DNA of 64,000 nt, from the NCBI GenBank assembly GCA_009773515.1, contig WSXX01000013.1:62001-126000 (forward strand), in the 5' to 3' direction. The DNA comes from Bacteroidota bacterium (GTDB lineage: Bacteria > Bacteroidota > Bacteroidia > Bacteroidales > Lentimicrobiaceae). The notes beneath the pieces are model-generated. The model was not told the DNA's origin. It did not search any database and saw nothing but the letters and a program-made list of their open reading frames with translations. The first letter of the stretch is position 1, and each line of letters begins with the position of its first letter. Made by a program: the position numbers and the translations under genes. Positions 1 through 64,000 of the stretch are shown here, piece after piece.

Positions 1-562
1 AACTTCCCATCACAATGGCAATTTGCGGAATCCCTTCAGCCGACATACGCGCCTGATTGAAGAAGAACCGCCCAAAATCATATTTATCCGGAAAAACCTT
101 TGACTGTTCCGGAAGAAAAACGCCGCCCGAATCCACCATATACACGCAGGGTAGGTGGTTTTCCATGGCAATTTCCTGAGCCCGGACGTGTTTTTTTATG
201 GTTTCCTGCACATAAGTTCCCCCTTTAATGGTGGCATCGTTGGCCACGATCATGGTTTCGCGGCCATGAACTACACCAATGCCGGTAATGATTCCGGCAG
301 ATGGAAACTCATTGTTGTGAATGCCGTTGGCCGCCATGGCTGAGAGTTCCAGAAATGGCGTATTCGGATCAACCAGCAGATCGATGCGTTCGCGGGCCAG
401 CAGTTTGCCTCGTTCTTTATGTTTTTTAACAGCTTGCTCAGGCGCACCGTTTATGGTATCGGCCATGCGCTGCCTGTATTGCCCCAGCAGTTGCTGGTAG
501 GCTTCAAAATTTGAACGGAATTCCGCCGATTTTGTGTCAATTTTAGATTCTATCCTGTACAA
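1..562 (-). CDS. Acyl-CoA carboxylase carboxyltransferase (methylcrotonyl-CoA carboxylase beta-like), partial
   Basis: The minus strand reads open from about 660 to the window edge and is absent from the ORF track because it has no stop inside the window. The peptide includes KERGKLLARERIDLL, MVDSGGVFLPEQ and QARMSAEGIPQIAIVMGS, which match the N-terminal carboxyltransferase domain of biotin-dependent acyl-CoA carboxylases, closest to the methylcrotonyl/geranyl-CoA beta type (VDSGG oxyanion loop, FxNQAxMS segment). The family transfers carboxylate from carboxybiotin to an acyl-CoA; in leucine degradation the substrate is 3-methylcrotonyl-CoA. The C-terminal half lies outside the window. There is no ATG before the conserved start of the domain. 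I chose the TTG just before YRIESKIDT because family members usually begin near there; the first in-frame ATG (464-466) would remove conserved residues. It is separate from mmdA at 8046. Confidence 0.82.
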   Translation of the reverse strand, partial: MYRIESKIDTKSAEFRSNFEAYQQLLGQYRQRMADTINGAPEQAVKKHKERGKLLARERIDLLVDPNTPFLELSAMAANGIHNNEFPSAGIITGIGVVHGRETMIVANDATIKGGTYVQETIKKHVRAQEIAMENHLPCVYMVDSGGVFLPEQSKVFPDKYDFGRFFFNQARMSAEGIPQIAIVMGS

Positions 563-808
563 AGCTGGGAGGGTTTTTGTGATTTCCTGATAACTGATTG
601 CTAAAATAGGGAATTTAAGCTTCAAAGCATTAAACACCACGAATTTTGCGTTGTTCAGGTTTGCTTCTTGAAAATATGGAAATCAGAAACCGCTAATGAT
701 CATTTTTCTATTTATGGAGATGCTAGAAAAGAGGAATTCAGGGAAATATTAAATAATCTAAAGATCGATAATTGGATACGTTATGTTAACAAGGAATCAA
801 TCAATTGA
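563..808 (+). other. Mostly non-coding gap with a possible orphan gene tail on the plus strand
   Basis: Between the carboxyltransferase start and the HEPN stop there is no complete gene. On the plus strand one frame stays open from about 605 to a TGA at 806-808. Its last 40 or so codons have protein-like composition (GDARKEEFREILNNLKIDNW) and run into the 3' end of the HEPN gene on the other strand. There is no start codon or recognisable domain, so it may be the tail of a decayed gene or chance. The minus strand upstream of the carboxyltransferase shows no clear -7 box. Confidence 0.2.
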
Positions 809-1173
809 ATAAACTTTCTGGCTTCAGGTATGAGGATATTGAGTTGAGATTCATCAAACTCAATAAAATCAGCGTAATCACCTTTTTGACGTAAAGCAAA
901 AAGATCTGAATAAAAAGCGCCCCATCTTTTATCAATAATTCCTGTTACAATAAACATTAAACCAAATTGTGTTTTTACGCCGGAATGGGTGCGGGTTTTT
1001 ATACTTTGTTTTGAAAGTAAAGCTAGAACAGCGTAAAAGCATGCGTAATATACCCGGTTCATTGATGAATTCCAACTTCCTTCATGTGAAAGAATTTCTG
1101 CATCGCGAAGAGTCTCCCTGGCTTTATTAAGTCGGTAACGAATATATTCTTTTTCATTAAAAACACTAGTCAT
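781..1173 (-). CDS. HEPN-domain protein, putative toxin of an MNT/HEPN module
   Basis: A 130-residue, mostly helical protein of the HEPN (higher eukaryote and prokaryote nucleotide-binding) class. Visible family marks are the N-terminal NEKEYIRYRLNKARETLRDAE helix, SSMNRVYYACFYAVLALL, the RTHSGVKTQF segment near residue 61 (R/H pair expected of HEPN RNases) and LRQKGDY near residue 95. In characterised MNT/HEPN pairs the HEPN partner is an RNase toxin and the nucleotidyltransferase neutralises it by adding AMP to a tyrosine; LRQKGDY supplies a candidate tyrosine. The gene starts inside the stop codon of the upstream MNT gene (ATGA overlap at 1170-1173), the usual translational coupling of these pairs. 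Toxicity and modification are inferred from the family. Confidence 0.8.
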   Translation of the reverse strand: MTSVFNEKEYIRYRLNKARETLRDAEILSHEGSWNSSMNRVYYACFYAVLALLSKQSIKTRTHSGVKTQFGLMFIVTGIIDKRWGAFYSDLFALRQKGDYADFIEFDESQLNILIPEARKFIQLIDSLLT

Positions 1174-1487
1174 ACTGCAATACCTTCGTTAACAACATTC
1201 TGGTAAAAGTCGGTAACTTTAAATATGGCATTCCACTCAATCCTGTTAAAAACAAAAACTGAAAACGCCTCTCCCAGACTAAGCTCAAGGTCATAAAGAT
1301 GATGCCTGAATGTTCTTTCCCGTTCAAAAGTAGCTTCATCATCAATCAGAATCAGGATATCCCAGTCGGAATCTGTTTGCTCATCACCGCGTGCACGACT
1401 TCCATACAGGATAATTTCAGCCTGCGGATCAATCTGATTGACACTGTCCCTGATCAGATTCAGTATTTTCTTTGTTGATTCTTTCAC
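1170..1487 (-). CDS. MNT-domain nucleotidyltransferase, putative antitoxin
   Basis: A 105-residue minimal nucleotidyltransferase. GSRARG at residues 29-34 followed ten residues later by the D-x-D pair (DWD, 41-43) is the catalytic signature of the polymerase-beta-like fold. The gene lies directly before and overlaps the HEPN gene, so it is the likely antitoxin that AMPylates its partner. The chosen start is GTG at 1485-1487. A -7-type box, TATCTTTG, ends only 4 nt upstream of this GTG, so the mRNA may have almost no leader; an internal start is possible but would shorten the first helix of the fold. A second MNT gene is present at 44674. Confidence 0.82.
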   Translation of the reverse strand: MKESTKKILNLIRDSVNQIDPQAEIILYGSRARGDEQTDSDWDILILIDDEATFERERTFRHHLYDLELSLGEAFSVFVFNRIEWNAIFKVTDFYQNVVNEGIAV

Positions 1488-1491
1488 AAAA

Positions 1492-1499
1492 CAAAGATA
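1492..1499 (-). promoter_or_regulatory. Bacteroidota -7 box (TATCTTTG) for the MNT/HEPN pair
   Basis: Minus-strand TATCTTTG matches the TAnnTTTG consensus and lies in the 21-nt gap between the MBL gene stop and the MNT start. It suggests the toxin-antitoxin pair has its own promoter with transcription starting at or near the GTG. No TTG -33 element is visible at the expected distance. Confidence 0.4.
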
Positions 1500-1508
1500 A
1501 GTAAAAAA

Positions 1509-2360
1509 TCAGGATTGTGACTTAAGGTCCTTAGTCTTGAACGCCTTATCCACCTTAATCCCCTTCTCCGTCCTCACCAACGTGCAGCATTCGGTGTAAA
1601 AGTCATGTTCAAAGAACAACACATAGCCTTTGTCCACCGCTTCATCCAGAAAGAGTTCTTTTTCATCAAGTGTGATCAGCGGGCGGGTGTCGTAACTCAT
1701 TACCCATGGCAGGGGAAGGTGGGCGGCGGTGGGCAGCAAATCACTGGTAAACACAATGGTTTTGTCCTTGTATTTGACAAAAGGAATGGCCTGTCCATCG
1801 GTATGTCCGTTGTAAAACCGGACTTCAATGCCAGGGAAAAGTTCACCGGGGTAGTCAAAGAGTTTTAAGCGACCGCTTTCTTCAATGGGTTTTATGTTTT
1901 CTATGAGAAATGAAGCACTTTCGCGGCGGTTCGCATGCATGGCCCATTCCCACTGTGCTGTGCTTATCCAGTAAGTGGCATTTGGAAAAACAGTCTCAAA
2001 CCCGCTGCGGTCGGCATTATATTTTACACTTCCCCCGGCATGATCGAAGTGCAGGTGGGTGAGAAACATATCGGTGATGTCTTTGGGCGCATAACCAACT
2101 GCAGCCAGAGATTTTACCAGGGTATCTTCACCATTGAGATGGAAATGGCTGAAAAACTTTTCACTTTGTTTGTCGCCTATGCCGTTGTTAATCAATATTC
2201 TGCGATCTCCATCCACCATCAGCAGGCAGCGCATGCTCAGGTTAATCATGTTGTTTTCGTCTGATGGATAGTGTTTGCTCCAAAGCGATTTGGGGACTAC
2301 CCCAAACATGGCACCGCCGTCGAGTTTAAAATTTCCGGTAGGAATGGCAAAAAGTTGCAT
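1509..2360 (-). CDS. MBL-fold metallo-hydrolase
   Basis: A 283-residue metallo-beta-lactamase-fold hydrolase. The zinc motif HLHFDH at residues 102-107 (HxHxDH) is intact, and later ligands are visible as NGHTDGQ, TSDLLP and FEHDF. Size and layout resemble the quorum-quenching lactonase/AttM-like subgroup, but related enzymes act on many esters and thioesters, so the substrate is not assigned. There is no signal peptide, so it is probably cytoplasmic. It lies 21 nt upstream of the MNT/HEPN pair in the same direction, with an independent promoter likely between them. Confidence 0.85.
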   Translation of the reverse strand: MQLFAIPTGNFKLDGGAMFGVVPKSLWSKHYPSDENNMINLSMRCLLMVDGDRRILINNGIGDKQSEKFFSHFHLNGEDTLVKSLAAVGYAPKDITDMFLTHLHFDHAGGSVKYNADRSGFETVFPNATYWISTAQWEWAMHANRRESASFLIENIKPIEESGRLKLFDYPGELFPGIEVRFYNGHTDGQAIPFVKYKDKTIVFTSDLLPTAAHLPLPWVMSYDTRPLITLDEKELFLDEAVDKGYVLFFEHDFYTECCTLVRTEKGIKVDKAFKTKDLKSQS

Positions 2361-2713
2361 AAAATGAATAATTTAGCTGGTAAACAAAGTGAAGGGCGAT
2401 TTTGTTGGAATAGAAGCCAATATGGAGTTCACGCAAAGGCGCAATGACGCAAAGAATTTGATTAAATTTGAGAATGATAATCATTCGACTCCTACCAATG
2501 ACAGATTGTCCGTTTTATCCTTCGACTCCGCTCAGGAGGACATCGTATAGAATTGATAATTAGTGCATTAAGATGATAAAGTGTACACTATAAACGAATG
2601 TCACACTGAGCGGAGTCGAAGTGTTTAAACGCTTGAGCTACCTGTCATCTCTGGATTATGCTCAAACTTTATTCGTTTAATCCATTTATTAAAGTGTTTT
2701 TAAAACCAGATCC
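2361..2713. other. 353-nt intergenic region holding repeats
   Basis: No gene is visible. It contains a short direct repeat of the type acgcaaaggcgcaatgacgcaaag (2431-2454), common between Bacteroidota genes, and a composite palindromic repeat (2482-2666, listed separately). A promoter for the plus-strand gene at 2714 was not recognised. Confidence 0.6.
2482..2666 (-). repeat. Composite palindromic intergenic repeat, copy A
   Basis: Arms CTTCGACTCCGCTCAG (2520-2535) and CTGAGCGGAGTCGAAG (2606-2621) are exact reverse complements. Read on the minus strand the whole unit (GAGATGACAGG, then AACACTTCGACTCCGCTCAGTGTGACATTCG, TTAATGCAC, ATACGATGTCCTCCTGAG, and a GTCGAAGGA-plus-ACAATCTGTCATTGGTA tail) is shared with the repeat island at 57343-57640. 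It is therefore a dispersed family and not a local terminator. Confidence 0.8.
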
Positions 2714-3817
2714 ATGAAAAAGATAGTCTCAGCATTCTTAGTAATTGTTTTTTGTTTGCAGTTGTCTGCACAACAATATTTTGATAACCCTGAAGCCAAT
2801 GGAAAACCCGTTCTTGTGCTGATGAACCCCACGGTTAATAACCTGAAAACGGTGTTTTACCTGATTGACAACGGCATTTTCCAGCTGCCTGAGGATTATC
2901 AACTTGTTGGATTTTATCATACTGCACAAAAGTACGATTTTGGCCAATCAGCCGAATTTATCAGTGAAACAGGACGCAAAGGCGTTTTCTTACAATCCTG
3001 CAGCAATTTGCCGGGGCTTCAGCTTTACGGAGAAAATCCATGCAGTGATGATTTCAGAAAGGTTTTCTCCAACTCGAATGGCGTGATCTTTTTCGGTGGT
3101 CCGGATATTCCTCCGACTATTTATGGAGAGGAGACCAACCTGCTGACAGAAATCACCGATTACCACCGCCATACTTTTGAGGCTTCTTTTCTGTTTCATT
3201 TGCTGGGCGGTTATCAGGATGATAAATATATTCCACTTCTTGAGCAGAAACCCGATTACTTAATTTTTGGAATATGCCTGGGTATGCAAACCCTGAATGT
3301 TGCAACCGGCGGCACTTTGATTCAGGATATTCCTACAGAAGTTTACGGTCAGAAATCGCTGGAAAAGGTTTTGGCTGCTGATTCAGATGCCCGTCATCGC
3401 AATTATTTCACAAACTATGGAACTGATGACGATTTGATCTGGGGCAGTTTTCACCGCATAAATATGTTAATGCCTGAAAGAATGCAGGTGTTTATGACAG
3501 ATTCTGACCCGAATCCTTATGTGCTAAGCAGTCACCATCAGGCAGCTGGCCGAATTGGGAAAGGACTATTGATAGCTGCCGGCAGCATGGATGGAAAAGT
3601 AGTTGAAGCACTGGTTCATGGAAAATATCCCAATGTTGTTGGATTTCAGTTTCATCCCGAGCCTTCAGTTCTTTATAAACCCGAAGAGAAGCTGAAATCT
3701 GATCCGGGTATGCGGGAAGAAAAGTCATTTATTGATCTTTACCCTGGAGCAACAGGCGAGAATTTTAACAGAAATTTATGGAAATGGGCTGCCGGTGTGC
3801 TGAAGCAGGCAAAGTAA
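2714..3817 (+). CDS. Secreted class I glutamine amidotransferase-like peptidase (C26 family)
   Basis: A 367-residue protein starting with a signal peptide (MKKIVSAFLVIVFCLQLSAQ). The nucleophile elbow FGICLGMQ places Cys188 in a GxCxG motif, and FQFHPEPS gives the H314-x-E316 pair, so the Cys-His-Glu triad of class I amidotransferases is complete. It resembles gamma-glutamyl hydrolase / gamma-glutamyl-GABA hydrolase (PuuD-like) enzymes of peptidase family C26. Export suggests periplasmic hydrolysis of gamma-glutamyl or other isopeptide bonds; the substrate is unknown. It stands alone and is followed by a good terminator. Confidence 0.8.
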   Translation: MKKIVSAFLVIVFCLQLSAQQYFDNPEANGKPVLVLMNPTVNNLKTVFYLIDNGIFQLPEDYQLVGFYHTAQKYDFGQSAEFISETGRKGVFLQSCSNLPGLQLYGENPCSDDFRKVFSNSNGVIFFGGPDIPPTIYGEETNLLTEITDYHRHTFEASFLFHLLGGYQDDKYIPLLEQKPDYLIFGICLGMQTLNVATGGTLIQDIPTEVYGQKSLEKVLAADSDARHRNYFTNYGTDDDLIWGSFHRINMLMPERMQVFMTDSDPNPYVLSSHHQAAGRIGKGLLIAAGSMDGKVVEALVHGKYPNVVGFQFHPEPSVLYKPEEKLKSDPGMREEKSFIDLYPGATGENFNRNLWKWAAGVLKQAK

Positions 3818-3837
3818 TTATCCTATGCAAGACTAAC

Positions 3838-3874
3838 AAAAACCCCAGCAACCATTGTGGCTACAGGGGTTTTT
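3838..3874 (+). terminator. Rho-independent terminator after the C26 gene
   Basis: AAAAACCCC and GGGGTTTTT form a stem around a loop containing AGC...GCT and CCA...TGG pairs, followed by a T run. It begins 21 nt after the C26 stop. The A-rich left arm could also make it work for the opposite strand. Confidence 0.75.
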
Positions 3875-3947
3875 ACTAAGGACGAATATCAAATTAACAT
3901 CCTCAAATAATGCGCATTGTATATCCCCCTCTTCTCCCCCTTTTGTG

Positions 3948-3963
3948 CTTCGACTCCGCTCAG
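3948..3963. repeat. Single arm of the CTTCGACTCCGCTCAG repeat
   Basis: One exact copy of the 16-nt core, followed by catgacagg, without the complementary arm. It lies in the 268-nt gap between the C26 terminator and the small heat-shock gene, which otherwise shows nothing recognisable. Confidence 0.7.
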
Positions 3964-4085
3964 CATGACAGGGGGACGATTACTTCGTTCTTTTTAGACA
4001 CATTAGTTTGCAGAAAGTCCAGTTAGATGGGGTGCTCAAGAGGGGAAGTCATTCGACAGTTTCACCAACTATGAAATCAGGAAAA

Positions 4086-4520
4086 TTAATGAATTTCAAT
4101 CTGCTTGGCTGGTTTTATCTTAGCTTCCTCTTTTTTGGGAATTGAAATGCTAAGCACACCGTTGCTGTGATTTGCCGAGATTTTATCGGCTTCAACTGTT
4201 TGCGGCAGACTAAAAGAGCGGCGGAATGAAGTGTAACTGAACTCACGGCGCATATAACGCTCATCTTTCTCTTCTTGCTTTTCTTCCTTCTCCGATGAGA
4301 TGGTCAGCACATTGTTGTCGAGATTGATTTTGAAATCGTCCTTTTGAAGTCCGGGAGCAGCAACTTCGATGCGGAAATCATTTTTGCCTTCTACGATGTT
4401 TACTGAAGGCATATTGATTCCAGTCTGAAATTCGAAAATGTTGGGAAGAAAATCCCTTCCAAAGAACTCATCCACGATGCTCGGGAAAAAGGTTCTGTCT
4501 TTTTTTAAGATCGGTAACAT
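4086..4520 (-). CDS. Small heat-shock protein, Hsp20/alpha-crystallin family
   Basis: A 144-residue chaperone of normal family length. The alpha-crystallin domain spans roughly residues 35-135. VNIVEGKNDFRIEVAAPGL starts it, NNVLTISSEK follows, and NGVLSISIPKK is the conserved G-V-L segment near the end. A short tail containing IKPAKQIEIH supplies an I-x-I-like motif that docks between dimers in this family. It holds unfolding proteins in an ATP-independent way. It has an unusually strong ribosome-binding site for this genome, compatible with high induced expression. It is not obviously in an operon with udk (169 nt upstream). Confidence 0.92.
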   Translation of the reverse strand: MLPILKKDRTFFPSIVDEFFGRDFLPNIFEFQTGINMPSVNIVEGKNDFRIEVAAPGLQKDDFKINLDNNVLTISSEKEEKQEEKDERYMRREFSYTSFRRSFSLPQTVEADKISANHSNGVLSISIPKKEEAKIKPAKQIEIH

Positions 4521-4527
4521 GGTTTTG

Positions 4528-4536
4528 TCCTCCTTT
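4528..4536 (-). promoter_or_regulatory. Strong Shine-Dalgarno site (AAAGGAGGA) of the Hsp20 gene
   Basis: The mRNA reads AAAGGAGGA 7 nt before the ATG. Most genes here lack any such site, as expected in Bacteroidota, so this decides the start and hints at strong translation. Confidence 0.6.
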
Positions 4537-4688
4537 ATTTTGAGTTAAACATCCGTTTTGAATGAATGTGTTCAAATTTTATGCCGGGAGGAAAAGCAAT
4601 GGGATCATCGCCAAAAAAATGACAAAACGACACTTTTTTAGAAAAAATGACAGCAGAAAATAAGACAAAATGTCTGATCCTTAAGGTA

Positions 4689-5300
4689 TTACCCTTTCAG
4701 GCTCATTTTTATGCGGGAAGTTAATATATCTATCGCCACATGATTGGCGCCGCCCTGAGGAACAATAATGTCGGCGTAGCGTTTGGTGGGTTCAATAAAT
4801 TGCAGGTGCATTGGTTTTACGTATTTATCGTAATGATCGAGAACCTGGGTAAAAGATCTTCCGCGTTCTTCAATATCGCGGCGGATAATGCGCATCAGTC
4901 TGTCATCGGCATCGGCATCCACAAAAACCTTTATGTCCATTCTTTCACGGAGCCGTGGATTGGACATAATCAGAATGCCTTCAACAATAATAACTTCACG
5001 GGGCTGAACCGGAATGGTTTCTTTCGACCGGGCACAGGTAAGGTAGCTGTAAACCGGCATGCCGATGGTTTCACCTTCCTTAAGCATATCCAAATGCTTG
5101 ATAAGCAAGTTAAACTCAATGGAAGACGGGTGGTCAAAGTTAATCTTTGCCCTGTCTTCGGGACTCAGATGCCCGTTGTCCTTGTAATAGGAATCCTGCG
5201 GGAGAATAGAAACCGAGTCCTTCGGCAGTTTTTTGATGATTTGTTTTACAACGGTTGATTTTCCGCAACCGGATCCTCCGGCAATTCCTATGATCAGCAT
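4689..5300 (-). CDS. udk: Uridine kinase
   Basis: About 203 residues. The P-loop GIAGGSGCGKST lies at the very N-terminus, followed by the uridine-binding LPQDSYY segment, NFDHPSSIEF and IVEGILI, then DADADDRLMRRI-like residues and RGRSFTQVLDHYDKYVKPMH, all hallmarks of Udk. It phosphorylates uridine or cytidine to UMP or CMP with ATP or GTP in pyrimidine salvage. The ORF-track start is a TTG two codons upstream; I prefer ATG at 5298-5300, which gives MLIIGIAGGSG. It lies 171 nt after oadB on the same strand but a terminator hairpin separates them. Confidence 0.93.
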   Translation of the reverse strand: MLIIGIAGGSGCGKSTVVKQIIKKLPKDSVSILPQDSYYKDNGHLSPEDRAKINFDHPSSIEFNLLIKHLDMLKEGETIGMPVYSYLTCARSKETIPVQPREVIIVEGILIMSNPRLRERMDIKVFVDADADDRLMRIIRRDIEERGRSFTQVLDHYDKYVKPMHLQFIEPTKRYADIIVPQGGANHVAIDILTSRIKMSLKG

Positions 5301-5409
5301 GAGCAATGATTGAACGATGAATAAACAGTTTTCACTTTAAAAAAAGGTCAGCAACCAACACAATAAAAAGGGTAATGAGGCAGGATCAGAACAAAAAAGT
5401 GAAAAATGA

Positions 5410-5439
5410 AAGCCGGAACTTTTCGATGTGTTCCGGCTT
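5410..5439 (-). terminator. Hairpin downstream of oadB, likely operon terminator
   Basis: AAGCCGGAAC and GTTCCGGCTT are perfect 10-nt arms around a 10-nt loop, 33 nt after the oadB stop. On the minus strand it is followed by a T-rich stretch (TTTCATTTTTC). It would end the decarboxylase operon before udk. Confidence 0.7.
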
Positions 5440-5471
5440 CAAAAGTATGAAAACTTGGTCGTAACAAAAAG

Positions 5472-6635
5472 TTAAGCAAGAAATCCCAACATAATACCGG
5501 CGGCAACTGCACTTCCGATAACCCCTGCAACATTGGGTCCCATGGCATGCATAAGCAAGTGGTTTGTTTTGTCGTATTCCAATCCAACAAACTGTGAAAC
5601 GCGTGCACTATCGGGAACAGCCGAAACGCCTGAGTTACCGATGAGTGGATTGATTTTATTTCCTTCTTTCAAAAATATATTGAAGAATTTTACAAACAAT
5701 ACCCCGGCTGTGGTTGCAATTACAAAAGAAGCAGCTCCCAAAGCAAAAATCCCAACTGATTTTGCAGTAAGGAAAGTTGTAGCCTGAGTAGATGCACCAA
5801 CGGTTAAACCGATCAAAATTGTAACTATATCAATCATAGGTCCTTTTGCAGTATCGGCCAGACGTTTGGTTACACCACTCTCTTTCAGCAAGTTGCCAAA
5901 GAAAAGCATTCCAAGCAATGGAAGTCCCGAGGGAACGATAAAAGTGGTGAGTAACATACCGATAATAGGGAAAAGTACTTTCTCGGTTTTTGAAACACTA
6001 CGTGGTGGTTTCATGCGGATAACCCTTTCGCGGCTGCTGGTGAGTAGTCGCATAATGGGTGGTTGAATTACCGGTACCAGTGCCATGTATGAATAGGCTG
6101 AAATAGCAATAGCACCCATAAGTTCCGGGGCAAGTTTTGAGGAAAGGAAAATAGCGGTTGGGCCATCGGCACCTCCGATAATTGCAATAGCACCTGCTTC
6201 GGATGGGGAGAAGCCAAGCAACAAAGCAATGGCATAAGCACCGAAAATTCCGAATTGTGCTGCAGCACCAATCAGCATAAGCTTTGGATTGGAGATAAGC
6301 GCCGAAAAATCAGTCATTGCACCAATTCCAAGAAAAATGAGAGGAGGATAAATACCTTGAAGCACCCCGAAATACAAGTAATTCAGAACACTGCCGGTTT
6401 CATATATCCCAATCTGAAGTCCTGGCACAAAAGCAACATTCCCTATCAGAATACCAAATCCGATAGGAATCAGCAAGAGGGGTTCATACTCTTTTGCGAT
6501 GGCGAGATAGATAAATAACAAGCCGATACAGATCATTATAATATGCCCTGCCGTAATGTTGGCGAAAGCCGTATAGGTGAAAAACTCATTGAGATGTTCA
6601 ACTACGAAACTCAGAAAACTACCCGATTGTTCCAT
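5472..6635 (-). CDS. oadB: Sodium-translocating decarboxylase beta subunit (OadB/MmdB family)
   Basis: A 387-residue integral membrane protein with about nine or more hydrophobic segments. GGADGPTAIFLSS is the conserved region of the beta subunit, including the aspartate required for Na+ movement; PPLIFLGIGAMTDF, RVIRMKPPRSVSKTEK, IGNSGVSAVPDSARV and HAMGPNVAGVIGSAVAAG are further family blocks. The subunit decarboxylates carboxybiotin and couples it to Na+ export. It is the last gene of the mce-mmdA-oadG-BCCP-oadB operon, 3 nt after the biotin carrier gene. Family members serve oxaloacetate, methylmalonyl-CoA, malonate or glutaconyl-CoA; the neighbours point to methylmalonyl-CoA. Confidence 0.93.
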   Translation of the reverse strand: MEQSGSFLSFVVEHLNEFFTYTAFANITAGHIIMICIGLLFIYLAIAKEYEPLLLIPIGFGILIGNVAFVPGLQIGIYETGSVLNYLYFGVLQGIYPPLIFLGIGAMTDFSALISNPKLMLIGAAAQFGIFGAYAIALLLGFSPSEAGAIAIIGGADGPTAIFLSSKLAPELMGAIAISAYSYMALVPVIQPPIMRLLTSSRERVIRMKPPRSVSKTEKVLFPIIGMLLTTFIVPSGLPLLGMLFFGNLLKESGVTKRLADTAKGPMIDIVTILIGLTVGASTQATTFLTAKSVGIFALGAASFVIATTAGVLFVKFFNIFLKEGNKINPLIGNSGVSAVPDSARVSQFVGLEYDKTNHLLMHAMGPNVAGVIGSAVAAGIMLGFLA

Positions 6636-6638
6636 ACA

Positions 6639-7082
6639 TTAATCTCCTATCACAATAAGTACATCACCTTCCATAACTGAATCGCCACGGTGTACTTTCA
6701 GCGATGTAACTTTGCCTTCTTTATCGGCAGTGATATTGTTCTCCATTTTCATTGCTTCAAGGGTTATCAATTTCTGACCTACCTTAATTGCATCGCCTTC
6801 TTTTACATGAATTTCGAGTATGGTTCCAGGCAGTGGTGACTTAATACTTCCCGTACCTTTTGGTCCTGACGGACTTGAAGTTTTTGCAATGCTTGGCGCG
6901 GAATCGGTTGATGGAACGCTTACTGACCTGACCAGTTTCGGGGTTTTGCTGGTTTGCATCGCCTTATCCACTTCTACTTTAAAAGTGGTTCCGTTAACTT
7001 CTACTTCGGCCATATTGTCTTCAATACTCTGGATATCTACCTCGTAGATATTGCCGTTTATTGTGAATTTAAATTTCTTCAT
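6639..7082 (-). CDS. Biotin carboxyl carrier subunit of the decarboxylase
   Basis: A 147-residue biotinyl protein. The N-terminal 60 residues form a small beta domain (FTINGNIYEVDIQ, typical of MmdC/AccB-like carriers), a Ser/Pro/Lys-rich hinge runs from about 50 to 80, and the C-terminal biotinyl domain carries LEAMKMENNI with the biotinylated lysine in the A-M-K-M motif. It shuttles carboxybiotin from the transferase (mmdA product) to OadB. The gene is 3 nt from oadB and 58 nt after the gamma-subunit gene, within one operon. Confidence 0.92.
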   Translation of the reverse strand: MKKFKFTINGNIYEVDIQSIEDNMAEVEVNGTTFKVEVDKAMQTSKTPKLVRSVSVPSTDSAPSIAKTSSPSGPKGTGSIKSPLPGTILEIHVKEGDAIKVGQKLITLEAMKMENNITADKEGKVTSLKVHRGDSVMEGDVLIVIGD

Positions 7083-7140
7083 TCTTTTGTTGATTTAAAT
7101 CATTTTTAGGACTGTTTTTATCCTGATCTTTTACTGATGG

Positions 7141-8037
7141 TTAACGGTGCAGGCTGCGCATTCCATAAATTTTCGAGCTCCATGGAGAATAAGTCCGTGC
7201 CACCTTTTTGATGGTAAGAACAGCTTCTTCGTGATCATGCAACTCGCTCACATAAAGGTGAAGAGCCAATGCAATTGCAGCGTTTACTTCGCCGGTGATT
7301 TCTTCATCACTGGCTTTCTGAGCTTCTGAAACCTTCTCTTTGCGTGTAAACATCTTTTTCACATCAATGCTGTAGAGCTTTTTAGTGTTTTTGAAAACGA
7401 TATAAAGCAAGAGCAGGGCTAGAAATACAACCGTCATAGCAATTAGAGTCATCCCAATTCCATAAGGATCCATGGCACCAAATTTTTCACCAGCTGTTAT
7501 AATAACTCCGGTGTAATTATTTGCTCCCGGTGTGGTTTTTTCCAGAAATCCCCATTCAACACCTCCATCGGTCAGGCGGCCATAAGAAACATCGGGTTTC
7601 TGCGGACCCAGCTTCAAGGCATCAATCAACGTTTTACCATTTCCTTCGTATAGTGCCAGATAATCAGTCTCCTGAAGGGTAAAATTCAAATGCTGAATTC
7701 CCCTAGTTGCAACAGCGTCTGCAAAGAATAGTATGTAATTGCGTGGAGCAATTTTTGTTAAAGGATCACCTTTGGGAATCCAGTATTTGGTTGGGTTTGC
7801 GGGATCGTTGGTAAGATACATTCCGCCAATATCCACAGTGTTATATGCTGAATTGAATATTTCAATCCATCCGTTTCGCTGTCCGTAAGAGTCAACATAA
7901 TTCGAATCGTTGTAAACCAGCACCTCATTTATGCGGAGGTCGAGCGCGCTTTGTGCAGCGCTACGGCCGGCAGTCAACACCAGCGCCATCGCTATGATTG
8001 CGCCGGCTATGCTGATTGTTTTTCTTATTTCTGCCAT
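7141..8037 (-). CDS. OadG-like gamma subunit with N-terminal lamin-tail domain
   Basis: A 298-residue protein. After an N-terminal hydrophobic segment (about 8-28, likely signal) comes a roughly 140-residue lamin-tail (LTD) domain: LRINEVLVYN, NGWIEIFNSAYNTVDIGGMYL, YILFFADA and YGRLTDGGVEWGF are typical. A membrane segment (about 192-214, MTLIAMTVVFLALLLLYIVF) and a cytoplasmic tail ending WSSKIYGMRSLHR match the OadG subunit that holds the pump together. Topology would put the LTD in the periplasm. The gene sits between mmdA and the biotin carrier at the expected position for gamma/delta. The LTD fusion is unlike enterobacterial OadG, which is only about 80 residues. Confidence 0.8.
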   Translation of the reverse strand: MAEIRKTISIAGAIIAMALVLTAGRSAAQSALDLRINEVLVYNDSNYVDSYGQRNGWIEIFNSAYNTVDIGGMYLTNDPANPTKYWIPKGDPLTKIAPRNYILFFADAVATRGIQHLNFTLQETDYLALYEGNGKTLIDALKLGPQKPDVSYGRLTDGGVEWGFLEKTTPGANNYTGVIITAGEKFGAMDPYGIGMTLIAMTVVFLALLLLYIVFKNTKKLYSIDVKKMFTRKEKVSEAQKASDEEITGEVNAAIALALHLYVSELHDHEEAVLTIKKVARTYSPWSSKIYGMRSLHR

Positions 8038-8045
8038 GGTCGTAA

Positions 8046-9605
8046 TTATAAAGGAATGTTTGAATGTTTTTTCGGAGGATTTACTTCCTTTTTGGTGGCA
8101 AGCGCCTGTAATGCTCTGATTACGCGGAAGCGGGTGTTGCGGGGCTCAATTACGTCATCAATGTAGCCGTATTTCGCTGCGTTGTAAGGATTGGCAAACT
8201 TGTCTTTGTATTCCTCTTCGCTTTTCTTTACAAACTCTTCGCGTTCGGCAGGATCAGTGATTGCGGCCAGCTTTTTACTATGCAGAACCTCAATAGCTCC
8301 TTTGGGACCCATAACTGCAATTTCAGCACCAGGCCATGCATAGTTGATGTCACCACGCAGATGTTTCGAACTCATTACACAGTAAGCTCCGCCATATGCT
8401 TTGCGCAGAACAACAGTTACTTTTGGAACAGTTGCTTCGCCATAAGCGTAAAGCAGTTTCGCGCCGTGAATGATAATTCCACCGTATTCCTGAGCAGTTC
8501 CCGGAAGGAAACCAGGTACATCAACCAGAGTCAGGATGGGAATATTGAAAGCATCACAAAATCTTACAAACCTTGCTGCTTTGCGCGAAGCATTGATATC
8601 GAGCACACCTGCCAGATAATTAGGCTGATTGGCAACAATACCTACCGACATCCCGTTAAAACGGCCGTAGCCGGTAACGATATTCGGCGCGTAATGACGC
8701 TGAATTTCAAGGAATTCGCCGCAATCTACGATCGAGTGAATTACATCCTTCACATCATAAGGTTTGTTTGGATTGTCGGGAATGATATAATTGAGCGAAT
8801 CTTCCAGTCTGTCGATAGGATCAGGACATGGCGCCAATGGGGGATCTTCGAGGTTATTCTGTGGCAGATAGCTCAGCAGTTTTCTGATGATGGCGATTCC
8901 TTCTTTTTCGTCGTCGGCAACAAAATGACTGATTCCCGATTTGGATCCATGAACCATTGCACCGCCAAGTTCTTCTTCAGTCACCACTTCTCCGGTAACG
9001 GTTTTTACAACCTTGGGACCGGTCACAAACATGTTGCTGGTTCCTTTGCTCATCACAATAAAATCGGTAAGTGCAGGTGAATAAACGGCTCCTCCGGCAC
9101 AAGGACCAAAAATGGCTGAAATTTGCGGGATTACGCCGGATGCCAGAATGTTGCGTTCAAAAATTTCGGCATACCCTGCAAGACTGTTAACCCCTTCCTG
9201 AATGCGGGCTCCGCCGGAATCGTTGATGCCGATTACAGGTGCGCCTACCTTCATTGCCTGATCCATTACTTTGCAGATTTTATTGGCAAAGGTTTCGGAA
9301 AGTGATCCTCCGAAAACGGTGAAATCCTGAGAGAATACATAAACTACTCTTCCGTCGATGGTGCCGTGACCGGTAACAACTCCGTCTGAGAGATATTCCT
9401 GATTTTCGATGCCGAAATTGGTGCAACGATGAGTAACAAACATGTCGAACTCTTCGAAACTGCCTTCATCCAAAAGCAATTCTATACGTTCGCGGGCGGT
9501 GAGTTTTCCTTTGGCATGCTGGGCATCGATCCTTTTCTGACCGCCACCTAACTTAGCCTGTTCTCTTTTGTCGAGAAGTTCTTTGATTTTACTTTCAAAA
9601 GCCAT
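8046..9605 (-). CDS. mmdA: Methylmalonyl-CoA decarboxylase / propionyl-CoA carboxylase carboxyltransferase (alpha) subunit
   Basis: A 519-residue carboxyltransferase of full family length. The N-domain has [15 protein letters not shown] and [34 protein letters not shown] forms the CoA/biotin pocket. The C-domain carries [28 protein letters not shown] and [13 protein letters not shown]. It moves the carboxyl group of methylmalonyl-CoA to biotin (or the reverse). Genes for the biotin carrier, OadG and OadB follow, and mce precedes it, so the Na+-pumping methylmalonyl-CoA decarboxylase reading fits best; the same subunits can work as propionyl-CoA carboxylase when a biotin carboxylase is available. 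Confidence 0.9.
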
Positions 9606-9630
9606 TTTTGGTTGGTTTTAAAATTGAACA

Positions 9631-9659
9631 ACACATTGTCTTTGTTCGTGACAATGTGT
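9631..9659. other. Perfect intercistronic hairpin between mce and mmdA
   Basis: ACACATTGTC and GACAATGTGT are perfect 10-nt arms around a 9-nt loop in the 81-nt gap between mce and mmdA. On the minus strand there is no immediate T run, so it looks more like an RNA-processing, stability or partial-attenuation element than a full terminator. Confidence 0.5.
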
Positions 9660-9686
9660 TTGTTCGAGTGATTTTATTGAGTGTGA

Positions 9687-10097
9687 TTATTTTTCAGGGT
9701 GAGTGCAAAACTCGGTAAGAACACCAAAAGTTGACTTTGGATGCATAAAAGCAATGTCAAGACCTTCGGCTCCACGGCGCGGTTGTTTGTCGATAAGCTG
9801 AACACCGTTGGCTGCAGCATGATCGAGCATTTCCGGCAGATTTTCAACTGCAAAGGCAATGTGGTGAATACCTTCGCCTTTTTTCTCGAGAAACTTTCCG
9901 ATGGGGCCTTCAGGATCGGTTGATTCAAGCAATTCAATTTTGGTTTGCCCAACAAGGAAAAAAGCTGTTTTAACTCTCTGGTCTTTAACCTCTTCCACTG
10001 CGTAGCACTTCAGGCCAAGTACGTTTTCGTAATAAGGAATACTTTCCTCGAGACTCTTAACGGCGATGCCAATGTGTTCAATATGTGTAGGTTTCAT
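9687..10097 (-). CDS. mce: Methylmalonyl-CoA epimerase
   Basis: About 136 residues, a vicinal-oxygen-chelate (glyoxalase I-like) fold protein. HIEHIGIAVKSLEESIPYYENVLGL, TKIELLE, GEGIHHIAFAVENLPEML and GLDIAFMHPKSTFGVLTEFC contain the metal-binding His, His, Glu set of this family. It interconverts (2S)- and (2R)-methylmalonyl-CoA, joining the B12-dependent mutase to the decarboxylase. The ORF track starts 14 codons earlier; ATG at 10095-10097 gives the standard N-terminus (MKPTHIEHIG) and lies about 12 nt below a TACTTTTG -7 box, so I moved the start. First gene of the pump operon. Confidence 0.93.
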   Translation of the reverse strand: MKPTHIEHIGIAVKSLEESIPYYENVLGLKCYAVEEVKDQRVKTAFFLVGQTKIELLESTDPEGPIGKFLEKKGEGIHHIAFAVENLPEMLDHAAANGVQLIDKQPRRGAEGLDIAFMHPKSTFGVLTEFCTHPEK

Positions 10098-10114
10098 GGG
10101 GTTTAAATTTTCGG

Positions 10115-10122
10115 CAAAAGTA
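10115..10122 (-). promoter_or_regulatory. -7 box (TACTTTTG) of the mce-oadB operon
   Basis: The minus-strand TACTTTTG fits TAnnTTTG and sits 17 nt before the mce ATG, inside the longer ORF-track version of the gene; this supports the shorter start. No clear -33 TTG. Confidence 0.45.
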
Positions 10123-10253
10123 TATACTATTTGAATCATGGGAAAGGAAAATCGAGAAAATCGAAGTAAATCTGTAATTAATAATAATTCTAATTAAGGT
10201 TTTGATTTACACATACTTAAACCTACATATGAAGGCAGTTGCATGTATAAGGG

Positions 10254-10280
10254 AGTTTGTCACAAGATGTGCGACAAACT
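10254..10280. other. Hairpin in the HAD-mce gap
   Basis: AGTTTGTC and GACAAACT are perfect 8-nt arms, extendable inward by CA/TG with one mismatch. It lies after the HAD gene stop and before the mce promoter. It lacks a T tract, so it is at best a weak terminator for the HAD gene. The rest of this 200-nt gap shows nothing. Confidence 0.35.
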
Positions 10281-10340
10281 TCATATAATCAGATAGTTAT
10301 AGGATAGTATCTATTATCAGATAGAATGGCTTATCAGCAA

Positions 10341-10979
10341 TCAACTGAGTGCATCACAGATTTCTACTCCCGGCAAAAGATGCCATGCCTGCATACCGGT
10401 TTTTCGGGCAGCTTCCACATGCATAAGTGTATCGTCAATAAACAGGGTTTCCTCCGGAAGCAGTGATTTATCCTTCAGCACATATTCAAATATTGCGGTG
10501 TCGGGTTTCGACAATCCTATCTGATGCGAAAACCAGAGTTTTTCGAAAAGTGTGTCAAGCGAAAAGCCATAACGCTGTTGAAAATCGTGCATATAGGCTT
10601 CGTAATGAATCTGATTGGTATTCGAAAGCAAAAACAAACGGTATTTTTGGCCAAGACTCTTGAGTAACTCAATTCTTTCGGACGGGAAATCAAGCAGCAG
10701 CGCATTCCATGCGTCAATTATTTGCTGGTCAGGTATTTTACTCGTAACCGCAGCCGAAATAGCCCGGATAAACTCCTCGGAGCTTGCTTGTCCACGCTCA
10801 AACTTAACCATTAATTCAAGACTCGATCTGCCGCCAAAAAAGTCGGCTTCGTCCTTAATCCCCAGACTTTTAAAAGCACTCGCCGTAAGAGAAGGATTAA
10901 TATTGAGCAGAACATTTCCAAAATCGAAGATGATGTTTTTAATGTTGCTGAGGTCGGGTTTTTGATTGATATCTTGCAT
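10341..10979 (-). CDS. HAD-superfamily phosphatase (YihX/epoxide-hydrolase-like subgroup)
   Basis: About 212 residues. The nucleophile motif is IIFDFGNVLLNINP (first Asp, DxG-type as in the YihX/EH-N subgroup), motif II is LFLLSNTN, motif III lies around IGLSKPD, and motif IV is TLFIDDT. These are all four HAD motifs for phosphoryl transfer. The helical cap follows motif I. Substrates are usually sugar phosphates, but none can be assigned. ATG at 10977-10979 (MQDINQKPD) is preferred to the ORF-track start 31 codons upstream, which adds a non-conserved extension. Confidence 0.85.
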   Translation of the reverse strand: MQDINQKPDLSNIKNIIFDFGNVLLNINPSLTASAFKSLGIKDEADFFGGRSSLELMVKFERGQASSEEFIRAISAAVTSKIPDQQIIDAWNALLLDFPSERIELLKSLGQKYRLFLLSNTNQIHYEAYMHDFQQRYGFSLDTLFEKLWFSHQIGLSKPDTAIFEYVLKDKSLLPEETLFIDDTLMHVEAARKTGMQAWHLLPGVEICDALS

Positions 10980-11098
10980 ATTAAGCCTTTTAAATTGCCT
11001 CAAAATTAATTGATTTCTGTCATTATTGAGTGGAATATGAACGTTGTGCAGAAATAAAATCCGGACTTTCATTAATTCTGAAAATTAATTTTATCCTG

Positions 11099-11106
11099 TA
11101 TATTTG
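11099..11106 (+). promoter_or_regulatory. -7 box (TATATTTG) before the small membrane protein
   Basis: Plus-strand TATATTTG matches TAnnTTTG and lies 44 nt before the ATG at 11151. Confidence 0.4.
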
Positions 11107-11150
11107 TTGGAAGAGATATTCAATACTTCATTTATTAATTCTGAAATAAT

Positions 11151-11348
11151 ATGAGCAAACATCTGAAAACGACCATACTCAAGGCTCTTGGCTTCATGAT
11201 TGTCGTTGGCTTTATGTTCTACTTTTTATCCAATAATAACGATGGTTTTGAAAAGGATATAAAGACAATTATCATGCAGTCAGTCGGAAGTGGGGTTCTA
11301 TATGGGGTCATTATTTATTTCTTTGACAGGCGAAAAGAGAAGGAGTAG
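11151..11348 (+). CDS. Small two-helix membrane protein, unknown function
   Basis: A 65-residue protein with two hydrophobic stretches (about residues 10-27, LGFMIVVGFMFYFL, and about 45-58, GSGVLYGVIIYFF) and charged ends (KTTILKA; DRRKEKE). A -7 box precedes it at a sensible distance and composition is protein-like, so it is probably real. The domain is not recognised. It lies 115 nt upstream of the ORF6N gene, with a palindrome between them, so an operon is unlikely. Confidence 0.55.
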   Translation: MSKHLKTTILKALGFMIVVGFMFYFLSNNNDGFEKDIKTIIMQSVGSGVLYGVIIYFFDRRKEKE

Positions 11349-11397
11349 GATTTGCCGTATTAGTTTGACAAAACTGAATACTGAAAACTGAATCCTT

Positions 11398-11416
11398 AGG
11401 TCACAATTTGTGACCT
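11398..11416. promoter_or_regulatory. Perfect palindrome AGGTCACAATTTGTGACCT, likely operator
   Basis: Arms of nine bases around a single central T, 47 nt upstream of the ORF6N start codon. Its size and symmetry suit a dimeric DNA-binding protein. The ORF6N gene product is the obvious candidate ligand (autoregulation), which is inference. Confidence 0.5.
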
Positions 11417-11463
11417 TAAAGCAATAAATCGCTTTTTGTGGCCCCTAAGAAAAAATTATCAAA

Positions 11464-12390
11464 ATGAACGAAGAACTTAGCTTGGCGCACCAGTATGAAA
11501 TAGAAAGTCGAATATTCACCATTCGCGGTATGCAGGTGATGCTGGACAGTCATTTGGCAGAAATGTACGGCATAGAAACCAAAATGCTAAACAGAGCTGT
11601 TAAACGAAATATGGTTCGATTCCCGGAATCTTTCAGGTTTCAATTAACCAATAATGAATATGAAAACCTGAAGTTCCATATCGGCATCTCAGGTGAAGAT
11701 TCTTTAAGGTTCCAAAATGGCACCTTAAAAGAGGGAAGGGGAAAACATCGCAAATATTTTCCATACGTTTTTACCGAACAAGGTGTGGCTATGCTTTCGG
11801 CTGTATTGCGAAGTGAAACCGCGGTGAAAGTAAGTTTACAGGTTATTCAGGCCTTCGTTCAGATGCGCAGGTTTATTGGTGAAAATGCCGGGTTATTTCA
11901 GCGGTTGGACAGGGTAGAACGCAACCAAATAGAGTCTGATGAAAAATTTGAACGTCTATTTGATGCATTGCAAAGCAAAGATGATATACCCGCCCAAGGC
12001 ATTTTCTTCGATGGGCAGGTGTTTGATGCATGGAAATTTATTTCTGACCTGGTTCGCAGCGCCAAATCCTCCCTGGTGTTAATCGACAATTATGTGGATG
12101 ACTCAGTACTACAGTTGCTAACCAAGCGAAACAAAGGCGTAACAGCAACTATTTATACCCAAACCATTAAAAAGCAAATGGCCACCGATCTTGAAAAGCA
12201 CAATACACAGTATGACGTAATTACTATTAAGGAATTCAAAGGAGCCCACGATCGTTTTCTGATTATTGATGGCAATGAACTATACCATATTGGGGCTTCC
12301 CTGAAAGACCTCGGCAAAAAGTGGTTTGCCTTCTCAAAGATGGATGCCCAGACACTGAATTTGTTAAAAAAAATAGACGCGATTAGATGA
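11464..12390 (+). CDS. ORF6N-domain protein with C-terminal PLD-like domain
   Basis: A 308-residue protein. Residues about 14-105 form an ORF6N/RhuM-type DNA-binding domain (IRGMQVMLDSHLAEMYGIET, LNRAVKRNMVRFPESFRFQL, YVFTEQGVAMLSAVLRS). A short coiled-coil linker (LFQRLDRVERNQIESDEKFERL) leads to a domain of about 120 residues (FDAWKFISDLVRSAKSSLVLIDNYVDD; AHDRFLIIDGNELYHIGAS) resembling phospholipase-D superfamily proteins; HDRFLIID fits HxKxxxxD with Lys replaced by Arg. Only one such motif is visible, so nuclease activity is uncertain. Related genes often lie between hsdM and hsdS in type I restriction operons, and here an hsdS-like start overlaps its stop codon. Confidence 0.82.
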   Translation: MNEELSLAHQYEIESRIFTIRGMQVMLDSHLAEMYGIETKMLNRAVKRNMVRFPESFRFQLTNNEYENLKFHIGISGEDSLRFQNGTLKEGRGKHRKYFPYVFTEQGVAMLSAVLRSETAVKVSLQVIQAFVQMRRFIGENAGLFQRLDRVERNQIESDEKFERLFDALQSKDDIPAQGIFFDGQVFDAWKFISDLVRSAKSSLVLIDNYVDDSVLQLLTKRNKGVTATIYTQTIKKQMATDLEKHNTQYDVITIKEFKGAHDRFLIIDGNELYHIGASLKDLGKKWFAFSKMDAQTLNLLKKIDAIR

Positions 12391-12467
12391 GTGGTTGGAA
12401 GGATGTCGTTTTAGGTGATTTGTCAAATTGTGAAACAGAACCATTTGGCTGTAAACGGAAGAAGTAA
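12387..12467 (+). pseudogene. Possible hsdS (type I restriction specificity subunit) 5' remnant
   Basis: An ATG overlaps the ORF6N stop (ATGA). It opens a 26-codon frame whose first dozen residues, MSGWKDVVLGDL, resemble the usual start of HsdS proteins (W-K-x-V-x-L-G-D). The frame then ends at a TAA and no specificity domain follows. The overlap and neighbour fit the hsdM-rhuM-hsdS order, so this is probably the stub of a deleted gene. The similarity is short, so confidence is modest. Confidence 0.35.
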
Positions 12468-12790
12468 CCATCATATAAAAAGGTTTCAAAGTTCTATCCT
12501 CGAAAGGCAGTAGTAGCTCCCCATAGATATTTATCGGGCACTTGTTATATGCTTATCCGTATAAAATTATGAAAATATCAGCATCTATATGCTTTTACAT
12601 ATAGATTGATAAAGTATCTAAAGATTTTCTTCCTTAATATACTCTTCACTCAAGCGATATTAAAATCAGCAAATGCTTCTAATGCTGCGAGTGAAGATTG
12701 CCAAAAAATTCCCGGTATGCTTGGACTTTTAAATTATTTTGTACATTTGCAATCCCTTATGAAAATAAGCTTGTAGCCAAAAAGCTACAA
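12468..12790. other. Intergenic region before the tRNA
   Basis: No coding potential is evident. It holds a hairpin with arms ATCTATATG (12583-12591) and CATATAGAT (12598-12606) and the tRNA promoter. It may include decayed remains of the restriction locus, but I cannot recognise any. Confidence 0.4.
12721..12749 (+). promoter_or_regulatory. Two-part Bacteroidota promoter of the tRNA gene
   Basis: TTG at 12721 and TACATTTG at 12742-12749, separated by 18 nt, match the TTG (-33) / TAnnTTTG (-7) pattern. The expected start of transcription lies about 35 nt before the mature tRNA. Confidence 0.65.
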
Positions 12791-12867
12791 GGGCCTATAG
12801 CTCAGTTGGTTAGAGCACCTGACTCATAATCAGGTGGTCCCTGGTTCAAGTCCAGGTGGGCCCACCA
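12791..12867 (+). tRNA. tRNA with CAT anticodon, probably tRNA-Ile2 (lysidine type), possibly tRNA-Met
   Basis: A complete cloverleaf: acceptor GGGCCTA/TGGGCCC, D arm GCTC...GAGC, anticodon arm CCTGA-CTCATAA-TCAGG, variable TGGTC, T arm CCTGG-TTCAAGT-CCAGG, and encoded ACCA (77 nt with CCA). The anticodon is CAT. The GGGCCTA acceptor resembles tRNA-Ile more than tRNA-Met, and C4-G69/C5-G68 pairs are recognition features for TilS, so the isoleucine tRNA reading AUA after lysidine modification is favoured. The initiator is excluded because the first pair is G-C. Confidence 0.93.
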
Positions 12868-12876
12868 ACAAATATC

Positions 12877-12912
12877 AAGGGTTTCAGAACGTTTAGTTTT
12901 GGAACCCTTTTT
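12877..12912 (+). terminator. Terminator of the tRNA gene
   Basis: AAGGGTTTC (12877-12885) pairs with GGAACCCTT (12901-12909), with one G-U, followed by TTT. It starts 10 nt after the tRNA CCA end. Confidence 0.75.
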
Positions 12913-12928
12913 TATTCTGTGAGATTGT

Positions 12929-13336
12929 TTATGCGATAATTTGGTTTGTTCTCTTTATCCACAAATAGCCCAGAACTATTTCTATCGCTCCGATTATAAA
13001 ATATGCTGGCTGAAAAAAATGATACATCTGAATCGATAAAACCTGAACGGTAATCCAGATTATAAGTGAAGCACCCAGCCCGATTCCGATCCATCCTGTG
13101 AATTTCCATTTAAAAAAGGATAAAATTGCACCTGCCAGGTTGAATATGCCATTGACTGTAAAAAGGAAAAGTCCCGGAATAAAATAATCGGGAAACGGAG
13201 ACCCTTCAAGAAATCCGGGATTCATTCCAAGTCCGCTGCCATCTGGTTCAACCAGCATTGAGTAACCGGCCGGAAAAGCACCGAGGGCAACAAATAATTG
13301 AATGATGCCGAGATAGATGTAAATGTGTCTTTTCAT
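12929..13336 (-). CDS. Four-helix inner-membrane protein, unknown function
   Basis: A 135-residue protein with four hydrophobic segments (about 5-27, 48-72, 76-98, 108-128) and few charged residues. FPDYFIPGLFLFTVNGIFNL and FIIGAIEIVLGYLWIK resemble small uncharacterised Bacteroidota membrane proteins. Its start overlaps the osmC stop (TGATG at 13334-13338), so the two are translationally coupled. No catalytic motif is visible. Confidence 0.7.
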   Translation of the reverse strand: MKRHIYIYLGIIQLFVALGAFPAGYSMLVEPDGSGLGMNPGFLEGSPFPDYFIPGLFLFTVNGIFNLAGAILSFFKWKFTGWIGIGLGASLIIWITVQVLSIQMYHFFQPAYFIIGAIEIVLGYLWIKRTNQIIA

Positions 13337-13797
13337 CAGTCGGTATTTTTAAAAGTAATGATTGATTTGACTTCAACATTGCCCTTAATCATAGCCCATA
13401 CCGGACAAATGGATTGTTCTGACAGGGTCAAAGCTTTCTGCACATCGGCTTCGGTAACATCGTTGGAGGTGATGATGTATTCTGCCGTAATTTCTGAGAA
13501 GGAGGTCGGGTGTTCTGTTCTTCGCATTCCAATGACCTTCATGTCGAAAACCTCAATATTTTTCTGCATCCTGCGGAGAATAGTAAGAACCGACCCTGCA
13601 ACGCAAGCACCGAAACTGATAAGGAAAAGTTGCAGTGGCATATAACCCATCCCATCGCCATATGGCGGAATGTAATCGGTGTCAATAGGTTCGAAATTTC
13701 CGGCCTGGCCGATGATGTGCAACTTGCTGTTTACCAGGCTGAGTGAGGCTTCTAAGGGCAATACAGCAACCGGTTGTGTTGAGTTTTTTGCTTCCAT
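13336..13797 (-). CDS. OsmC/Ohr-family peroxidase-like protein
   Basis: A 153-residue protein of normal OsmC length. The two reactive cysteines sit in LISFGACVAGSVLTILRR and LSEQSICPVWAMIKG, the positions used for thiol-dependent reduction of organic hydroperoxides. The protein would act in the cytoplasm, probably as a dimer. The first gene of a pair with the four-helix membrane protein. A two-part promoter lies just upstream (TACCTTTG with TTG 20 nt before it), giving a leader of about 12 nt. Confidence 0.88.
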   Translation of the reverse strand: MEAKNSTQPVAVLPLEASLSLVNSKLHIIGQAGNFEPIDTDYIPPYGDGMGYMPLQLFLISFGACVAGSVLTILRRMQKNIEVFDMKVIGMRRTEHPTSFSEITAEYIITSNDVTEADVQKALTLSEQSICPVWAMIKGNVEVKSIITFKNTD

Positions 13798-13813
13798 TTC
13801 TGATGTGATTATA

Positions 13814-13844
13814 CAAAGGTAAATTTAGAATATTGTTTTTTCAA
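13814..13844 (-). promoter_or_regulatory. Promoter of the osmC operon
   Basis: On the minus strand TTG (13842-13844) is followed after 20 nt by TACCTTTG (13814-13821). Both elements fit the Bacteroidota vegetative promoter. The ATG lies 16 nt further on. Confidence 0.6.
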
Positions 13845-13952
13845 GGCCAGTGCAAATATATTTCAGGAGAAGGGCTGAGTGGAAATAAATTGGTGTGAAG
13901 CAAACATTCTTGCAGGTTGAAAGGTGATATTGAAACGGTAAACCGGAAGGTT

Positions 13953-15107
13953 TTAATTTCGTGGCCGCAGAAAATGATATCCCAGGTGGAATTCTAAAAA
14001 TTCGGCAAGTATAAAGTTGATTGACCGGACATTTACGCCCATTGAAATATGATCTGTAAAATGGTATTTTACACCCACTCTCTGATAAAACTGCTTGTAA
14101 TTTCCGTATTTTTTGTGGCGCAGGTAATTGCCAACTCCACCATGCAGTGAAAGACGGCTTATCTCAAATTCAATCTGATAAAATGCCCCGACAGTCAGAT
14201 TATCCCAGCCTATTGGCCCCGGAGATCCATCTTCGCGGGCAGTCAGACTCCACCAGAAATTAAAATCAAGTGCGGGTCCCGATTTAAAAGCATTGGTATG
14301 CTGCATAAGGTAAACGGCACTCAATCCGCCCACTGCAAAGTAATTGGTGTCAAGCTCATGTTCTACCATCTGATGATCGCCATATCCGAGCATCAGGTAA
14401 AGTTCATTATTTCGGGGGAGCCTGCCGGGTTTCGGAGCATCTCTTGTGTCTGGGTTGCCCCGAAGGTGATATTTCAGCTCCACAGTGGGAGAAAGCAAAT
14501 TCAGACCACGATTCGGTCGTTCGAAACCACCATTCGAAAAATGAGAAAAACTAAGGCCTGCTCCAAGATCGAAATGTTTTGATATTGGATAGAATGCGTT
14601 GAACCCGACATCAAGATGCACGGTCATTCCTCCTCCTATGGCTATGTTTTTGGGATTGTGAATTGAATCATACTTATTCCAGTTCCATGCCAAACCAAAC
14701 TGAAATTCTGAATAAACTTCAAGCTTCTTCCAGCGCTTTACCGGCACACCTAAAACTCCGTAAATTGAGTTCGGGTGTCCCAACTCCTTAGTGAAAAAAC
14801 TGGCTTTGTTGTATCCTATCCCATAATAGGGAATATGATACACCCGCTGCCATTCGGTGTAACCGGGATTTTGCCATAGCAGCTTAACCGAGATTGAATT
14901 ATGAAATTCCAGTGGTTTACCGGAAAGGTTTTCTCCCTTCACAAACGGATTGGTAGGGAGTATTTTTCCATGGGTATAAGCCATACTGAGCGAAGGAAAA
15001 TCTCTGGTTTTCGCTTTGGCAGAATCTCTTTGCGGGAAGCCGGCAGCAGGAAGAAATATCAGTAAAAATGAAATGATCAGAATCTTTGTCAGAGATTGAA
15101 CCATCAT
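13953..15107 (-). CDS. Outer-membrane acyloxyacyl hydrolase / PagL-like lipid A deacylase
   Basis: A 384-residue protein with an N-terminal signal (LTKILIISFLLIFLPAAGFP). Many alternating beta strands follow, ending in HLGYHFLRPRN, as in an outer-membrane barrel. The segment LSFSHFSNGGFERPNRG has the H-x-S-N arrangement of PagL-type lipid A 3-O-deacylases, where His and Ser form the active site. Bacteroidota relatives are annotated acyloxyacyl hydrolase. It would trim acyl chains from lipid A at the cell surface. At 384 residues it is longer than PagL itself (about 170), with an N-terminal extension. No operon partners. Confidence 0.8.
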   Translation of the reverse strand: MMVQSLTKILIISFLLIFLPAAGFPQRDSAKAKTRDFPSLSMAYTHGKILPTNPFVKGENLSGKPLEFHNSISVKLLWQNPGYTEWQRVYHIPYYGIGYNKASFFTKELGHPNSIYGVLGVPVKRWKKLEVYSEFQFGLAWNWNKYDSIHNPKNIAIGGGMTVHLDVGFNAFYPISKHFDLGAGLSFSHFSNGGFERPNRGLNLLSPTVELKYHLRGNPDTRDAPKPGRLPRNNELYLMLGYGDHQMVEHELDTNYFAVGGLSAVYLMQHTNAFKSGPALDFNFWWSLTAREDGSPGPIGWDNLTVGAFYQIEFEISRLSLHGGVGNYLRHKKYGNYKQFYQRVGVKYHFTDHISMGVNVRSINFILAEFLEFHLGYHFLRPRN

Positions 15108-15239
15108 TTGTCAGGTTTGGAACTTCAGTATAAATAGGTTTGGATTATTAACTTTGCAGAGGTGAAATTATTGCTTTTGCACAGAAACAAAAGTAAGCTG
15201 CATCCTTTTACAGCAAGGGGCTTGTAAGGATTTGCAAAT

Positions 15240-16094
15240 TTAAAGTGTCCTGATCATTTCATATTGCTTCCCTTTGAGCGCTAGCCCATGTGATGCAAAA
15301 AAGGGTCCGATGGACTTGCAGTTGGTATCGGTGTTGATGGCTTTGATGTTATTGTGTTGATTGAGGGTTAACATTTCGGCGAATAAAACAGTCGCAATGC
15401 CTTTACGTCTGCATTCCGGCAGAACAGCCAGTTGCGTTATATCTCCCGAGGCAGGTTCAAAGATTCCATAACCAACAAGCATATTCCCTGAGAAAACCCC
15501 TGAAATCACAAAAGCTTCAGGACTCCGGACAATGGCTTCACAACTGTTTTGCCAGGAAGAATGAAAATCACACATGGATTCTGTGTTGTTTAATTCCGAA
15601 AGGGTTATTTTTCGAAGGTTATATCCTTCGTGCAGCGATTTTTCTTTGATGGATAGGGCAGAAGCTTCGGACACAAAATAGTTGAATTCGCGGCTGACCT
15701 CAAATTTCAGTTTCCGGTAAACCGAAATGGCTGCTTCGTTATGTTGAAGTACTTCAAGCAGATATTGCCTGATGCCGGCATCAACAAGAGAAGGAATTGA
15801 AGCTTTAAAAACTTCTGATGCCAGTCCCTGGCCGCGATATTCCTTCAGCGTTCCGGTTCCGGTGTCGTATGCCGTGAACAGGTTATTGAATGTACCAATG
15901 CCATTGCAGGTAAAACTCACAAGTTTTCCGTGGTCGAAAGCGCCAAACGACAATTCAGGGTTAAATCCCCGGCGGCGAAGCATTCTTTCATGCTCATTTT
16001 TGTCTAATGTAATTTCATAATCCCTGAATGCTTCGGAGAAAGCAGTAAAGAGATCATGGTTGTTAACCTGGGCAAGATTTCTGATTTCAATCAT
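15240..16094 (-). CDS. Tandem GNAT acetyltransferase
   Basis: A 284-residue protein with two GNAT units. The first acetyl-CoA loop is KEYRGQGLASEVFKAS (about residue 84) and the second is LPECRRKGIATVLFAEM (about 232); each fits Q/R-x-x-G-x-G/A. The N-terminal copy is preceded by TLDKNEHERMLRRRGF. The acceptor is unknown. It lies 12 nt after the other acetyltransferase gene on the same strand, so the two likely form an operon. Confidence 0.85.
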   Translation of the reverse strand: MIEIRNLAQVNNHDLFTAFSEAFRDYEITLDKNEHERMLRRRGFNPELSFGAFDHGKLVSFTCNGIGTFNNLFTAYDTGTGTLKEYRGQGLASEVFKASIPSLVDAGIRQYLLEVLQHNEAAISVYRKLKFEVSREFNYFVSEASALSIKEKSLHEGYNLRKITLSELNNTESMCDFHSSWQNSCEAIVRSPEAFVISGVFSGNMLVGYGIFEPASGDITQLAVLPECRRKGIATVLFAEMLTLNQHNNIKAINTDTNCKSIGPFFASHGLALKGKQYEMIRTL

Positions 16095-16106
16095 CTTAAC
16101 AGACTA

Positions 16107-16628
16107 TTATTCAGCATCATCATTTTTCCTGATGGCATACACCAACTCATCCAGCAACTCTCCGTTTTTTATCAGATTTTTATCGAAACGTGCTTCAAGA
16201 TGGAATCCAGCTTTTTCGAGTACGCGCTGTGATGCAGGATTGTTCCCGAAAGGCCGGGCAAAAATTCTGGCAACAGGGAAAGTCTTGAAGCCATACTCAA
16301 TCATTCTGCCTATGGCTTCTGTTACAATGCCTTGTCCCCAGCAGGTTTCTGAGAGCCAGTAACCCATTTCGGCATTCAGGCAATGAATATCATCTTGCGG
16401 AAACACACCAATGGCGCCAACAGCTTCCCCCTCAACAACAATTGCAAATATCTTTGCCGGGTTATGCGACATAGCAATTTCAAGAAATCTTTCTCCGTCA
16501 AGTCTATTATATGGATGCGGGAACTGGTTGGTGAGAAACCGCGCTACATTTATATTATTGGCGTGTTTCACCAGACTGTCAAGGTCTGAAGTCTGCCATT
16601 TTCTGAGCTCAAAATTCGTCATATTCAT
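16107..16628 (-). CDS. GNAT acetyltransferase, RimJ/RimL type
   Basis: A 173-residue protein of the ribosomal-protein/amino-sugar N-acetyltransferase subgroup. LRKWQTSDLDSLVKHANN, AEMGYWLSETCWGQGIVTEAIGRMIEYGF and NPASQRVLEKAGFHLEAR are the family blocks; GQGIVTEA is the acetyl-CoA loop. Related enzymes acetylate N-termini or small molecules; no substrate is assigned. The ORF begins MNMTNF, and either ATG is possible. Confidence 0.88.
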   Translation of the reverse strand: MNMTNFELRKWQTSDLDSLVKHANNINVARFLTNQFPHPYNRLDGERFLEIAMSHNPAKIFAIVVEGEAVGAIGVFPQDDIHCLNAEMGYWLSETCWGQGIVTEAIGRMIEYGFKTFPVARIFARPFGNNPASQRVLEKAGFHLEARFDKNLIKNGELLDELVYAIRKNDDAE

Positions 16629-16693
16629 GATGTTCTGTCAATAACGAAGTTGCCGCACCTCCTGATGCATTTCAAGAATTTCCCACCTAAAAA

Positions 16694-16809
16694 CAAGAGG
16701 TCGTCTTAAAAGTCTAATTAGGCTTCGACTCCGCTCAGCCTGACATTGTCATATTGAGCGGAGTCGAAATATGAACAATCCACAAATTGACTTTTGAGAC
16801 AGCCTCTTG
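16694..16809. repeat. 116-nt nested inverted repeat with the CTTCGACTCCGCTCAG core
   Basis: The outer arms CAAGAGGTCGTCTTAAAAGTC (first 20 bases shown in family form) and the complement ending GACAGCCTCTTG match with few mismatches. The inner arms are CTTCGACTCCGCTCAG (16723-16738) and TTGAGCGGAGTCGAA (16754-16768). It fills the gap between the GNAT start and the M14 stop. The two-level design and length match the elements at 43788 and 52533, though the outer arms differ. Confidence 0.75.
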
Positions 16810-16816
16810 TTCCTGA

Positions 16817-19177
16817 TTATTTCTTCACCATCTTCACGGTAGCAAGCACTCTGTCGCCCTGCAAAAGTTTGCACAGGTAAAGACCGGAATTCAGTTTTGA
16901 AGTGGAAATTATCTGTTTTCCGTTCATACCACCAAGTGATTGGCTCATAACTTCTTTGCCGGTAATGTCGGTAATTAACAGAAGTGCGCCGGGGGAAGTA
17001 AGCTGATATTCAAATTCAGCAACATCAATGGCTGGATTTGGCCATGGACCCTTCAACGCTGAAGCCGTAAGTGCCGGATTGTTCTCTGTGTTGGTGGTAA
17101 TGTCGATCATAGTTACGGTAAGGTCGTCGAAGAAGAAACCATCGGCGGTGGTTCCGGCATCACTGCGGAGATTGAACCTGAGTTTTACCTGTTCACCAGC
17201 CCATTGAGACAGGTCAATTTCTTCGCGCACCCATGAGTTTTGAATGCCATCATAAACCGGTTGGCCGGGAGCCTGATAATTGTTGCCCGGTTTTGTGTAT
17301 TTACCCGAAAGTGGCGTCCATGAAGTACCGTTGTTTGTTGAAATTCGCACCTGAACATAATCGTATCCGGCTTCAATGCGCCAGCGGGCGTAAAAGTTAA
17401 GTACTACCACCGATGCATTGGTGAGGTCGATGTTGCTGTTCAAAGTGAATGAAGTATTGGTATTGTTCGAATAATTCCCGAAAGGAGAATCAGCTATTGA
17501 ATAAGGCGCAGAATATGGAAATGCATTGTAAAGGCCCCACTGTCCGGTCCATTTTTCAAGGTCAGGGAAGTCATCGGAGAAAGCAACAACCGGAACACCA
17601 AAATATCTGACAATGGTATCGCGGGTGATGTAAAGCCCGTTATCCAGCGTGAGCACATAGGTGAGTGTGTCGCCGTTTGATACTTTATCGCTCAACTCGA
17701 ATGAAATAGAGTCGGTTTTCGACTGCAGCACTGCAAGGTTGCTGATCTCGAATGGTTCGCCAACTGTAAGAAACTCATCGCCAAGAGGTTCAACCGAAAC
17801 GGTGTAAGTTGCCGGTGTTTGACCGAGGCGTTTCAGGTTAAATTTTATAAACGATGACTTTTCCGAAATTATCATAGGCGTAACATCAGCAACTTCTGCA
17901 TAAGGTCCTGAAAATTTTGCAGCCAGCAGACTTTGCAGCATGTTTTCCTGACAAAGCGGAATAATTCTGGAAACCACAGGCCAGAAACCATCGCCCGAAC
18001 TTCCGACTTCAGGAGTATATGATAAAATCTTGTTTTTTGTGGTTTGCTCACCATACATCCAGTCGTCGGAACCCCCATTGGAAGGATAAATGGTAGTGCT
18101 GCCAGGCCCGTAAGTATAACCATTGTCGGCTGTCATCCTTACCGAATACTCATGAAATACGTTATCATCAGGACAGGTTTGCGGGATATATCCCCAGGGA
18201 TAAAGCAGCAAGTTGCTGTATGAGTGATAGTTTAGCGCAATTTTAAAATCATTGGTTTCACATACTTCTTTCAAAATCTGAGTTTCCTGCTCAGAGAATG
18301 CTGAAGGACCGCGATAGGTCAGGTCGCTGGGATAGGGTGAAGAACCTTCATCATCGTATCCCCAGGCAAAGCCGAAGTTGCGGTTGAGATCAACGCCATA
18401 ATATCCGCTGTTGAGGCTTCTGTTTTTACGCCACATACCGCCACCATTGGGATTGGTGTTGATGTTGTATTGATAACCATCAGGATTGACTATGGGAATA
18501 ATAAACATTTCGGTATTGTCAATCAACGATTTAATTTCCGGGTCGGTTTCGTAGCGTTCAAGAATGTAATACATGTAGAATAACAGGTGCTGCATTCCAA
18601 TCGGTTCGCGGGCATGAATCATACCTGTGTAAAATACCTGAGGTTCTGATTCGCTTTCATATGGGTTGTCGGATATTTTTACATAATAAACAGGCCGGCC
18701 CTCATCGGTGGTCATTGTTGAAGCAGGAGCTTTCACCGTAATCAGATCGGGGTAAAGCGATGCCATATTATCCAGATGTGCATAACATTCATCTACTGTG
18801 CTGTAGCCTCCGCAGCTGCCCAGCTCAAAACCATAGGGAACCGGATAATCTGAGGGTGCCCTCATGGCCTGCTGCATGACCTCCGATAAATTATACCCTT
18901 CGTTTCTTGCAATGTAATGCGCTGTAAGATCTTCAATTTCAACAGTATATGAAAGTTCCAGATTTTGTAGTTTCCTGAAATCGCTTTCGCTGATGGCTGT
19001 GGTAAAAGTGTTGTCTTTTTTATTCAGATAGCCGGCATCAGTCGGAATTCCTGCTTTTGCCAGTGTGGCAATTGTTTCGGAGGAAACCTCAAAGATTACC
19101 TGACGGTATTTTTCGCTTTGTGCGAAGGTTAACGAGCAGACAAACAGCAGCAGTAAAAGAAAGGAAAAACGCTTCAT
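16817..19177 (-). CDS. Secreted M14 zinc carboxypeptidase with type IX sorting domain
   Basis: A 786-residue protein with a signal peptide (MKRFSFLLLLLFVCSLTFAQ). A prodomain-like region is followed by the M14 domain (about 120-415): HAREPIG supplies the HxxE zinc ligands, NPDGYQYN and the later ALNYHSYSNLLLYPWG the third His, and SYTPEVG the catalytic Glu. A beta-sandwich resembling MAM/immune-inhibitor domains (YDYVQVRISTNNGTSW; GFFFDDLTV) follows, and the last about 70 residues (NPAIDVAEFEYQL...GLYLCKLLQGDRVLATVKMVKK) form a Por/T9SS sorting tail. It would digest peptides outside the cell. Monocistronic, with a -7 box 34 nt upstream. Confidence 0.92.
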   Translation of the reverse strand: MKRFSFLLLLLFVCSLTFAQSEKYRQVIFEVSSETIATLAKAGIPTDAGYLNKKDNTFTTAISESDFRKLQNLELSYTVEIEDLTAHYIARNEGYNLSEVMQQAMRAPSDYPVPYGFELGSCGGYSTVDECYAHLDNMASLYPDLITVKAPASTMTTDEGRPVYYVKISDNPYESESEPQVFYTGMIHAREPIGMQHLLFYMYYILERYETDPEIKSLIDNTEMFIIPIVNPDGYQYNINTNPNGGGMWRKNRSLNSGYYGVDLNRNFGFAWGYDDEGSSPYPSDLTYRGPSAFSEQETQILKEVCETNDFKIALNYHSYSNLLLYPWGYIPQTCPDDNVFHEYSVRMTADNGYTYGPGSTTIYPSNGGSDDWMYGEQTTKNKILSYTPEVGSSGDGFWPVVSRIIPLCQENMLQSLLAAKFSGPYAEVADVTPMIISEKSSFIKFNLKRLGQTPATYTVSVEPLGDEFLTVGEPFEISNLAVLQSKTDSISFELSDKVSNGDTLTYVLTLDNGLYITRDTIVRYFGVPVVAFSDDFPDLEKWTGQWGLYNAFPYSAPYSIADSPFGNYSNNTNTSFTLNSNIDLTNASVVVLNFYARWRIEAGYDYVQVRISTNNGTSWTPLSGKYTKPGNNYQAPGQPVYDGIQNSWVREEIDLSQWAGEQVKLRFNLRSDAGTTADGFFFDDLTVTMIDITTNTENNPALTASALKGPWPNPAIDVAEFEYQLTSPGALLLITDITGKEVMSQSLGGMNGKQIISTSKLNSGLYLCKLLQGDRVLATVKMVKK

Positions 19178-19210
19178 GGTTGAGATGGGTTAGAATGGGT
19201 TTGATGTATG

Positions 19211-19218
19211 CAAACGTA
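19211..19218 (-). promoter_or_regulatory. -7 box (TACGTTTG) of the M14 gene
   Basis: Minus-strand TACGTTTG lies 33 nt before the M14 start codon and fits TAnnTTTG. No -33 TTG at the expected distance. Confidence 0.45.
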
Positions 19219-19373
19219 CTAAATTTATTGTTGGGGATGAATGATTTAACTGTTTTTTATCATAATACTTAAATCTGTGAGTATGTCGATGATTTATTGA
19301 AAGTCAGGGGATGACTTGATATTATCCTGTTTTTGTGAAAACAATCTGAAGTTTAACAAACAATTTATCCACT

Positions 19374-19381
19374 TACCTTTG
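19374..19381 (+). promoter_or_regulatory. -7 box (TACCTTTG) 5 nt before the Dus start codon
   Basis: TACCTTTG ends 5 nt before ATG 19387. If transcription starts at the usual distance the mRNA begins at or next to the ATG, that is, is leaderless. Confidence 0.5.
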
Positions 19382-19386
19382 CCCCT

Positions 19387-20358
19387 ATGATTCAACAGCC
19401 GGTTTCCATTTACTTTGCCCCATTTCAGGGTATAACTACCAAGCCTTTCAGAGCGTTATATGCCAGACACTTTAAAGGGGTTGATAAACTATACACACCT
19501 TATTTCTCAAACTTCGCAGTTGGGCACACCTTGCCTCCGTTGAAACAAAAGGCATTAAAAGATCAGTTTGAAAATGGAATTGAAGTGGTGCCGCAGGTGC
19601 TGAGTAAAAGTGCCGAAGAGATTATTTCCTTCGCCCGCAATTGCGAAGAATTTGGTTTCAAAGAACTTAACCTGAATCTCGGCTGTCCCTATCCACAAGT
19701 AACCCGTAAGCTGAGAGGTGCCGGTATGTTGCCTTTCCCGGATATGGTTGATGAAATTCTTGAAAAGGTAATGAAGGAAATCAAAATCAGTTTTTCAGTA
19801 AAATGCAGACTGGGCAATCTTTCAGCGAAGGAGATGGATGCATTGATTCCGGTATTTAACCGCTATCCCATCAACGAACTCACCATTCATGCACGCATCG
19901 GCAAGCAGCTATATTCCGGCAAGCCCGATTATGATTCTTTTGCTGGCGCAGTCGCGCAATTGCAAATGCCGGTGGTTTACAATGGCGATATTTTTACCGA
20001 TAGTGATTTTGAAAAGTTTAAAAGCCGTTTCCCGGAAATCAACCTGCTTATGATTGGCCGCGGAATACTATCTGATCCTTTTCTTCCTTCACGGATAAAA
20101 GGCTTTGAATTGCCATCAGATCCGGGAAAAATCATCAGTACATTTATCGATGACTTATACATGGCTTACCGGAAAGAGCGCGATGATAATCCTTCGGTGC
20201 TGAATGCCATGAAGGAATACTGGGCTTACCTGGCTGAATCGTTTGATGAGCCAACAAAAGTGTTCAAAAAAATAAAAAAAGCAAAAAACTTTGAGACTTA
20301 TGATGAAGCGATTACATTGATTTTTGAGGATTGTAAATGGGTTGGGGCAGGTAAATAA
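19387..20358 (+). CDS. tRNA-dihydrouridine synthase family protein
   Basis: A 323-residue TIM-barrel flavoprotein. APFQGITTKPFR begins the barrel, LNLNLGCPYPQVTRKLRGAGML carries the catalytic Cys of the GCP motif, and SVKCRLG, LTIHARIGKQLYSG, VYNGDIF and MIGRGIL complete the FMN-binding set. It reduces uridines in the tRNA D-loop using NAD(P)H and FMN. It belongs to a divergent Dus subgroup found in Bacteroidota; which uridine it modifies cannot be told. Transcribed alone, converging on the lipoprotein gene 5 nt downstream. Confidence 0.87.
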   Translation: MIQQPVSIYFAPFQGITTKPFRALYARHFKGVDKLYTPYFSNFAVGHTLPPLKQKALKDQFENGIEVVPQVLSKSAEEIISFARNCEEFGFKELNLNLGCPYPQVTRKLRGAGMLPFPDMVDEILEKVMKEIKISFSVKCRLGNLSAKEMDALIPVFNRYPINELTIHARIGKQLYSGKPDYDSFAGAVAQLQMPVVYNGDIFTDSDFEKFKSRFPEINLLMIGRGILSDPFLPSRIKGFELPSDPGKIISTFIDDLYMAYRKERDDNPSVLNAMKEYWAYLAESFDEPTKVFKKIKKAKNFETYDEAITLIFEDCKWVGAGK

Positions 20359-20363
20359 CAGGA

Positions 20364-21020
20364 CTAATCTGTTTTTGCAAGTTTCATATTCCCTAAAAAC
20401 ACCCCCCAAACCCTGAGGGTTTCGGAGCCAAAAGTTTTGTCAACCTTTTTGGCCAGCATTTCAACTTCCATTTTTATCCGCTCCAAAACCAGAGAATCGG
20501 AAGATGAGTATGATATAACACGGGTGGAGAATGTCAGTGTTCCCTTGGATAATGATTCGCCGGAGTAACGCAAAGGTTCTCTTACAGTAATTGAATCGAT
20601 CAGGATTTTTGTTGATTTGTATTCAGGCAGATTCTCATTCTTAAGCAAATCAGTCAGGGTAGGATTTACAGTCCATTTCACTCCTGGAATAAATGGGGGT
20701 ATTGTAATTTCTTCAGAAGAGAACAGCTTTACAATCATATTTCCGGCCTGCTTTTTCATCGCTGAATCAATGTTCTGATCGTAATATATGCTGAGAAAAT
20801 CTGCAAAATCATTTAGTTTTTGTTTGGCATTTGCTTCATAAGCACGGAGTGATTGATCTGAAAGGGTTTCACTTTCGGCCTCAGTTTTGATGAAATCCCT
20901 GGTTTTATTCAGGTTTTTTTTCTCCAATACATCATCATCCATCTGCCCGGAATCACACGATTTCGAGCATAGGAGCAGATAAACTGCAGGCGCGAGGAAT
21001 ATCAAAATCCATTTTCTCAT
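20364..21020 (-). CDS. Putative lipoprotein of unknown function
   Basis: About 218 residues. The ATG at 21018-21020 overlaps the stop of the upstream gene (ATGA) and gives MRKWILIFLAPAVYLLLCSKSC, a signal sequence ending in Cys, so I prefer it to the ORF-track start 12 codons earlier. The rest is soluble, with a helical Lys/Glu-rich region (about 25-90) and a beta-rich C-terminal half (RVISYSSSDSLVLERIKMEVE). No family recognised. It is coupled to the membrane protein at 21017-21952, a pairing that suggests one function. Confidence 0.65.
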   Translation of the reverse strand: MRKWILIFLAPAVYLLLCSKSCDSGQMDDDVLEKKNLNKTRDFIKTEAESETLSDQSLRAYEANAKQKLNDFADFLSIYYDQNIDSAMKKQAGNMIVKLFSSEEITIPPFIPGVKWTVNPTLTDLLKNENLPEYKSTKILIDSITVREPLRYSGESLSKGTLTFSTRVISYSSSDSLVLERIKMEVEMLAKKVDKTFGSETLRVWGVFLGNMKLAKTD

Positions 21021-21952
21021 TTTCCGACCTCCTTTTGTCTGAACCGAATCAGGCATATCTTGTCGTCATCGTATCTGGTATCAAATATCTCTATCGCCCT
21101 GAGTCCCGATGAGGGCAGAGAGAGTTTATCGATAAACTCCCATTTGTTGTACAATTCCACTCCCAGGGGTTCGCTGCTTTTATGCATCTGGTAAATCATT
21201 GCGCTGTCAGAAATTATCAGATTCAACTGATCCCTTCTTTTTTGCCAGTCGTCCACCCTGCTGCCCGAGAAATATTGTATCATCAGTGCATAATAATCGG
21301 GGCGCAGTTTCACTGTTTCGTTGGTATTGAATTTATTGAGTGTACGAACAATTGTATCGGTGTGATAATAGGGCGATTCCACAACAAAACGAATACCGGC
21401 CCGGCTGGTTTTCAGTGTAAAACTTCCATCTGCCTGACAGAGGTAACTAACTGGTGATTCATTGTCGCTGAGGACATTAACATTAATTACACAGTTGGTA
21501 ATGGGCTCAGCGGTATCAGCATCATAAAAGCCAAAGCGGTATTCGCGCGAACTGAGAAAACGGAAAAGGATGAATAAAACCCCCAGAATTAGCAATGTTG
21601 CAGCCGGCACATAAATAAAGTAGCGGTTTGCAACCATAACTTTTCCCAGCACCTGACTTGTGGTTGAGTGTTTAAATCTGAAATCGTCCCAGTTGGCGTA
21701 ACCTGCATAGCGACTCAGTAAATTCAGCATATCAATTCGGGGAAGGCTTGCTTTGTCAGTTTTAAAATGATTGTAAAACCATTTTTCACTGATGTGGGCA
21801 TTCACTTTTATCAACAGTTCTTCCTGGAAATCCACGATCTCCTGACCTTTCCATTCAGCGATGGAAGGATTGATTCCCGGATAGGATTGTTGCATTTGTT
21901 CTACAATCTTTTGTTTCAGGATTTCGAATATATGTAAATCCCTTTCGTACAC
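21017..21952 (-). CDS. Single-pass membrane protein, conserved in Bacteroidota, unknown function
   Basis: A 311-residue protein. The N-terminal 100 residues are soluble with recognisable motifs (EWKGQEIVDFQEELL, ISEKWFYNHFK, LPRIDMLNLLSRYAGYANWDDF), followed by a membrane span at about 115-132 (YVPAATLLILGVLFILF). A C-terminal domain begins with a transthyretin/CarboxypepD_reg-like repeat (DADTAEPITNCVINV; QADGSFTLKTSRAG). I recall this layout from other Bacteroidota genomes without an assigned role. The N-domain is presumably cytoplasmic and the C-domain periplasmic. The downstream gene overlaps its stop. Confidence 0.7.
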   Translation of the reverse strand: MYERDLHIFEILKQKIVEQMQQSYPGINPSIAEWKGQEIVDFQEELLIKVNAHISEKWFYNHFKTDKASLPRIDMLNLLSRYAGYANWDDFRFKHSTTSQVLGKVMVANRYFIYVPAATLLILGVLFILFRFLSSREYRFGFYDADTAEPITNCVINVNVLSDNESPVSYLCQADGSFTLKTSRAGIRFVVESPYYHTDTIVRTLNKFNTNETVKLRPDYYALMIQYFSGSRVDDWQKRRDQLNLIISDSAMIYQMHKSSEPLGVELYNKWEFIDKLSLPSSGLRAIEIFDTRYDDDKICLIRFRQKEVGK

Positions 21953-22102
21953 AAAGATGGTTATTTAGTGGGTGAAACGATGGTAAAACGCTGGTAAAGA
22001 GTTTTACAATTTGTTTACAAGCAACATTCAAAAGGAAAAGCTACGGGCATTTTAATTTTGACAATTAAAGTTACAATAAAAATCAAATCAAACCTAACGA
22101 AA

Positions 22103-23101
22103 ATGAAAAAGTCAACGATGATTTTTTTCCTGCTCTCCTGTTTCATGGCAGCCATCGCCGGCAGTGGTGAAAAACCCGGGTATAAAAAAGATGTTATGAA
22201 GGCTTTTGAGTTAAGGATGAGCGGAAAGGTTGATGAGGCAAAAGTCCAACTGGAGCAGGTTCTTGCCAAAGACTCAACCAATGCCATGGCACATTACGAA
22301 ATGGCCAGGCTGAATTTTTATCTGCTGACTGGTGGCGGCGGAACCTCTTTGAATGATGTCAATGTCCACATCAACAAAGCAGTATTCTATGAACCGGGTA
22401 ATGTAATCTACGCCTATTACCATGCTATTATTGGCTTTATGAATGCTTATATGGGTATGGAAATGGGACAGGAGGACAAGTTAAAAGACAATGTAATTGA
22501 AGCTTGTAAAAGGTTTGAAAAGGTTATATCACTCAAACCTGATTATGTTGAACCCATGCTTTATCTGGTGGAAATTTATGGGCAGTTGCCTCCGGAAATG
22601 GGCGGCGATAGCCTTAAAGCGGTTTATTATGCTGATAAGCTGGTAAATGCCGATGCTTATTTTGGCGCAAGAGCCAGGTTAACTCTGTCACTTCAGGGCA
22701 CTGATCAGGTTACATTCTGGGAAGATCAGATCGCATTGAACGGTCGAACCCCTGAGTTACTCAGGCAGGTTGGAATTGCCTTTCTTTTTAAGGACAATGC
22801 GGAACATGCCGAAAAGTATTTTGCAGAAGCCATGAAAGCCGATGCTTCACAAAACCTTCTGATGCTTGACCTTGGCAGATACCACGTGATGAAGGTAATG
22901 CAGAACAAGGAACTTGCCGCTACGGAATTGCCCCTTGCGAAGGAATGTTTTGAAAAATATCTGAACACCAAGCCGGAACCGATTGTGCCAATGAAGGCTT
23001 ATACACTTGGGCTAATGGCCAGAACAGCCATGTTTTCGGGCAATCAGGATGAAGGAAATAAGCTGATGGAAGAAGCCAATGCCCTTGACAAGTACTTTTA
23101 A
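22103..23101 (+). CDS. Secreted tetratricopeptide-repeat protein
   Basis: About 332 residues. I chose ATG 22103 because it begins a signal peptide (MKKSTMIFFLLSCFMAAIAG); the ORF track starts 15 codons earlier with non-signal sequence. Helical TPR-like repeats are seen in AFELRMSGKVDEAKVQLEQVLAKDS, AMAHYEMARLNF and AEKYFAEAMKADASQ. Such proteins act as binding scaffolds in the periplasm. The spacing of the repeats is irregular and no enzyme motif is visible. Plus-strand neighbours follow at 23323, 24048 and 24522 with their own spacing. Confidence 0.7.
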   Translation: MKKSTMIFFLLSCFMAAIAGSGEKPGYKKDVMKAFELRMSGKVDEAKVQLEQVLAKDSTNAMAHYEMARLNFYLLTGGGGTSLNDVNVHINKAVFYEPGNVIYAYYHAIIGFMNAYMGMEMGQEDKLKDNVIEACKRFEKVISLKPDYVEPMLYLVEIYGQLPPEMGGDSLKAVYYADKLVNADAYFGARARLTLSLQGTDQVTFWEDQIALNGRTPELLRQVGIAFLFKDNAEHAEKYFAEAMKADASQNLLMLDLGRYHVMKVMQNKELAATELPLAKECFEKYLNTKPEPIVPMKAYTLGLMARTAMFSGNQDEGNKLMEEANALDKYF

Positions 23102-23215
23102 AAAGCTTCAGGTGCTCCGGGTCAATTGCTGTTTGAACCGCCGGATAAGACTTGTCATCATTATTTTTCGTTTTTCAGCCCGTTTTAGAAGTAGCTAAAA
23201 ATCAGGCTCAAAGAT

Positions 23216-23246
23216 TTTGATTTGCCTGAAAAATGTGGTACCTTTA
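23216..23246 (+). promoter_or_regulatory. Two-part promoter upstream of the 225-residue protein gene
   Basis: TTTG (23216-23219), 19 nt, then TACCTTTA (23239-23246, one mismatch to TAnnTTTG). The ATG at 23323 lies about 75 nt downstream. Confidence 0.45.
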
Positions 23247-23322
23247 AGGTAATATTCCTTTTTTCTGGCAGGGTTATCATCAGACGACAGAGGCAAGTGA
23301 CAGTTCTTAAAAAATCGCAAAC

Positions 23323-24000
23323 ATGAAAAGGTTCATCTTAATCATCGTGTCATTGGGTTTTTTATTTGTTACGGAAGCCCAAACCTGGAAAATTCCGGTT
23401 TGCAGACAAACGGATGAGTCCAGAGTAAAAACACTGAAGTTCTCCCCCCGGACAGAGTTAACCATCAAAACCCAACTTTCCATTAGGGATTCAGTCAAAG
23501 AAAATATTACCTGGCAGGGTCTATTCCATTCAGGAAGTCAGGATTCACTGGTGATAAAGCTTGAGACTTTCAAATCCTTTAGAGAACTTCCGGGAGGAAT
23601 AAGACAGACCACCACCATTCCGCCGGAAACCTACCTGAAGAAAAGTTTACCGGGCAATGGCTTGAAGCCTTTTGCGCTGGACGATATTGATTTTCTCAGC
23701 TATCAGAAAAGGTCAAAATTAATTGGCAAGGCCGATGATATTCTAGAGCCGGTAATTTTTGCTTCATTATTTGTAATTATCCTTTCCCCACTGATCAGCT
23801 ATGACTTCAAAGAAGGAGAGCTCAATACAGAAAGGTACAAGAACTGGGCTCTCGGCAGCACGCTGACCATGACTTCCTGTTTTGCTGTTTTGATGGCCAT
23901 AAATTTGCCAAACCTGCAGAAAAATTACCAGTTTCAGCCGGGCTGGCCCGAAAAAAATGCGAAAGTCTGGAAGTTTAAGCTATCACAACCCTCAAGATAG
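23323..24000 (+). CDS. Hypothetical exported or membrane protein
   Basis: A 225-residue protein with an N-terminal signal (MKRFILIIVSLGFLFVTEAQ), a soluble beta-rich part of about 110 residues (FSPRTELTIKTQLSI; DSLVIKLETFKSF), and two hydrophobic spans near residues 145-160 (PVIFASLFVIILSPLI) and 178-198. I do not recognise a family. It lies 222 nt after the TPR gene with its own promoter and 47 nt before the next gene, so it may be co-transcribed with 24048. Confidence 0.6.
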   Translation: MKRFILIIVSLGFLFVTEAQTWKIPVCRQTDESRVKTLKFSPRTELTIKTQLSIRDSVKENITWQGLFHSGSQDSLVIKLETFKSFRELPGGIRQTTTIPPETYLKKSLPGNGLKPFALDDIDFLSYQKRSKLIGKADDILEPVIFASLFVIILSPLISYDFKEGELNTERYKNWALGSTLTMTSCFAVLMAINLPNLQKNYQFQPGWPEKNAKVWKFKLSQPSR

Positions 24001-24047
24001 ATTGCCCGCTGACACATTTTACTGAAAAAAATTTAAAACCAAAAGCC

Positions 24048-24452
24048 ATGATCGAACATGTTCACACACACATTACCTCCGAATTGCAGCAGAATGCTAA
24101 GACGGATATTATTTTCATTCTGGCTTCCATAGCCCTCAATCTGATTGCTTTGGCCATCAATGCGGGTTCGGTCGAAAAGTCACGGACTGATGATACAGCA
24201 CTGATTGTTATGTTCATTTTTGTTGCGTTGGTTATCATTATCAACCTGGTGGCCATTATCGGCCTTTCAAAAGGCAAGCAGACCCGCACCAAACTGCTGA
24301 ACGGACTAATTCTCATGTACAAAGATCAGCAGGTCGACAAGTACTATGATGCTTCACTCATGAGCAGCTACAGCGTGAGGTATAACCTTTTTATTCTGGT
24401 GGTTGTATGCACCGGGGTTATTTCAATCATTGTTCCGTTTGTGATGAGGTAA
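24048..24452 (+). CDS. Small integral membrane protein, unknown function
   Basis: A 134-residue protein with three hydrophobic spans (about 22-42, IIFILASIALNLIALAI; 55-75, LIVMFIFVALVIIINLVAII; 110-132). A short loop with KGKQTRTKLLNGLILMYKD separates spans two and three. No domain recognised. It is followed by the outer-membrane protein gene at 24522. Confidence 0.6.
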   Translation: MIEHVHTHITSELQQNAKTDIIFILASIALNLIALAINAGSVEKSRTDDTALIVMFIFVALVIIINLVAIIGLSKGKQTRTKLLNGLILMYKDQQVDKYYDASLMSSYSVRYNLFILVVVCTGVISIIVPFVMR

Positions 24453-24521
24453 TGTTTCGGGTGTGCTTTCATGGAGTTGTTGCCCTCTGTTAAATATTCC
24501 CTAAAAAGCAAAACCAAAAAA

Positions 24522-25037
24522 ATGAAAGCAAATATTTACCAGGGAATTTTTAAAAGACCCTTCTTTGGTTTGTTGCTTATCCTTTCGGTTCAGTTGCATG
24601 CACAGAAAAGCAGGGAAGAATCGGTTGCTTTGCCCAACGCATCTTCTTACAATGATTGGGAGCCATGCATATCACCCTTTTTTGAGCTTTTAGGCAAAGG
24701 ATGGTTTTCTTTGAATGTGGATTACAGGATAAAGGAAACCTACGCCATAAGTGTTGGTGTTGCCGCAATAGAGGAGGGAATGTCCCCAAATGTCATGGGA
24801 TACTATTTCGGAGGCAAAAGACACCGGCTTGAAATGGGTGGTGGCCTCAGTACAAATTTCATGGAGGGATCCATCTATAATATGTTTATTCATGGAGTAA
24901 TCGGCTATCGTTATCAGAAAAAAAAAGGTCTCTTTTTCAGAACAGGATTTACTCCCATGTTTGTGATACCATCAACAGATAAAGGTAAATATGCATTGGT
25001 ACCTTTGGCCGGAATAAGTCTGGGGTATAGTTTTTAG
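24522..25037 (+). CDS. Small outer-membrane beta-barrel-like protein
   Basis: About 171 residues from ATG 24522, which gives a signal peptide (MKANIYQGIFKRPFFGLLLILSVQLHAQ); the ORF-track start is 17 codons upstream. The mature part has alternating strands rich in Gly and aromatic residues (LNVDYRIKETYAISVGVAA, RLEMGGGLSTNF, GVIGYRYQKKKGLFFRTGF) and ends LVPLAGISLGYSF, a typical barrel C-terminal Phe. Function unknown. A terminator follows. Confidence 0.65.
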   Translation: MKANIYQGIFKRPFFGLLLILSVQLHAQKSREESVALPNASSYNDWEPCISPFFELLGKGWFSLNVDYRIKETYAISVGVAAIEEGMSPNVMGYYFGGKRHRLEMGGGLSTNFMEGSIYNMFIHGVIGYRYQKKKGLFFRTGFTPMFVIPSTDKGKYALVPLAGISLGYSF

Positions 25038-25092
25038 CAAAAGCAGACGAATCAACCACAAGATTCAATGAATCAGGGCTTGCAGGATCATT

Positions 25093-25129
25093 AAAAAAGG
25101 CGGATTCAAAGTACTGATTCCGCCTTTTG
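25093..25129 (+). terminator. Terminator, probably bidirectional, between convergent genes
   Basis: AAAAGGCGGA (25095-25104) pairs with TCCGCCTTTT (25119-25128). A runs before and T runs after allow it to serve the plus-strand barrel gene and the minus-strand dioxygenase gene. Confidence 0.75.
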
Positions 25130-25158
25130 CTTAAGAAGTAAAATTTTGATAATTATTC

Positions 25159-26034
25159 CTACCCAATCCTCACCGAAGTCATACTAATAGACCCCATAAT
25201 GGTTTTGGTATTGAAAAATGACAATTCCTCATTTTTACCCTGCAAACCAAGGGTATAGAGCAATGGCAGGTAATGTTCCGGGGTGGGGATGGATTGTTCA
25301 AATGCCCGCCCGCCTTTCTTATAATCAATCAGTGCCTGATGGTTGCCATCTGCAATCCATTCGCGCATTTTTACATCGGTTTCAAGCGCCCAGTCGAAGC
25401 CAGTATCAGGCTTCTTCCAGTCGATGGTGCGCAGGTTGTGTACCATATTTCCGCTGCCGATAATCAGTACCCCTTTGTTGCGTAAAGCAGCCAATTCTGA
25501 TGCCAGTTCATAATGGTATTGAGGAGGTTTGCTGTAATCCAGGCTAAGCTGAATTACCGGAATGTCGGCATTCGGGTAAAGGTGTTTGATAACGCTCCAT
25601 GCGCCATGATCTAGTCCCCAGGTTTCATCGAGTCCGACTTCCGTGGTTTTGAGCAAACGCTTTGTTTCCATTGCAAGTTCAGGGCTTCCCGGTGCCGGGT
25701 ACTGAACATCGAACAAAGCCTGGGGGAAGCCACCAAAATCGTGAATAGTACGGGGTTTTTCAACGGCAGTAACAAAAGTTCCCCTTGTTTCCCAATGTGC
25801 TGAAATACAAAGTATTGCAGTCGGTGTAGGAAGGCTCTTGCCGACATGTTGCCATCCCCTCGAAAACTCATTCAGTTCAATGGCATTCATAGGGCTGCCA
25901 TGCCCGAGAAACAATACCGGCATGGTTCCGGTATTTCCTGATCCGGCAAATAGTTTATGGAGTGAGTTTAGTTTCATTGCATATGCGCTGATTGGCAAGG
26001 CCATTGCCGAAACAACAAATTTTCTTCGGTTCAT
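25159..26034 (-). CDS. ygiD: 4,5-DOPA extradiol dioxygenase-like protein (LigB family)
   Basis: A 291-residue protein. The N-terminus MNRRKFVVSAMALPISAYA looks like a Tat signal (R-R-K-F-V). LFLGHGSPMNAIELNEFS, ILCISAHWETRG, DHGAWSVIKHLYP and IGSGNMVHNLR contain the His residues that bind the metal in YgiD/LigB extradiol dioxygenases. The family opens catechol rings such as DOPA between carbons 4 and 5. It is the last gene of the yceI-pirin-ygiD set, 18 nt after pirin. Export by Tat would fit a cofactor-loaded enzyme. Confidence 0.88.
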   Translation of the reverse strand: MNRRKFVVSAMALPISAYAMKLNSLHKLFAGSGNTGTMPVLFLGHGSPMNAIELNEFSRGWQHVGKSLPTPTAILCISAHWETRGTFVTAVEKPRTIHDFGGFPQALFDVQYPAPGSPELAMETKRLLKTTEVGLDETWGLDHGAWSVIKHLYPNADIPVIQLSLDYSKPPQYHYELASELAALRNKGVLIIGSGNMVHNLRTIDWKKPDTGFDWALETDVKMREWIADGNHQALIDYKKGGRAFEQSIPTPEHYLPLLYTLGLQGKNEELSFFNTKTIMGSISMTSVRIG

Positions 26035-26052
26035 GCCTGAAATTATTGGGGG

Positions 26053-26928
26053 TTAAACTATCATCGGCACTTCCATAAGCAGAATTTCGGCATCTGCTGA
26101 TCCTGACAAAATCTCAATAGAATCAGTATCCCACATTCCCAGTCCGTCGCGTTCCGCAAGCTGGGTTCCGTCAATGGTGAAATTTCCTTTCAGGATAAAG
26201 GCATACACCCCGTTCCCTTTCTTTTTCAGGGAATAGTTAACCGATTTATTTTCATCAAACTTACCCAGATGAAACCATGCATGCTGATGAATCCATACGC
26301 CTTCATCCTCTGGATCGGGCGATAAGACCTGCTGTAGTTTATTGTGGCGGTCTGCCTCCTTTAAAGTCAGCTGGTCATAACGTGGTTTAACATTCTGTGT
26401 ATTGGGGAATACCCAGATTTGCAGGAATTTTACCGGCTGATCGGCGTTTTTGTTGTATTCGCTGTGCGTGATTCCGCTACCGGCGCTCATTACCTGTATA
26501 TCGCCTTTACTGATAATGGCAACATTTCCCATGCTGTCTTTGTGTTCCAGTGCACCTTCAAGCGGAATAGAGATTATTTCCATATTGTCGTGTGCATGGG
26601 TACCAAACCCTTCTCCGCCTTGCACAAAATCATCGTTCAAAACCCTGAGCACACCAAACCTCATTCGATCGGGGTTATGATAATTCGCAAAACTGAAAGT
26701 GTGCCTGCTGATGAGCCAGCCATGATTGGCCAAACCCCGTGTGCCAGCTTTATGGAGCACTTTGTTATTCATGATTTCTCCTTTGTTGTTTGGTAAATGA
26801 TTGAATCCGACAGGTTCAATCCGGCTGTTTTTTCCATTCTCCTGTAAAACCATTCCTCCGGAAAGTTTTGCTGTTACCAGCAATCCTGCTCCGAGGAAGG
26901 CTTTACGTAAGAATTCATGTCTGTCCAT
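26053..26928 (-). CDS. Pirin-family bicupin with Tat-like leader
   Basis: A 291-residue protein: an N-terminal leader (MDRHEFLRKAFLGAGLLVTA, with only one Arg in the twin-Arg position) and then a pirin/YhhW core. FGTHAHDNMEIIS and SGITHSEYN supply the three His and one Glu that bind iron. ISRHTFSFANYHNPDRMRFGVLRV is the strongly conserved pirin entry. Some pirins have quercetinase-like activity and others are redox-related regulators. The leader is unusual, since pirins are usually cytoplasmic, and together with ygiD it suggests exported processing of catechols or quinones. Confidence 0.87.
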   Translation of the reverse strand: MDRHEFLRKAFLGAGLLVTAKLSGGMVLQENGKNSRIEPVGFNHLPNNKGEIMNNKVLHKAGTRGLANHGWLISRHTFSFANYHNPDRMRFGVLRVLNDDFVQGGEGFGTHAHDNMEIISIPLEGALEHKDSMGNVAIISKGDIQVMSAGSGITHSEYNKNADQPVKFLQIWVFPNTQNVKPRYDQLTLKEADRHNKLQQVLSPDPEDEGVWIHQHAWFHLGKFDENKSVNYSLKKKGNGVYAFILKGNFTIDGTQLAERDGLGMWDTDSIEILSGSADAEILLMEVPMIV

Positions 26929-26956
26929 GATTTTCAGTTGAATTTATTTCACGGGA

Positions 26957-27493
26957 TCAGGCTTGCAATACAAATTGAACTTCGGCGTTGATTTTTACTT
27001 CTTCGCCAACCAACACACCACCGGTTTCGAGGGCTGTATTCCAGTTGAGACCAAAGTCTTTGCGGTTGATTTTTCCGTTAACACTGAAACCTGCTTTACG
27101 GTTTCCCCAGGGATCGGTCATTATTCCGCCAAATTCAACGTCGAGCGACACTTTTTTTGTGATTCCTTTAATGGTGAGACCACCGGTCATAACAAAGGTA
27201 TCATCGTCAACTTTTTCAACTTTATCGGAGTTGAAAGTAATTTCCGGAAATTTCTCGACATCAAAAAAATCAGCGCTTCTCAGATGTTTATCCCTATCCT
27301 CTGAACCAGTATCAACCGATTTGGGATAAAGAACAAAATTAACCAGTGCAGTCGCAAAGTTGAATTCCTGGGTTTTTGCGGAGGCTTTATACATAGTGAA
27401 AGAGCCATTTACACTTGAGATCATCAGGTGCTTTACTTTAAAAGCTACAACGGAATGGGCAGGGTCGATAACCCAGTTTTTTTGTGTTGACAT
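26957..27493 (-). CDS. YceI-family lipid-binding protein
   Basis: A 178-residue lipocalin-like protein without a signal peptide. WVIDPAHSVVAFKVKHLMISSVNGSF, HLRSADFFDVEKFPEITF, VMTGGLTIKGITKKVSLDVEF and RKAGFSVNGKINRKDFGLNW are the YceI signature blocks. The family binds polyisoprenoids or amphiphilic molecules. The lack of an export signal sets it apart from E. coli YceI. It heads the yceI-pirin-ygiD gene set and has a -7 box 35 nt upstream. Confidence 0.92.
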   Translation of the reverse strand: MSTQKNWVIDPAHSVVAFKVKHLMISSVNGSFTMYKASAKTQEFNFATALVNFVLYPKSVDTGSEDRDKHLRSADFFDVEKFPEITFNSDKVEKVDDDTFVMTGGLTIKGITKKVSLDVEFGGIMTDPWGNRKAGFSVNGKINRKDFGLNWNTALETGGVLVGEEVKINAEVQFVLQA

Positions 27494-27527
27494 AATGTTT
27501 TGGTTTTGAAGTGGATTTTTGATGATG

Positions 27528-27535
27528 CAAAATTA
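27528..27535 (-). promoter_or_regulatory. -7 box (TAATTTTG) of the yceI-pirin-ygiD operon
   Basis: Minus-strand TAATTTTG matches TAnnTTTG, 34 nt before the yceI ATG. Confidence 0.45.
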
Positions 27536-27630
27536 CATCACAGCCCGGGGGGAGCGGTAATACTTTCAGGAAGAGGTGTGGTACAATCAGGAAACCAGTG
27601 CAAAAGATAGACTCCGGATAATTGTATTTT

Positions 27631-27739
27631 TAGCCACAAAGTCTCTAAGTCTCTAAGTCTCACGAAGGTTATTAAAAGAAAAAAGGGGACAAATCAGGAT
27701 CAAATTTCTTTGTGCTTAATCTTTGTGCCTTCGTGGCTA
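27631..27739. repeat. Degenerate inverted intergenic repeat (tagccac...gtggcta)
   Basis: TAGCCAC with a run of CTCTAAGT units (27631-27668) faces CTTTGTGCCTTCGTGGCTA (27721-27739). This kind of pair is a common degenerate repeat between Bacteroidota genes. It separates the yceI promoter from the AraC gene end. Confidence 0.5.
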
Positions 27740-27762
27740 TTTTAAATAACTTAAACGAAGGC

Positions 27763-28584
27763 TCAGGAAACCAGTGCAAATGATTTTTCGCGGAATTCTG
27801 ATGGCGTTACTCCGGTTTTCTTTTTAAAGACCCTTGTAAAATATGACTTTTCGTTGTAGCCGAGTTCAAACCCGATTTCTGAAACTGATTTGTCGGAACT
27901 CAGTAAAAGCCGGCGCGCTTCAATAAGTTTGCGGGTTTCTATGATTTCTGTGGCACTTTTACCAAACGCAGCCCTCGTAATCAGGCTCAGGTTGCGGGCT
28001 GACATATTTAGCTTTTCGGCATAAAAATCAGCTCCTTCCGGTCGTCTGAAATTGTCTTCAAGTATCCTGAGAAAGTTATTGAAGGTCTCCAACTTCGGGC
28101 TGACTGAAGCTTTTGTATCGAGATATTCCCGCTTACTGTCGGATTCGAGCTTTGCCAGAACTGCGCTGAGCAAGTGGCGCATAACGGTATAATCAGGATT
28201 AACTTCTGAACTTTCTTTAAGCAGAATTTCGCAAAGCGAATTAAGAGTTGTGCTGCAATAATCATTACTGAGCGGATATTGTACTTTTTCGATAAAACCC
28301 GAATAAAAGTTAAACCTGCTTTGGGGAATAAAGTCGCTTTTGTAACGGATCAGCCAGCCTTGTGTATGTTTGTCAGGTACAAATGAATGAACTTTTCCCT
28401 GGGCAACATAAACGATTACCGGTGATTCAAGTGTTTCCGATGAAAAATCGACCGAATGAACCGGATTTCCATGCGTAACAATCCACAGCTCCTCATGATC
28501 ATGGCGATGAGTTTCCAAAGGATTTAATGCCAATGGCTCCAGTATTTCGCAGGTTAAAGGTGTGATGGAAATGGGGTCGGTCAT
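27763..28584 (-). CDS. AraC-family transcriptional regulator
   Basis: About 273 residues. An N-terminal cupin-type sensing domain (HRHDHEELWIVTHGNPVHSVDF, VYVAQGKVHSFVPD) precedes two helix-turn-helix units (FYAEKLNMSARNLSLITRAAFG; SDKSVSEIGFELGYNEKSYFTRVFKKKTGVTPSEFR). ATG 28582-28584 is preferred: a TACATTTG -7 box lies 27 nt before it and within the ORF-track extension of 41 codons. It sits directly upstream of the yceI-pirin-ygiD genes on the same strand and may control them; the inducer is unknown but could be an aromatic compound. Confidence 0.9.
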   Translation of the reverse strand: MTDPISITPLTCEILEPLALNPLETHRHDHEELWIVTHGNPVHSVDFSSETLESPVIVYVAQGKVHSFVPDKHTQGWLIRYKSDFIPQSRFNFYSGFIEKVQYPLSNDYCSTTLNSLCEILLKESSEVNPDYTVMRHLLSAVLAKLESDSKREYLDTKASVSPKLETFNNFLRILEDNFRRPEGADFYAEKLNMSARNLSLITRAAFGKSATEIIETRKLIEARRLLLSSDKSVSEIGFELGYNEKSYFTRVFKKKTGVTPSEFREKSFALVS

Positions 28585-28610
28585 TTTTTGGTTTATTTGA
28601 AAAGCCTTTA

Positions 28611-28618
28611 CAAATGTA
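28611..28618 (-). promoter_or_regulatory. -7 box (TACATTTG) of the AraC gene
   Basis: Minus-strand TACATTTG. Its position inside the longer ORF supports the shorter start. Confidence 0.45.
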
Positions 28619-28774
28619 TTGATATTACCATAAACCATTGAAAATTGAAATTGATTCACTTTGCATCCCGACAAATTATATAAATCTGGCGGGTTTAATC
28701 GACACATATAATTTGGCTAAAGAAACTGAAGTGTAAATACACTTAACAGGTCAGTATCCCGTCTGGCATAACAT

Positions 28775-28809
28775 TAAAAAAGCCCTGCAACTAATCACAG
28801 GGCTTTTTT
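28775..28809 (-). terminator. Terminator downstream of the coiled-coil protein gene
   Basis: AAAAAAGCCCTG and CAGGGCTTTTTT form a perfect stem around CAACTAATCA. It starts 17 nt after the distal TGA of the coiled-coil frame, which agrees with the true gene end being 28826 and not the TAG at 28895. Confidence 0.8.
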
Positions 28810-28825
28810 AATGATTTAATATTGA

Positions 28826-29329
28826 TCAGGCTTTGGGTGCTTCATCTGCAGCATCTTCCGCTACTTCATTTACTTCATCCACAATCTCTTCTGCCTACGA
28901 TTCAACTGTTTCTGCTGCATCTTCAGCAACTTCTGCGGACTGATCAGCAACATCTTCAACAGTTTCTTCTGCATTGACTGAAAGTGATTCAATGGGTTCT
29001 TCAGTTTTGTGCGTGGAGTTGCGGATTTTTTCTTCCAGTTTGTCAACTATGGCTGCTGCTTTGTCATCCAGCTTTTCCAGTACATCTTCAGTTTTGTCTT
29101 TCAGGTTTTCACCGAATTCTTTTACTTTTTCTTTAGCAGTAATAGCGGCTTCTTTTACATCTTCAACCACATCATCAAACTTGTCGTCGAGTTTATCGGC
29201 GGCTGTTTTGGTGTATTCTTTGGCTGATTCATAGGTGTCAGCAGCTTTTTCCTTTATTTCGGCCGATTTTACGGTTGCAGCTTCTTTCGAAGTACCGAAC
29301 AATTTTTTTAAAGAATTGATGAATCCCAT
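28826..29329 (-). pseudogene. Acidic coiled-coil (YtxH/apolipoprotein-like) protein with an in-frame TAG
   Basis: ATG 29327-29329 gives MGFINSLKKLFGTSKEA followed by amphipathic Lys/Glu/Ala repeats (AKEYTKTAADKLDDKFDDVV, AKEKVKEFGENLKDKTEDVL, DKAAAIVDKLEEKI), the pattern of stress-related YtxH/LEA-like proteins. After residue 144 the frame meets TAG (28895-28897) and then continues for 22 codons of the same composition (AEEIVDEVNEVAEDAADEAPKA) to TGA, directly followed by a terminator. The TAG looks like a recent nonsense change or a sequencing error; the 144-residue product may still work. ORF-track coordinates are 28895-29371, with a start 14 codons earlier. Confidence 0.7.
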
Positions 29330-29432
29330 TTTGCTGTTTTTTAGTGATTTATAAACGCAAATGTAGGCCATAATTGCATCAGATCACAATTCAATGGCTA
29401 ATTATTAAGACCAATCCGATTTCATTGAAAAT

Positions 29433-31406
29433 TCATTCTATAAATTGCCTGCGGTTATCGTTTATGTATTGAAATACCTGCAGATTACACCTTGCATATT
29501 CGTCCATCTGCATTTTTATTTCAGGAAATTGCTTCGAAAAGTCCCTCATACTTTTGTTTCGGTATTTGTATAGTTTTGAACTTCCGTCAGGTTTCACTAT
29601 CAGAAAGAATTCCTTACCGATTACGCCATAATTGGTGATGCTGTTGACCATAATGTATGGACGCGAGTCTTTTATAAGATCTATCCCCTGCGTGTTGTTG
29701 ATCCACGGTTGATTAAGGATGCCCATAATGGTGGGATAAACATCAATCTGTCCGCCTATTCCATTAAAAATACGGCTTTCCGGAAGCAAGTCCGGCGCAT
29801 AAAAAATCAAAGGCGTGTGGTGATATTCCAGCGAAATATCATAACTGAATTTCTTATGAATTCCATGATCAGCCACAAAAACAAATAATGTATTTGAAAA
29901 CCATGCTTCTTTAGATGCCATTTTCATAAACTGCTGAATCGACCAGTCAGAATACTCAATGATCTGATCCTTAATGTTATCGTTTTCAGGTTTGAAGTAT
30001 TCAGGAATGTAATAAGGGCCATGATTGCTCGAAGTCATAAAGCTCACCAGAAATGGCTTGCCTGATGCATGAAGTTTATTCATCACCGGAATCGAATGCC
30101 GGAACATATAGTCATCCGGCACGCCAAGTGTGGTTTTTGCTTCTTCCGATGGATAATCGTCTTCTGTAATGATCTGATCGAAATCGTTGGTGCTGAGAAA
30201 CCCCTGAATATTGTCGAACTGACCATCGTGGGTGGTGATGTAAGTGGTGCTGTAACCCAGTTTCTTAAGGGTGGACGAAATTCCGTTGTATTTCAGCATA
30301 CGGCTTTCGCGCATGGGTTGTTGCCTGAAAATGGCCGGGTAAGAGAACAGCGTGCTGAATACTCCGTTGTAAGTATGGATACCGGCGGTATAAATGCTGT
30401 CGAAATAATAGCTGTTCAATGCCAGACTGTCCAGAAAAGGCGTAAGGTTAAGTTTATTGCCATTCCGTTTCATCTTTGAAGCAGCCATACTTTCCATAAT
30501 GACTATAACCACATTGGGCTTGTTTTCACTGATTGAATCAGGAATCACCTGCCTGTAGAGCGGATAGTACGCGTGCACGGAATCAATGCCGAGGTATTCC
30601 TGAACTTTTGATATTGCATAATTTTCATCAATCAACTCAATGACTTCGTTTCGTTGATCGAGATTCTCAAAGTAGCTCTGCAAAAATGTAAACACAGGAT
30701 TCAGCCCCAACTGGTTTAGAAATGCATTGTCAGAGATGTACGCCGTGCCAACTTTAATGGGCGTTTTCAGTGCCACCCGGCCACGTATTCCCACCAGCAT
30801 CAAACCCAGAAATAGTATTGAAATGGTTAGCTTAAGCCAGATGCTTCGCTGAATGACTGGCTTCTTTTCTGCATTTCTGAAAATGCGTTTCAGCAGTTTA
30901 TAAAACAGAATCGTTACCAGAATAAAGGGAATGAAATAAATCCAATATCCGGGTTCTTCAAGTATCATTCTCAGGACAAAGCCCGGGCTATCAATCCATT
31001 GAAAAGCCGAAATGGTAAGTCGTGAAAAGAATTGATTGAAATATGGGATATCTGATGCGTTAATAACAAACGCCAGCGTAAAAAGAATAAAGATAATGAC
31101 GAAAACCGATTGATATACAACATGATAGCGCTTGCCTGCAATATAGAAAACTGTAAGTATCAGAAAAGGCAACAACAACAAATAGCCACTTATGACCACG
31201 TCAAAGCGAATGCCCATGAAGAAAGCATTGATTATATCAGGCAGATTGGATGAAATTCCGTTAATATTCTCCAAACCTGTTAAAAAGAGGATAAGCCGGA
31301 ATACAAAGAAGAACAGAATGGCAAGTGCATATATTTTGATTATAAGTGCAATGTTATCCCATCCTTTTAAAAACTTCAATTTATCCGGCAGTTTTCCTGA
31401 GTTCAT
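29433..31406 (-). CDS. LtaS-like membrane sulfatase / phosphoglycerol transferase
   Basis: A 657-residue protein. Five hydrophobic spans fill the first about 220 residues, then an alkaline-phosphatase-fold sulfatase domain: NVVIVIMESMAASKM (metal Glu), GIHTYNGVFSTL (candidate catalytic Thr), TTYITTHDGQFDN, SFMTSSNHGPYY and FVADHGIHKK. This is the layout of lipoteichoic-acid synthase relatives, including OpgB-type phosphoglycerol transferases in Gram-negatives. It would move phosphoglycerol from phosphatidylglycerol onto an envelope glycan or glycolipid at the periplasmic face. A GDPD gene lies 9 nt upstream on the same strand. Confidence 0.87.
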   Translation of the reverse strand: MNSGKLPDKLKFLKGWDNIALIIKIYALAILFFFVFRLILFLTGLENINGISSNLPDIINAFFMGIRFDVVISGYLLLLPFLILTVFYIAGKRYHVVYQSVFVIIFILFTLAFVINASDIPYFNQFFSRLTISAFQWIDSPGFVLRMILEEPGYWIYFIPFILVTILFYKLLKRIFRNAEKKPVIQRSIWLKLTISILFLGLMLVGIRGRVALKTPIKVGTAYISDNAFLNQLGLNPVFTFLQSYFENLDQRNEVIELIDENYAISKVQEYLGIDSVHAYYPLYRQVIPDSISENKPNVVIVIMESMAASKMKRNGNKLNLTPFLDSLALNSYYFDSIYTAGIHTYNGVFSTLFSYPAIFRQQPMRESRMLKYNGISSTLKKLGYSTTYITTHDGQFDNIQGFLSTNDFDQIITEDDYPSEEAKTTLGVPDDYMFRHSIPVMNKLHASGKPFLVSFMTSSNHGPYYIPEYFKPENDNIKDQIIEYSDWSIQQFMKMASKEAWFSNTLFVFVADHGIHKKFSYDISLEYHHTPLIFYAPDLLPESRIFNGIGGQIDVYPTIMGILNQPWINNTQGIDLIKDSRPYIMVNSITNYGVIGKEFFLIVKPDGSSKLYKYRNKSMRDFSKQFPEIKMQMDEYARCNLQVFQYINDNRRQFIE

Positions 31407-31415
31407 TTCTGATTT

Positions 31416-32348
31416 TTAATGATTAATTCTGAGTTCATTGAATGCGGGGCTTATGGAATCATAATCCATTATCATGTGTTTGATTCCCATGGATTTAGCT
31501 GAAATGAAATTTGAACTGTCAATTCCATAAACGATACGTCTGCTCGCCAATCCATTTTTCCGCAACCATTCTACATGATTTTCATCAATCCGGCTAAAAA
31601 ACCCTGATAAAAAATCCGGCCTGAGATTTTTCGGGATAAGCGGGTATAACCATTCCTTACCTGCATTAAAACCTTCGAGCGCTGTGATAATTTCCGGATA
31701 TTTTAGTTCTATATAAAATACAAAAAGCGCATCGGCACTGGCTACGATTACCCGGTCTTCGATTTCGTAATTTCTGATGATTTCAACAATCTGATCTGCC
31801 TCCTTAAACCCGGAGAGTTTCATGTCGAAGTAAAAAATAAAATCAGCCCCGTATTGGTCAAGTGCTTTTTCCAGGGTAGGCACAAAAAAGTTGCCCGGTT
31901 TGCCATTTTGCAACAATGGGAAGTCATCAAGTGATGAGGTGGAAATTTCATTGATACTTCGTTTGCTGCCAAACATCCGCTCTGTATCTGTATCATGAAA
32001 TAGAATAAAATCATCATCGGCTGATTTTCTCAGATCGAACTCCACCGCACTGAATCCCAGACGTTTTGCGTCACCAATGGATTCCAGACTATTTTCGGGA
32101 AAATTTTCAACCACACCCCTGTGCGCAAACAGCAGCGCAGAATCAGCCGGATCTGAAAACAATGATTTTATTGGCTTACTTCCAAAACCTCCGAATGAAA
32201 AGCCAAATGCCAGATAGACAACAGCCAATGCGGCTATTGTAATCATCAATGCTTTTAAGATTCTGGGAAATATTTTCGGTTTAGTCAAAATGTTTGCAGA
32301 TGTGTTCCCGAAAAACGGGAAAAAGATAAGGGAAAAATGAAAAACCAA
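31416..32348 (-). CDS. Membrane-anchored glycerophosphodiester phosphodiesterase
   Basis: Up to 310 residues. One N-terminal membrane span (ALMITIAALAVVYLAFGFSF) precedes a GDPD TIM barrel: FAHRGVVENFPENSLES has the catalytic HRG...EN, AVEFDLRKSADDDFILFHDTD has the metal E-x-D and H-D pairs, and FYFDMK and MDYDS follow. It hydrolyses glycerophosphodiesters to glycerol-3-phosphate. The ORF-track start is TTG (32346-32348); ATG 32244-32246 is an alternative that would drop the basic residues before the span. Co-transcription with the LtaS-like gene (9-nt gap) suggests glycerophosphate polymer or osmoregulated-glycan turnover. Confidence 0.87.
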   Translation of the reverse strand: MVFHFSLIFFPFFGNTSANILTKPKIFPRILKALMITIAALAVVYLAFGFSFGGFGSKPIKSLFSDPADSALLFAHRGVVENFPENSLESIGDAKRLGFSAVEFDLRKSADDDFILFHDTDTERMFGSKRSINEISTSSLDDFPLLQNGKPGNFFVPTLEKALDQYGADFIFYFDMKLSGFKEADQIVEIIRNYEIEDRVIVASADALFVFYIELKYPEIITALEGFNAGKEWLYPLIPKNLRPDFLSGFFSRIDENHVEWLRKNGLASRRIVYGIDSSNFISAKSMGIKHMIMDYDSISPAFNELRINH

Positions 32349-32368
32349 TTTTTATGCTTTGCCTTGTT

Positions 32369-33562
32369 CTATGAGGGATTCAGCGCCCTCACCGCCATCC
32401 ATGCCATCAACCCTGCTCCGGTTTCAAGGCTGGTTTCATCCACATCAAACTGGTCGGTGTGCAGGTTGTGAATAATTCCAAGGTTTTCGTTGCGTATGCC
32501 TAACCTGTAAAAGCAGGAGGGAACCTGTTGCGAAAAGTATGCGAAGTCCTCTGCTGTCATCCTCAGATCAAGATCCACCACATTATCCTCACCCACATAT
32601 TCAACTGCAAACTGTCGGGCCTCTGCGGTAACCACATCGTCATTTACCAGAAATGGATAACCTTTATCAATAAAAACCTCACATTTACCGCCCATACCTT
32701 CGGCAATGGAAGTGGCCATCTGCGTTATTTTTTCATGTGCTTCAGCCCGCCATTTTTCATCGAAAGTGCGCAGTGTACCATCTAATTTTACTTCGTTGGG
32801 AATAATATTGGTGCGTCCTTCGGCGATAAAACGCCCGAAAGAAAGTACCGCGGGCAATTGAGGCGGAGCATTGCGGCTAACAATCTGCTGAAGTGCAACC
32901 AGAATATGAGCAGCTATCAGCACCGGATCAACATTCAGTTCGGGAGTTGCGCCATGTCCGCCTTTGCCTTTCACCGTAAGGTAAACTTCATCGGTCGAAG
33001 CCATATATTTTCCGGGTTTCATACCGACTTTCCCGGCTTCAAGGGTAGGCAAAACGTGTTGTCCGAACATTTTCTGAGGAGCCGGATTCTCCAGAACACC
33101 CTCTTTTATCATCATCGAAGCCCCACCTGGAAACCGTTCTTCCGATGGCTGAAAAATCAACTTTATCGTCCCTTCAAAATGATCTTTTAACTCATTCAGG
33201 ATTTTGGCAGCGCCCAGCAAACTGGTCATATGCACATCGTGTCCGCAGGCATGCATTACACCCGGATTCTGTGAGCAATAATCCACCTGATTTTTCTCAA
33301 CGATTGGCAACGCATCCATATCGGCACGAAGAGCAATGGTTTGTGAATCAGGATTTTTACCTTTTATCAGACCCACAATTCCGTGCACTGCAATCCCCGA
33401 GGTGAATGGGATGCCAAATTCTGTAAGCTTCGATTGAATGAAAGCTGAGGTTTCCATCTCCTGCATCGAAAGTTCGGGATTCATGTGCAGATGACGACGT
33501 ATGGCAATCAGTTCAGGCTGAAGGGCTGAAGCTTTTTGTTTTATCAGATCGATTAATTTCAT
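32369..33562 (-). CDS. M20 family amidohydrolase (N-acyl-amino-acid amidohydrolase-like)
   Basis: A 397-residue metallo-hydrolase of the IAL/HipO subgroup. RRHLHMNPELSMQEMETS opens the fold, ALRADMDALPIVE has the metal Asp, VMHACGHDVHMTSLLGAA the GHD metal site, and FQPSEERFPGGASMMIKEGVL the catalytic Glu. GKGGHGATPELNVDPV belongs to the lid domain. It cleaves N-acyl amino acids or hippurate-like amides. No signal peptide. It lies 20 nt before the GDPD gene and 29 nt after the MBL gene, so an MBL-M20-GDPD-LtaS transcript is possible. Confidence 0.92.
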   Translation of the reverse strand: MKLIDLIKQKASALQPELIAIRRHLHMNPELSMQEMETSAFIQSKLTEFGIPFTSGIAVHGIVGLIKGKNPDSQTIALRADMDALPIVEKNQVDYCSQNPGVMHACGHDVHMTSLLGAAKILNELKDHFEGTIKLIFQPSEERFPGGASMMIKEGVLENPAPQKMFGQHVLPTLEAGKVGMKPGKYMASTDEVYLTVKGKGGHGATPELNVDPVLIAAHILVALQQIVSRNAPPQLPAVLSFGRFIAEGRTNIIPNEVKLDGTLRTFDEKWRAEAHEKITQMATSIAEGMGGKCEVFIDKGYPFLVNDDVVTAEARQFAVEYVGEDNVVDLDLRMTAEDFAYFSQQVPSCFYRLGIRNENLGIIHNLHTDQFDVDETSLETGAGLMAWMAVRALNPS

Positions 33563-33591
33563 TCTGGTGTTTTTTACCGTGTTCTGTTGAT

Positions 33592-34230
33592 TTACCTGAT
33601 AAACGGATTGCTTATCTTTTCGTAACCTATGCTTGTTTTGGGGCCGTGTCCGGGATAGACAATGTATTCGTCGTCGAGGGTAAATAGTTTTGATTCAATG
33701 CTATCCATCAGCACATCGAAGTTGCCTGTTGGCAGATCGGTACGGCCTATACTGCCGTAAAACAGCACATCACCGGCAATCACAAATTTATCAGCGTGGC
33801 TCACCAGGCAGATGCTGCCATTTGCATGACCGGGTGTGTATCTGACTTCGAGGCTTGAATTTCCGAAAGTGATCATGTCTCCTTCTTCCACAAAAAGCTC
33901 CGGTTTCCTGATTTCATCAATGGTGATTCCAAACACTGAACCAAACTCATGAGCCGTCTCCCAGAACAACTTTCCATCTTTGTGGCCGGTTGGCTTCAGA
34001 TTGTATTTTTCGCAAACAAAATGGTTGCCAAGTATATGATCAACGTGGAAATGGGTGTTGATCAACGCCACCGGATTCAGGTTGTTGCCGGTGATGTAAT
34101 CTGAAAGTTTGTTTTGCTCTGAAGAACTGCTGCAGCCCGGATCAATTATTATGCAATCGCCCGTTTCATCGTGCAGCACAAAGGAGTTTACCGAAAAGGA
34201 ATTGAAAACAAATATTTTAACAGTTATCAT
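33592..34230 (-). CDS. MBL-fold hydrolase, glyoxalase II-like
   Basis: A 212-residue protein. The metal site NTHFHVDHILGNHF (HxHxDH) is complete, with TPGHANGSICLV (His), FVIAGDVLFYGSIGRTDLP (Asp) and VYPGHGPKTSIG (His), the full glyoxalase II ligand set. It is shorter than classical GloB because the substrate-binding helical domain is absent, as in the YcbL subgroup. Thioester hydrolysis is likely. A TACCTTTG -7 box precedes it. Confidence 0.9.
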   Translation of the reverse strand: MITVKIFVFNSFSVNSFVLHDETGDCIIIDPGCSSSSEQNKLSDYITGNNLNPVALINTHFHVDHILGNHFVCEKYNLKPTGHKDGKLFWETAHEFGSVFGITIDEIRKPELFVEEGDMITFGNSSLEVRYTPGHANGSICLVSHADKFVIAGDVLFYGSIGRTDLPTGNFDVLMDSIESKLFTLDDEYIVYPGHGPKTSIGYEKISNPFIR

Positions 34231-34249
34231 GGAGAATTAATTTAATGTG

Positions 34250-34257
34250 CAAAGGTA
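34250..34257 (-). promoter_or_regulatory. -7 box (TACCTTTG) of the MBL/M20 gene set
   Basis: Minus-strand TACCTTTG, 19 nt before the ATG; no clear -33 element. Confidence 0.45.
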
Positions 34258-34344
34258 ATGATTTGCTGACAGATGCCGTATTTTAACAAAACAGCCGGCA
34301 ATTAACCGGCTGGATTTGTGATATTAACGAAAACGAAAATTATA

Positions 34345-35148
34345 CTATTCGGCAATCAATTCAAATTTCGCCAATGGCGCCATGCGTGCTTTGTTAAGTT
34401 GTAGTGTAGTGCCATTAAAGCTATAATTATCAGCCATTTCAAGAATCCTGAAAAGCTCCTGTTCAATATTCATGTTTGGACATGCCATCATGGTCGATCC
34501 CATTTTTGAAAATAAAATCCGGCTTCCTTCTTTTAATTCATACGTACCGAAAAAACTGTTGCATCCGGCAAATCCATTGATACGGTTTTCTTCATTTTGA
34601 AGAATGATAAAATAATCTTTCCCATCGCTGCCTGGATTCGGAATTGCTTTGCCATTCATTTCCATCAGCCGCCATTTTTTTCCGATCAGATCTGATTGTG
34701 AGAATTGCTGACCTGTTTTTGTAAGCACATATTTATCGGCAAGTTCGCCGGTGATGATTCTTCCGTCCATGCTCAGTTGCACCAGCTTGTTTTCGCCCAC
34801 AAGGTATTTTGATGGACCGTCGGTTATCCCCTGAAGCTGAATACTTGCTCCGCCTTTATCCCAGCTGAAATTGCCGGTTTCTACAAACGGGGTAATGCTT
34901 TTACCTTTATAAACCGTTGATCGGCTGTAAGTCAGGTCTTTGCTGATGGTAATTGTGGTGACAATTCCTTCACAATCGGCGCAGGGTAGAGTTCCTGTGT
35001 AAATACCCGGCCAGTCGAGAGATGTCTGACTGTTATCCCCCACAATAATGTGAGACGGCGCTACGGGTGCTGTTGATTTCTGTTGTGTTTTACAGGCAGT
35101 AAAAGCCACAGGGATCAAAAGCAAAAGAATAAATGCCAGCTTTTTCAT
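34345..35148 (-). CDS. NlpE-META fusion lipoprotein
   Basis: A 267-residue lipoprotein: signal MKKLAFILLLLIPVAFTAC with a lipobox Cys at about 19. Residues about 45-140 resemble the N-terminal NlpE domain (WPGIYTGTLPCADCEGIVTTI, with the CxxC pair), and residues 145-265 form a META/HslJ domain (LIGKKWRLMEMNGKAIPNPG, RINGFAGCNSFFGTYEL, STMMACPNMNIEQEL). In E. coli NlpE reports envelope stress and copper, and HslJ gives heat and novobiocin resistance. The combined protein probably sits in the periplasm as an envelope-stress factor. Confidence 0.87.
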   Translation of the reverse strand: MKKLAFILLLLIPVAFTACKTQQKSTAPVAPSHIIVGDNSQTSLDWPGIYTGTLPCADCEGIVTTITISKDLTYSRSTVYKGKSITPFVETGNFSWDKGGASIQLQGITDGPSKYLVGENKLVQLSMDGRIITGELADKYVLTKTGQQFSQSDLIGKKWRLMEMNGKAIPNPGSDGKDYFIILQNEENRINGFAGCNSFFGTYELKEGSRILFSKMGSTMMACPNMNIEQELFRILEMADNYSFNGTTLQLNKARMAPLAKFELIAE

Positions 35149-35381
35149 AAGACTTGTTTTAAGATGTTTTAGAATTAAGATTTATTCAGGTTTTGTATAA
35201 GCGTTTGGTTTTCACCCTTAAACATTTGTATTGTTAAAATGTTTGGATGGAATTTTCACCAGCAATGGCCTCTCTGATACACAAACTGATCAGGGATCTC
35301 TTTGGGGATGAAATTTACAAATATTTTGGCAGGGAAAACAGAAGGTACATTGTTTTATTAATCAGGGCGATTAATCAGCAA

Positions 35382-36515
35382 TTATATATTTTCCATCATC
35401 ACAAACTCTCTGAAGTTCTCTCTCGCAATTCCCTTATTGATGGAGTTATAGCTTTCCGTAAAGGTTTTGGGGAACGAAACAGAACGGTTGGCATTCCATT
35501 TAAACTCGAAGCCAAAAACCTTTCCGTCTTTCGTTTCCACATAATCAACCTCCTGTTGTTGTTTGGTGCGCCAGAAATATTGTGAAGCAACCTGCTTCTG
35601 ATAAAACAGTAGTTTTCTGCGTTCACTTATCAGAAAGTTTTCCCAGAGGGCTCCGATATCAGTTCGGTTGTTAAGCGCCTGGAACTGACCAATGACCGCA
35701 TTTCGGATACCATTGTCGTAAAAGTAGATTTTTCTGTTTGTTTTTATCTCATTGCGAAGGTTGCGGCTAAAAGAAGGAAGCCGGAACAATATATGCGCTT
35801 TCTCCAGCACATCAATATACGCGCTTGTTGTTTTCGGGTCTATTCCTGTAATCTGGGCAAGCTCAGTATAGGAAACCTCGCTGCCGACCTGCCACGCAAG
35901 CGCCTGAACCAGGCGTTGTATCATCTCTGGTTTTTTGATATTTCCGTAAATCAGAATGTCTTTGTAGAGATAACTTTCGGTTAACTCCTGCAGCACTGAT
36001 CTCTGGTCAGCAGGGTTCATAAGTACTTCGGGATAAAAGCCAAAAATCAATCGGTTTTCCAGGTCTTGCTCAGCTTTCAGGTATCCTGAATAATCCTGCC
36101 ATTCCTGCCAGTTGATGGGCCAGAGCGAAAACGTCCACTTACGCCCTGTGAGTGGCTCCTGCGTTTGATTCATAAGTTCAAAAGAAGAAGATCCGCTGAG
36201 AATTAATTGTACTTCTTTAAAAGTATCGGTTATAAGCTTTGACGTAAGGCCGATAAACGGAATGCGCTGGGCTTCATCAATAAATACAATTCTGTGCTTT
36301 CCGATAATCTGTCGGAGCTGCTCTGTATTGGGGCGGTTAAACATACGTTCGCTCACCGGATCATCTCCGTTGATGATCAGGCATTCATCGCGGTATGATT
36401 CAAGGAGTTTCATTACCAGTGTAGTTTTGCCCGATTGCCTTGGCCCGGTAATGATAATTGCCTTTCCTGAGAAAAACTTTCCGGCTATTTGCTTTTCAAT
36501 TGATCTTGAAATCAT
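35382..36515 (-). CDS. AAA ATPase with DUF4143 domain
   Basis: A 377-residue protein. Walker A is GPRQSGKTTLVMKL (about 23-36), Walker B is HRIVFIDEAQR, and LILSGSSSFEL contains sensor 1. The C-terminal DUF4143 part (YTELAQITGIDPKTTSAYIDVLEKAHILFRL, ALWENFLISERRKL) has a winged-helix region and an endonuclease-like FWRTKQQQEVDYVE segment with E-V-D. Function of this large family is not known; distribution is that of mobile or selfish genes. A 32-nt tandem repeat lies 51 nt upstream, and a decayed copy of its first bases occurs at 39198. Confidence 0.88.
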   Translation of the reverse strand: MISRSIEKQIAGKFFSGKAIIITGPRQSGKTTLVMKLLESYRDECLIINGDDPVSERMFNRPNTEQLRQIIGKHRIVFIDEAQRIPFIGLTSKLITDTFKEVQLILSGSSSFELMNQTQEPLTGRKWTFSLWPINWQEWQDYSGYLKAEQDLENRLIFGFYPEVLMNPADQRSVLQELTESYLYKDILIYGNIKKPEMIQRLVQALAWQVGSEVSYTELAQITGIDPKTTSAYIDVLEKAHILFRLPSFSRNLRNEIKTNRKIYFYDNGIRNAVIGQFQALNNRTDIGALWENFLISERRKLLFYQKQVASQYFWRTKQQQEVDYVETKDGKVFGFEFKWNANRSVSFPKTFTESYNSINKGIARENFREFVMMENI

Positions 36516-36566
36516 TGTTTTTGTATTGAAACCAATTGCAAATATAATACAGAATTTTCTAAAAAC

Positions 36567-36648
36567 ATAACTTTTCAGGAATCAAATCCCGTAAAGTTAT
36601 AACTATACGGGAATAGAATCCTGTAAAGTCATAACTTTACGGGAATCA
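36567..36648. repeat. 32-nt tandem repeat with palindromic cores upstream of the AAA gene
   Basis: About 2.6 units of ATAACTTTACGGGAATC plus spacer plus CCCGTAAAGT. Adjacent half units form hairpins at 36588-36611 and 36620-36643 (CCTGTAAAGT...ACTTTACGGG). It begins 51 nt before the AAA start codon, the right place for an operator array or a recombination site. Confidence 0.65.
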
Positions 36649-36666
36649 CCACCCTAAGTTGGATAA

Positions 36667-39024
36667 TTACTCCTTCACAATTTTTAGTACAGTTTGACCA
36701 CCGTCAATGGTAACTTTAAGTACATAAATACCTTTTGACAGGTTTGCTAAATTGAGTGTTGTTCTTTTATCACAAAGGGTTTGGCCGGTTAACCTTATGC
36801 CCATTAAAGAATAAATTTCTACAAAAGCTTTACTATTAGGCTCAAGACTATTTAATTTAAGGATTACTTGATTCTTAGATGGATTAGGGTAAACAGAAGC
36901 AGTTTCAGTCTTTAAATATTCAGGTATTCCTAGACTTTTAACACAATCAGTTCCAAACTCAACAATCTGATAGCAGGTGGAAACGAATACTTCTTCTAAT
37001 CCGTCGTTATTATAGTCTGATATCTCGATATTTTCATTTTTTCCCTGAACATCTCCGATTTTGGTTGTTGAAATTATATTTCCCTGAACATCTCCGAAGT
37101 GAAGAATTCCTCCTGAGGTGAAAATAATCTCAGGAGAACCACCGTCCGTTAAATCGGCTGCACTTATGGAATTTATAGCAGAAGGCATATGTATGGGAAG
37201 TAAGGTTAAATTTTGGGTTTGACCGTTAATGATAAAAATTTGACCGTCAGATGACCCCGCAATTATTTCATCAATATTTATATTATCTGTCTCAATAAAA
37301 CTCAATGAACTGAAATGTCTTTCCTGGGTTTCCCAGGTTTCGAATGTGAGTCCATCAATACAAAGAATACTACCATTAAGAAAGAGAATTTCAGGATTTG
37401 AATCAGTATCAATATTTCCAATAATCAGGGTTGTAGCATCATCAACATAGGAATGAAACTCAGCAGAAGACCAAAGAATCGAATAATCAATCGAATTAAT
37501 TATATGAATCTGGCTTCTTGTTGAGACAATATATTCTTCCTTCCCATCATTATCAATGTCATGTAAAGCAATCGCATAAAAGGTTTGCAGGTTATCGAAC
37601 ACTTGAACCGATTTCAATTCCTGAGTTACTGGATTCAGTATGGCTATTAGACCATTTGAGTTCAAACTTCCTCCGGCAAGTAATATTTCATTTTGACCAT
37701 CATTGTCAACATCTGAGACCAGAAACCCATAAAGGCCAGAAAACTCCCATGTGTTCCAGACCCAGTTTAGCAAGTTTGATTCTAAATCATAAACTGATAT
37801 TCTTGATTTTTTGATATCACTGGTGTAATTGGATAGAAGTATCAATTCGGCAATATTATCATTATCTAAATCACGTACTTTAACAGCCATGTATGGAACG
37901 GGATTAAAATCACTCTTCCATTCCTGGTCTAATGTGGAAATGTCATAAATAAAAAGTGAGTTATATGTAAAATAGCCACACTTGCCATTCCAAACTAGTT
38001 CCAGATTCCCATCACCGTCAGTATCGGCAACGTTTATGTCCATAGAGCCTTTTTCAGGATTATAAACACGCCACAACTCTTCACCATTCTGCATATTATA
38101 ACAATAAATTCCTCCCCAGGCCCCATTACTCTGGCTTAACAAAATTTCAGCAATGCCATCATTATTAACGTCTGCCATTGTGGAAGAATAGTAATCAAAC
38201 TGCTTTTCAATAGAATATTTTATCTTCTTTAAATCTGCATCATAAACCATTATATTCTCTTGCCGGTTATCATAAATAATTTCTTTTATACCATCTGAAT
38301 CGACGTCAGCCAGTTCAACCATTCCGTATTTAGTCTGATAGTAAGACCAAACGATTTCAATAGAATCATTAATCAGCCGAATTACTTTCCCTGGAGCATA
38401 TACCAATTCATTTGAGGGTTCCTGATCCACATTGCCACATTTCATATCTAAACACCCGAAGGGAATTCCAAGCTTGTGATCCAGATTCCCCATATTAAAT
38501 AGAAAAGTACTATCGAAAGTGGAAATTATAAGTTCGGTTAAGCCATCATTATCAGCATCTGCCATTTGAAATCGAATAGGATTTCTTGAGGTTTTAAGCA
38601 TTTGCTTAAGCTGCCTGGTCCTGCCATCAAACACCTGCACCATTCCGGAAGCAGTTCCAATTAATATTTCAATATAACCATCACCATCTACATCATACGC
38701 TTCAATCCCTGTGATGTTTTCTGATTCAGATGTCTCATAATACGTGCTCGTCCAGATTTGCTTATAATCATTCTCCGGTGGATTAAACTTGTATATATGC
38801 CATAGGTTTTGAGATCCTTCAAAAGTACTTCCACAGATTATTTCAGCAGTACCGTCATTATCAATATCTTTTGTAACCATTGGAAAACCAATACAATGAC
38901 CCGTTGCACTGTTTATCCACTTAGCAGTACATTCATTTTGTTGGGCATTCAGGAGTTCTGAATGGAAAAGAGTTAATAATATCAATGCAATTTTTATAGA
39001 AGCAAATGAAGCCTTTATTTGCAT
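36667..39024 (-). CDS. Secreted FG-GAP/VCBS repeat protein with type IX sorting tail
   Basis: About 785 residues. ATG 39022-39024 gives a signal peptide (MQIKASFASIKIALILLTLF...NAQ); the ORF-track start is a TTG 22 codons upstream that overlaps a -7 box. Around ten Ca-binding D-x-D-x-D-G repeats are present (DVDGDGYIEILIG, DADNDGLTELIIS, DVDNDGQNEILLA), each in a blade of a likely beta-propeller. The last about 80 residues (SVYPNPSKNQVILKLNSL...KGIYVLKVTIDGGQTVLKIVKE) are a Por-type sorting tail. It should be exported by T9SS, perhaps for binding or display at the surface. Confidence 0.9.
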   Translation of the reverse strand: MQIKASFASIKIALILLTLFHSELLNAQQNECTAKWINSATGHCIGFPMVTKDIDNDGTAEIICGSTFEGSQNLWHIYKFNPPENDYKQIWTSTYYETSESENITGIEAYDVDGDGYIEILIGTASGMVQVFDGRTRQLKQMLKTSRNPIRFQMADADNDGLTELIISTFDSTFLFNMGNLDHKLGIPFGCLDMKCGNVDQEPSNELVYAPGKVIRLINDSIEIVWSYYQTKYGMVELADVDSDGIKEIIYDNRQENIMVYDADLKKIKYSIEKQFDYYSSTMADVNNDGIAEILLSQSNGAWGGIYCYNMQNGEELWRVYNPEKGSMDINVADTDGDGNLELVWNGKCGYFTYNSLFIYDISTLDQEWKSDFNPVPYMAVKVRDLDNDNIAELILLSNYTSDIKKSRISVYDLESNLLNWVWNTWEFSGLYGFLVSDVDNDGQNEILLAGGSLNSNGLIAILNPVTQELKSVQVFDNLQTFYAIALHDIDNDGKEEYIVSTRSQIHIINSIDYSILWSSAEFHSYVDDATTLIIGNIDTDSNPEILFLNGSILCIDGLTFETWETQERHFSSLSFIETDNINIDEIIAGSSDGQIFIINGQTQNLTLLPIHMPSAINSISAADLTDGGSPEIIFTSGGILHFGDVQGNIISTTKIGDVQGKNENIEISDYNNDGLEEVFVSTCYQIVEFGTDCVKSLGIPEYLKTETASVYPNPSKNQVILKLNSLEPNSKAFVEIYSLMGIRLTGQTLCDKRTTLNLANLSKGIYVLKVTIDGGQTVLKIVKE

Positions 39025-39069
39025 TTCAAATGAACTAAAATTTATCATATTACATAGTATAAACACGAT

Positions 39070-39077
39070 CAAAGGTA
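39070..39077 (-). promoter_or_regulatory. -7 box (TACCTTTG) of the FG-GAP gene
   Basis: Minus-strand TACCTTTG lies inside the ORF-track extension and about 45 nt before ATG 39024, supporting the shorter start. Confidence 0.45.
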
Positions 39078-39090
39078 GAAAAAACTTCAA

Positions 39091-39447
39091 AGAATCGGAC
39101 TATCCAGGTTTAAATATGTTCTTTTAAATTCCATAGTCTCTTTTTCAAAGGTTGTTTGCATTATTGTAATGACCCTGCTATAATAAATTGCCGTTCATGA
39201 AAATAACTTTCCGGCTATCTGATTTTCAAGTGATCTTGATTTTTTTTTGTGTTAAAATCAATTGTAAATGTTAATCCGTTCTGTTTTTCCTAGAAATATA
39301 ATCCCCTCGAACCAATTCCCGTCTATATTGTTAATGCAATCGTTTGCGGAAATGGTTTATTAATCACTTTTTTCAATCCCGGGATGCTTCCTTCCATAAT
39401 TCTTTAGTACCTTTCACCCGCATATATTAACATATTACAATACTTCC
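39091..39447. other. Intergenic region between the FG-GAP gene and icmF
   Basis: It holds the AAA-ATPase relic and a weak -7-like TACCTTTC at 39408-39415 that could serve icmF (33 nt before its ATG). Nothing else is recognised. Confidence 0.4.
39198..39302 (-). pseudogene. Decayed duplicate of the AAA-ATPase 5' end
   Basis: AATAACTTTCCGGCTATCTGATTTTCAAGTGATCTTGA (39205 onward, shown in part as a sub-20 core TTTCCGGCTAT) parallels 36478-36540 base for base with scattered differences, covering the antisense of the first dozen codons of the AAA gene (SIEKQIAGKFFS) and its upstream leader. The ATG position is changed and no further gene follows. It is a relic of a second copy or of a partial duplication. 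Confidence 0.55.
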
Positions 39448-42400
39448 ATGCAGGAAACCACCGTTTACAAGCCAAAAAACCACATCCGCATTGTCACTGC
39501 GGCTGCCTTATTTGATGGGCATGATGCCGCCATCAATGTGATGCGACGTATTTTACAATCCTCAGGTGCCGAAGTCATTCATCTTGGGCACGACCGCTCC
39601 GTTCAGGAGGTGGTGCAATGTGCCGTTCAGGAAGATGTGCAAGCCATTGCCATCACTTCATATCAGGGTGGGCATATGGAATATTTCAAATACATGCACG
39701 ATCTTCTGAAAGAAGCCGGATGCGGACACATTAAAATATTCGGTGGCGGTGGCGGTGTAATTCTTCCCCACGAAATGGAAGAGCTTCACAGTTATGGCAT
39801 TGCCCGGATCTACTCACCCGACGATGGCCGCCATATGGGACTTCAGGGGATGATCAACCATTTGCTGAAACAAGCGGATTTTACGGTAAGCAAAGCAAGT
39901 GGAATCAAGCCAGAAGACATCACTGGTGGGAATTTCCGCGCTATTGCATCGCTGATTACAGCCGCAGAAAATGAGCCCGAAAGCATAAAAGCACTGGTGA
40001 AATCATTTGGGAAGGAATGTGCTGAAAGTAAAAGTCCGGTTTTGGGCATCACCGGTACCGGGGGTGCAGGGAAATCATCGCTGATTGATGAGCTTGTGAG
40101 GCGTTTTCTGCTGACCAACCCCGATAAAAAAATGGCAATCCTCTCAGTGGATCCCACCCGTCGTAAAAGCGGAGGTGCTTTGCTAGGTGACCGAATCCGT
40201 ATGAATGCCATCAATTCTGAGCGCGTTTTTATGCGCAGTATGGCAACCCGGCAAGCCAACCTTGCATTGTCGAAATACATCAGCGATGCTGTTTGTATCG
40301 TGAAAAACGCAGGCTTCGACCTGGTGATACTCGAAAGTTCAGGCATCGGACAAAGCGATACTGAAATTGTGGATTATGCCGATATTTCACTTTACGTGAT
40401 GACGCCCGAATACGGCGCTGCATCACAGCTTGAGAAGATCGATATGCTTGATTTTGCCGATGTGATTGCCATTAACAAATCCGATAAACGGGGTGCTGCC
40501 GATGCTTTGCGCGATGTTAAAAAACAATATTCCCGCAACCATAAACTCTGGGATGCCGAAGCCGACGAATTGCCCGTTTTCAGCACCATGGCATCACAAT
40601 TTAACGATATCGGAGTCAACAAACTCTATAATCACCTGATTAAAGTGATGGATCAGAAGTTGGGGACTGATTTTGCAGTTTACGAACTGGCGCTCGGCGA
40701 AGAGCAAACGGGCAGTCAGATTATACCACCTGCACGGGTAAGGTATCTTTCTGAAATTACCGAAACCGTTAGAAACTACAATAAATTCACCGAAAACCTG
40801 GCCGATCAGGCTGCTGAACTGCAGTCTTTACAGGATGTTGTCAGCCTTTTGGAAAAAGAGGGAAGTGCGGTTCCGGAAACAATTCAGGGGAAAATCAAAG
40901 CCCTGAAGAAATCGCTTGGCGAAGAAAATCTCAGCGCCCTTGATAACTGGGAAGAAAAAAAGAAAACCTACAGCGATCCTGAATATATCTACAATGTGCG
41001 TGGCAGGGAGTTCAGAATAGAAACCCATACTGAATCACTTTCTCATTCACGTATTCCGAAAATTTCAATGCCCCGTTACCGAAGCTGGGGCGATATTCTT
41101 AAATGGACTTTGCGCGAAAATGTACCTGGGGAGTTTCCTTACGCAGCCGGTGTTTATCCGTTTAAGCGGGAGAATGAGGACCCAACACGTATGTTTGCCG
41201 GTGAAGGCGGACCAGAGCGCACCAACAAACGGTTTCATTATGTATCGGCCGGAATGCCTGCCCGCCGGCTTTCCACCGCTTTTGATTCGGTCACACTCTA
41301 TGGTGCCGATCCCGATGTGAGACCCGACATTTACGGCAAAATTGGCAATGCAGGGGTTTCTATCGCCTGCCTTGATGATGCAAAAAAACTGTATTCCGGT
41401 TTTAACCTGATTGATGCAGCCACATCGGTCAGCATGACCATCAATGGACCGGCTCCGACTCTGGTGGGATTTTTTATGAATGCCGCCATCGATCAGCAGT
41501 GTGAATTGTACATCCGCAAACACGGCCTTGAAGCCGAAACAGAAAAGAAGATTGCGAAAATTTACAAGGATCGTGGCACTGTCCGGCCTTCTTATCAGGG
41601 CAGACTTCCGGAAGGTAATGACGGACTTGGTCTGATGTTGCTTGGCATTACCGGCGATCAGGTGCTTCCGGCAGAAGTTTATCAGAAAATAAAGGCCGAT
41701 ACCATTTCAAAAGTAAGGGGAACCGTTCAGGCTGATATTCTGAAAGAAGATCAGGCACAGAACACCTGTATTTTCTCCACCGATTTCTCGCTGAAAGTAA
41801 TGGGCGATGTGCAGCAATACTTTAACATCAACAAGATCAGGAATTTTTACTCCGTTTCCATTTCAGGATATCACATTGCCGAAGCGGGAGCCAATCCGAT
41901 TTCGCAACTCGCATTTACGCTGGCCAATGGCTTCACTTACGTGGAATATTATCTTTCACGCGGGATGAAAATCGATGATTTTGCACCCAACTTCTCTTTC
42001 TTTTTCTCCAATGGAATAGATCCGGAATATGCGGTGATGGGTCGTGTTGCCCGATTGATCTGGGCCAAAGCCATGAAACTGAAATATGGTGCCAATGAGC
42101 GTTCTCAGATGCTGAAATACCACATTCAGACTTCCGGCCGCTCACTTCATGCACAGGAAATCGGTTTTAACGATATCCGGACTACCCTTCAGGCATTGTA
42201 CGCGATTTATGACAATTGCAACTCTCTGCATACCAATGCCTATGACGAAGCCATCACCACCCCGACCGAAGAATCGGTGCGTCGGGCAATGGCCATTCAG
42301 TTAATCATCAACCATGAATTGGGTCTTGCCAAAAACCAGAACCCGCTTCAGGGAGCCTTTATCATTGAAGAATTGACCGATCTGGTAGAGGAAGCTGTAA

Positions 42401-42816
42401 TGATGGAGTTCGACCGCCTGACGGAGCGCGGAGGTGTGCTGGGCGCCATGGAAACCATGTACCAGCGCAGTCGTATTCAGGAAGAATCTTTGTATTATGA
42501 AAAACTGAAGCATGATGGCAAATTGCCGATTATGGGAGTGAATACTTTCCTTTCGGCAGAGGGTTCTCCTACCGTTATTCCTTCGGAGGTAATCCGTTCC
42601 ACAACGGAAGAAAAGGACTATCAGGTGCAGATGCTGGAACAATTGCATAAAACATGGCAACCAGAAGCTAAGCTTGCGCTGAAAGAACTACATCACAACG
42701 CAGCAACCAACGGCAATGTGTTTGAAGCATTGATGGAAGCCGCAAAATTTTGCTCACTCGGACAAATAACCAATGAATTGTTCAGGGTAGGAGGGCAGTA
42801 TAGGAGGAATATGTGA
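39448..42816 (+). CDS. icmF: Fused isobutyryl-CoA mutase IcmF
   Basis: A 1122-residue protein of the full fused length. Residues about 10-140 bind B12 ([13 protein letters not shown] gives D-x-H-x-x-G-like His25 as lower axial ligand, then GAEVIHLG and FGGGGGVI). Residues about 195-420 are a MeaI-type G-protein chaperone (P-loop [14 protein letters not shown], switch [15 protein letters not shown]). The C-terminal TIM barrel includes [41 protein letters not shown] and [16 protein letters not shown], typical of IcmF and not of plain methylmalonyl-CoA mutase. It interconverts isobutyryl- and n-butyryl-CoA, and relatives also handle pivalyl- or isovaleryl-CoA. Monocistronic. Confidence 0.94.
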
Positions 42817-42822
42817 AATGGA

Positions 42823-42857
42823 ATTTCTAATTTCTAATTTCTAATTTCTAATTACTA
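42823..42857. repeat. Heptad tandem repeat (ATTTCTA)5
   Basis: Four exact ATTTCTA units and one ATTACTA in the icmF downstream region. Further degenerate TCTAATTT copies follow at 42885-42965. Confidence 0.8.
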
Positions 42858-42989
42858 ACCTGCACGATTGGTCTCAACTTAACAATTTCTAATTTCTGGT
42901 CCCTGAGTTGGCTGGTGAGCTTTTCGTCGAATCATGTCGAAAGGTAATTTTCTAATTTCCATTCCTCGAAAGAAATTGGGATCGCAATC

Positions 42990-43040
42990 TGCAATCTGAT
43001 ATCCGACATCTGACCTCCGACATCTGACCTCCGATATCAA
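42990..43040. repeat. Tandem repeat of CCGACATCTGACCT
   Basis: Two to three units of a 14-nt sequence built from two heptad-like halves (TCTGACC, TCCGACA), ending just before the hypothetical gene stop at 43071. Confidence 0.6.
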
Positions 43041-43070
43041 CAAAAGCAACCCCAACAAAGGCCTGAAAAA

Positions 43071-43535
43071 TTAAAAATTAAATTGAATTCCTACTCCATT
43101 TGAATTCAGTCCGATTGAAAGCGTATTTTCTGGATTGTATTTTTGTTTGATGGCATTATTATAAATTTTAACTGCCTTGTCTTTGCGTATTTCGTAGCTG
43201 ATATTTGTAAATATTGCGCTAAGTATAAGAATCCCTCCGGCAACTTTGAATAACCCGATTGAAGGATCCATAATAAAGCCTCCTGCCAGTGTCGTACCTC
43301 CTGAAATCAAAAAGGTGAATGCAATACCTCTGGTATTCAGAGCGTTTTGGTAAGCCTGTGAAGCTTCGTCATTTACAAGCAACACTTCTTTCATTCTTCG
43401 GGTATTCAGGGAATTGCCATTATAAGAATACCCCGAATTTGATTTTTGGATCAGGGTAGTATCATTATCGTGTTGAGCAAGGATGTCTTGTAGCCCGATA
43501 AAAAGCATAATGATAATCAGGAAGTACTGTTTCAT
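43071..43535 (-). CDS. Hypothetical exported membrane protein
   Basis: A 154-residue protein with a signal sequence (MKQYFLIIIMLFIGLQDILAQ) and two hydrophobic segments (about 69-90, GIAFTFLISGGTTLAGGFIM, and about 93-112, GLFKVAGGILILSAIFTNIS). The C-terminus (ALNTRGIA earlier; NTLSIGLNSNGVGIQFNF at the end) ends in an aromatic residue like many Bacteroidota envelope proteins. No family is recognised. It is surrounded by repeats and has no operon partners. Confidence 0.55.
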   Translation of the reverse strand: MKQYFLIIIMLFIGLQDILAQHDNDTTLIQKSNSGYSYNGNSLNTRRMKEVLLVNDEASQAYQNALNTRGIAFTFLISGGTTLAGGFIMDPSIGLFKVAGGILILSAIFTNISYEIRKDKAVKIYNNAIKQKYNPENTLSIGLNSNGVGIQFNF

Positions 43536-43787
43536 AAAATAGTTGATTGACTTTTGTTGAATATTAGACTATTTGTATCTGACAGTGAGTTTTAATTAGG
43601 GTTGAACTTTCTGATTGTAGCGTCAAATTTAAAAAAATATTTACTGTTATCCGGTTAAAGTATAATAAACAGGCTTTAATTCTTTAATGCCTGAATAGTT
43701 AGATGGAATATTAATTTCTAAGGCTCAATTTCTAATTTCTAAGTTCAAAAATGTCCTAACAAGTGTACTTTTAATTTCTAATTCAAT

Positions 43788-43902
43788 GTCGTTTAGTTAA
43801 GAAAAATTGTCTTCGACTCCGCTCAGACTGACTGTCATCCTGAGCGGAGTCGAAGGACTTTTTTTAATTTTACAATTCCCAACCGGACCTTAACTAAACG
43901 AC
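43788..43902. repeat. 115-nt nested inverted repeat, closest relative of the 52.5 kb copy
   Basis: The outer arms GTCGTTTAGTTAAG (43788-43801) and CTTAACTAAACGAC (43889-43902) are perfect complements, and the inner arms are CTTCGACTCCGCTCAG (43811-43826) and CTGAGCGGAGTCGAAG (43840-43855). The 45-nt inner hairpin differs from the one at 52556-52600 at only two positions. Confidence 0.85.
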
Positions 43903-43904
43903 CT

Positions 43905-44012
43905 TAATTTCTGATTTCTAATTTCAATCTGATATCTGACCCCTGACCCCTGACCTCCGATTTCTGACCTCTGACCTCAGACTTCCGAAATCGAAAATCC
44001 GACATCCGAAAT
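43905..44012. repeat. Degenerate heptad/octad repeats (TCTGACCC, TTTCTGA, CCGAAAT)
   Basis: Runs such as TCTGACCCCTGACCCCTGAC and CTGACCTCTGACCTCAGACTT, then CCGAAATCGAAAATCCGACA. The composition is like 42990-43040 and 59027-59067. Confidence 0.6.
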
Positions 44013-44016
44013 CAAT

Positions 44017-44469
44017 CTATCTTCCCAGCAAATGAAGTTCGAGATCAGACATGATGCCATCCAGATTTTTCACCTTGGCAAGGTCGATGTTAAAAACCAG
44101 TTGAATTCCGTTAATTTTGCGAATAGCAGTCGACAACGAGCTGATCTGTTCGTTTTCAGGTAAACCGCGGATCATCAGCAGATAATCGGCCTGCTTATAA
44201 GCCGGAATCATTTTTGTAACCGGATGATTGTTCCCCAGAAAATAATAATGAACCCTGCGTTCCGGCAGTGAATAAGTATAAAAAGGATATTCCTGAAGCT
44301 GGTCATCCTTTTCTGAGAAAACGGGCAGATCGTCAAGTCTGGCAAGAGAAAGCGAGGCTTCACGGTTCAGATAATAAGCGAGCCGGTAATCCTTCATCTG
44401 ACTGTTTATCCCCAGGATAAAAAGATCGGGATACGAAGATGGTTCACTGATTAGTTTTCTTTTGGCCAT
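44017..44469 (-). CDS. IPExxxVDY family protein
   Basis: About 150 residues. ATG 44467-44469 gives MAKRKLISEPSSYPDLFILGIN; the ORF-track start is six codons earlier. DYRLAYYLNREASLSLARLDDLPV, YTYSLPERRVHYYFLGN and YKQADYLLMIRGLP match the Bacteroidota family named IPExxxVDY, in which the central P-A-Y-K-Q-A-D-Y segment corresponds to the name motif. Function is unknown. The family is limited to Bacteroidota, supporting the taxonomic reading. Stand-alone gene. Confidence 0.75.
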   Translation of the reverse strand: MAKRKLISEPSSYPDLFILGINSQMKDYRLAYYLNREASLSLARLDDLPVFSEKDDQLQEYPFYTYSLPERRVHYYFLGNNHPVTKMIPAYKQADYLLMIRGLPENEQISSLSTAIRKINGIQLVFNIDLAKVKNLDGIMSDLELHLLGR

Positions 44470-44673
44470 AAATTCGCTTTCCTGCAAATGTAATAAATAT
44501 AGATGATAGTTTATTTGCGGATCAAACAGGTTTTTCAGAAAATGTGCACTACAGATATAATATTTCCTTTGGTGGCTTGTTGACTCATTCTCACTTCCAA
44601 AGTTTTTTTGAATGTGAAAATTCGTATTTTTGAATTCTGGACTAAAAAATTAAATGAATTGAAAGTAAATTAA

Positions 44674-44964
44674 ATGAAAACGCTTGAAGAAATCCAGCAA
44701 TTGTTGCGAAAACACAAGGAAAATTTGTTTTCTCGCTACCCCATCCGTTCAATGGCCATTTTTGGTTCATACGCCAGAAATGAGCAGGACGAAGGCAGCG
44801 ATCTCGACATTGTGGTAGAGTTTAACGGTAATATTGGTATTCGTTTTATTGATCTGGCCTGTGAACTTGAAAAACTGATCGGGTTTAAAGTTGACCTGGT
44901 ATCCCGAAATGGAATAAAGGAGAAGTATTTTCAGCGTATTAAAGAGGATTTAACTTATGTCTAA
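44674..44964 (+). CDS. MNT-domain nucleotidyltransferase, putative antitoxin (second module)
   Basis: A 96-residue minimal nucleotidyltransferase. SMAIFGSYARNEQDEGSDLDIVVEF has GS followed ten residues later by D-x-D, the catalytic core of MntA-type antitoxins that AMPylate HEPN toxins. GFKVDLVSRNGIKEKYFQRI ends the fold. The gene overlaps its HEPN (DUF86) partner by 8 nt, but that partner is broken by two frameshifts, so this antitoxin may have lost its target. Unlike the pair at 1170, here MNT comes with the DUF86 type of HEPN. Confidence 0.85.
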   Translation: MKTLEEIQQLLRKHKENLFSRYPIRSMAIFGSYARNEQDEGSDLDIVVEFNGNIGIRFIDLACELEKLIGFKVDLVSRNGIKEKYFQRIKEDLTYV

Positions 44965-45298
44965 AAGAGATTTAGTCCTTTTACTTGAAGATATACTTGA
45001 GGCCGCCCAAAAGATCAAACGATATTCCAGTGGCTTAAATTATGAAGCTTTCATTGATGATGATAAGACAATGGATGCGGTTGTCAGGAATTTCGAAATT
45101 ATAGGAGAAGCGGCAAAATCGATTAAGTGATGATTTTCGTATTTCGAACCCGCAAATAGCTTGGGACAGGATGCGTGGATTCAGAAACCGAATAGTTCAT
45201 GATTTTTTGGTATAGACTACGAAATCGTATGGGATATCATCGAGAACGATCTTAATACACTTATTGAACAGATTGAAGGGCTTATCTCGCATTTTTGA
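44957..45298 (+). pseudogene. Frameshifted HEPN (DUF86) toxin gene
   Basis: The first 57 codons (MSKRDLVLLLEDILEAAQKI, NFEIIGEAAKSIK) end at TGA 45128. The DUF86 sequence continues in the +1 frame as SDDFRISNPQIAWDRMRGF and RNRIVHDF, which includes the R-x4-H RNase motif. It shifts back at GATTTTTTGG, where one T seems missing, to give GIDYEIVWDIIENDL and stop at TGA 45296-45298. The two shifts cancel: the full 342 nt equals 113 codons plus stop, a normal DUF86 length. The ORF track shows none of it. Either two real mutations or two sequencing errors. Confidence 0.8.
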
Positions 45299-45334
45299 AC
45301 AGATTGAAACTGAAACAACGCGAGACTTGTGCGT

Positions 45335-46078
45335 TTAATGTTTCCCATTCCCGTTTATGCCAAAATGCTCAATGGCTTTCATAGCGGCGTTCTGCTCCGC
45401 ACCTTTTATTGAATAATCTCTGCCGGTTCCAACAACTTCATTGCTGATCAATACATCAACAACATATTGTTTGTGATATCCGGCTCCTACTTCCTGAACA
45501 ACTATAAACTCAAGGGTTCTCTTTTCTTTCTGAGCCCATTCTATGAGTTTGCTTTTAAAATTGACGTCGGTTGCAATTAATTCATTGAGGTCGAAGTTGT
45601 TCTTGATTACCCGGTTAATCAATACTTTACGGGTAAACTCAAAACCTTTGTCAAGATAAATGGCTCCGATAATCGCCTCAAAAGCATCGCCTTTGATGGA
45701 TCGGTAAACATTATTTTTTTCCTGGGTATGAATAATAAGCTGATCAATACCAAGCCGGAGCGACAATTTATTTAATTGTGCGCGGCTTACGATTTTCGAT
45801 CGCATTTCGGTAAGGAATCCCTCATCTTTGAAAGGAAACATCCTGAAAAGATGATCAGCCACCACAGTGCTGAGTACAGTATCGCCCAAAAACTCCAGGC
45901 GCTCATTACTTACCCTCATGCCGTTGAGCAAAACTTCAGACTGGGATTTATGGCGGAAAGCAAGCTTGTATAAAAAAATATTTTCGGGATAAAACCCGAA
46001 AATATTTTTTATGGCTTCATAAAAGTGCTTTTCGTTCGAAAGGTAAAACCTGAGAGGTCTTAATTTGAAAGAGTACAC
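45335..46078 (-). CDS. rnc: Ribonuclease III
   Basis: A 247-residue protein. The signature NERLEFLGDTVLSTVVAD carries the acidic active site, KGDAFEAIIGAIYLD the second Asp/Glu pair, and the C-terminal double-stranded RNA-binding domain starts near residue 165 (NFKSKLIEWAQKEKRTLEFIV; GAEQNAAMKAIEHFG). It cuts double-stranded RNA in rRNA and mRNA processing. The start is GTG at 46076-46078. It lies 3 nt after fabF in the acpP-fabF-rnc operon usual for Bacteroidota. Confidence 0.95.
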   Translation of the reverse strand: MYSFKLRPLRFYLSNEKHFYEAIKNIFGFYPENIFLYKLAFRHKSQSEVLLNGMRVSNERLEFLGDTVLSTVVADHLFRMFPFKDEGFLTEMRSKIVSRAQLNKLSLRLGIDQLIIHTQEKNNVYRSIKGDAFEAIIGAIYLDKGFEFTRKVLINRVIKNNFDLNELIATDVNFKSKLIEWAQKEKRTLEFIVVQEVGAGYHKQYVVDVLISNEVVGTGRDYSIKGAEQNAAMKAIEHFGINGNGKH

Positions 46079-46081
46079 AAG

Positions 46082-47335
46082 TTATTCAACAAATTTCTTA
46101 AAGAGAATTGAGGCATTATGCCCTCCAAACCCAAATGTATTGCTGATTGCGGCATTGATTTCCCTTTTAACTGCTTTGTGGAAAGTGTAATTCAGGGAAT
46201 TGTCAATATCCGGATCATCAGTAAAGTGGTTGATGGTAGGCGGAACAATGTTGTTTTGAACAGCCAGAATAGTAGCAATCGATTCAACGGCTCCGGCAGC
46301 GCCCAACAGGTGTCCGGTCATAGACTTGGTGCTGTTGATGTTGATGGTTGGAGCATGATCGCCAAACAGTATTGCAATGGCTTTAGTTTCAGCTATATCT
46401 CCAAGAGGTGTTGAAGTACCATGGGTATTGATGTGATCAATATCGGTAATACTTAAACCTGACTCAAGCAAGGCAGCTTTCATCGCTCTGCGGGCTCCGT
46501 CACCTTCAGGGTGCGGGCCTGTCATGTGATATGCATCAGCGGTAAGTCCGCTACCTACAATCTCACAGTAAATTTTTGCTCCGCGGGCAAGTGCATGTTC
46601 AAGTTCTTCAACCACCAAAGCACCGGCTCCTTCACCAATCACAAAACCATCACGGCCTTTATCGAAAGGACGGGAAGCAGTTTTTGGATCATCGTTTCTG
46701 GTTGATATGGCGTGCATGGCATTAAAACCACCGACTCCCGGAGGATTAACGGCTGCTTCAGAACCACCACAAATAAACATTTCAGCTTTGCCCCATTTAA
46801 TGTAGCTGAATGCATCAACAATGGCATTGGCCGAAGATGCGCAGGCCGAAACCGTAGCAAAATTCGGGCCTTTGAATCCATGTTTAATGGATATGTGCCC
46901 TGCGGTGATGTCAGCAATCATTTTAGGAATAAAAAACGGGTTGAATCGGGGAGTTCCGTCGCCTCTGGCAAAATCACTCACTTCATCAAGGAAAGTAACC
47001 AACCCTCCAATACCTGAAGCCCAGATAACACCAACACGCTCGAGGTCGAGTTTTTCGGTAATTAATCCGGCATCTGCAATGGCTTCATCAGATGAAACCA
47101 TTCCGTATTGGGCATAGGGATCGTACTTTCGAACCTCTTTCCTGTCGAAAAAATTCAAAGGGTCGAAGTTCTTGACTTCGCATGCAAACTGAGTTTTAAA
47201 CTTTGCTGCATCGAACCGTGTGATACGGTCAGCGCCGCTTACTCCATTAACCAAACTGTTCCAATATTCAGGAACAGTATTGCCTATTGGAGTAAGCGCA
47301 CCAAGTCCGGTTACTACAACTCGTCTTACCTTCAT
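46082..47335 (-). CDS. fabF: 3-oxoacyl-ACP synthase II (FabF)
   Basis: A 417-residue thiolase-fold condensing enzyme. The catalytic Cys is in TVSACASSANAIVDAFSYIK, with His in NTHGTSTPLGD and NSTKSMTGHLLGAAGAVE (Cys-His-His triad complete), and the C-terminal NTFGFGGHNASILF loop. It extends acyl-ACP with malonyl-ACP in fatty-acid synthesis. It lies 12 nt after acpP and 3 nt before rnc. Confidence 0.96.
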   Translation of the reverse strand: MKVRRVVVTGLGALTPIGNTVPEYWNSLVNGVSGADRITRFDAAKFKTQFACEVKNFDPLNFFDRKEVRKYDPYAQYGMVSSDEAIADAGLITEKLDLERVGVIWASGIGGLVTFLDEVSDFARGDGTPRFNPFFIPKMIADITAGHISIKHGFKGPNFATVSACASSANAIVDAFSYIKWGKAEMFICGGSEAAVNPPGVGGFNAMHAISTRNDDPKTASRPFDKGRDGFVIGEGAGALVVEELEHALARGAKIYCEIVGSGLTADAYHMTGPHPEGDGARRAMKAALLESGLSITDIDHINTHGTSTPLGDIAETKAIAILFGDHAPTININSTKSMTGHLLGAAGAVESIATILAVQNNIVPPTINHFTDDPDIDNSLNYTFHKAVKREINAAISNTFGFGGHNASILFKKFVE

Positions 47336-47347
47336 TCAGGAAATTCC

Positions 47348-47584
47348 TTATTTGGTGTTGTTTTCAATGTAAGCAACAGCATCGCCTACGGTACCGATTT
47401 TTTCTGCCTGATCATCTGGGATAGCAATGTTGAATTCTTTTTCGAATTCCATGATCAGTTCAACGGTATCAAGAGAATCTGCACCTAAATCGTTGGTGAA
47501 ACTTGCTTCCGGAGTTACCTCGTTCTCATCAACGCCAAGCTTATCAACTATGATAGCTTTTACTTTTGTTGCAATGTCTGACAT
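47348..47584 (-). CDS. acpP: Acyl carrier protein
   Basis: 78 residues from ATG 47582-47584. [19 protein letters not shown] contains the D-S-L motif with the serine that carries phosphopantetheine. The acidic four-helix composition is typical. The ORF-track start lies 18 codons earlier and would cover the ribosome site AAGGAGA, so the shorter form is right. First gene of acpP-fabF-rnc; the -7 box at 47671 suggests an 80-nt leader. Confidence 0.96.
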
Positions 47585-47638
47585 GTTTTCTCCTTTTTTG
47601 GTTTGAGGCTGCAAAGAAACAAATAATTCAAATACCAA

Positions 47639-48015
47639 ACAAAACTTTTAAAGAAACCCCTGCAGCCATACAAATGTAATATGCTGTAAAACAAATAAAT
47701 AAGTATTATTGTGCATATTCCATGCAGCAAATATCAAATGCGTAAATATTTATAAATCAGTAAGATAAGCTCATATTTAGATAGGAATTAAAATTGGCTT
47801 AAAAATTTCATCTCTGTGAGCCTGTTTCTGACTACTTGATATTATATAGGTTATGAACTTTTGTTTGGCAGGAATGCAAAATTACCTTAACTTTCACTGC
47901 TTTTTAAAATGACTGTTATTCTGATTCTCTTGTTGTGTGCGCATAGGCCACACATTTTTCTCTCTTATTGCGGTGTGTTTAAATATGTCAGATTCCAACC
48001 TTAAAATTAATTAAT
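47639..48015. other. Intergenic region between acpP and the zinc-ribbon cluster
   Basis: It contains the acpP promoter and a small imperfect hairpin TGTGTG...CACACA around 47934-47953. Otherwise nothing recognised, and no clear -7 box before the gene at 48016. Confidence 0.4.
47671..47678 (-). promoter_or_regulatory. -7 box (TACATTTG) of the acpP operon
   Basis: Minus-strand TACATTTG matches TAnnTTTG, 87 nt before the acpP ATG. Confidence 0.4.
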
Positions 48016-48219
48016 ATGAGTGAAAATCAATCAAATATCCCGTTACCTCCTCAGAAGAAAAAGAGGAAAAGGGGATGCTGTTTCGGATGTTTTATAGTCA
48101 TATTGGTAATTATTGCAGCAATTATCGGCCTGTTTGCATATTATTGGTATCAGAGTATTCCAAAAAAATCGCCGGTGGAAAAAGAGTACAATACCATTCC
48201 TGATTATTTCGAAAACTAA
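48016..48219 (+). CDS. Small single-pass membrane protein next to the 1201-residue gene
   Basis: A 67-residue protein: a Pro/Lys-rich cytoplasmic start (SNIPLPPQKKKRKRGCC), one span (FGCFIVILVIIAAIIGLFAYYW, about 28-48) and a short periplasmic end (KKSPVEKEYNTIPDYFEN). The cluster CCFGC at the membrane face could be lipidated or bind metal, but that is speculation. Its stop lies 6 nt before the large gene at 48226, so the two are almost surely co-transcribed. Function unknown. Confidence 0.65.
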   Translation: MSENQSNIPLPPQKKKRKRGCCFGCFIVILVIIAAIIGLFAYYWYQSIPKKSPVEKEYNTIPDYFEN

Positions 48220-48225
48220 CCAGAT

Positions 48226-51200
48226 ATGAAAAAGATATTGGTCTTATTGGTTTTGTGTGTTTGGATAATAAATGGTTTTGCACAGCAGGATTTCCGCTTG
48301 CTGGTGGAACCTGGTAAACCACAACTGGCAGGCGATGGAGATGATTTTACCACGCTAGTTATTTCTGCAAGAAACAGCGAAGGTGAGGTTATTACCTCGA
48401 TGGATGGAAAGGTGAAAATAGGCGTAAGCTCCGGTTTTCCGGATGAAACCGAAGTTAATATGCAATCAGGCGTGGCGCTGGTGAAATTTACATCTCCCAT
48501 GTTTGGAACTCCTGTAAAATCGTCGCAACGTATGGTTTATTTTATGTTCCGCTTTATGCAGAAGTTTATGGCTCGTGCTACTGGCTCAACTGATTATAAT
48601 GCCAATCAGAAACTGGCAACCGATATTGCGCTTGAAACTTTTCGCGAAGGCCTGAATCCAATTACTCTTATTCCAAAAAAAGATGGTGATAATTTTGTGT
48701 ATATCGTCTGCGAAATGAATGGGGTAAAAGGCAAAGCAAAAATTGAGATTACAAAAGCTACCGATGGGCGAAACGGAAATATTGTTCCAGGGGTTTATTA
48801 TGGCAAGGATATCACCGGGCAATCAGACTGGATGCTTGACATCAGCAGAGGCGGAGAAGGTTATTTTGGCGAAGCAAATGCATCGTCGAGCGAACAGGTG
48901 GCTATTCTTTTTTCCAATGAAGATTTTGTCGAATTTAATGATGCCATGGGAAAAATGGCAGGAATGACCGGTTTTAAGAAGGCATACCTTGGACCACCTG
49001 CAAGTGAGCAGAAATACTATGAAAATTATGATATTAGTAAAAACGGGATGCCGTCAGCTTATATGCCAATGCCAAACCACGGCGTATTTGTTTACATTCC
49101 TCCGATTTTATTTGAATATGCCGGCCAACGTAAGGATAATGAAAAGGCGGCTTCAGAAACCGAAGAGATAAAAACAGAAAAGACCGGTATTGTGCTTAGT
49201 CAGAATAAGATTATTGGTGACGGTCGCAGCCGGACAAAAGCGGTATTTCACTTTGAAGATGAAAATGGCATACCCGTTGAAGGGAAAGCAGTTACATGGT
49301 TTATTCCCGATGGGTTGAAAGTAATTTCGAAGGAAACTGTTACAAATGCCCTTGGAAATGCTACTATTGTTCTTGAGGCGCCGGTAATAAAGGCTTCTGA
49401 AGAGAAGCGAGGTGAAAACACAGGCGGGTTGATAGATAATTATGACCTTTTTCTGATTAAAGCAAGCTATCCTTCTCTAAGTGAAAAAACTGAAACTACT
49501 CAGGCGTATCTGTCTGTTTATAAAACCCTTGAACAGGATTTATATATTCTTAAAGCCGGAATGGAGTTGACTCCCTATAAAGTTTTGCTGCCTCAACTCG
49601 AATATTATAATCTCGAAAGCAGCATTTATGCCCTGCTTCCCGAAAGTTATATGACAGTTCCCAACAAGAAAACTCCTGTAAACGATGCAGTGGTTTTTCT
49701 TGCCAGTCGTTTGTTTGATAAAGCTGAATTTCAAAAGGTTTATGATTTTTACTTTAAGAAAGACCGGGCGCTTTTTATGCAATTGCTCGAAAACGATAAA
49801 GGTGGATTTTCGGCCGTTACTGATGCCTCGGGAAAATACAAACTGGTTGTTAGAGATTTTGAAGGGAAAAAGCGTCTTTATTCCGGCGATTATGACCGAA
49901 AGATAATGATGGAGCCGCTTGAAGCTAAAATTGCAGACCTCACCGGTCGGCGTAAAGGTGCACTTACCGAAGTGCTTGATCTGCTTGCAGGAGGAGATCC
50001 AGCCGTTGCCGGAACACAAAATGCCGGAGATCCATCGGTGGTAACAACCATTAAAGCAATGGATTTTAAAGCAAATGTGCTGACGAAATTGCTTCAGATG
50101 GAGAATGATTTGTGCTCCGCCGGACATCAGGAAGCTTTTTATATTGAAGAAAAGTTTCACATCATCGGAATGACAATGACGAACATTAAAGGCACTTCCA
50201 GATATATGCGCGATTGTGCAAAAGTATTCGGAGCGCAGTCATATGAGGCCGTCAAATTCCTATTGTTTTATGCTGCCGAAAAATATAAGTTTAATGAAAA
50301 ACTAGGCAATTGGTTTTCGAAGACAAAAGGTGGAGAGAAACTCAGTGATGCAGGACTGCAGGCTAAAGGTTATGTAGATACTTACCTTGTTGGATTGACT
50401 GAGGATAAAGGCACAAAAACAATTATGCAGCAGGCTCTGCTTTACATGGTTTCGGAAGTAAAAAAACTTCCGACAGATGAATATTATAAGCTTTTAGGTC
50501 ATGCTGCCAATTATGCGCTTACTGAAAAGCAGAAACAAATGTTAGATGTGATGGTGGATGGGGTTGTTTACTATCTGCCGTTTCCCGATAAAATTGCTGA
50601 TCTTCTTATCAGAGAATATTATGCCGGGCAAACCAATGAAGTTATTAAACTGCTGAATCAGGATCCCGCAAAATTGCATGCAGTTTATGATCAATTGCAG
50701 CCGGCACTGCGCGACAGGTCAACCGAAATTCGTCAGCAATATACCGATGTTGCAGCCTGGAGGTTAAATCTGGATATGTTTAAGGCTTACACCGATCTTT
50801 TTGCTGATCTGATAGTAAAAGGAGCAGTAATTATATGGGATGTCAAGACCCTTAATTTCGCGAATATCCATAAGCATATGGAATACATTGACAATACCAA
50901 AAATGCACTGAATGCCGCTTATCATGCATCAAGTCTGGCGCTTGAATTTATGAGTTACCGTAATTTGTGGGCCGAAAGTGATGCCGCACTTATTTATACC
51001 AATAAGTGTATTGAGCAGGGAACCATGAGCCCCGTAGCTGAAAACAAAAACTTTTCATTCCCGCTTTTTCCTTCGGCTATGGCTTCAGGTGTCTCCGATC
51101 TGAGTTTATTGAAAGGGGTTCCGGCTTTAACCGCAAATCAGCTTAGCCTTAAAAACGGCAGTTTGCCGGTTAATGAATTAAATCAGTTGTACAACGGGTT

Positions 51201-51831
51201 TCCGGAATTCAACAAATGGTTTGATCAGAACGCTGAAAAGCTTTTGTGGCTATCTGTCGATTCGCCTGAAATGGCTTCAGAACTCTTCAAAGCGCGTGAT
51301 GAATATAACAATCACCTTCAGGGGCTTACCATTCTTGCCCTGGGAATTATTGAGACACCGGATGATGCTGCCTTGAAAACAAAATGGAAAACGGTTTCGG
51401 AGCAGATGGCCGGAACTACTGAATCAATCAACAAGGCCGGCAGTGCTGCTTTTGAGAAAATGAAAACCATAGAATCCGACCCACAGGTGAATATACCTGA
51501 TAAATCTCCTTCATTGATTCCTGATCAGATTGAGGAAAACAAACTGATCACCTATGTACTTATTTCAGCGGGTGTTTTGGTTGTGATGGTGGTTCTGGTA
51601 ATTTTGATCCGCCGAAAGCGCCGGACAAAAAGAAGTTTTCCCGAAGTTGTGACAACTCATGTGTCTCCACCGGTTTACCAAAATCCAACTGCTCCGGCTG
51701 TTTCAAATATCCCGACTCCAAAGCAACCACCCCCAATTCAGGCGTCGCCCGAGCTGAAATTCTGTCCGCAATGCGGCACTCAATTGAAGCCGGGAGCCAG
51801 GTTTTGCGGGAAATGCGGGCATCATCTGTAG
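48226..51831 (+). CDS. Large exported protein with Ig-like domains, C-terminal membrane span and cytoplasmic zinc ribbon
   Basis: A 1201-residue protein with a signal peptide (MKKILVLLVLCVWIINGFAQ). Two invasin/Big-1-like beta domains are seen, at about 22-90 (LLVEPGKPQLAGDGDDFTTL) and about 320-400 (SQNKIIGDGRSRTKAVFHF; VTNALGNATIVLEAP). A long mainly helical region follows (about 430-1090). A span near 1107-1127 (TYVLISAGVLVVMVVLVILI) is followed by RRKRR, so the tail is cytoplasmic. The tail is Pro-rich (SPPVYQNPTAP) and ends in a double-CxxC ribbon, CPQCGTQLKPGARFCGKCG. The central part is unfamiliar to me. The ribbon and linker link it to the convergent operon at 52654-57146. Confidence 0.75.
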   Translation: MKKILVLLVLCVWIINGFAQQDFRLLVEPGKPQLAGDGDDFTTLVISARNSEGEVITSMDGKVKIGVSSGFPDETEVNMQSGVALVKFTSPMFGTPVKSSQRMVYFMFRFMQKFMARATGSTDYNANQKLATDIALETFREGLNPITLIPKKDGDNFVYIVCEMNGVKGKAKIEITKATDGRNGNIVPGVYYGKDITGQSDWMLDISRGGEGYFGEANASSSEQVAILFSNEDFVEFNDAMGKMAGMTGFKKAYLGPPASEQKYYENYDISKNGMPSAYMPMPNHGVFVYIPPILFEYAGQRKDNEKAASETEEIKTEKTGIVLSQNKIIGDGRSRTKAVFHFEDENGIPVEGKAVTWFIPDGLKVISKETVTNALGNATIVLEAPVIKASEEKRGENTGGLIDNYDLFLIKASYPSLSEKTETTQAYLSVYKTLEQDLYILKAGMELTPYKVLLPQLEYYNLESSIYALLPESYMTVPNKKTPVNDAVVFLASRLFDKAEFQKVYDFYFKKDRALFMQLLENDKGGFSAVTDASGKYKLVVRDFEGKKRLYSGDYDRKIMMEPLEAKIADLTGRRKGALTEVLDLLAGGDPAVAGTQNAGDPSVVTTIKAMDFKANVLTKLLQMENDLCSAGHQEAFYIEEKFHIIGMTMTNIKGTSRYMRDCAKVFGAQSYEAVKFLLFYAAEKYKFNEKLGNWFSKTKGGEKLSDAGLQAKGYVDTYLVGLTEDKGTKTIMQQALLYMVSEVKKLPTDEYYKLLGHAANYALTEKQKQMLDVMVDGVVYYLPFPDKIADLLIREYYAGQTNEVIKLLNQDPAKLHAVYDQLQPALRDRSTEIRQQYTDVAAWRLNLDMFKAYTDLFADLIVKGAVIIWDVKTLNFANIHKHMEYIDNTKNALNAAYHASSLALEFMSYRNLWAESDAALIYTNKCIEQGTMSPVAENKNFSFPLFPSAMASGVSDLSLLKGVPALTANQLSLKNGSLPVNELNQLYNGFPEFNKWFDQNAEKLLWLSVDSPEMASELFKARDEYNNHLQGLTILALGIIETPDDAALKTKWKTVSEQMAGTTESINKAGSAAFEKMKTIESDPQVNIPDKSPSLIPDQIEENKLITYVLISAGVLVVMVVLVILIRRKRRTKRSFPEVVTTHVSPPVYQNPTAPAVSNIPTPKQPPPIQASPELKFCPQCGTQLKPGARFCGKCGHHL

Positions 51832-51882
51832 AAATATGGTGTATAAAAACTTAATTTTGACAAACATCTTTAACCAAATCGT

Positions 51883-52473
51883 ATGACAAAATTTTCCTTC
51901 AGTCTGGCAATATCTCTATTTGCAATCGTATTTTTTGCTTCGTGCAACCCAAAGCAACAGACTGAAAATACAGACAAAAATGAGTTCGACACACTATCCT
52001 TCAAACAGCAGGGTGATTCAATATCAGCCATTATGCAGCGGGTTCTGCTTTCAAATGTGATGCAGGCCACCAAAGCAGGAGGCCCTGTTTATGCTGTAGC
52101 CTTTTGCAATGAGCGAGCCATGCCTCTGACCGATTCACTGTCGCAGAAATATAATTGCCTGATTCAACGGATTTCGGATAAATACCGAAACCCTGCCAAT
52201 AAACCCTCTAAAAATGAGGAAGATGTTTTAGTCAGGATGGGATCTTCAATTTCAGGGGAACCTATGCTGGTATCAGAAAATGGGAAAGTGATTTATTACA
52301 AACCCATCAGAATTGCCATGCCAGCCTGCCTTAACTGTCATGGAAATGCAGAGAAAGATATTGCCGCGAAAACTCTAGAAGTCATAATGCAGAAATACCC
52401 CAACGACTTAGCCATTGGTTATAAGGAGGGCGATTTTCGCGGTTTATGGAAAATTACTTTCCCGGAAGAATAA
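51883..52473 (+). CDS. DUF3365 (Tll0287-like) haem-binding lipoprotein
   Basis: A 196-residue lipoprotein: MTKFSFSLAISLFAIVFFASC with lipobox Cys at about 21. The rest is a Tll0287-like PAS-type domain: AVAFCNERAMPLTDSLSQKY, NKPSKNEEDVLVRM and MPACLNCHGNAEKDI, the last a CxxCH c-type haem site. KEGDFRGLWKITFPEE is the family C-terminus. It would sense or carry electrons in the periplasm. It lies 51 nt after the 1201-residue gene and may belong to that transcript. Confidence 0.85.
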   Translation: MTKFSFSLAISLFAIVFFASCNPKQQTENTDKNEFDTLSFKQQGDSISAIMQRVLLSNVMQATKAGGPVYAVAFCNERAMPLTDSLSQKYNCLIQRISDKYRNPANKPSKNEEDVLVRMGSSISGEPMLVSENGKVIYYKPIRIAMPACLNCHGNAEKDIAAKTLEVIMQKYPNDLAIGYKEGDFRGLWKITFPEE

Positions 52474-52532
52474 GGAAAGACTTTCTCAAAAGGGAATTAC
52501 CTTTATTCAATAATATTTAATAATGAAACAAG

Positions 52533-52647
52533 TACGTTTATATAAGAAAAAGTGTCTTCGACTCCGCTCAGACTGACAGTTATCCTGAGCGGAGTCGAAG
52601 GACATTTATTCATTTTATTTTCAATTTCTAAATCTTAACTACACAAC
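52533..52647. repeat. 115-nt nested inverted repeat
   Basis: Inner arms CTTCGACTCCGCTCAG (52556-52571) and CTGAGCGGAGTCGAAG (52585-52600). The outer arms GTACGTTTATATAAG and CTTAACTACACAAC (52634-52647) are eroded versions of the arms at 43788 and 43889. It separates two convergent gene groups. Confidence 0.8.
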
Positions 52648-52653
52648 ATTAAA

Positions 52654-53514
52654 TCAGGAATTCTTAATCGCAATCACCCTGCGGTAAATAGAACCCAGAT
52701 AATTCATCATGGTTACATGCCGGTTGGCAGCCGGTGCAATCAGTACTTTTCCGGTTCCGGTAAATGTATTCACGATTCCTTCGCCTGATGTCCAGGATGA
52801 GAAAAGTCCTTTCGTGGCTTTGTTAACCGTAAATTCTATGCCTGCAGTCCGGGCTACTGCGAATGAACCATCAACAACCAGACGGTCGTTTACAAGATTT
52901 ATTTCTTCGAGTGGTCCGTTTGAAACGACAATCACTTTACCAGTGCCTGAAACCTGTGTCTGAAAGAATCCCTCACCTGAGAAGAACCCGCTGATGGCCT
53001 TGTTTGTCCAAAGGCCGACTTCTATGCCCATTTCGGAAGCATAGTAAGCACCTTTGTCAAGAATCCATGTTTCGTTATGGAGTTCCATTACGGTAAACTC
53101 TCCAAAGCTTGGTTCAAGATAAACAGTTCCGGTTCCTGAGATAGTCGGTTTGAAGGCTGTTTCTTTGGTAACCATCGACTTAAGCAATCCACCGGCAGAA
53201 GGCATTTTTGACTCTATCTGCAGATTGCCCTGCATATAATACATCGCGCCCGATTCGCAGCGAAACATTGCATTTTGCATCTCAACCTTAACCATTTTCA
53301 GCATTTGCTTTTCTTCAACGCTGAAATTGAGCAATGAAGGCACTGTTCTAGCCTGCGGAGGAGGTGCCTGGTAAACCGGAGGGGGAGGTGCTGCCTGAGG
53401 TTGCATGGTTTGTTGAATGGGAGGAGCAGCGCCGGCATCCTGCCTTGCACCACACTCATGACAAAAAACGGCGCCGTCTTTCAGGCGTGATCCACAATTT
53501 CCACAAAAAGCCAT
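52654..53514 (-). CDS. AIM24-family protein with N-terminal zinc ribbon
   Basis: A 286-residue protein. Residues 4-22 form a zinc ribbon (CGNCGSRLKDGAVFCHECG), residues about 25-60 a Pro-rich linker (APPPPVYQAPPPQ), and the rest an AIM24/TIGR00266 beta-barrel-like domain (FRCESGAMYYMQGNLQIESK, GTGTVYLEPSFGEFTVMEL, GEGFFQTQVSGTGKVIVVS). The linker is nearly the same as in the YIP1 gene product at 56301. AIM24 proteins are conserved from bacteria to mitochondria with no clear enzymatic role. No span or signal, so it is cytoplasmic or peripheral. Last gene of the four-gene operon. Confidence 0.87.
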   Translation of the reverse strand: MAFCGNCGSRLKDGAVFCHECGARQDAGAAPPIQQTMQPQAAPPPPVYQAPPPQARTVPSLLNFSVEEKQMLKMVKVEMQNAMFRCESGAMYYMQGNLQIESKMPSAGGLLKSMVTKETAFKPTISGTGTVYLEPSFGEFTVMELHNETWILDKGAYYASEMGIEVGLWTNKAISGFFSGEGFFQTQVSGTGKVIVVSNGPLEEINLVNDRLVVDGSFAVARTAGIEFTVNKATKGLFSSWTSGEGIVNTFTGTGKVLIAPAANRHVTMMNYLGSIYRRVIAIKNS

Positions 53515-53548
53515 AACTTTTTAGTTTTGAAGTTTCAATTTTTATTCT

Positions 53549-54271
53549 TCAGTTTTCTTCTTTTAACTGAGCTGCAATCCTCAGGGCTTCGCTCCACTTC
53601 TGTTCAGGCACAGGTACCCTGATTTCGTAATGTTCTAATCCGGTGCGGGTAAGATAGCTCATCACCAGCCGCAACAGAGGTGGATTGCTGTTTTCGTCGG
53701 CCGAAACCTTATCAAGCGATGCGCCCAGCATATTCCAGTTGTGATAGGTTCGGCCCACCAGAACTGATGTTGCCGAAATCATGACCAATGGAGGTGCTGA
53801 ACGTTTTCTTTTGTGCCGGAACCGCGAAAAAGTGAATGCCGGAATAGCTATCATAGCAATGACTCCCAGACAGATATACAGAAAAAGTATATCTTTGGAA
53901 ATTATGCTGAGCAGAATCCCGACAATCAGCGAAATCACAGAAATCAGGATAAATGTCCCTTTGCTGCTTGCCTTATCCTCCTTAAAATCAATCTCAACAA
54001 ACCTTTGCCATTCCTCCTGAGTAAGTTCCCATTGTGCAATGTGTTTGTCAAGCTTTATCAACCTGTTGAGTTCTATTGCCCGTTTGCGGTAAACTACAAT
54101 TACCACCAATCCGCTGATGGCCAGAAATCCGCTGATAACTATAATGGCAAAACCGCCATCCATTCCTTCAATTCCAAAAATGGCAGGAACAAAACATCCC
54201 AGGATGAACAACATGGTGACGAATGTTGTAATCCTCACTACTTTCCACTGGTTATTGGCTGGTTTCTCCAT
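53549..54271 (-). CDS. Four-span membrane protein of the zinc-ribbon operon
   Basis: About 240 residues from ATG 54269-54271 (MEKPANNQWKVVRITT), which overlaps the preceding gene by 9 nt; the ORF-track start is 50 codons earlier inside that gene. Spans lie at about 15-35, 42-60, 105-123 and 128-147, in two pairs separated by a helical, charged loop (LIKLDKHIAQWELTQEEWQRF). A soluble C-terminal domain of about 85 residues follows (PPLVMISATSVLVGRTYHNW; LEHYEIRVPVPEQKW). No ribbon and no recognised family. It belongs to the operon by overlap and spacing (34 nt to the AIM24 gene). Confidence 0.65.
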   Translation of the reverse strand: MEKPANNQWKVVRITTFVTMLFILGCFVPAIFGIEGMDGGFAIIVISGFLAISGLVVIVVYRKRAIELNRLIKLDKHIAQWELTQEEWQRFVEIDFKEDKASSKGTFILISVISLIVGILLSIISKDILFLYICLGVIAMIAIPAFTFSRFRHKRKRSAPPLVMISATSVLVGRTYHNWNMLGASLDKVSADENSNPPLLRLVMSYLTRTGLEHYEIRVPVPEQKWSEALRIAAQLKEEN

Positions 54272-54278
54272 GGAATGA

Positions 54279-56261
54279 TCAATCAGCTTCGTATCCTTCA
54301 ACAATAACAAAACCCTTGCGACCCGACTCAGCGTTGTATGACCATGATTTTTCATCGGAAACCACAACTTTGTAGGTTCCCGGTTCCATCCTGGCATTGG
54401 GTTCACAAATCCATTTCCCATTTACCGTTCCATCGCTGCCGTAAGCGTTTCTTGCCTGCCACGGGCCACCGGTTTCCTTCTTTTTGCCTTCCAGCATTAT
54501 GGTTCCGGCAACAGCACCGTTGCCGTCGTTGTGATGAAAGGTCGTTATACGGGTGACAAAGGTTGGCTTGCTGAACTTAACCTTTTGAGCAAATACAGGT
54601 CCGCCTTTTACTTCTTTGGTGTTAAATGAACTGAAAAGCGTAACTGACGATTTTTCGGTAGTTGTGTTTTTTAAAACAACAGTTACCTGATCGTTTTTCT
54701 TTACCGGTTCTTCCGGAACTACCTGCTGTTTCTGAGGCTCTGTTGTTTTTTTAGGTGTTTTTTTCTTCGGTTGTGTTTGTTTCTTTTCGGTTTCTTTGGG
54801 CAATTCGGCTTCTACTGCAGTAACTTCTTCAGGCAGTTGTTCCTCAGACATATTGCTCTCTGGTACCTGAACCGGGGGTGTAACCTCATTTTGTGCTACT
54901 GTAGTTTCTGCAGATTCTGTTTTTTCGTTTGCGAAAAACTTATTATAGGCAAACCAGCCTCCTGCACCCAGCACGCCCAAGGCAAGCAATCCAAGAAGTA
55001 CCACCAGAATCAGCTTATTGTTTTTCTTTTTCGTTGCCGGCCCTTCAGCTGCTGTGCTTGCCAATGGTGCAGGTTTCGAAATAACTTTCTCTTTTTTTGA
55101 TGGCTTTTGCAAAGACGGCACCGGTGCAATAACAGGTTCAGCAATCGAGGCTTCTGTTTTTGGTTCAGGAGTTGCAACTGATGCGATTTCAGCATTCATA
55201 TTGTGTCCGCAATCCTGACAAAATACATCATCAAGGCTTTGTTTTGAGCCGCAATTCGGGCAGAACTGTGTCGGAGTGCTGCTTCCGGACTGATTTATTT
55301 CCGTTTCCGGAGCTGCTTCATTCACTGGTTGCAGAACGGGAACTGGTTCAGGAATTATTTCAGGAACATTATCCGGTAAAACTTCCGCGACGGGCAAAGC
55401 AACAGGCGTTTCTGCTATGACTGCAGCCTGTTTGTCAAAGCCACATTCAGCACAAAACCTTTCTTCAATTGCCAGTGGTGTGGCGCACTTCGGACAGGTT
55501 TCTTTTGGTTGTTCAGGTTCAGATTGCGGTAAAACTTCCGCGATGGGCAAAACAACAGGCGTTTCATCTATGACTGCAGCCTGTTTATCAAAACCACATT
55601 CAGCACAAAACCTTTCTTCAATTGCCAGTGGTGTAGCGCACTTCGGACAGGTTTCTTTAGGTTGTTCAGGTTCAGATTGCGGTAAAACTTCCGCAACGGG
55701 CAAAACAACAGGCGTTTCAGCTATGACTGCAGCCTGTTTGTCAAAACCACATTCAGCACAAAACCTTTCTTCAATTGCCAGTGGTGCGGTGCACTTCGGA
55801 CAGGTTTCTTTAGGTTGTTCAGGTTCAGATTGCGGTAAAACTTCCGCAACGGGCAAAACAACAGGCGTTCCAGCTATAACTGCAGCCTGTTTGTCAAAGC
55901 CACATTCAGCACAAAACCTGTCATCTGCTGCCAGTGGTGCTGTGCATTTCGGACAGGTTTCTTTTGGTTGTTCAGGTTCAGATTGCGGTAAAACTTCCGC
56001 AACGGGCAAAACAACAGGCGTTTCAGCTATGACTGCCGCCTGTTTATCAAAACCGCATTCAGCACAAAACCTGTCTTCAGCTGCCAATGGTGCCGTGCAC
56101 TTCGGACAAACCGGTTCAATGTTTAAAGGTTTCACGGTTTCCCCTGACTCAGCGGGAAATCCTGAATCTTCAATTACCATCGATTGTTTATCAAAGCCAC
56201 ACTCCTGACAAAAGCGGGCATCAGGCTCAAAGGTGGCACCACATTGCGGACAGAATTTCAT
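54279..56261 (-). CDS. Seven-zinc-ribbon membrane protein
   Basis: A 660-residue protein. Seven ribbons of the form C-x2-C-x11-C-x2-C are present: CPQCGATFEPDARFCQECG at the N-terminus, five in a 51-residue tandem repeat (CPKCTAPLAAEDRFCAECG and variants, residues 52-306) and CPNCGSKQSLDDVFCQDCG later. After an Ala/Pro/Lys linker comes a span at about 420-440 (LILVVLLGLLALGVLGAGGWF). An acidic and then Lys-rich stalk (ETEKKQTQPKKKTPKK) leads to an unnamed C-terminal beta domain (TFHHNDGNGAVAGTIML, MEPGTYKVVVSDEKSW, SGRKGFVIVEG). The ribbons should face the cytoplasm and the beta domain the periplasm. Second gene of the operon. Confidence 0.8.
   Translation of the reverse strand: MKFCPQCGATFEPDARFCQECGFDKQSMVIEDSGFPAESGETVKPLNIEPVCPKCTAPLAAEDRFCAECGFDKQAAVIAETPVVLPVAEVLPQSEPEQPKETCPKCTAPLAADDRFCAECGFDKQAAVIAGTPVVLPVAEVLPQSEPEQPKETCPKCTAPLAIEERFCAECGFDKQAAVIAETPVVLPVAEVLPQSEPEQPKETCPKCATPLAIEERFCAECGFDKQAAVIDETPVVLPIAEVLPQSEPEQPKETCPKCATPLAIEERFCAECGFDKQAAVIAETPVALPVAEVLPDNVPEIIPEPVPVLQPVNEAAPETEINQSGSSTPTQFCPNCGSKQSLDDVFCQDCGHNMNAEIASVATPEPKTEASIAEPVIAPVPSLQKPSKKEKVISKPAPLASTAAEGPATKKKNNKLILVVLLGLLALGVLGAGGWFAYNKFFANEKTESAETTVAQNEVTPPVQVPESNMSEEQLPEEVTAVEAELPKETEKKQTQPKKKTPKKTTEPQKQQVVPEEPVKKNDQVTVVLKNTTTEKSSVTLFSSFNTKEVKGGPVFAQKVKFSKPTFVTRITTFHHNDGNGAVAGTIMLEGKKKETGGPWQARNAYGSDGTVNGKWICEPNARMEPGTYKVVVSDEKSWSYNAESGRKGFVIVEGYEAD
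55344..56108 (-). repeat. 153-nt (51-residue) coding tandem repeat, five copies
   Basis: Each unit encodes one zinc ribbon plus the linker ETPVVLPVAEVLPQSEPEQPK. Copies two to four are nearly identical at the DNA level, and the last diverges after VAEVLP. This indicates recent expansion, and copy number may vary between strains. It also creates the long antisense ORF at 55417. Confidence 0.85.
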
Positions 56262-56300
56262 CGGACAGAGATTTTAGTTAAATAAATTTATAATCGGGAA

Positions 56301-57146
56301 TTACATTCCTCCAAATCCAGCCATTTTAGCTCCGAAAAATAATCCAACAATTCCACCTATGATCAAAGCCATAACGAAACTGATTATTATCAGCGCAATG
56401 ATGACCACCACCACATAACCAACAACTTTTTCTTTTGGAGTGTTTTTAAGTACCGGCATACCAACTGCCAGAAGGTAGATGGCATATAAGCCTATTACGA
56501 GAATAAGCATGCTGATACCAGTTCCAAAAATCAGCAAAATACCGGCAACCCACTGAGGAGTAGAAGAGTAAACGGCAAGTTGCAATGACCGCCCGAAATC
56601 CTTTTTTGAATCAAAGGAAGGGGCGAGCAGATCAATTACCCAGGCCAGCAGATATGCACCCAGCACTGCAGAGATAAGCTGTACAATCCCATATTGGATG
56701 CCGGTAGCAATGCTTCGGGAGGTATATCCCCAGAAGGTAACACCAATAACTCCGAACTTAATGAATGATGCAATCGCCGGTATAGCTGCAAGAATCAATG
56801 CATATCCAACAATCAGTTTGGTAGCGTCGGGCTTTTCAGAAGCCACCACATGCCATTCTTCCTTTGGTTTTATAAGGATATTAATTACCCGTTGAATCAG
56901 ATTTGAGGTTTTTGCATTTCCATAGACCGGCTCATTGTAAGATTGCTGAGGAGGAGCCTGATACACAGGAGGAGGAGCCTGATACACAGGAGGAGGAGCC
57001 TGATACACAGGAGGAGGTGGTGGCGGTGCAACCGGTGGCTGACTTTTTGGTTGTTCAACAGTTTCTGCCTGGCTTGGCTTTCCGCATGAGGGACAGAACT
57101 TTACTCCTTCACGGAGCTCATTTCCACAACTGGTACAAAATTTCAT
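56301..57146 (-). CDS. YIP1-family membrane protein with N-terminal zinc ribbon
   Basis: A 281-residue protein. A ribbon at residues 4-22 (CTSCGNELREGVKFCPSCG) is followed by a Pro-rich linker with three copies of PPPVYQA (about 42-70). A YIP1 domain follows, with NLIQRVINILIKPKEEWHVV as its typical entry, and five spans from about 110 to 275. Yip1 proteins shape or organise membranes in eukaryotes; bacterial roles are unknown. First gene of the operon, 39 nt before the seven-ribbon gene. The PPPVYQA repeats are short DNA direct repeats (56953-57014) and may vary in number. Confidence 0.87.
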   Translation of the reverse strand: MKFCTSCGNELREGVKFCPSCGKPSQAETVEQPKSQPPVAPPPPPPVYQAPPPVYQAPPPVYQAPPQQSYNEPVYGNAKTSNLIQRVINILIKPKEEWHVVASEKPDATKLIVGYALILAAIPAIASFIKFGVIGVTFWGYTSRSIATGIQYGIVQLISAVLGAYLLAWVIDLLAPSFDSKKDFGRSLQLAVYSSTPQWVAGILLIFGTGISMLILVIGLYAIYLLAVGMPVLKNTPKEKVVGYVVVVIIALIIISFVMALIIGGIVGLFFGAKMAGFGGM

Positions 57147-57342
57147 AATATGAATTTTAATTTGGTTAAAGGTTCCGGATTTTTAATGATCAGTTGAAAA
57201 GTGAAAGCAGAAAAAATAGCGAGGAGCAGGTCAGAGAATTATTACGTTTAGCAAAAATACCCAAACATATATGGTTTGGCAATAGGCTTGCGCTATTTAA
57301 ATGCATTCTAAATTGCCATCAACAAAACCAGATGTAAATATA

Positions 57343-57472
57343 GTATTATGCAGAGATGATGGATAATAAACGTCTAAAACACTTCGACTACGCTCAGTGT
57401 GACATTCGTGTTAGGGGAGCAATGATTCTCTTTAATGCACACGTTGACAGCTATATACGATGTCCTCCTGAG
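57343..57472 (+). repeat. Composite palindromic repeat, copy B1 (truncated)
   Basis: CTTCGACTACGCTCAG (57382-57397, one change from the core) followed by TGTGACATTCG, TTTAATGCAC and ATACGATGTCCTCCTGAG, collinear with the reverse complement of 2519-2666. It ends before the second palindrome arm. Confidence 0.7.
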
Positions 57473-57488
57473 TTAAGACTCAAAAATA

Positions 57489-57640
57489 TTTGAGCGTAAT
57501 GCGGAGATGACAGGTGGAAACTGTATCAAAAACACTTCGACTCCGCTCAGTGTGACATTGGTGTTTTAACAGCGTTGTTCCACTTTAATAATTTCATTAT
57601 CAATTGAATACGAAGTCATCCTGAGCGGAGTCGAAGGATC
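57489..57640 (+). repeat. Composite palindromic repeat, copy B2
   Basis: TTTGAGCGTAATGCGGAG and GATGACAGG, then CTTCGACTCCGCTCAG (57535-57550), AATTTCATTATCAATTGAAT and CTGAGCGGAGTCGAAG (57621-57636). It matches the reverse complement of copy A through its whole length. Confidence 0.75.
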
Positions 57641-57660
57641 GGACGAACAATCCCCGGCTA

Positions 57661-57797
57661 AGCGGCATTTGCAATGCCGCTTTGAACATCATTGAATTTG
57701 TAATTCAATATATCTGCCCGACTGATTCATTCCTTAAGTCGCTTATTTGGATAATTGCAAATTATCCAGTGTTCAGAGCGGCATTGCAAATGCCGCT
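57661..57797. mobile_element. 137-bp MITE-like element with 21-bp inverted ends
   Basis: The ends AGCGGCATTTGCAATGCCGC(T) at 57661-57681 and the exact reverse complement at 57777-57797 each also form a small hairpin. The inside has no ORF. Flanking sequence (ACGAACAATC before; CGTCATTGGT after) corresponds to the uninterrupted tail GACGAACAATTTGTCATCGGT seen at 57875-57895, so it seems inserted in the repeat. It has no transposase and would need one in trans. Confidence 0.6.
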
Positions 57798-57905
57798 CAG
57801 CCGTCATTGGTCTCTCCCTTTCGGGAGTCGAAGGACAAACGATCAATCTGTCATTGGTAGCGGAGTCGAAGGATAAGACGAACAATTTGTCATCGGTATC
57901 GGAAC
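57798..57905 (+). repeat. Tail units of the palindromic repeat (GTCGAAGGA...CAATCTGTCATTGGTA)
   Basis: Two successive units, GGGAGTCGAAGGACAAACGA and GCGGAGTCGAAGGATAAGAC, each followed by CAAT(C/T)TGTCAT(T/C)GGTA. The same tail is found at 2482-2520 in reverse orientation. Confidence 0.6.
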
Positions 57906-57949
57906 AAAGGACAAAACGAGAGATTATCTATTCAGTAATCCCGCAATAT

Positions 57950-59020
57950 TTACTGCCAGTCAATTTCCCCGCTTCCGTAGCAGATTTCGCTGGACTGATC
58001 GTAAATCACACCAAATTGTCCGGCAGCGACACCTGAAACCGGGACTTCTGATTCTATCACAGGTTTGCCATTCACAAACATCAGTTTACCTTTATTGAAT
58101 TCGGGCGTATGCCTGATTTTAAAAGTGATATTTGCCGGTTGACCCAGATCGGCCCATGGATTTCCCGATATAAAATTGAATCCGCTCAGTTTGATGGTGT
58201 CGCGGTATTGGGTAAGCGGATCGTATCCGTTTGAAACGTAAACTATGTTTTCATCGGTATCCTTTTTCACAACAAACCATGGCCCCTGGCTCAATCCCAG
58301 ACCTTTGCGCTGCCCTATGGTGTGAAACCAATATCCTTTATGGGTGCCGAGAACTTTGCCGGTTTCAAGCTCTACAATCCTGCCATCCTTTTCACCCACA
58401 TAACGGCGGATAAAATCATTGTAATTTACTTTGCCCAAAAAACAAATGCCCTGACTGTCTTTGCGTCCGGCGCTGGGAAGATTCACCTGGTTTGCAATTT
58501 TTCTTACTTCCGCTTTATGCAGATTTCCAATCGGAAAATCCAGCTTTAATAGCTGATCGTAAGTAATTTGCGCCAGAAAATCAGTTTGATCCTTAAATTT
58601 ATCTTTGGCGGTGGACAAATACTTAATTCCATCTTTTTCAAGGGTTGAGGCGTAGTGTCCGGTGGTAATCAGGTCGAAATCTTTTCCGTATTTTTCATTA
58701 AAACTCCCGAACTTGATCATGCGGTTGCACATTACATCGGGGTTTGGTGTGAGGCCTTTTTTTACCGAATCGATGGTATAAGCCACCACACTGTCCCAAT
58801 ATTCTTCCTGAAGTGTTACCACCTCCATCCGTAAACCGTATTTTTTTGCAAGCCAGGTAGTAATTTCGATGTCTTCCTCCGAAGAGCAATCCAGAAACCC
58901 CTCTTTATCCTTCATTCCTATAAGTATATAAAAGATCACAGGCTCATGCCCCTGCTCTTTCAGCAAGTGAAGCATAACGGAGCTGTCAACTCCTCCTGAT
59001 ACGAGTGCGGCGATGTTCAT
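57950..59020 (-). CDS. mnmA: tRNA-uridine 2-sulfurtransferase MnmA
   Basis: A 356-residue PP-loop enzyme. [16 protein letters not shown] binds [18 protein letters not shown] holds the first catalytic Cys and [14 protein letters not shown] the second. [19 protein letters not shown] and the C-terminal barrel ([14 protein letters not shown]) complete the family. It thiolates U34 of tRNA-Glu, -Gln and -Lys with sulfur from a relay. The first methionine is used; a TAATTTTG -7 box lies about 70 nt upstream with GATTTCG repeats in the leader. Confidence 0.95.
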
Positions 59021-59026
59021 TGAAGT

Positions 59027-59067
59027 GATTTCGGATTTCGGATTTCGGATTGCGGATCCGATATCGG
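59027..59067. repeat. Heptad repeat (GATTTCG) in the mnmA leader
   Basis: Three exact GATTTCG units, then GATTGCG, GATCCGA and TATCGG. It lies between the mnmA ATG and its -7 box, so it is transcribed. Confidence 0.7.
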
Positions 59068-59090
59068 ACTGCCTGAATTATTAACGTTTG

Positions 59091-59098
59091 CAAAATTA
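59091..59098 (-). promoter_or_regulatory. -7 box (TAATTTTG) of mnmA
   Basis: Minus-strand TAATTTTG matches TAnnTTTG, about 70 nt before the ATG. Confidence 0.4.
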
Positions 59099-59366
59099 CA
59101 TTAAAATGTCTGATTTGAATAAAAAAGACACGTCAGCACTACTTGAGTAGACTAGCTGGATATTAAGTAGCATGGATTTTTTGAAATGAAAAAATCCGCT
59201 ATTTATCATTTCTGTGATAACAGAAAAAACTATATTGAAAAAACGGGTATCTATAATTTCTGGTACATTACACTTTCATATGAGTAAATATGACTCAAAA
59301 ACAAGGAGAATATCGGGGCATAACAAATGGATATAAATTCATACATTAGCCACGTCATTTTATATA

Positions 59367-62300
59367 ATGGGAATGAAACAAATAAAGCTTTATTTGTGTC
59401 TGTTATTTATTTTTATCAATGTTACATTGTATTCCCAGGAATATGGCTACAAACATTACACCACTCAGGACGGGTTGGTGCAATCGCAGGTCAGATCTCT
59501 TTTTCAGGATAGTAAAGGATACATCTGGGTTGGAACCAAAGGCGGGGTAAGCCGGTTTGATGGGACTTCGTTTATGAACTTAATCCCTGCCGACGGGCTT
59601 TTCAACAGCCAGGTACTTTCTATAATTGAAGACTATAAAGGCACCATCTGGTTTTTGACAAATCATGGAATATCGGGTTATGATGGGCATGAAATCAAAT
59701 CATATCCTGCTCCGGTTTCTAAGAATTCCACTTTTCTTGGATTTTATGAACAGAATCATGGTGTTTTGATTCTTATGTCGGTTAATTCTGAAAATCAGAT
59801 AATCTTTCATCAATTTTCCGAAGGGAAATACACACTCCAATCTACATTATTCCCTGCAACAAATCCGGCATTTCCGGATGTGCCTTTTCATTTTGGAGTT
59901 TATGATCCGGCAACCAGAATATTCTGGCTGGCGTCAAAGCCTTACGGTCTTTTCAAAATCACGGAAAGCAAAACGGAAAAATTAAATTTTACTATTAAAG
60001 TCCTTCGTGGCCTGACTTTGGGGAAGGATCACAAATTGTACATTTTTGCCAATGATTCAGCCTTCAGAATTGAGCAGGACAGCGCACATTTTCTATTTAC
60101 CGATAAGCATCTGGCCAGCGCTTTGTGGCTAAAGGATTGTGTTGCTGACAAGGATGGGAATGTATTTTTTGATGATAATTACGGTAGATTGTTGCTGTTT
60201 GACAAAAATAAAGTTACGATTGACCGCTTCAATTTTAAAGATATAAGTACCCTACTAATCGATAATGAAAATAATTTGTGGATCGGTACAGAGTTCGGTC
60301 TTTACCGGCAATTGTCGCGCTCATTCATAAATTATACCCCTGCAAACAGTGGTATCGGTGATTTAATCTGGAATATTTCTGAAGATAAGCGCAACAGGAT
60401 GTGGTTTTCATCATTTATTGGAGGGTTGCAGTATCTTGAGGACGGGAATTTCATTCAGGCTCAGGGTTATCAGAAGTTAATTCAGTGGAAAGACCCGAGA
60501 TTTTACATGGGTGGTATTATTGATCATGACAAGAATATTCTTTTTCCTATGAGTTTTATTGGAGGTTTAAGATTTGATGGTAGTGTATTCACGAAAATTT
60601 TCCCTGATTCAATTGATCCCGCAACATTATTTTTCTTTGAAGATCCGGTAAATTTTGATTTGTATGCAGGAACCAGCATTGGTCTCTATAGATTTTCAGC
60701 GAAACATGGATTGCAAAATCTCAATATTCAGCCAGGAAACGGAAAGAGCAGGAATGTCGTCAGTATTATTAAGGATAAGCTGAACCGTTTATGGTTTGGC
60801 GGATTCAATGGAATTACCATTCTGCAAGGGGAACAGAAAATTCATCTGCCAACAAAAGAATTGCAATTTGATAAAGGAGGTAATGCCATGCTGCCTGATA
60901 CCCGGAAAAATTTATGGATTGGTAACGCGGATGGTCTTTACAATTACAATTATAAAAAATTCAGTCAGATCATTCATCCCGGTATTCATTCAATGATTTC
61001 CTCACTGGCATTAATCGGTGATTCTGCTTTGTTGATTGGCTCTGCAAGTGGTTTGGCTATCCTTGATCTGAAAGCCTATTATGATGAGGATAAAATCATA
61101 TTAAAAGTCATAGACAAAATCCGAGGATTTGAAGGCATCGAAGTGGGCCAGAATGCCATTTTCCGCGATTCAAAGGGTTTGTACTGGATTGCAACTGCCG
61201 ATCGTGTGGTGCAGTTTAATCCGGCATTGTACAAAAGTAATTCAACACCTCCGGCTACCTACATCAACGGTATCAGCATTCTGAACAATAAAATGGAATG
61301 GATAAAAGCGAATGATTCATTGAAAACTGGGGATAGTTACCGATTTTCCAATGACCAGAAGAATCTGCGTTTCGATTTTATCGGAATCAGCACCACCGCA
61401 CCCGAAGGTGTTAGGTATAGCTACTATTTGGAAGGCTACGATAAAGGTTGGTCAGCAGAAGTTACGGAGCGATATGCTGTTTACACCAATCTTCCTCCCG
61501 GTGAATACAAATTGCTGCTCAAATCCTGCAATGCCGATGGAATCTGGACCCCGGAGCCAACTACACTGGCTTTTCGGATAGTTCCGGCTTTGTATCAGCG
61601 CATCTGGTTCTGGATTCTTTTAATTATGCTGTTATCCGGAATGCTGGTCTTTTCTGGTGTCGTTTTATCTAACCGGAGAAAGAAAGCACAGCATAAAAAA
61701 CTGAATGATGAAAAACGATTGGCTCAGTTGAAATTGTTATCCTTAAAAAATCAGATAGATCCGCATTTTACTTTCAATGCGATTAACTCAATTGCATCGG
61801 CGGTATTGAAAGAAAACAAGGAGCTGGCATATAAATATTTTGTCAAGCTTTCTCGGCTAATGCGCTCGATATTAAACTCAAGTGAAAATCTTATCTGTTC
61901 GCTGAGTGAAGAACTGGAATTTGTTAAGGACTATCTTGATATCAATAAGTTCAGGTTTAAAGACAAATTTGACTATATAATTAATGTAGCACCTGAAGTG
62001 GACCTTAGCCTGCCTATTCCTAAAATGGCCATTCAGTCATTTTCCGAAAATGCCCTGAAACATGGCATACTTCATAAGGATACAGGGGGAATGCTTACCA
62101 TTTCAATCTATAGTAATGCAGGAAATTTAAAACTAGTGGTTGAAGACAATGGAATAGGAAGGGAAATGGCAGGTACAATTTCAGAGACCTCTACCGGTAA
62201 AGGACTTATAATATTAAAAGGATATTTTGACTATTTCAATAAATATAACCAGCAGAAAATAAACTGGTCCATAATTGATTTGTACAATGAGCATGGAAAG

Positions 62301-62384
62301 GCCAGTGGCACCAGGGTTGAAGTAAATATTCCATCCGGGTTTTCATATGATGAACATGAAATAAAACACACTTATGTTAAGTAA
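59367..62384 (+). CDS. Two-component sensor kinase with reg_prop propeller and LytS-type kinase core
   Basis: A 1005-residue protein. A signal/anchor (MKQIKLYLCLLFIFINVTLY) precedes repeated propeller motifs over about 25-640 (DGLVQSQVRSLFQDSKGYIW, IWVGTKGGVSRFDG, LWIGTEFGLYR), then a Y_Y_Y domain (RYSYYLEGYDKGWS, TNLPPGEYKLLLKS), one span at about 750-768, and a His_kinase core: KNQIDPHFTFNAINSIAS with the phospho-His and VVEDNGIGREMAG for ATP. Such sensors often respond to glycans or other extracellular ligands. The start is ATG 59367 or 59373. It overlaps the regulator gene by 11 nt. Confidence 0.92.
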   Translation: MGMKQIKLYLCLLFIFINVTLYSQEYGYKHYTTQDGLVQSQVRSLFQDSKGYIWVGTKGGVSRFDGTSFMNLIPADGLFNSQVLSIIEDYKGTIWFLTNHGISGYDGHEIKSYPAPVSKNSTFLGFYEQNHGVLILMSVNSENQIIFHQFSEGKYTLQSTLFPATNPAFPDVPFHFGVYDPATRIFWLASKPYGLFKITESKTEKLNFTIKVLRGLTLGKDHKLYIFANDSAFRIEQDSAHFLFTDKHLASALWLKDCVADKDGNVFFDDNYGRLLLFDKNKVTIDRFNFKDISTLLIDNENNLWIGTEFGLYRQLSRSFINYTPANSGIGDLIWNISEDKRNRMWFSSFIGGLQYLEDGNFIQAQGYQKLIQWKDPRFYMGGIIDHDKNILFPMSFIGGLRFDGSVFTKIFPDSIDPATLFFFEDPVNFDLYAGTSIGLYRFSAKHGLQNLNIQPGNGKSRNVVSIIKDKLNRLWFGGFNGITILQGEQKIHLPTKELQFDKGGNAMLPDTRKNLWIGNADGLYNYNYKKFSQIIHPGIHSMISSLALIGDSALLIGSASGLAILDLKAYYDEDKIILKVIDKIRGFEGIEVGQNAIFRDSKGLYWIATADRVVQFNPALYKSNSTPPATYINGISILNNKMEWIKANDSLKTGDSYRFSNDQKNLRFDFIGISTTAPEGVRYSYYLEGYDKGWSAEVTERYAVYTNLPPGEYKLLLKSCNADGIWTPEPTTLAFRIVPALYQRIWFWILLIMLLSGMLVFSGVVLSNRRKKAQHKKLNDEKRLAQLKLLSLKNQIDPHFTFNAINSIASAVLKENKELAYKYFVKLSRLMRSILNSSENLICSLSEELEFVKDYLDINKFRFKDKFDYIINVAPEVDLSLPIPKMAIQSFSENALKHGILHKDTGGMLTISIYSNAGNLKLVVEDNGIGREMAGTISETSTGKGLIILKGYFDYFNKYNQQKINWSIIDLYNEHGKASGTRVEVNIPSGFSYDEHEIKHTYVK

Positions 62385-63129
62385 CAAAATCAGTACGATT
62401 ATTATTGACGATGAAACAGATGGCAGAGATATAATGCAAACACTGCTGAAAAAAATTCCTGAAGTTCAGCTGATGGCAGTTTGCGATGGTGCGGAATCTG
62501 GCATAGTGTCGATTCTTCAGTTGAATCCTGACCTGATTTTCCTTGATATTCAAATGGCCGGGAAAAACGGCATTGAACTAGTAAAGGAATTGATGAATCT
62601 GCAGGTGTCCACGACTGTAGTATTTGTAACAGCCTATGATAAATATGCAATTCAAGCAATTAAACTGGCGGCTTTTGATTTTTTACTTAAGCCGGTTGAT
62701 CCTGATGAACTGCACGCAGTTATCAGAAAATTTCAGGCAAAAAAGCTAAATAGTCTGCATGACAGCAAGTTTGATGACCTCGTAAAGCACTTAAAGCAAG
62801 AAAACAGAATCAGAGTTAATACACGCTGCGGATTTATCCTGGTTGATCCATCGGAGATTATTTATATTCAGGCTGACGGGAATTATTCGGAGATAATCCT
62901 TTCCTCTCAAAAGAAAGAAATTGTAACACAACATCTGGGCGCATTGGTTGAGATGCTTCCCGGCGGGAAATTTTTAAAGGCATCGCGATCCAGTCTGATT
63001 AACCTCGCTTACCTTCGCAAAGTTGACCGCAAGAACCGTGAATGCACGCTTGAGTGTGATGGAGAAGTATTCAAGGTGCATATTTCAAGGGATTTAATTC
63101 ATAGTTTTGATCGTATTCTTAACAGCTGA
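62374..63129 (+). CDS. LytTR-type response regulator
   Basis: A 251-residue protein. The receiver domain (1-120) has IIIDDETDGRDI, the phospho-Asp in LIFLDIQMAGKNGIEL, FVTAYDKYAIQAIKLAAFDFLLKP and its Lys. The LytTR DNA-binding domain (about 145-250) has GFILVDPSEIIYIQADGNYS and FLKASRSSLINLAYLRKVDR. It starts within the kinase gene and so is the cognate regulator. It likely binds paired LytTR sites near targets; the secreted protein gene just downstream is a candidate. Confidence 0.94.
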   Translation: MLSNKISTIIIDDETDGRDIMQTLLKKIPEVQLMAVCDGAESGIVSILQLNPDLIFLDIQMAGKNGIELVKELMNLQVSTTVVFVTAYDKYAIQAIKLAAFDFLLKPVDPDELHAVIRKFQAKKLNSLHDSKFDDLVKHLKQENRIRVNTRCGFILVDPSEIIYIQADGNYSEIILSSQKKEIVTQHLGALVEMLPGGKFLKASRSSLINLAYLRKVDRKNRECTLECDGEVFKVHISRDLIHSFDRILNS

Positions 63130-63271
63130 ACTGACCTTTTATCCCTCTATAGTTACAATTCATCCTTCTATAACAACGCTTTGAGTAATAAGTACCAAAA
63201 ATCATTTTAATATACTCAAAATCATAGTTGATTCAATACTTTTATAGTGTTCTAAAGTAACTTGTTCATAT

Positions 63272-63311
63272 TTCATTTGTAGAAAGGGCTTAATCATTGT
63301 TAACAAATGAA
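63272..63311. promoter_or_regulatory. Inverted repeat TTCATTTGT/ACAAATGAA upstream of the LamG gene
   Basis: Perfect 9-nt arms 22 nt apart in the 277-nt gap between the LytTR gene and the secreted protein gene. It could be a regulator site, but the spacing is not typical of LytTR direct repeats, so this is weak. No other feature recognised in the gap. Confidence 0.25.
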
Positions 63312-63406
63312 AAAAGACAATCTTTTCATCCTTTGCAAGTAGTTTTCAAATCTATAAAGCTTTCAATTACATTATTTCTCATTCTATTATCACAACGAAC
63401 CAATAT

Positions 63407-64000
63407 ATGAATCAACATTTTAAAACATTTCTATTGCTAGTCCTTCTAATTGGAATAAGTAGTTCGGTTTATAGCCAACTCATAATAAAACCAGCACTTC
63501 CGGATACTGCCGGAACAATAGTTGGCAGCCCCCGGATATGCCCCGGGGCAAGTGGCATAGAATATATGGTTTCTCCGGTTGACAATGCTACCGGATATGT
63601 TTGGACACTTCCGGATGGCGCCACAATAACAAGTGGTGATAACACCAACACAATCGTTGTTGATTTTTCTTCGGAAATCATAACCGGTTATATTTCTGTT
63701 TATGGAACCAATGATACCGGAAGCGGAGAATCCTCGCCTTTGCTGGCCATCAACAGTTACTTACTTCCGGCGAACCTGGGAGAAGCCACAGGAACGATTC
63801 CCAACCTGCTCGACAGCCTTAAGGCCTGGTATCCTTTCAATGGCAATGCCAAAGATGAAAGTGGAAATGAAAACCACGGTGTAGAAATTTTTGGAGGTGT
63901 GAGTTTTGCGGAGGGGAAATTTGGACAGGCAGCTAAATTTGTCGGATACGACAATCCCGGACACATAAAAGTGAATAACAGTCCCAGTCTTCAATTCGCC
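63407..64000 (+). CDS. Large secreted protein with PKD-like and LamG domains, partial
   Basis: The frame opens at ATG 63407 and runs off the window without a stop (198 codons seen), so the ORF track omits it. A signal peptide (KTFLLLVLLIGISSSVYSQ) is followed by a PKD-like beta domain (YMVSPVDNATGYVWTLPDGA, DFSSEIITGYISVYGTNDTG) as in many Bacteroidota adhesins. From about residue 150 a LamG/concanavalin-like domain begins (SLKAWYPFNGNAKDESGNEN, EGKFGQAAKFVG). It probably continues to a type IX sorting tail. It lies downstream of the sensor/LytTR pair. Confidence 0.8.
   Translation, partial: MNQHFKTFLLLVLLIGISSSVYSQLIIKPALPDTAGTIVGSPRICPGASGIEYMVSPVDNATGYVWTLPDGATITSGDNTNTIVVDFSSEIITGYISVYGTNDTGSGESSPLLAINSYLLPANLGEATGTIPNLLDSLKAWYPFNGNAKDESGNENHGVEIFGGVSFAEGKFGQAAKFVGYDNPGHIKVNNSPSLQFA

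Follow-up and report, generated by a model that had tools for sequence, protein, structure and literature searches.

Described RAYT systems and the window element

Established RAYTs bind single-stranded REP hairpins, use a 5' foot and cut at a nearby dinucleotide (PMC8266576, PMC6006769). The Bacteroidetes RAYTs of subclass 2.6 have been reported with 'atypical' flanking structures that lack GTRG (PMC6006769). TIRtrons are RAYTs lying between long, sometimes double-palindromic inverted repeats, for which the shared motif GGGGWSAS has been reported (PMC3733652). Tandem clusters have been reported for REPINs (PMC3116915).

The window, i.e., the whole stretch of 64,000 nucleotides analysed, contains a short palindromic element inside an island of other repeats. 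Judging from sequence comparison, this element is very probably (about 0.88) a non-autonomous, gene-less, REPIN/BIME-like miniature of a Bacteroidota RAYT transposon. Elements of this kind are known, namely those of the Bacteroidetes TnpA-REP subclass 2.6 and the TIRtrons. Subclass 2.6 (RAYT group 5; PMC6006769) offers a similar enzyme, a Bacteroidetes RAYT of about 180-190 aa with the NH[LIV]H and YIH[QN]NP motifs, as well as flanking hairpins without GTRG and copies elsewhere in the genome. Unlike the subclass as published, the main text on which gives no sequence plan (PMC6006769), the ends described here have a GYTRA foot and two TTTGYAA-core hairpins each, and bracket the gene in the manner of an insertion sequence. 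As in REPINs and BIMEs (PMC3116915), an inverted pair of palindromic repeats folds as one hairpin, is dispersed between genes with some tandem clusters and is related to RAYTs. In contrast to these, the window element has two hairpins per half instead of one and no GTRG foot, and the cognate RAYT is missing from its genome. TIRtrons and TIRYTs share the RAYT between long, partly double-palindromic terminal inverted repeats and the moderately abundant dispersed repeat copies, but were described in other phyla (PMC3733652). IS200/IS605 elements are similar in the HuH-Y1 transposase between subterminal hairpins, the guide-like foot and the lack of a visible target duplication, whereas the enzyme considered here is above the cutoff of the RAYT model and far below that of the IS200 model (22.7 bits, cutoff 55). 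A literature search for the palindrome sequence gave no match.

Structure of the repeat island and of the element

The island is flanked by a zinc-ribbon-like gene (56301-57146, minus strand) and a tRNA-thiouridylase-like gene (57950-59020, minus strand), both named from a reading of the sequence. Its host part, recognized from direct repeats and genome matches (57343-57651, plus strand), consists of two composite palindromic repeat copies, CTTCGACTCCGCTCAG ... CTGAGCGGAGTCGAAG, with the tail GGACGAACAAT at the end. The two tandem copies described in the initial annotation were borne out, since 57373-57472 and 57526-57625 are 73% alike at a spacing of 153 bp. The reversed copy placed by it near 2482-2666 was found at 2666-2504 (minus strand), being 76% identical over 170 columns and lacking the element. 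Tail units (GAGTCGAAGGA..ACGATCAATCTGTCATTGGT and a decayed copy) were also identified at 57826-57905 (plus strand) by repeat comparison and matches to intact tails. The composite repeat has dozens of matches in its own genome, where the uninterrupted tail ACGAACAATCTGTCATTGGT is present in about 25 intact copies. What had been called a palindromic array is a repeat family distinct from the inserted element. The host repeat CTTCGACTCCGCTCAG ... CTGAGCGGAGTCGAAGGA represents an abundant palindromic family separate from the miniature element; it was absent from the flanks of the Y1 genes examined in the window's genome, and its mobiliser was not found.

The miniature element, CCCCGGCTAAG...CTCAGCCG, occupies 57652-57803 (plus strand), as delimited by the fold and by full-length copies, which end near these bases in unrelated flanks. 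The 137-bp element of the initial annotation is real, with its boundaries slightly off; the unit runs for about 150 bases. The foot GGCTAA (57655-57660, plus strand) has the consensus GYTRA according to position frequencies in 164 external and 46 own copies, and differs from the GTAG/GTGG foot of canonical REPs. It lies 5' of the left outer hairpin P1, AGCGGCATTTGCAATGCCGCT (57661-57681, plus strand), which recurs in Bacteroidota and is read as AGCGGCAT-TTGCA-ATGCCGCT. The left inner hairpin P2, ATTGAATTTGTAATTCAAT (57691-57709, plus strand), is read as ATTGAAT-TTGTA-ATTCAAT and has its TTTGYAA core at a fixed 16 nt and a covarying stem. On the right side, the inner hairpin P3, GGATAATTGCAAATTATCC (57749-57767, minus strand), is the same palindrome that is present downstream of RAYT genes at the loci L133 and L161, and the outer hairpin P4, AGCGGCATTGCAAATGCCGCT (57777-57797, minus strand), is the exact reverse complement of P1. 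P1 and P4 correspond to the perfect 21-bp inverted ends noticed earlier, and are situated inside longer imperfect arms of 51 nt (57655-57705 / 57753-57803, 82% complementary). The core TTTGYAA is common to all four palindromes on one strand. P1+P2 and the reverse-complemented P3+P4 are two versions of one end, with the plan of foot CGGCTRA, hairpin, YTGAACA and second hairpin.

As a single strand, 57652-57803 folds at -50.3 kcal/mol vs -17.1 +/- 2.8 for shuffles (z = -11.9), and the predicted fold is a long terminal stem topped by two hairpins. Considering this z value and the recurrence at 37 sites of its own genome, the element is not a product of chance. An Rfam search of the island gave sub-threshold matches throughout (eukaryotic miRNA/snoRNA models and one sRNA), which were judged to be chance. 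The first palindrome pattern, GCGGCATTNGCAAATGCCGC, was mis-specified, and its matches were near background. In some copies, the P1 or P4 loop holds an insert of 26-40 bp (L007, L011, L012 and L036 at about 520-595); the insert, AGCTTCGCTGAGCTCCCTTCGGTCGG or a longer variant, is apparently itself a repeat.

The second hairpin lay outside the search pattern used to collect the P1 copies. TTTGYAA was found after P1 in 101 of the 167 copies and on the upstream side in 4 of 167, with copies inherited together included in these counts. In 60 of the 83 distinct cases, TTTGYAA lies 16 nt from P1. The second stem covaries, with Watson-Crick pairing at stem positions 3-6 of 0.90, 0.86, 0.82 and 0.69, as compared to 0.39, 0.32, 0.31 and 0.41 for shuffled right arms.

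Copies of the element in its own genome

In the window's genome (5.03 Mb, 67 contigs), 64 pieces of the element merge into 37 sites on 28 contigs, these counts being taken from search tables and not from an exhaustive genome scan. About a dozen copies are full-length or nearly so, 87-98% identical, and have unrelated flanks. No ORF of at least 100 aa is overlapped by 12 of the 13 full-length copies checked; the element is thus dispersed, multicopy and mainly extragenic, as REPINs and BIMEs are. Tandem arrays of the element are present at C31:1-1100, C27:1-289 and C27:5011-5581, and it is at such arrays that the assembly is broken at the ends of C27 and C31. The further copies that the initial annotation proposed to look for were found in many unrelated contexts, so its reading of the element is not undone by a lack of other copies or by a single shared context. 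The identity of up to 98% would suggest that the spread was recent. At the locus L005 (G000:C14:6992-10144, about 1365-1690), the copy follows the 3' end of a gene (..GYEIVETKRKL*), and a second, diverged copy of the same 3' end comes directly after the right end of the element.

The window was said to hold no transposase, and this is correct for Y1/RAYT genes, none of which was found on contig C56. A search of the window's genome with the RAYT-clade alignment gave only distant Y1 proteins (best E 1.3e-6) and no cognate clade; a RAYT flanked by the same repeats, as known for REPINs and BIMEs, was not found in this genome. The clade alignment was needed because PF01797 alone could not single out the cognate RAYT. 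The Y1 genes of this genome were rejected as the source of the cognate enzyme, since none is of the cognate clade. As this clade is absent from the assembly, the copies are either orphaned or the gene is in a gap, the latter being possible at an assembly completeness of 97.2%.

The sole Y1 gene of this genome with element hairpins within about 1 kb, that of L036 (C46), is bracketed by a different palindrome. This gene (G000:C46:117869-121210, 1399-1869) encodes a short Y1 transposase with the YIKNQEEHH motif, resembling subclass 1.2, which is reported as being without REPs. The palindrome, CCTCCAGCTNNAGCTGGAGG, brackets the gene in five copies and has 18 occurrences genome-wide. At L122 and L116 (G018) and L121 (G013), homologues of the gene are adjoined by this palindrome or by similar ones.

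Junctions of the element

The window junction reads ACGAACAAT-CCCCGGCTAAG...CTCAGCCG-TCATTGGT. The initial annotation held that joining the flanks restores the tail seen downstream, as an insertion would leave it. The joined flanks do agree with the uninterrupted tail to within 1-3 nt, but this near match falls short of proving insertion, since the right flank is shared by copies of the element. All 7 places at which the right flank CATTGGTYTCTCCCTTTCGGG is present adjoin an element right end; elsewhere, it gives one match with 3 mismatches. Part of the apparently restored tail is therefore probably carried by the element, and a right flank that moves along in this way weakens the flank-joining argument. 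The stretch TCATTGGT..CTCCCTTTCGGG, almost exclusive to element neighbourhoods, probably travelled with many copies; the right extension CATTGGTCTCTCCCTTTCGGG (57805-57825, plus strand), common to 7 copies in the flank search, was probably carried along. No target duplication was visible in the copies whose flanks were read, and no clean allelic empty site was found, though uninterrupted host-repeat tails exist. When the window junction is compared with these tails, it is plausible that the element was inserted near ACAAT, with a change of 1-3 nt and without duplication of the target. The empty-site reconstruction is suggestive, short of proof.

A somewhat less likely course of events is that an ancestral copy was inserted once into a host-repeat tail, and that later copies, perhaps including that of the window, spread together with the host flank or by recombination between host repeats, with no fresh insertion at this site. 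The right extension TCATTGG..CTCCCTTTCGGG is common to seven copies and in several of them is followed by AGTCGAAG of the host repeat, in line with such a history. However, the left flanks of the same seven copies differ, and the full right extension is missing in the copies L004 and L005. This alternative concerns the route by which the element reached its place in the window and does not conflict with the RAYT origin.

RAYT genes between the same ends in related bacteria

Parts of the element were found in four genomes of the same genus and in one genome of another family. In GTDB genomes, the P1 pattern AGCGGCATTTGYAATGCCGCT gave at least 107 stretches, nearly all from Bacteroidota, judged by title, among the matches listed. 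A 189-aa Y1 protein directly adjoins the palindromes in genus relatives and in a subset of the scanned loci. RAYT genes flanked by the same repeats are present in the relatives G018, G006 (which over 3.2 kb does not differ from Lentimicrobium sp. RS341) and others. At the locus L197, the ends of which are almost identical in sequence to those of the window element, P1 and P2 precede the gene and P3 and P4 follow it, with a spacer of about 25 bp on either side. This order is kept with longer spacers at L161, where the gene is frameshifted, and at L133; the simple plan of four hairpins is not followed in every detail at L154, L191 and L133. The RAYT search suggested in the initial annotation thus succeeded for relatives, where cognate RAYTs lie between near-identical ends, but not for this assembly.

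The protein of the relatives scores above the cutoff of the NCBIfam RAYT model NF047646 (101.4 vs 80 bits), and its sequences contain NHVH and YIHENP, in agreement with the subclass 2.6 motifs. By phylum, length and motifs, it can be provisionally assigned to TnpA-REP subclass 2.6. In a PDB sequence search, similarity was limited to a weak match with the TnpA-REP structure 4er8 (E 0.05).

The association was also seen when RAYTs were collected by protein only, which at E <= 1e-30 gave 99 of the 295 genomes of the class. Sequences of at least 12 nt were inverted across the gene for 13 of 29 RAYTs found in this way vs 19 of 812 mismatched pairs, some of which may be matches between related families. 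On the RAYT tree, the TTTGYAA-core hairpins cluster (3 changes vs 9.0 with shuffled labels; 0 of 500 shuffles as low), partly owing to close relatives.

Several near-identical RAYT genes per genome were observed at L279-L298 (G256, G115, G144, G224, G260 and others). Some of these copies are in tandem (99%) and some are dispersed, with the similarity ending at the hairpins (86-97%), as if they were units that move. G260 has two RAYT units of about 780 bp, 86% identical and with sharp hairpin-bounded ends; G256 has two units of 707 bp, 91% identical. The units of G144 are about 680 bp long at 89-97%, most having in-frame stops. The dispersed units of these three genomes belong to clades other than that of the window element.

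Origin of the element

Multicopy dispersal, the structure described above and the identity of the ends with those of RAYT-bearing elements were observed directly, and the inserted-palindromic-element reading of the initial annotation is supported. By analogy with established RAYT systems, movement of the element would start from its two ends, which face each other and each comprise the foot GYTRA, a hairpin, a short linker and the second, TTTGYAA-core hairpin. Single-stranded DNA, e.g., in the lagging-strand template, would let these hairpins fold. A RAYT supplied in trans would bind them and cut near the foot by HuH-tyrosine chemistry; the folded strand, excised or copied, would then be joined elsewhere without target duplication. 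Such chemistry and the supply in trans are suggested by this analogy, and the element may still move.

The long imperfect terminal inverted repeats (51 nt) and the many gene-less copies could also belong to a MITE of a double-strand cut-and-paste (DDE) insertion sequence with palindromic terminal inverted repeats. This origin is highly improbable, however, as relatives have the gene of a Y1 HuH RAYT, not of a DDE enzyme, between these ends, both termini form hairpins of their own with a foot motif, and target duplication is not visible in the copies read. Equally little can be said for an immobile structured RNA or a transcription-termination or other regulatory element kept by selection between genes: the strong fold, the covarying second stem and the mostly intergenic position of the copies agree with it, but no Rfam family was found, the copies lie in unrelated flanks and tandem arrays, and relatives have a transposase gene between the same ends.

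The RAYT-derived miniature may be part of a broader picture, which is proposed tentatively. Some Bacteroidota RAYTs might be true transposons, in which the gene and the double-hairpin ends around it move together, with one hairpin family-wide and the second one variable, covarying and possibly serving to tell left from right, while gene-less derivatives like the window element spread in trans. Two features seem to be little covered in the literature, namely the fixed TTTGYAA core with the covarying second stem of the double-hairpin end, and the dispersed RAYT units with sharp hairpin-bounded ends in some Bacteroidia.

Implications for RAYTs of Bacteroidota

What was an unexplained repeat island can now be described as an element with defined ends, for which the enzyme family has been identified. 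For the 'atypical' REPs of Bacteroidota, so far poorly described, there is now a concrete plan consisting of the GYTRA foot, two hairpins and the TTTGYAA core. Furthermore, to judge from the dispersed hairpin-bounded RAYT copies found in several genomes, transposon-like behaviour seems to persist in some RAYTs, and this bears on the origin of domesticated RAYTs and REPs.
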